Shown: positions 1-12,335 of the stretch, piece by piece | Layout: each line of letters opens with the position of its first letter | Position numbering within the stretch: the first letter of the stretch is position 1 | DNA from: an uncultured Eubacteriaceae bacterium | GTDB lineage: Bacteria > Bacillota > Clostridia > Lachnospirales > CAG-274 | Assembly (NCBI GenBank): GCA_946534775.1 | Contig: CAMNCZ010000010.1 | Coordinates: 1 to 12,335 of the forward strand | Length of the DNA stretch: 12,335 bases | Direction of reading: 5' to 3' | The notes under the pieces: model-generated | What the model saw: the letters and a program-made list of their open reading frames with translations, nothing else | What the model was told of the DNA's origin: nothing | The model's database searches: none | Position numbers and translations under genes: made by a program

Positions 1-15
1 GAGTGCCCATAATTT

Positions 16-44
16 TTGTAAATTTTATTTTTTCGACCTTAAAT
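16..44 (+). promoter_or_regulatory. Weak candidate promoter upstream of trkA
   Basis: A TTGTAA box (16-21) and a TTAAAT box (39-44) are separated by 17 bp in very A/T-rich DNA, about 65 bp before trkA. Each box matches the sigma-A consensus at only 4 of 6 positions, and there is no extended -10. The true promoter could lie left of the window. A second TATAAA at 58-63 has no acceptable -35 partner. Confidence 0.25.
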
Positions 45-71
45 CAGTGTTTCCCAATATAAATCGACAGA

Positions 72-88
72 CCCGAAAAATATTCGGG
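72..88 (+). other. Small hairpin in the trkA 5' leader
   Basis: CCCGAA (72-77) and TTCGGG (83-88) form a perfect 6-bp stem with a 5-nt AAATA loop, ending 8 nt before the trkA Shine-Dalgarno site (AGGAGA, 97-102). No U-run follows, so it is not an intrinsic terminator. It may stabilise the mRNA 5' end or be the remnant of an upstream structure. The fold is seen in the sequence; any role is inference. Confidence 0.4.
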
Positions 89-110
89 CCGCAGACAGGA
101 GAAAAAATTT

Positions 111-1472
111 ATGAATATTGTTATAGTCGGCTGCGGAAAAGTCGGCAGTGTGCTGGCGGAACAGCTTGTAAAAGAAAAGCACGAAGTGACGGCGATAGAT
201 TCAAATGCCTTTAAAATGGAACGCTTGCAGGAAAAACTGGATATACAGGGTGTTGTGGGCAACGGCAGCAGTTATCAGGTGCAGCTTAGCGCGGGGCTTA
301 AACGCGCGGACCTGCTTATTGCCGTAACAAGTAAGGACGAAATAAATCTTTTAAGCTGTCTTATTGCAAGAAAGGGCGGCCGCTGCCACACGATAGCGCG
401 TGTGCGCGATTATGATTACTACAACGAGATAGATATAATAAAAGAAGAACTGGGTCTTTCTATGTTTGTAAACCCCGAACGTGAGGCGGCGCATGAGATA
501 GCAAGGCTTATACAGGTGCCGTCGGCGCTTGAACTTGATGTTTTTGCAAAGGGCAGGGTAAATATGGTCGGCATAAAAGTTGCGGACAGGTCGCTGCTTG
601 ACGGTATACGTCTGCTGGATGTAAGGACAAAGGTAAATCCAAATGTGCTTGTATGTACCATAGAACGAAACGGCGAGACCATTATCCCGAAAGGCCAGGA
701 TTTTATAAGAGTGGGGGACAATGTATCTTTTATAGTACCAATTTCCGAGATGACAATGTTTTTCCAGCGTATCGGGGTCGTGTCAAAGCCCATAAAAAAC
801 GTTATGATAGCGGGCGGCGGTTCGGTAGCTTACTACCTTGCGGAGATGCTTTCGCAGGCTAAGATAAGCGTTAAGATAATAGAGACCGATAAAAAGCGCT
901 GTGAGTATCTTGCGGAAAAATTAGATGATGTAAAGATAATTTACGGAGATGCCACAAATCAGGACCTTCTGCACGAAGAGGAGATAGACAAGACGGATGC
1001 TTTTGTCAGCCTTACCGATATGGACGAGGAAAATATAATGCTTTCGCTTTATGCAAACGAGGTGTCGGATGCGAAGCTTATCACAAAAATAAATAAAATA
1101 ACATTTAACAATGTTATAAAAAATCTGTCGATAGGCAGTGTTATAAGCCCCAAAAATATTATTGCGGAGCGTATTATACGCTATGTGCGCACGATACAGA
1201 ACTCGCGCGGCAGCAATATAGAAACGCTTTATCGCATAAACGAGCAGACAGAGGCGATAGAGTTTAAAGTAAAGGATACACAAAAAGATATAATAGATAT
1301 CCCCATTATGGAGCTTAAAATAAAAGAGGGCGTGCTTATATGCGCCATAAACCGTAAGGGCAAAATAATTACCCCGGGCGGCAAAGATACCATACAGGCG
1401 GGCGACAATGTTATAGTGGTTACAAATTGTACGGGGCTTGAAGATATCGGCCAAATAATAAAAAATGCGTGA
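111..1472 (+). CDS. trkA: TrkA, potassium uptake regulatory (RCK/KTN) subunit
   Basis: Cytosolic nucleotide-binding subunit that gates the TrkH potassium pore. The 453 residues have the duplicated TrkA layout. RCK-N domain 1 (about 1-120) opens with the Rossmann motif GCGKVG (residues 7-12) and has acidic D30 at the end of beta-2. RCK-C domain 1 spans about 138-215. RCK-N domain 2 (about 229-350) opens with GGGSVA (235-240), followed by E258/D260 and the GDAT signature at 279-282. RCK-C domain 2 spans about 372-450. The length matches full two-repeat TrkA. In the second Rossmann motif the third glycine is replaced by A240, so nucleotide binding there may differ. The start is supported by AGGAGA at 97-102, 8 nt upstream. 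The 3' end overlaps trkH by 8 bp, implying translational coupling and a shared complex. Confidence 0.95.
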   Translation: MNIVIVGCGKVGSVLAEQLVKEKHEVTAIDSNAFKMERLQEKLDIQGVVGNGSSYQVQLSAGLKRADLLIAVTSKDEINLLSCLIARKGGRCHTIARVRDYDYYNEIDIIKEELGLSMFVNPEREAAHEIARLIQVPSALELDVFAKGRVNMVGIKVADRSLLDGIRLLDVRTKVNPNVLVCTIERNGETIIPKGQDFIRVGDNVSFIVPISEMTMFFQRIGVVSKPIKNVMIAGGGSVAYYLAEMLSQAKISVKIIETDKKRCEYLAEKLDDVKIIYGDATNQDLLHEEEIDKTDAFVSLTDMDEENIMLSLYANEVSDAKLITKINKITFNNVIKNLSIGSVISPKNIIAERIIRYVRTIQNSRGSNIETLYRINEQTEAIEFKVKDTQKDIIDIPIMELKIKEGVLICAINRKGKIITPGGKDTIQAGDNVIVVTNCTGLEDIGQIIKNA

Positions 1473-2922
1473 CAAAATAATGAATTATGCGGTTATATGG
1501 TTTATAATAGGCTGCGTTATAAGGGTGGAAGCGATGTTTATGCTGCTGCCGGGTGTAGTGGGGCTTATATATAAAGAAAGGTCGGGGCTGTTGTTTTTCC
1601 CGCTTTCGGTACTGTTTTATACAATAGGTTATGTAATGTCCAGGCGCAAGCCCGCAAATACGCGGTTTTATGCGCGCGAGGGCTATGTCGTTGTGGGACT
1701 CAGCTGGGTGGTGCTCTCGTGTATAGGCGCTGTGCCATTTGTGCTGAGCCGTACCATACCAAGCCCCGTTGATGCGATGTTTGAGATAGTTTCGGGCTTT
1801 ACCACAACGGGTGCCAGTATTTTAAAAGATGTTGAGGCTATGCCTAAGGCCTACCTTTTCTGGCGCAGCTTTTCCCATTGGCTGGGCGGTATGGGTATAC
1901 TTGTGTTTGTGCTTGTTATCCTGCCCATCGCGGGCGGTCACAGTATCCATCTTATCCGCGCGGAATCCACGGGACCGCAGGTGGGCAAACTGGTGCCGAG
2001 GATGCAGAGAACGGCAAAATATCTTTATACAATGTATTTTGTACTGTCGGTGGTACAGCTTGTACTGCTGCTTGCTTTTAAAATGCCGATATTCGATGCG
2101 CTTTGCGATGTATTCGGTACGGCGGGCACGGGCGGTTTCGGCATAAAAGCCGACAGTATGGCAGGCTACAGCAATGCCATACAAAATATCACCACAATAT
2201 TTATGCTGATATTCGGCATAAACTTCAACTTCTTTTTCTATATCTGTACTTTCAGGCTAAAGTCTGCCTTTGGCATAGAAGAGGTAAGGTGGTATTTTGC
2301 GATTTATTTTCTTGCCTGCATTGCGATTTTCTTTAATTTGAAATACACGGGCGGCGAGCAATATCCCGATATCCACCATATCGCTTTTCAGGTATCGTCG
2401 GTTATGACAAGTACGGGTTACTCTACGGTCGATTTTGACCAATGGCCGGAACTTGCAAAAACGGTGCTTGTCGGAATTATGTTTACGGGCGCCTGCGCGG
2501 GCAGCACGGGCGGCGGTATAAAGGTGGCACGTTTTGTTATTTATTTTAAGCAGGCAAGTGTAAAAATGCTTTCAATGATACACCCAAGAAGCGTGAAAGT
2601 CGTTAAAATGGACGGACAGAGGGTGGATGACGAAGTACTTAATACGGTAAATAACTTTTTATTTATATATGCAATAATTTTTGCGGGTTCCATGCTGATA
2701 CTTGCGTGTGATAATATGGATTTTACCACAAATTTCACGGCCGTTGCGGCTACACTCAACAATATAGGCCCCGGCCTTGCGGGGGTGGGTCCTGCGCGCA
2801 ATTTTGCGGATTATTCGGACCTTTCAAAAATAGTTATGATATTTGATATGCTTGCGGGCAGACTGGAGATATTCCCGATGCTTGTGCTTGCGGCGCCCGC
2901 TACCTGGAGGAAAAACGGATAA
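1465..2922 (+). CDS. trkH: TrkH-family potassium uptake membrane subunit
   Basis: Integral membrane K+ pore of the Trk/Ktr superfamily, partner of the TrkA encoded just upstream. The four pore-loop selectivity-filter segments are all visible: GFTTTGAS (111-118), GTAGTGGFG (218-226), SSVMTSTGYST (311-321) and LNNIGPG (431-437). The family segment SHWLGGMGI (137-145) and the glycine-rich intramembrane loop GACAGSTGGGIK (342-353) are also present. The length of 485 residues is usual for TrkH. The first ATG at 1465 overlaps the trkA end. An ATG at 1480 would remove five residues and is possible, because neither start has a strong Shine-Dalgarno site and initiation probably relies on coupling from trkA. 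The gene ends in a 12-bp tandem repeat that carries extra in-frame stops. Confidence 0.95.
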   Translation: MRDKIMNYAVIWFIIGCVIRVEAMFMLLPGVVGLIYKERSGLLFFPLSVLFYTIGYVMSRRKPANTRFYAREGYVVVGLSWVVLSCIGAVPFVLSRTIPSPVDAMFEIVSGFTTTGASILKDVEAMPKAYLFWRSFSHWLGGMGILVFVLVILPIAGGHSIHLIRAESTGPQVGKLVPRMQRTAKYLYTMYFVLSVVQLVLLLAFKMPIFDALCDVFGTAGTGGFGIKADSMAGYSNAIQNITTIFMLIFGINFNFFFYICTFRLKSAFGIEEVRWYFAIYFLACIAIFFNLKYTGGEQYPDIHHIAFQVSSVMTSTGYSTVDFDQWPELAKTVLVGIMFTGACAGSTGGGIKVARFVIYFKQASVKMLSMIHPRSVKVVKMDGQRVDDEVLNTVNNFLFIYAIIFAGSMLILACDNMDFTTNFTAVAATLNNIGPGLAGVGPARNFADYSDLSKIVMIFDMLAGRLEIFPMLVLAAPATWRKNG

Positions 2923-2946
2923 AAAAACGGATAAAAAAACGGATAG
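2911..2946 (+). repeat. Three 12-bp tandem repeats carrying consecutive in-frame stops at the trkH 3' end
   Basis: The unit AAAAACGGATAA occurs at 2911-2922 and 2923-2934, and a third copy at 2935-2946 differs only in its last base (TAG). Because 12 is a multiple of three, each copy reads Lys-Asn-Gly-stop in the trkH frame, giving stops TAA, TAA and TAG. The real terminus is the first TAA at 2920-2922. Replication slippage is the likely origin, and copy-number change would not alter the protein. Confidence 0.85.
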
Positions 2947-2973
2947 GTATATAAACAAATTCGGAGTAAATAT

Positions 2974-5667
2974 ATGAAAGAAAACAGACTGAACGTTAAA
3001 CTGCATATTACGGCATTTTTTGCGGCAGCTGCGGCGCTGTTTATCGCTTATGCCCTGAACGGAGTATATCCATTCGGGACGGGCAGCGTGCTTACGGCGG
3101 ACCTGCAAAGCCAGTATATTGATGTTACGGCGGCTTTTTTTGACCAAATAAAAAACGGCGAAAACTTTTTTATAACCTGGAAAAGCGGCTTAGGCAGCAA
3201 TTTATATGCTATTGTGCTGTATATTATGGCAAATCCCCTCAGTCTGCTTTTTTTGTTTTTTGATAAAACACACTATCAGGAAGTTTATTTTGCGGTGCTT
3301 GTTATAAAAGTCGGTTTTGCGGCATTTTGCTGTTCCGTTTTTATGTACAAAAGCAAAACGGCCGATATAAAAAACTTTTTTTTGAATATTGCGTTTTCGC
3401 TTTGCTATGCGCTTTGCACCTGTATAGTAAAGTATACAATAAACCCGATGTGGATAGAAAACACTGCGCTTTTGCCGCTTTTGCTGCTTGGCGTTGAAAG
3501 AGTTTTGCAAAAAAGAAAGTTCGGGCTGTTTTTGGCTGCGGCTGCGGGCTGTTTTATAACAAATTATTATCTGGCATATATGTCGGGGCTTTTTGCGATA
3601 ATTTATTTTATCTATTGCGCTTATTTGTGGGAATGTGATAAAAAAACAGTATACCGTGCGCTTGGTATCTGCGCATTGTCTGCGGTTCTGGCGGTGGGTA
3701 TGGCAATGTTCGTTATCCTGCCGTCGCTTACGGCTATAGCCAATACTTACACCGACGTTGTCGGGGTAGGCACGGACAGCAGTTTGTTTAAATTTCCGCC
3801 GCAGGATATTGCTTTTACCTTTACCCATATAATGAGTTACTATACGGCAAGCGGCTACCCGAACGCCTACTGCGGTACGGCGGTGATACTGCTTGTTGTG
3901 GCGGGGCTGTTTAATAAAAATATCCCGAAACGCGAAAAAAAGGCAGCTGCGGCGGTATTACTGCTTTTTATGCTGAGCCTTTTGCTGCAGCCGCTTTATG
4001 TGGTATGGCATCTGTTCAGGGCGCCGACGGGCTTTGACGGCAGATTTTTATACGGTACAGTGCTGTTTTTGATAATATTTGCCGCACGTTCGCTTAAAAA
4101 TATCAATGCTTTGGGTAAAAAAAGGCTTGCCGTTTCGGCTGTTATTATTTTTGCGGCAGCCAATCTGGGCGTTATCGACAAAATAAATCAATATTATCTT
4201 TTAAGCCTTGCGGCGATACTTGTGCTGCTTGCGGTATACTGCACCGTATTTTGCACAAACAAAAAAACGGCTGTTTTTGCAGTTATAGTGATATCGGAGA
4301 TGTTTATTGCAACAATAAACAACATAAGGATAATAAACCTTTGGGACGTGTACGGCGCCCACAGCGATTATATAAAATACACCACGGCTTACAAAAACGC
4401 TTTTGATGAACTTTTTAAGGAAGATGATTCGTTTTACCGCAGCGATATCGACCAGAAAGGCACTTACAACGTGTCTATGTCGATAGGAAACAATGCGCTT
4501 AACCATTTTTCTTCGCTTGCAAACCAAAAGACGTTCAACACTATGAGTATGCTCGGTGTTATGCTGTTTTCGGAAAATAAGGTTTTGCTGCCGATAGGGC
4601 AGGATATTGTGACGGACTCGCTGTTTAATGTAAAATATTTCGGCGTTATGGATAAAAACGACTATATCGACGACAGCACGGACAGACGTATGTATTTCAA
4701 TTCCGCCCGTCTTACAACGGGATATTACGAAAAATTCAAGGAATACGGCGATACCGTTTTTTATAAAAATAATTTGGTGTTTCCGCTGCTGTTTGCGGTG
4801 ACGGATATGGCGGAGTATCACCCCGACTACCGTAAGGGAGAATTTTTTACAAACCGCGAAAAAATGTTTGAAAATATGTTTGTCGAAAAGGCGGATATAG
4901 AGAAACTTGATGAGGATAATATGTTTTCGCTGCGGCCTGACCTGTATAAAATGATATGGTTTAATGATGTACAGGCGGTAAACTGCGAGATAGGCGGCGG
5001 CAGAGACGATATATTGGATATACGGCTTGTCAATAAACCCGCAGATAAACTGCTTGCCGAAACACCCGAAGAAACGGGTGTGGTAAAATTCAGTTACAGG
5101 GTTGAAAAGGCGGGCAACTACAGTACCGTCTTAAATGCGGATTTTGCCAAAAACGCGGTCGTTTCAAAAATGTGCGGGTGGTATATAAACGGCATTAATA
5201 TCCCTATCTTGCAGATGAAAAACGAGTATAAAGACTTGGGTTGGTTTGAAGAAGGCGATATTATCGACCTGTCATATATTTCCTATCTTGATACAACAAT
5301 AGAAAGGCCGAGCCTTTATCTGCTTGATGATGAAGCGTTTGCGGAACTTTCGCGCAAGGCAAACGAAAACGCGCTTGAAAATATAAGGCTTGAAAAGGGA
5401 AATATAGCCGCCCAAAGTAATTTTGACAGGGAAAGGCTTGTGTTTGCCTCAATAGCTTACGACAAAGGCCTCAGGCTTTACATCGACGGCAAAGAAAGCG
5501 AGTACAAGGATATTCTTGACGGTTTTATGGGCTTTTATGTGCCTGCGGGCAAACACGATATACTTATAGATTATGTAAGTACGGGCGCTTACAGCGGACT
5601 TGAAATTTCGGCACTGTTTGCCGCGGTATCGATCGTATGGGTGGTTTTATCCAAAAGGAGAGAATAA
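2974..5667 (+). CDS. YfhO-family polytopic membrane protein (GT-C-like)
   Basis: An 897-residue membrane protein with a long hydrophobic N-terminal half of about 12 likely helices (residues 10 to about 445), a soluble domain probably outside the cell (about 450-870) and one C-terminal helix (about 872-893). Family-type features include VYPFGTGSVLTADLQSQY (31-48), whose D43 lies in the first loop where GT-C enzymes keep a catalytic acid. Others are WKSGLGSN (69-76), WIENTALLPLLLLGVERVL (160-178) and a P351/R357 segment before a helix. The C-terminal beta module has LYIDGKE and VPAGKHDILIDY elements typical of YfhO. B. subtilis YfhO (about 860 residues) takes part in glycosylating lipoteichoic acid, so a role in envelope sugar transfer is inferred and the substrate is unknown. 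GGAG at 2963-2966 supports the start. It lies 51 bp after trkH and 12 bp before potA. Confidence 0.85.
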   Translation: MKENRLNVKLHITAFFAAAAALFIAYALNGVYPFGTGSVLTADLQSQYIDVTAAFFDQIKNGENFFITWKSGLGSNLYAIVLYIMANPLSLLFLFFDKTHYQEVYFAVLVIKVGFAAFCCSVFMYKSKTADIKNFFLNIAFSLCYALCTCIVKYTINPMWIENTALLPLLLLGVERVLQKRKFGLFLAAAAGCFITNYYLAYMSGLFAIIYFIYCAYLWECDKKTVYRALGICALSAVLAVGMAMFVILPSLTAIANTYTDVVGVGTDSSLFKFPPQDIAFTFTHIMSYYTASGYPNAYCGTAVILLVVAGLFNKNIPKREKKAAAAVLLLFMLSLLLQPLYVVWHLFRAPTGFDGRFLYGTVLFLIIFAARSLKNINALGKKRLAVSAVIIFAAANLGVIDKINQYYLLSLAAILVLLAVYCTVFCTNKKTAVFAVIVISEMFIATINNIRIINLWDVYGAHSDYIKYTTAYKNAFDELFKEDDSFYRSDIDQKGTYNVSMSIGNNALNHFSSLANQKTFNTMSMLGVMLFSENKVLLPIGQDIVTDSLFNVKYFGVMDKNDYIDDSTDRRMYFNSARLTTGYYEKFKEYGDTVFYKNNLVFPLLFAVTDMAEYHPDYRKGEFFTNREKMFENMFVEKADIEKLDEDNMFSLRPDLYKMIWFNDVQAVNCEIGGGRDDILDIRLVNKPADKLLAETPEETGVVKFSYRVEKAGNYSTVLNADFAKNAVVSKMCGWYINGINIPILQMKNEYKDLGWFEEGDIIDLSYISYLDTTIERPSLYLLDDEAFAELSRKANENALENIRLEKGNIAAQSNFDRERLVFASIAYDKGLRLYIDGKESEYKDILDGFMGFYVPAGKHDILIDYVSTGAYSGLEISALFAAVSIVWVVLSKRRE

Positions 5668-5679
5668 GGGGGACAAAAA

Positions 5680-7251
5680 TTGAAAAAACTGATTCAATTT
5701 AAAAATATAGTAAAAGAATTTGACGGGGAGATAGTTTTAAAGGGTATAAACCTTGATATTTACGAAAACGAGTTTGTGACCCTTCTCGGGCCGTCGGGCT
5801 GCGGCAAAACGACACTTTTGCGTATTTTGGGCGGCTTTTTGGATGCGACACAAGGCGAGGTGCTTTTTGACGGGAAGGATATTTTAAGTGTACCCGCTTA
5901 TAAGCGCGAGATAAACACGGTTTTTCAGAAATATGCGCTTTTTCCGCACCTTAATGTGTACGACAATATCGCCTTTGGACTTAAAATAAAAAAAGAACCG
6001 CGTGATATAATCGAACAGAAAGTTATGCGTATGCTAAAACTTGTGGGGCTTGAAGAATTCGGAAAGCGCAGGGTGAGTGAAATGAGCGGCGGCCAGCAGC
6101 AGCGTGTTGCGATAGCCCGCGCACTTGTCAACGAGCCGAAAGTGCTGCTGCTTGATGAACCGCTTGGCGCACTCGATTTAAAATTAAGGAAAGAAATGCA
6201 GCTGGAACTTAAAAAGATCCAGCAGGAAGTCGGCATCACCTTTATTTTTGTAACGCACGACCAGGAAGAAGCGCTTACGATGTCCGACAAGATAGTTGTA
6301 ATGCGAAACGGCGAGATATTGCAGACGGGTACGCCCACGGATATCTACAACGAGCCGAAAAACCGCTTTGTTGCCGATTTTATAGGCGAAAGCAATATTA
6401 TTGACGGCATTATGAAAGCCGACAGGCAGGTTATTTTTGAGGATAAGCTGTTTGAATGCGAGGATACGGGTTTTGCGGAAAACGAGGCCGTTGAGGTGGT
6501 CATCCGCCCCGAGGACCTTGATATAGTGCCCGTAAATGCGGGAAAACTGAACGGTACCGTGCGTTCGGTGCTGTTTAAAGGCGTGCATTACGAGACCATT
6601 GTGGAAACGAGAAGCGGCACAAGCATCACCGTTGAAATGACCGTTTCCGACAGCAAGCCCGTCTGCAATCCCGCTGCCGACGAGGAAATGAGTGCGAACG
6701 ATTTTTATTTGGATGTTACGGATATAGAGGAACTGACAAAGGCCGATATAATCGCCCGCGCCGATGCACAGGCCTGGAAAACGTCAACAGAGGAACTTGT
6801 TTCCATATCAAAGGTGGAATATGAGATAAAGGCCGAAAAAGGCCGATATCCCGTTACGTTTTTTACGCAGGCGGGTACAATGACCACCGTTGAAATGATA
6901 GTAGATGACGTAAACAAGGTAGATGCCAAAAATGAGACTATCTATGCCGTTAATATATACAAGACCATAGATGATATAAAAGAGAGTATCGCGCTTGATA
7001 CCGACCTGAAAACCTGGGCGAATGCTCAGGCCTGGACAAACGACGGCGAAGATGCGGTCGCAGTCACCGATGTGGAATACAGTTTCGATCCCGAAAACAT
7101 AGAAACGGGCAAGTATAAAATAACCTTTAAAACACGCGGTTACGAGTATAAAATAGATACCACGGACAAGTATGAAGAGGGTATGCGCGTGGGGCTGGAT
7201 TTTACGCCGAACGATCTGCATATAATGCATAAAGAAGGGGGCGGACGATAA
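5680..7251 (+). CDS. potA: PotA, polyamine ABC transporter ATPase with an Ig-like tandem insertion in its TOBE domain
   Basis: ATP-hydrolysing subunit of the spermidine/putrescine importer encoded with potBCD. The ABC domain (about 5-240) is intact: Walker A GPSGCGKT (37-44), Q-loop Gln83, signature MSGGQQQR (135-142), Walker B VLLLDEP (155-161), D-loop ALD (164-166) and switch His193. A TOBE_2 regulatory domain begins near 240 (VVIRPEDL 273-280, [14 protein letters not shown] 292-305). It is interrupted after R311 and resumes at G487 (GYEYKIDTT through [15 protein letters not shown]). The roughly 175-residue insert makes the protein 523 residues instead of about 350-370. The start is TTG at 5680, preceded by AGGGGGA (5667-5673). 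It is preferred because PotA proteins begin with this same short lead-in before FKNIVKEF, and no in-frame ATG lies near. The stop overlaps the potB ATG by 1 bp (TAATG). Import function is well supported; the effect of the insert is unknown. Confidence 0.93.
6613..7137 (+). repeat. In-frame 525-bp insert in potA encoding two tandem Ig-like modules
   Basis: Residues 312-486 of PotA have no counterpart in ordinary PotA. They split into repeat 1 (T317-T402) and repeat 2 (T403 to about Y488). Aligned landmarks are TVEM (317-320 and 403-406), AQAW (363-366 and 449-452), VEY (379-381 and 465-467) and GxYxxTFxT (388-396 and 477-485, three residues later in copy 2). In DNA, CACCGTTGAAATGA recurs at 6627-6640 and 6885-6898, and CAGGCCTGGA at 6769-6778 and 7027-7036, both exactly 258 bp (86 codons) apart. 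The pattern of a Tyr-x-Val-Thr-Phe-Thr strand ending in a GT-x-x-x-V-x-M-x-V-x-D strand resembles the Ig-like/bacterial surface-repeat beta sandwiches of Firmicutes. The family assignment comes from memory of pattern, not from a search. Confidence 0.8.
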
Positions 7252-8087
7252 TGAAAGTACTGCGCAGGTTCGTGTACCCCTACATAGTGTGGGCAGCGGT
7301 AATGATATTGGTGCCTATGCTTATGATACTTATATATGCCTTTACAAAAGAGGGCAACTCGGTACGCAACTTTATGTTTTCGCTTGACAGCTTCAAACGC
7401 TTTTTCAGCGATCCCGTATTTGGAGAAGTGCTTAAACGATCGCTTGTGATAGCGGTGCTGACAACCTTTTTCTGCATACTTTTCGGCTATCCTGCGGCTT
7501 ATGCTATGGCAAGATCGCGCTTTAAGATACAGCTTGTGCTGCTCACTACCATACCTACCTGGATAAATATGCTGGTGCGCACCTACGCCTGGCGCGGTAT
7601 GCTTGATAACAAAGGCCTTTTGAATACATTTTTCGGCTTGTTCGGCGTTGGCCCGTTTAAAATGCTGGAAACCACATTTGCCGTGGTACTCGGTATGGTT
7701 TACAATTTTATACCGTTTATGATACTGCAAATTTACAATTCACTTGAAAAGATAGATAAAAGCTATCTGGAGGCGGCGGCGGACCTTGGTGCAAACCGCG
7801 TGCAGGTTTTTTTGAAAGTGACACTGCCGTTGAGTCTGCCGGGCGTGATAAGCGGCATAACACTTGTTTTTCTGCCCGCTGTTTCAAGCTTTTTTATCCC
7901 CAAATTACTGGGCGGCGGAAAATATGTGCTGATAGGCAATGTTATCGAAAATCAGTTTCTTACCGCGGGCGACTGGAGTTTTGGCAGCGCCATATCGCTT
8001 ATAATGGCGGCGGTGATAATAATTTCTATGTATATCACAAGATATATAGATAAAAAGACGGATCCCGAAGGGGGTGCGGCATTATGA
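7251..8087 (+). CDS. potB: PotB, polyamine ABC transporter permease
   Basis: First inner-membrane permease of the spermidine/putrescine importer, 278 residues with about six helices starting at residue 10. The segment PTWINMLVRTYAWRGMLDNKGLLN (102-125) and the cytoplasmic EAA loop EAAADLGANRVQVF (174-187, ending in TLPLSLPG at 191-198), which docks on PotA, are typical of PotB/PotH-type permeases. The ATG shares one base with the potA stop, and a GGGGG-containing site just upstream serves as the Shine-Dalgarno. The 3' end overlaps potC by 4 bp (ATGA). This coupling suits the one-to-one PotB:PotC stoichiometry. The length is normal and nothing is missing. Confidence 0.95.
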   Translation: MKVLRRFVYPYIVWAAVMILVPMLMILIYAFTKEGNSVRNFMFSLDSFKRFFSDPVFGEVLKRSLVIAVLTTFFCILFGYPAAYAMARSRFKIQLVLLTTIPTWINMLVRTYAWRGMLDNKGLLNTFFGLFGVGPFKMLETTFAVVLGMVYNFIPFMILQIYNSLEKIDKSYLEAAADLGANRVQVFLKVTLPLSLPGVISGITLVFLPAVSSFFIPKLLGGGKYVLIGNVIENQFLTAGDWSFGSAISLIMAAVIIISMYITRYIDKKTDPEGGAAL

Positions 8088-8923
8088 AAAACGAAAATAA
8101 CATAAAACCGAAAAAGAAAAAAGGAAGTACGATACGCAGGCTGTATATCCTTGCAATGCTTGTGTTTTTCTATATGCCTATAGTATATACGGTAGTGTTT
8201 TCGTTTAACAATTCAAAATCGTTAAGTACTTTTTCGGGCTTTTCGCTGCAATGGTATCAAAAAATGTTCCATAACAAGGATATGGTACATTCGATTTTTT
8301 ATACTATTGCAATAGCGGTGCTTGCGACCATCGTATCGACCTTTGTCGGCACACTGACGGCGATAGGTCTCTCAAAAAGCAACCGTATAATAAAAGCGGC
8401 GGTGGAACAGATAAACGATATGCCGATAATGAATCCCGATATAGTGACGGGTATAGGCCTTTTGATGTTTTTCAGCACGCTTGCGGTAAAAAAAGGGTTT
8501 ATGACGCTGCTGCTTTCGCATATTATGTTTTGCATACCTTATGTTATTTTAAGCGTAATGCCGAAACTGCGCTCGCTTGACCCGAACCTGCTCGATGCGG
8601 CGCTGGATCTCGGCTGTACCCCGATACAGGCAATAACAAAGGTAATTGTGCCGCAGATAACATCGGGCATAGTTTCGGGCGCGCTTATAGCCTTTACAAT
8701 GAGTTTTGACGATTTTGTCATAAGCTATTTTGTAACGGGCAGCGGCGTAAACAACATATCCATTATGGTGTACACTATGTCAAAGCGCGTAAATCCGTCA
8801 ATAAATGCGCTTTCTACGGTAATAATAGCAATAATTACGGCAGTGCTTGTTGTTATAAACACGGTGCCCGTAATAATCGAAAAAATAAGAAATATTAAAA
8901 ACAAAAGGAGAAGTACAATATGA
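8084..8923 (+). CDS. potC: PotC, polyamine ABC transporter permease
   Basis: Second membrane permease, pairing with PotB to form the translocation path. It has 279 residues: a basic cytoplasmic N-terminus (KPKKKKGS, 8-15), a first helix near 19-40, and FNNSKS (41-46). The PotC-type segment NDMPIMNPDIVTGIGLLMFF spans 111-130. The EAA loop DAALDLGCTPIQAI covers 171-184 and continues through PQITSGI (190-196). The strongly conserved FTMSFDDFVISYFVTG lies at 204-219. The start codon lies in the ATGA overlap with potB, and the stop lies in an ATGA overlap with potD. The sequence is complete and of normal length. Substrate class (polyamine) follows from these family segments together with potA and potD. 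Confidence 0.95.
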   Translation: MKNENNIKPKKKKGSTIRRLYILAMLVFFYMPIVYTVVFSFNNSKSLSTFSGFSLQWYQKMFHNKDMVHSIFYTIAIAVLATIVSTFVGTLTAIGLSKSNRIIKAAVEQINDMPIMNPDIVTGIGLLMFFSTLAVKKGFMTLLLSHIMFCIPYVILSVMPKLRSLDPNLLDAALDLGCTPIQAITKVIVPQITSGIVSGALIAFTMSFDDFVISYFVTGSGVNNISIMVYTMSKRVNPSINALSTVIIAIITAVLVVINTVPVIIEKIRNIKNKRRSTI

Positions 8924-10017
8924 AAAAGTTTTTATCTGTAATTACCGCTTTGGTGCTGGCATTGTCCGTAAGCGCCTGCGGACAAAGTTCGGGCGGCACG
9001 GGTGCCGCAAATGCGGGCAGTGAGGCAAATGTCGGCTCGGGCACACTCAAGCTTTTCAACTGGGGTGAATATATAGGCGAAGATACTATCGCAAATTTTG
9101 AGGAAGAGTATGGTGTAAGGGTAATATCGGATTATTTCGATTCAAACGAAATGATGTATACAAAACTGCTGGCAGGTGAGGCCTACGATGTGCTCGTACC
9201 ATCGGATTATATGATAGAACGCCTTATCGCGGAGGACCGCCTTCAGCCGTTAGACAAAAGCAAGATAACAAATTTCGATAACTTGTGCGACAACCTTAAA
9301 GGTTTGGGCTACGACCCCGATAATACCTATTCCATACCTTATTTCTGGGGTAGTGTGGGCCTTGTTTACAACAAAAACAATGTTGACAGGGCGGAACTTG
9401 AAGAAAAGGGCTATAATATACTGCGCGATGAAAAGTACAAGGGCAATATCTATATCTATGACTCCGAGAGAGATGCGTTTATGGTGGCATTCAAGGCGCT
9501 TGGCTACTCGATGAACACCGAGGACGAAAACGAGATAAACGAGGCCTTTGAATGGCTTAAATCCCTTAACGACACTATGGAACCCGCTTATGTTACCGAT
9601 GAAGTTATCGATGCAATGGCAAACGGCAACAAGGATATCGCGGTGGTTTACAGCGGTGATGCGGCTTATATACTTGAAGAAAACGAGGATATGGATTTCT
9701 TTATGCCAAACGAGGGTACAAACATCTGGTCGGATGCTATGGTCATCCCCGCAAATGCCGAAAACCCCGAACTTGCAAACGAGTTTATAAACTATATCCT
9801 TACTTATGAACCTTCGCTTGACAACAGCCTTACGGTAGGCTACAGCTCGTCAAATAAAGAGGTCCTTGAAGAACTCAGCGGCGAAAACGGCGATTTTTAC
9901 GGCAACACCGCCTATATCCCCCGCGAGGGCTATGAAAAAGACGAAATATTCCACGATAACGAAGTGCTTAAAAAGAAACTTTCCGAACTGTGGATAAAGG
10001 TAAAGGCCGCAAATTAA
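8920..10017 (+). CDS. potD: PotD, polyamine-binding lipoprotein
   Basis: Substrate-binding receptor that delivers spermidine or putrescine to PotBC. It has 365 residues with a lipoprotein signal peptide: MKK, a hydrophobic core, and lipobox SVSAC with Cys20 as the lipidated residue. A Gly/Ser/Ala-rich linker (21-40) follows. Binding-protein motifs are LFNWGEYI (45-52), YDVLVPSDYMIERL (89-102), YSIPYFWGSVGLVYN (137-151), DSERDAF (181-187), VVYSGDAAY (242-250) and NIWSDAMVIP (268-277). W48, Y51, W270 and D272 fall in the segments that line the polyamine pocket of E. coli PotD. Which polyamine is preferred cannot be read from sequence alone. AAGGAG at 8905-8910 precedes the ATG, which overlaps potC by 4 bp. 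A hairpin follows 45 bp after the stop, so this is probably the last gene of the unit. Confidence 0.95.
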   Translation: MKKFLSVITALVLALSVSACGQSSGGTGAANAGSEANVGSGTLKLFNWGEYIGEDTIANFEEEYGVRVISDYFDSNEMMYTKLLAGEAYDVLVPSDYMIERLIAEDRLQPLDKSKITNFDNLCDNLKGLGYDPDNTYSIPYFWGSVGLVYNKNNVDRAELEEKGYNILRDEKYKGNIYIYDSERDAFMVAFKALGYSMNTEDENEINEAFEWLKSLNDTMEPAYVTDEVIDAMANGNKDIAVVYSGDAAYILEENEDMDFFMPNEGTNIWSDAMVIPANAENPELANEFINYILTYEPSLDNSLTVGYSSSNKEVLEELSGENGDFYGNTAYIPREGYEKDEIFHDNEVLKKKLSELWIKVKAAN

Positions 10018-10062
10018 ACCGTCAACGGTGTTATTCATAAAAAATTCACAAATTTATTTTTT

Positions 10063-10109
10063 AACAAGCCGAAATTTTAGGTATTTGGTTACTTGAATTT
10101 CGGCTTGTT
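10063..10109 (+). terminator. Putative intrinsic terminator after potD
   Basis: A perfect 14-bp inverted repeat, AACAAGCCGAAATT (10063-10076) with AATTTCGGCTTGTT (10096-10109), has a 19-nt loop and is followed only by TAAT rather than a long U-tract. It is the only strong structure after the operon, so termination is likely but may be leaky. On the reverse strand it would be followed by an A/T run (AAAAAATAAA), but no reverse-strand gene approaches it. Its right arm overlaps the next promoter. Confidence 0.6.
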
Positions 10110-10121
10110 TAATGGTAAAAT
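10093..10121 (+). promoter_or_regulatory. Sigma-A-type promoter for the solute-binding lipoprotein gene
   Basis: TTGAAT (10093-10098) and TAAAAT (10116-10121) are separated by exactly 17 bp, and TGG precedes the -10, giving an extended -10 (TGnTAAAAT). The predicted start near 10128 leaves a leader of about 140 nt. The -35 box lies inside the right arm of the preceding hairpin. Confidence 0.6.
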
Positions 10122-10127
10122 GTAGAA

Positions 10128-10267
10128 TTGTAAGAGTTTAGATGTGAAAGTTTAGAGTTTGTAAATTATCATTTATGCAATATCGCCATTTATCAATTTA
10201 AAGTTTTAAAGAATTTTAAACATAAATTTTAAACCAAATCAAGAAAGGAAATAAAAAGGTACTTAAT
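10128..10267 (+). promoter_or_regulatory. A/T-rich untranslated leader with short repeats
   Basis: This stretch has no credible ORF. It contains AGTTTAGA twice (10135-10142 and 10149-10156, 14 bp apart), CATTTAT twice (10170-10176 and 10187-10193) and TTTTAAA three times (10204-10210, 10214-10220, 10227-10233). Likely ribosome-binding purines are AAGG at 10256-10259, with a second AAAGGAAA cluster just before. I see no match to a known riboswitch and no good catabolite-response (cre) site. Repeats may be operator half-sites or simple A/T-rich drift. Confidence 0.35.
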
Positions 10268-11710
10268 ATGAAGAAAAATTTATTGCTTAAACTTACATCC
10301 TTAGGTCTTGCCGTTGTTATGGCATCGGGTATGACAGCCTGCGGCAAACAGGCGGAAGAAGAGGTTGTTGAGGATAACAAGCCCGAATCTATCTCTATGA
10401 CGTTTGACAGCTGTATGTCGTTTGAAAACGGCGTTGAGGATGTGCTTGCAAAGTATAAGGAAATGACAGGCATAGAGCTTACACTCAACAAGCCCGATCA
10501 CGACCAGTACTATGAAAAAGTGACACTCGAATTTGCAACGGGCAAGCCGTCTGATGTAATTGAGATGGGTGCTGCTTACTATCCGCAGAATGCGGCAGAC
10601 AGAAACCTCTGGGATATGACAAGGGCGTGGGAAAAAACTACAGCCCCCGCAAAGGACATTGTTGACCCCACTTATATAGAGGGTCTTAAAATCGACGGCA
10701 AGCTTTACGGTTTCCCGACTGTTGCGGGCAACGGTACGGTAACTTATGTAAGACAGGATTGGCTTGACGAAGCAGGTATCGATATGCCGAGCGATTATGC
10801 GGGCTTCCTTGATATGCTGCGTGCATTCAAGGCAAGGGGCAACGATATAATCCCCATTACCGCAGCGGGTGTGCTTAATGGCGATGAACCTTATGATATA
10901 TTTATGAGAGAATTTTATCAGGATGCTACCCCCGATTTTTATAAAAACGCAGACGGAGTTTGGGTAGACGGTTTCTCGGAAGAGAATATGAAAGCGGCAA
11001 TGCAGCGTTTCCGCGATGCTTACGCAGAGGGTCTTATCGACCAGGAAGTTATCACAAACGATACAAAGTCCTGCCGCGAAAAATTTAAAAACAACCTTGT
11101 AGGCGCATTCAACTACTGGGCAGGTTCATGGGGTGCTAAGCTTGAGGACAGCGCACCGGGTAGCAAGCTTGCCGCTATGCCCGCCATTGCGGAAGTTAAA
11201 TCTACGGGCGGATATACGGGCCGTACACCGCTTGCAATGGTCATCAACTCAAAATGTGAAAACCCCGAGGGTGTGTTTGAACATCTTATACTCTTCTCGC
11301 ACGACGGCGGTGAGGGCCAGAAACTTTTCACTTACGGTGTAGAGGGCATACACTATCAGGCAAACGAGGACGGTACTATTACCGCACTTCCTCAGAAGGC
11401 AGACCCTACAAAAAATGTTGAAAAAACTTTCTATGCGCCCGAATATTCCATTACGACCTGGGCAGACCCGATGGCGCTTGACCCGCGTATCACTCAGTCG
11501 CTTGATGTATATCATCAGTGCTACTCGATCGCGCCCGTACCGCCTGCATCAAAGGTCCTTTCGGAAAACCGCACCAAGATAGACGAGATCAAAAACAGGG
11601 TAATGGCCGATGTTGTTCACGGCAACAAAACGCCCGACGAGGCAATGGAAAAGTATGTAAGCGATTCTCAGCAGTATGTTGAGGCTGTGCTTGCAGATCT
11701 TTCAAAATAA
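10268..11710 (+). CDS. Family-1 extracellular solute-binding lipoprotein (sugar-type ABC receptor)
   Basis: A 480-residue secreted lipoprotein. The signal peptide starts MKKNLLLK and ends in lipobox GMTAC with Cys25, followed by an acidic linker (QAEEEVVEDNKPE). The mature part has the layout of carbohydrate ABC receptors (SBP_bac_1 fold). An early strand and helix (SISMTFDS, then VEDVLAKYKEMTGIELTL) lead to YYEKVTLEFATGKPSDVIEMG. The ligand-side segments LWDMTRAWEKT and GKLYGFPTVAGNGTVTYVRQDWLDEAGID follow, then a C-lobe with YWAGSWGAKLEDSAPGSKLAAMPA. The ligand is not identifiable; sugar or oligosaccharide is the family default. No permease or ATPase gene is adjacent, so it must use a transporter encoded elsewhere or act as a stand-alone receptor. 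It has its own promoter and leader. Isoleucine codon use is more mixed and less ATA-heavy than in the trk-pot genes, which suggests higher expression. Confidence 0.85.
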   Translation: MKKNLLLKLTSLGLAVVMASGMTACGKQAEEEVVEDNKPESISMTFDSCMSFENGVEDVLAKYKEMTGIELTLNKPDHDQYYEKVTLEFATGKPSDVIEMGAAYYPQNAADRNLWDMTRAWEKTTAPAKDIVDPTYIEGLKIDGKLYGFPTVAGNGTVTYVRQDWLDEAGIDMPSDYAGFLDMLRAFKARGNDIIPITAAGVLNGDEPYDIFMREFYQDATPDFYKNADGVWVDGFSEENMKAAMQRFRDAYAEGLIDQEVITNDTKSCREKFKNNLVGAFNYWAGSWGAKLEDSAPGSKLAAMPAIAEVKSTGGYTGRTPLAMVINSKCENPEGVFEHLILFSHDGGEGQKLFTYGVEGIHYQANEDGTITALPQKADPTKNVEKTFYAPEYSITTWADPMALDPRITQSLDVYHQCYSIAPVPPASKVLSENRTKIDEIKNRVMADVVHGNKTPDEAMEKYVSDSQQYVEAVLADLSK

Positions 11711-11742
11711 TTACCAAATAAATAAAAAATTAAAAATTTTGC

Positions 11743-11771
11743 TTGCATTATACATTTTGTTATGGTATAAT
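11743..11771 (+). promoter_or_regulatory. Strong rplS promoter with extended -10
   Basis: TTGCAT (11743-11748) and a perfect TATAAT (11766-11771) are spaced by 17 bp, with TGG directly before the -10. This is an almost consensus sigma-A promoter, as expected for a ribosomal protein gene. Transcription should begin near 11778. No GC-rich terminator separates it from the lipoprotein gene ending at 11710, so some read-through from upstream is possible. Confidence 0.85.
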
Positions 11772-11788
11772 ACTGTTTTGTGAGTACG

Positions 11789-11832
11789 AATGTTCCGCTG
11801 ATGAATGCCAAAAGGGCTCATTTATGAACATT
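11789..11832 (+). ncRNA. Structured rplS 5' leader, candidate L19 leader
   Basis: AATGTTC (11789-11795) pairs perfectly with GAACATT (11826-11832). Inside an internal loop, ATGA (11801-11804) pairs with TCAT (11818-11821) and GCC (11807-11809) with GGC (11815-11817), with a 2-nt AT bulge and a 5-nt loop AAAAG. This two-part helix ends 10 nt before the rplS Shine-Dalgarno. L19 leader RNAs that bind the protein and control rplS are known in Firmicutes. Assignment to that family rests on position and general shape only. Confidence 0.5.
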
Positions 11833-11857
11833 TATGATGAAAGGGAGGCAAAGCCTT

Positions 11858-12220
11858 ATGAATTGCAACATTATTAAAGAAATTGAAAACGAACAGTTAA
11901 AGGAAAATGTTACCGAGTTTAACGTGGGCGATACGGTTCGCGTTTATGCTAAGGTAGTCGAGGGTACAAGAGAGCGTATTCAGATGTTTGAAGGCGTTGT
12001 ACTTAAAAGACAGGGCGGCGGTGCTCGCGAAACTTTCACGGTAAGACGTGTTTCTTACGGTGTAGGTGTTGAAAAAACCTGGCCCGTACATTCTCCCCGT
12101 GTTGACCGCATCGAAGTTGTAAGATACGGTATTGTAAGACGTGCTAAACTTAACTATTTAAGAGACAGAGTAGGTAAGGCAGCAAAGGTCAAAGAAGACA
12201 TCAACAGAAGAAGCAAATAA
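11858..12220 (+). CDS. rplS: Large-subunit ribosomal protein L19
   Basis: 50S protein bL19, located at the 30S-50S interface. The chosen start at 11858 gives 120 residues beginning [16 protein letters not shown]. It is preferred over an upstream in-frame ATG at 11834 because AAGGGAGG (11841-11848) sits 9 nt before 11858 and bL19 proteins begin at this point. Conserved segments include [70 protein letters not shown] and [15 protein letters not shown]. The length is normal. All seven isoleucines use ATT or ATC and none uses ATA, consistent with high expression. It is not beside rpsP, rimM or trmD, its usual neighbours, and appears to be transcribed alone from its own promoter to the terminator just downstream. 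Confidence 0.97.
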
Positions 12221-12230
12221 TTGCAGTTTG

Positions 12231-12263
12231 GAGCATCTCCGCTTGGGGGTGCTCTTTTTCTTT
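12231..12263 (+). terminator. Intrinsic terminator of rplS
   Basis: GAGCATCTCC (12231-12240) pairs along its full length with GGGGGTGCTC (12245-12254), with two G-T wobbles and a GCTT tetraloop, followed directly by TTTTTCTTT (12255-12263). It starts 10 bp after the rplS stop. This is a textbook Rho-independent terminator. Confidence 0.95.
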
Positions 12264-12280
12264 GGTTTTAGATTTTGAGC

Positions 12281-12326
12281 GGGGCTGTCGCATTAAGAAT
12301 ATGATAATATTCAATGGTTCAGTCCC
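12281..12326 (+). repeat. Imperfect inverted repeat, possible IS/MITE end
   Basis: GGGGCTG (12281-12287) pairs with CAGTCCC (12320-12326) with one G-T. CATT (12291-12294) pairs with AATG (12313-12316), and GAATAT (12297-12302) with ATATTC (12307-12312), closing a GATA loop. A TCG/GTT internal loop and an AA bulge interrupt the helix. No U-tract follows. The left end GGGGCTGTCGCA resembles terminal inverted repeats of some insertion sequences as I remember them, but no transposase is visible before the window ends. It could also be a folded RNA or a repeat family unit. Confidence 0.4.
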
Positions 12327-12335
12327 TTATATTGT

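Follow-up and report, generated by a model that had tools for sequence, protein, structure and literature searches.

The potA gene of the locus analysed here (hereafter the window, a stretch of 12,335 nucleotides from an uncultured Eubacteriaceae bacterium) raises the question of what about 175 extra residues are doing inside the regulatory domain of a cytosolic transport ATPase, and where they came from. The gene heads an operon with three overlapping genes (potB, potC and potD, named from NCBIfam matches under the respective cut-offs), and the gene order in the window is: trkA-trkH, a gene for a PgfM/YfhO-like membrane protein, potA-potB-potC-potD, a second gene of the solute-binding type, and rplS. 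The PotA protein scores above the cut-offs of two curated PotA models, NF043075 (558.1 versus 550) and TIGR01187 (381.6 versus 355.6), and under that of the PRK09452 PotA model (422.9; cut-off 482); the elements that we take to be Walker A, signature, Walker B and the switch histidine are all intact in its translation. The best NCBIfam match of the potC product, NF043073, is a spermidine/putrescine permease model, with PotC NF007047 next, both under their cut-offs. Judged from sequence, the potABCD operon of the window probably encodes a polyamine ABC importer. An Rfam scan of the window gave no match.

The original prediction had placed an insertion of about 175 residues (312-486) inside the TOBE domain and had described the ATPase core and both TOBE halves as intact, and this description held in the alignment with insert-less PotAs, in the AlphaFold model (AF2) and in the VIA structural comparisons, in which PotA/MalK-type structures superpose end to end around the insert. 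The N-terminal TOBE part ends with the hairpin strand b3 (residues 304-311) and the C-terminal part begins with the hairpin strand b4 (residues 488-494), the insert occupying the turn between them. E. coli PotA (PDB 8y5f, PotABC) shares the ABC core and the TOBE domain (46% identity over 343 residues, aligned to residues 2-518 of the model) without the 175-residue hairpin insert, and its chain 8y5f_A aligns with the whole core and both TOBE halves. The insert-less PotAs of related Clostridia (L128-L136, L138-L142, L103, L104) have a core 62-71% identical to that of the insert-bearing PotA and, in the regions chosen, an adjoining potB as well, whereas their hairpin turn consists of a few residues; the flanks are alike in both types (HTTDY..VG.EVGL in the insert-less L128 and in L123). 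It is very probable that two tandem Ig-like beta-sandwiches sit in the b3-b4 turn while the ATPase and TOBE folds are kept whole. The insert consists of two units of 87-88 aa which are 37% identical to each other (hhalign probability 99.3, E 2.7e-20).

Table 1 Features of the potA operon and parts of the PotA insert in the window. Strand letters (G0, A-F, G1) are our own labels.
Feature	Position	Strand	Description and basis
potA	5680..7251	+	523 aa, TTG start; NF043075 558.1 bits, cut-off 550
ABC ATPase core of PotA	5680..6387	+	residues 1-236; Pfam ABC_tran at 20-162, E 5.4e-39
TOBE/regulatory domain, N-terminal part	6388..6612	+	residues 237-311; Pfam TOBE_2 at 273-336; insert-less PotA alignment; DSSP of the model
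Insertion	6613..7137	+	residues 312-486, in the b3-b4 hairpin turn of TOBE; insert-less PotA alignment, AF2 model, VIA
Repeat unit 1	6613..6876	+	residues 312-399; strand G0 and strands A-F of Ig1
Strand G0	6622..6648	+	residues 315-323, predicted to complete Ig2; insert-only model pLDDT, E319-K478/K480 covariation
Ig-like domain 1 (Ig1)	6673..6909	+	residues 332-410; most VIA matches at about 30-108 of the insert model
Repeat unit 2	6877..7137	+	residues 400-486; strand G1 and strands A-F of Ig2
Domain 2 (Ig2)	6934..7134	+	residues 419-485, homologous to domain 1, probably discontinuous (with G0)
Dense conserved run in Ig2	6994..7026	+	residues 439-449
TOBE domain, C-terminal part	7138..7230	+	residues 487-517; insert-less PotA alignment, model strands
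potB, permease	7251..8087	+	best NCBIfam match PotB NF007044, 238.2 bits, under cut-off
potC, permease	8084..8923	+	best NCBIfam matches NF043073 and PotC NF007047, under cut-off
potD, substrate-binding protein	8920..10017	+	best NCBIfam match PotD NF007048, 189.7 bits, under cut-off

The insert is predicted to fold apart from the TOBE domain: the AlphaFold models (full-length PotA, mean pLDDT 88.7, pTM 0.66; insert only, mean pLDDT 87.9) give two separate beta-sandwiches, with short helices in each module, and, with a pTM of 0.66, we treat the position of the insert relative to the core as uncertain. The predicted sandwich superposes on solved Ig-like domains, and bacterial Ig-like domains (Internalin K, ZmpB, Big_3, S-layer) predominate among the best structural matches, which are those of the first sandwich, so the term Ig-like is valid for the insert as a predicted fold. 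Bacterial surface Ig-like domains are extracellular. Those to which the insert was compared (Internalin K, ZmpB INT, Big_3 2kpn, SlpX, Rib) have the predicted beta-sandwich in common with it, at 8-18% identity among the best 20 VIA rows, but the modules of the insert carry short helices, unlike the surface domains. Foldseek searches with the insert model yielded no match at E ≤ 0.001 in the PDB and nothing at E ≤ 0.001 among viral models, and two sequence searches of solved structures gave nothing significant (best E 0.097 in one, none in the other).

Both units open with a G-type strand and close with an F-type strand, so that each unit is permuted relative to the usual Ig domain. The pLDDT of the insert-only model is 59 over its first ten residues (TOBE strand b3, whose partner domain is missing) and 93 over the next ten (strand G0), and it drops to 74 and 64 in the final blocks (strand b4). 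Direct-coupling analysis (251 sequences among the matches listed, effective number 68) gave E319-K478 and E319-K480, both linking G0 to strand F of Ig2, as two of the strongest couplings; some other strong couplings lie outside the proposed topology (V271-Y488, A270-S338, T393-Y488/Y490). When antiparallel bands were scored against random segment pairs, G0-F2 ranked in the top 3.4%, F1-G1 at 4.2% and b3-b4 at 6.5%, the alternative pairings b3-G0 and F2-b4 at 47% and 57%, and G0-F1 at an intermediate 15%; the null contains true contacts and the sequence set, drawn from the matches listed, is small, so this coevolution support is suggestive. Together with the model confidence, it suggests that the final strand of Ig2 may be supplied by the segment preceding Ig1. 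In the proposed topology, TOBE strands b3 and b4 would remain paired, G0 would pair with strand F of Ig2, and the TOBE hairpin would be lengthened upwards, G0 prolonging b3 and F2 prolonging b4; Ig2 would thus consist of G0 plus residues 419-485, with Ig1 (332-410) nested between.

At the sequence level, little is established on the family of the modules. The window's insert alone had no match at E 1 in a Pfam scan. The scan was then extended to the whole insert alignment of 46 members, and some of these were scanned singly for scores (listed to E 0.1 or to E 0.005); the weak matches were to Phage_tube_C (34 members), SdrD_B (19), Ribophorin_II_2nd (16), PKD_4 (5), Big_3 (2) and Wzt_C (2). One member, L088, exceeds the Phage_tube_C (PF20608) cut-off (25.7 versus 24.1), but no stretch of it passes by itself, the best piece having 17 residues; every other insert-piece score shown is under its Pfam cut-off. 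The 34 Phage_tube_C matches are those at E 1 or better, with other scores shown of 14.6-22.4; most of the aligned pieces span 17-39 residues at the F-G hairpin, and none of them reaches significance by itself. The scan gave no such match for the window's own insert. This signal, which lies at residues of about 473-491 (window about 7096-7152) and in the equivalent part of module 1, could be the sole sequence-level hint of the modules' parentage. The matches to Wzt_C (PF14524), a domain with another position in its own protein, reach at best E 0.0011 (19.4 bits; cut-off 30.4), and 29 PHROGs families are weakly touched, each by at most 6 of the 46 members (best E shown 0.0012).

An origin from a surface protein, implied by the original prediction of surface-protein-like Ig modules, is where that prediction parted from the results: the Ig-like label stood as a predicted fold, and descent from a surface Ig family was not borne out by the searches. 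The two Big_3 (PF07523) matches score 16.2 and 17.5 against a gathering cut-off of 21.2, and no surface Ig family was matched above its cut-off in the Pfam scans; profile-profile comparison of the insert with 30 Big_3 domains from large proteins of relatives gave probabilities of 0.71 and 0.41 (equalled by 6 of 40 and 16 of 40 shuffles), versus 99.89 for two halves of the Big_3 set compared with each other as a positive control. Searches of 37 and 391 genomes with the insert profiles found weak matches outside PotA. Those in the 37 genomes were in G016 and G010 (E 0.0015 and 0.042) and G005 (E 0.17) with the profile, and in G016, G036, G059 and G039 (E 0.02-0.07) with a single insert sequence; the G016, G010 and G036 matches fall inside what are presumably conjugation-type ATPases, and that of G005 covers 28 residues of a large protein whose start resembles a signal sequence. 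Five of the 391 genomes had weak matches (E 0.001-0.05); by reading, three fall in proteins resembling an S8 protease, a phosphorylase and PNPase, one in a short frame of lipoprotein type and one in a frame next to a gene that looks like a methyltransferase. We take these matches as chance.

The architecture is not rare, contrary to the first impression, and the same insert was found widely among PotA homologues of Clostridia, gut species included. A protein search with residues 308-492 retrieved 2481 proteins at E ≤ 0.01 among 3263 candidates, and a second, with the insert version from another family of the order, 2189 of 2470 candidates, the two sets overlapping; Roseburia hominis and Schaedlerella sp. 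are among the best 120 of the 2189. Among the matches listed, those with a name are mostly called just 'ABC transporter ATP-binding protein'. A one-genome-per-species scan gave 155 insert-bearing loci, of which 80 were kept for analysis; their titles name Clostridia, its families or just Bacillota, with one 'Traorella', and they include Tyzzerella sp. An114, the isolate Anaerotignum lactatifermentans DSM 14214 and the complete chromosome of Clostridium sp. ASF356. The potA frame was recovered in 78 of the 80 loci (77 at 519-528 aa; L097 cut by a contig end), potB and potC lie downstream in 79, the remaining locus stopping at a contig end, and 72 have a potD-like match: the insert-bearing PotA is widespread and linked to potBC. 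In the wider samples, the insert was found in 4 of 391 genomes across the class (the profile gives the same number) and in 3 of 398 across the phylum, of which two belong to another class. In the family of the window, 24 of 37 genomes carry it, one truncated by a contig end. Eleven of the 13 insert-less genomes of this family (G029 and G034 left out) were searched with the PotA model, and their best frames reach 310-413 bits (cut-off 550) and are 42-53% identical to the window core; since none of 14 control genomes, E. coli included, reaches 550, the cut-off is strict, and what the result shows is that a close insert-less PotA did not turn up in the family, which is not to say that PotA is absent.

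The insert seems to go back to a single event in an ancestor among Clostridia. A PotB-like gene at E ≤ 1e-40 is present in 216 of 294 genomes across the order, and 40 regions were chosen from them by PotB identity for the comparison of PotA: with PotB identity of at least 57%, the insert was present in 24 of 24 regions; at 48-52% and with a readable potA, it was missing in 14 of 14; the remaining two were G502 (PotB 53%), which ends at a contig edge, and G023, with a distant ATPase. In a tree of PotA cores without the insert (42 rows), all 25 insert-bearing rows fall on one side of one branch (support 100/97), as do all 27 in a second tree of 43 rows (support 100/97), for which two rows from another class (L201, L202) were added and the long-branch row L106 was dropped. 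No loss of the insert was seen among the rows sampled in either tree, and survey and trees together fit one gain followed by inheritance and by transfer of the whole gene. L201 and L202 (genomes G904 and G976) are insert-bearing PotAs in another class; L201 adjoins Anaerotignum relatives in the tree, a position suggesting that potA moved horizontally together with its insert. The G023 protein (L106/L121) is an insert-less PotA-like ATPase within the window's family, with a core 53% identical and a very long branch, and perhaps belongs to a different transporter.

Conservation within the insert is concentrated in Ig2, whose helix segment (430-452) scores 0.845 versus 0.715 for that of Ig1. Eight of the 11 positions of the run 439-449 (L439, T441, D442, K444, W446, A447, N448, A449) are conserved at 97-100% in 251 sequences, and this stretch is, on sequence conservation, the likeliest functional surface. 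The insert is also acidic, with a mean net charge of -22.2 (range -29 to -16, 64 sequences) versus -1.2 for the ABC core. A special acidity of the insert was weakened by the background: among 588 same-length windows of mechanically called ORFs from the same loci, 15.5% had a charge of -18 (that of the window's insert) or lower and 11.1% of -22 or lower, which makes the insert only moderately unusual. Of nine insert-less PotAs, seven already have an acidic regulatory domain, with a net charge between -11 and -13 over about 110-122 aa; the remaining charges are -2 and -3.

What the insert does can be approached from the E. coli transporter. According to PMC11414716, spermidine lowers the ATPase activity of E. 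coli PotABC, and the authors propose that it binds the negatively charged PotA regulatory domain, calling for further investigation. The insert would enlarge this acidic domain, and the nearly invariant TDLKTWANA stretch, with the conserved acidic residues of Ig2, would form a contact surface for cytosolic polyamine or for the regulatory domain of the other PotA; binding would then adjust ATPase activity as product feedback. Because of the acidity of the background and of the insert-less PotAs, we regard the insert as a regulatory add-on to the PotA control domain with evenly balanced confidence, consider polyamine itself a doubtful, putative ligand, and keep a clamp and a docking role as rivals. 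Taken as a whole (a PotA subtype with an Ig pair of single origin, a nested topology and a regulatory mechanism), the explanation is tentative, and its boldest form, in which the insert would sense polyamine in the cytosol as a nested Ig-like pair with discontinuous Ig2 and would serve many Clostridia, through the PotA regulatory domain, as a dedicated off-switch of import, is unlikely.

One rival, somewhat improbable in our estimation, is a structural clamp that merely stabilises the PotA dimer or complex, with no sensing. Regulatory domains make dimer contacts in MalK-type ATPases, so that the position of the insert would suit such a role, as would the lack of any loss in the sampled clade, but the sister PotAs L128-L130, with cores about 70% identical, manage without it. 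A second possibility, to which we give a rather low probability, is that the Ig pair is a cytosolic handle for protein-protein contacts which brings a regulator, an enzyme or another partner to the transporter: Ig-like sandwiches are common binding modules and the conserved TDLKTWANA run is a possible interface, yet no partner gene is fixed beside the operon in the locus stretches examined (crude clustering, 78 loci).

A selfish or neutral passenger tolerated in the hairpin turn is very improbable. The turn is a permissive site and, by mean pairwise identity of 74 sequences, the insert is less conserved (0.65) than the ABC core (0.82; TOBE-N 0.72, TOBE-C 0.65), but dN/dS in six pairs was 0.058-0.130 for the insert, similar to the 0.035-0.119 for TOBE-N and in most cases higher than the 0.019-0.066 for the ABC core (TOBE-C was computable in only three of the six pairs; absolute values are rough because synonymous sites are near saturation), 44 of the 175 positions are conserved at 97% or more over 251 sequences, and protein length hardly varies among those 77 of the 80 loci that are complete. 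The insert evolves under purifying selection. An assembly chimera in the window's metagenome bin, which the fragmented genome (369 contigs, 70.56% complete) could have favoured, has a negligible probability and was rejected, as the 80 kept loci, isolates and complete chromosome included, share the architecture.

Returning to a regulatory add-on as the preferred reading, trans-inhibited importers offer parallels: in ModC (TOBE/Mop) and MetN (C-terminal, ACT-like), a regulatory domain of the ATPase senses the imported substrate. By analogy, they may serve as a model for the mechanism proposed for PotA, the added domain being different. The Wzt-type ATPase of O-antigen exporters resembles the insert-bearing PotA in carrying a beta-sandwich on a cytosolic ABC ATPase; that domain is C-terminal to the ATPase and binds glycan. 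Wzt has one domain after the ATPase, whereas the insert-bearing PotA has two inside TOBE. The transporter is thus known and the architecture was not found described: no account of a PotA with such an insert turned up in the open-licence PubMed Central literature (titles and abstract starts).

Even for E. coli PotABC, the proposal on how the importer senses the internal polyamine pool calls for further study according to PMC11414716, and the clade-wide enlargement of a suspected regulatory domain, with sisters lacking the insert at about 70% core identity, provides a ready comparison. The results also suggest that an Ig-like pair can become a lasting part of a cytosolic ATPase, and that Pfam leaves this domain pair unannotated in thousands of database proteins.

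In the surroundings of the operon, besides pot and ABC genes, the commonest neighbour cluster is an HTH-type regulator (26 of 78 loci, crude clustering); by reading, this HTH-like gene encodes about 186 aa and lies about 570 bases upstream of potA, for example in L087. In the window, that place is taken by the gene for the 897-aa membrane protein (2974-5667), between trkAH and potABCD, whose top match is the glycosyltransferase PgfM2 (E 3e-57, far under the cut-off) and which has a relative in only one of the 80 insert-bearing loci. Downstream, at 10268-11710, lies a gene for a 480-aa protein that lacks NCBIfam matches at E 1e-10 and has no adjoining permease within the window; by reading it is of the solute-binding type, and it has a relative in only two of the 80 loci.
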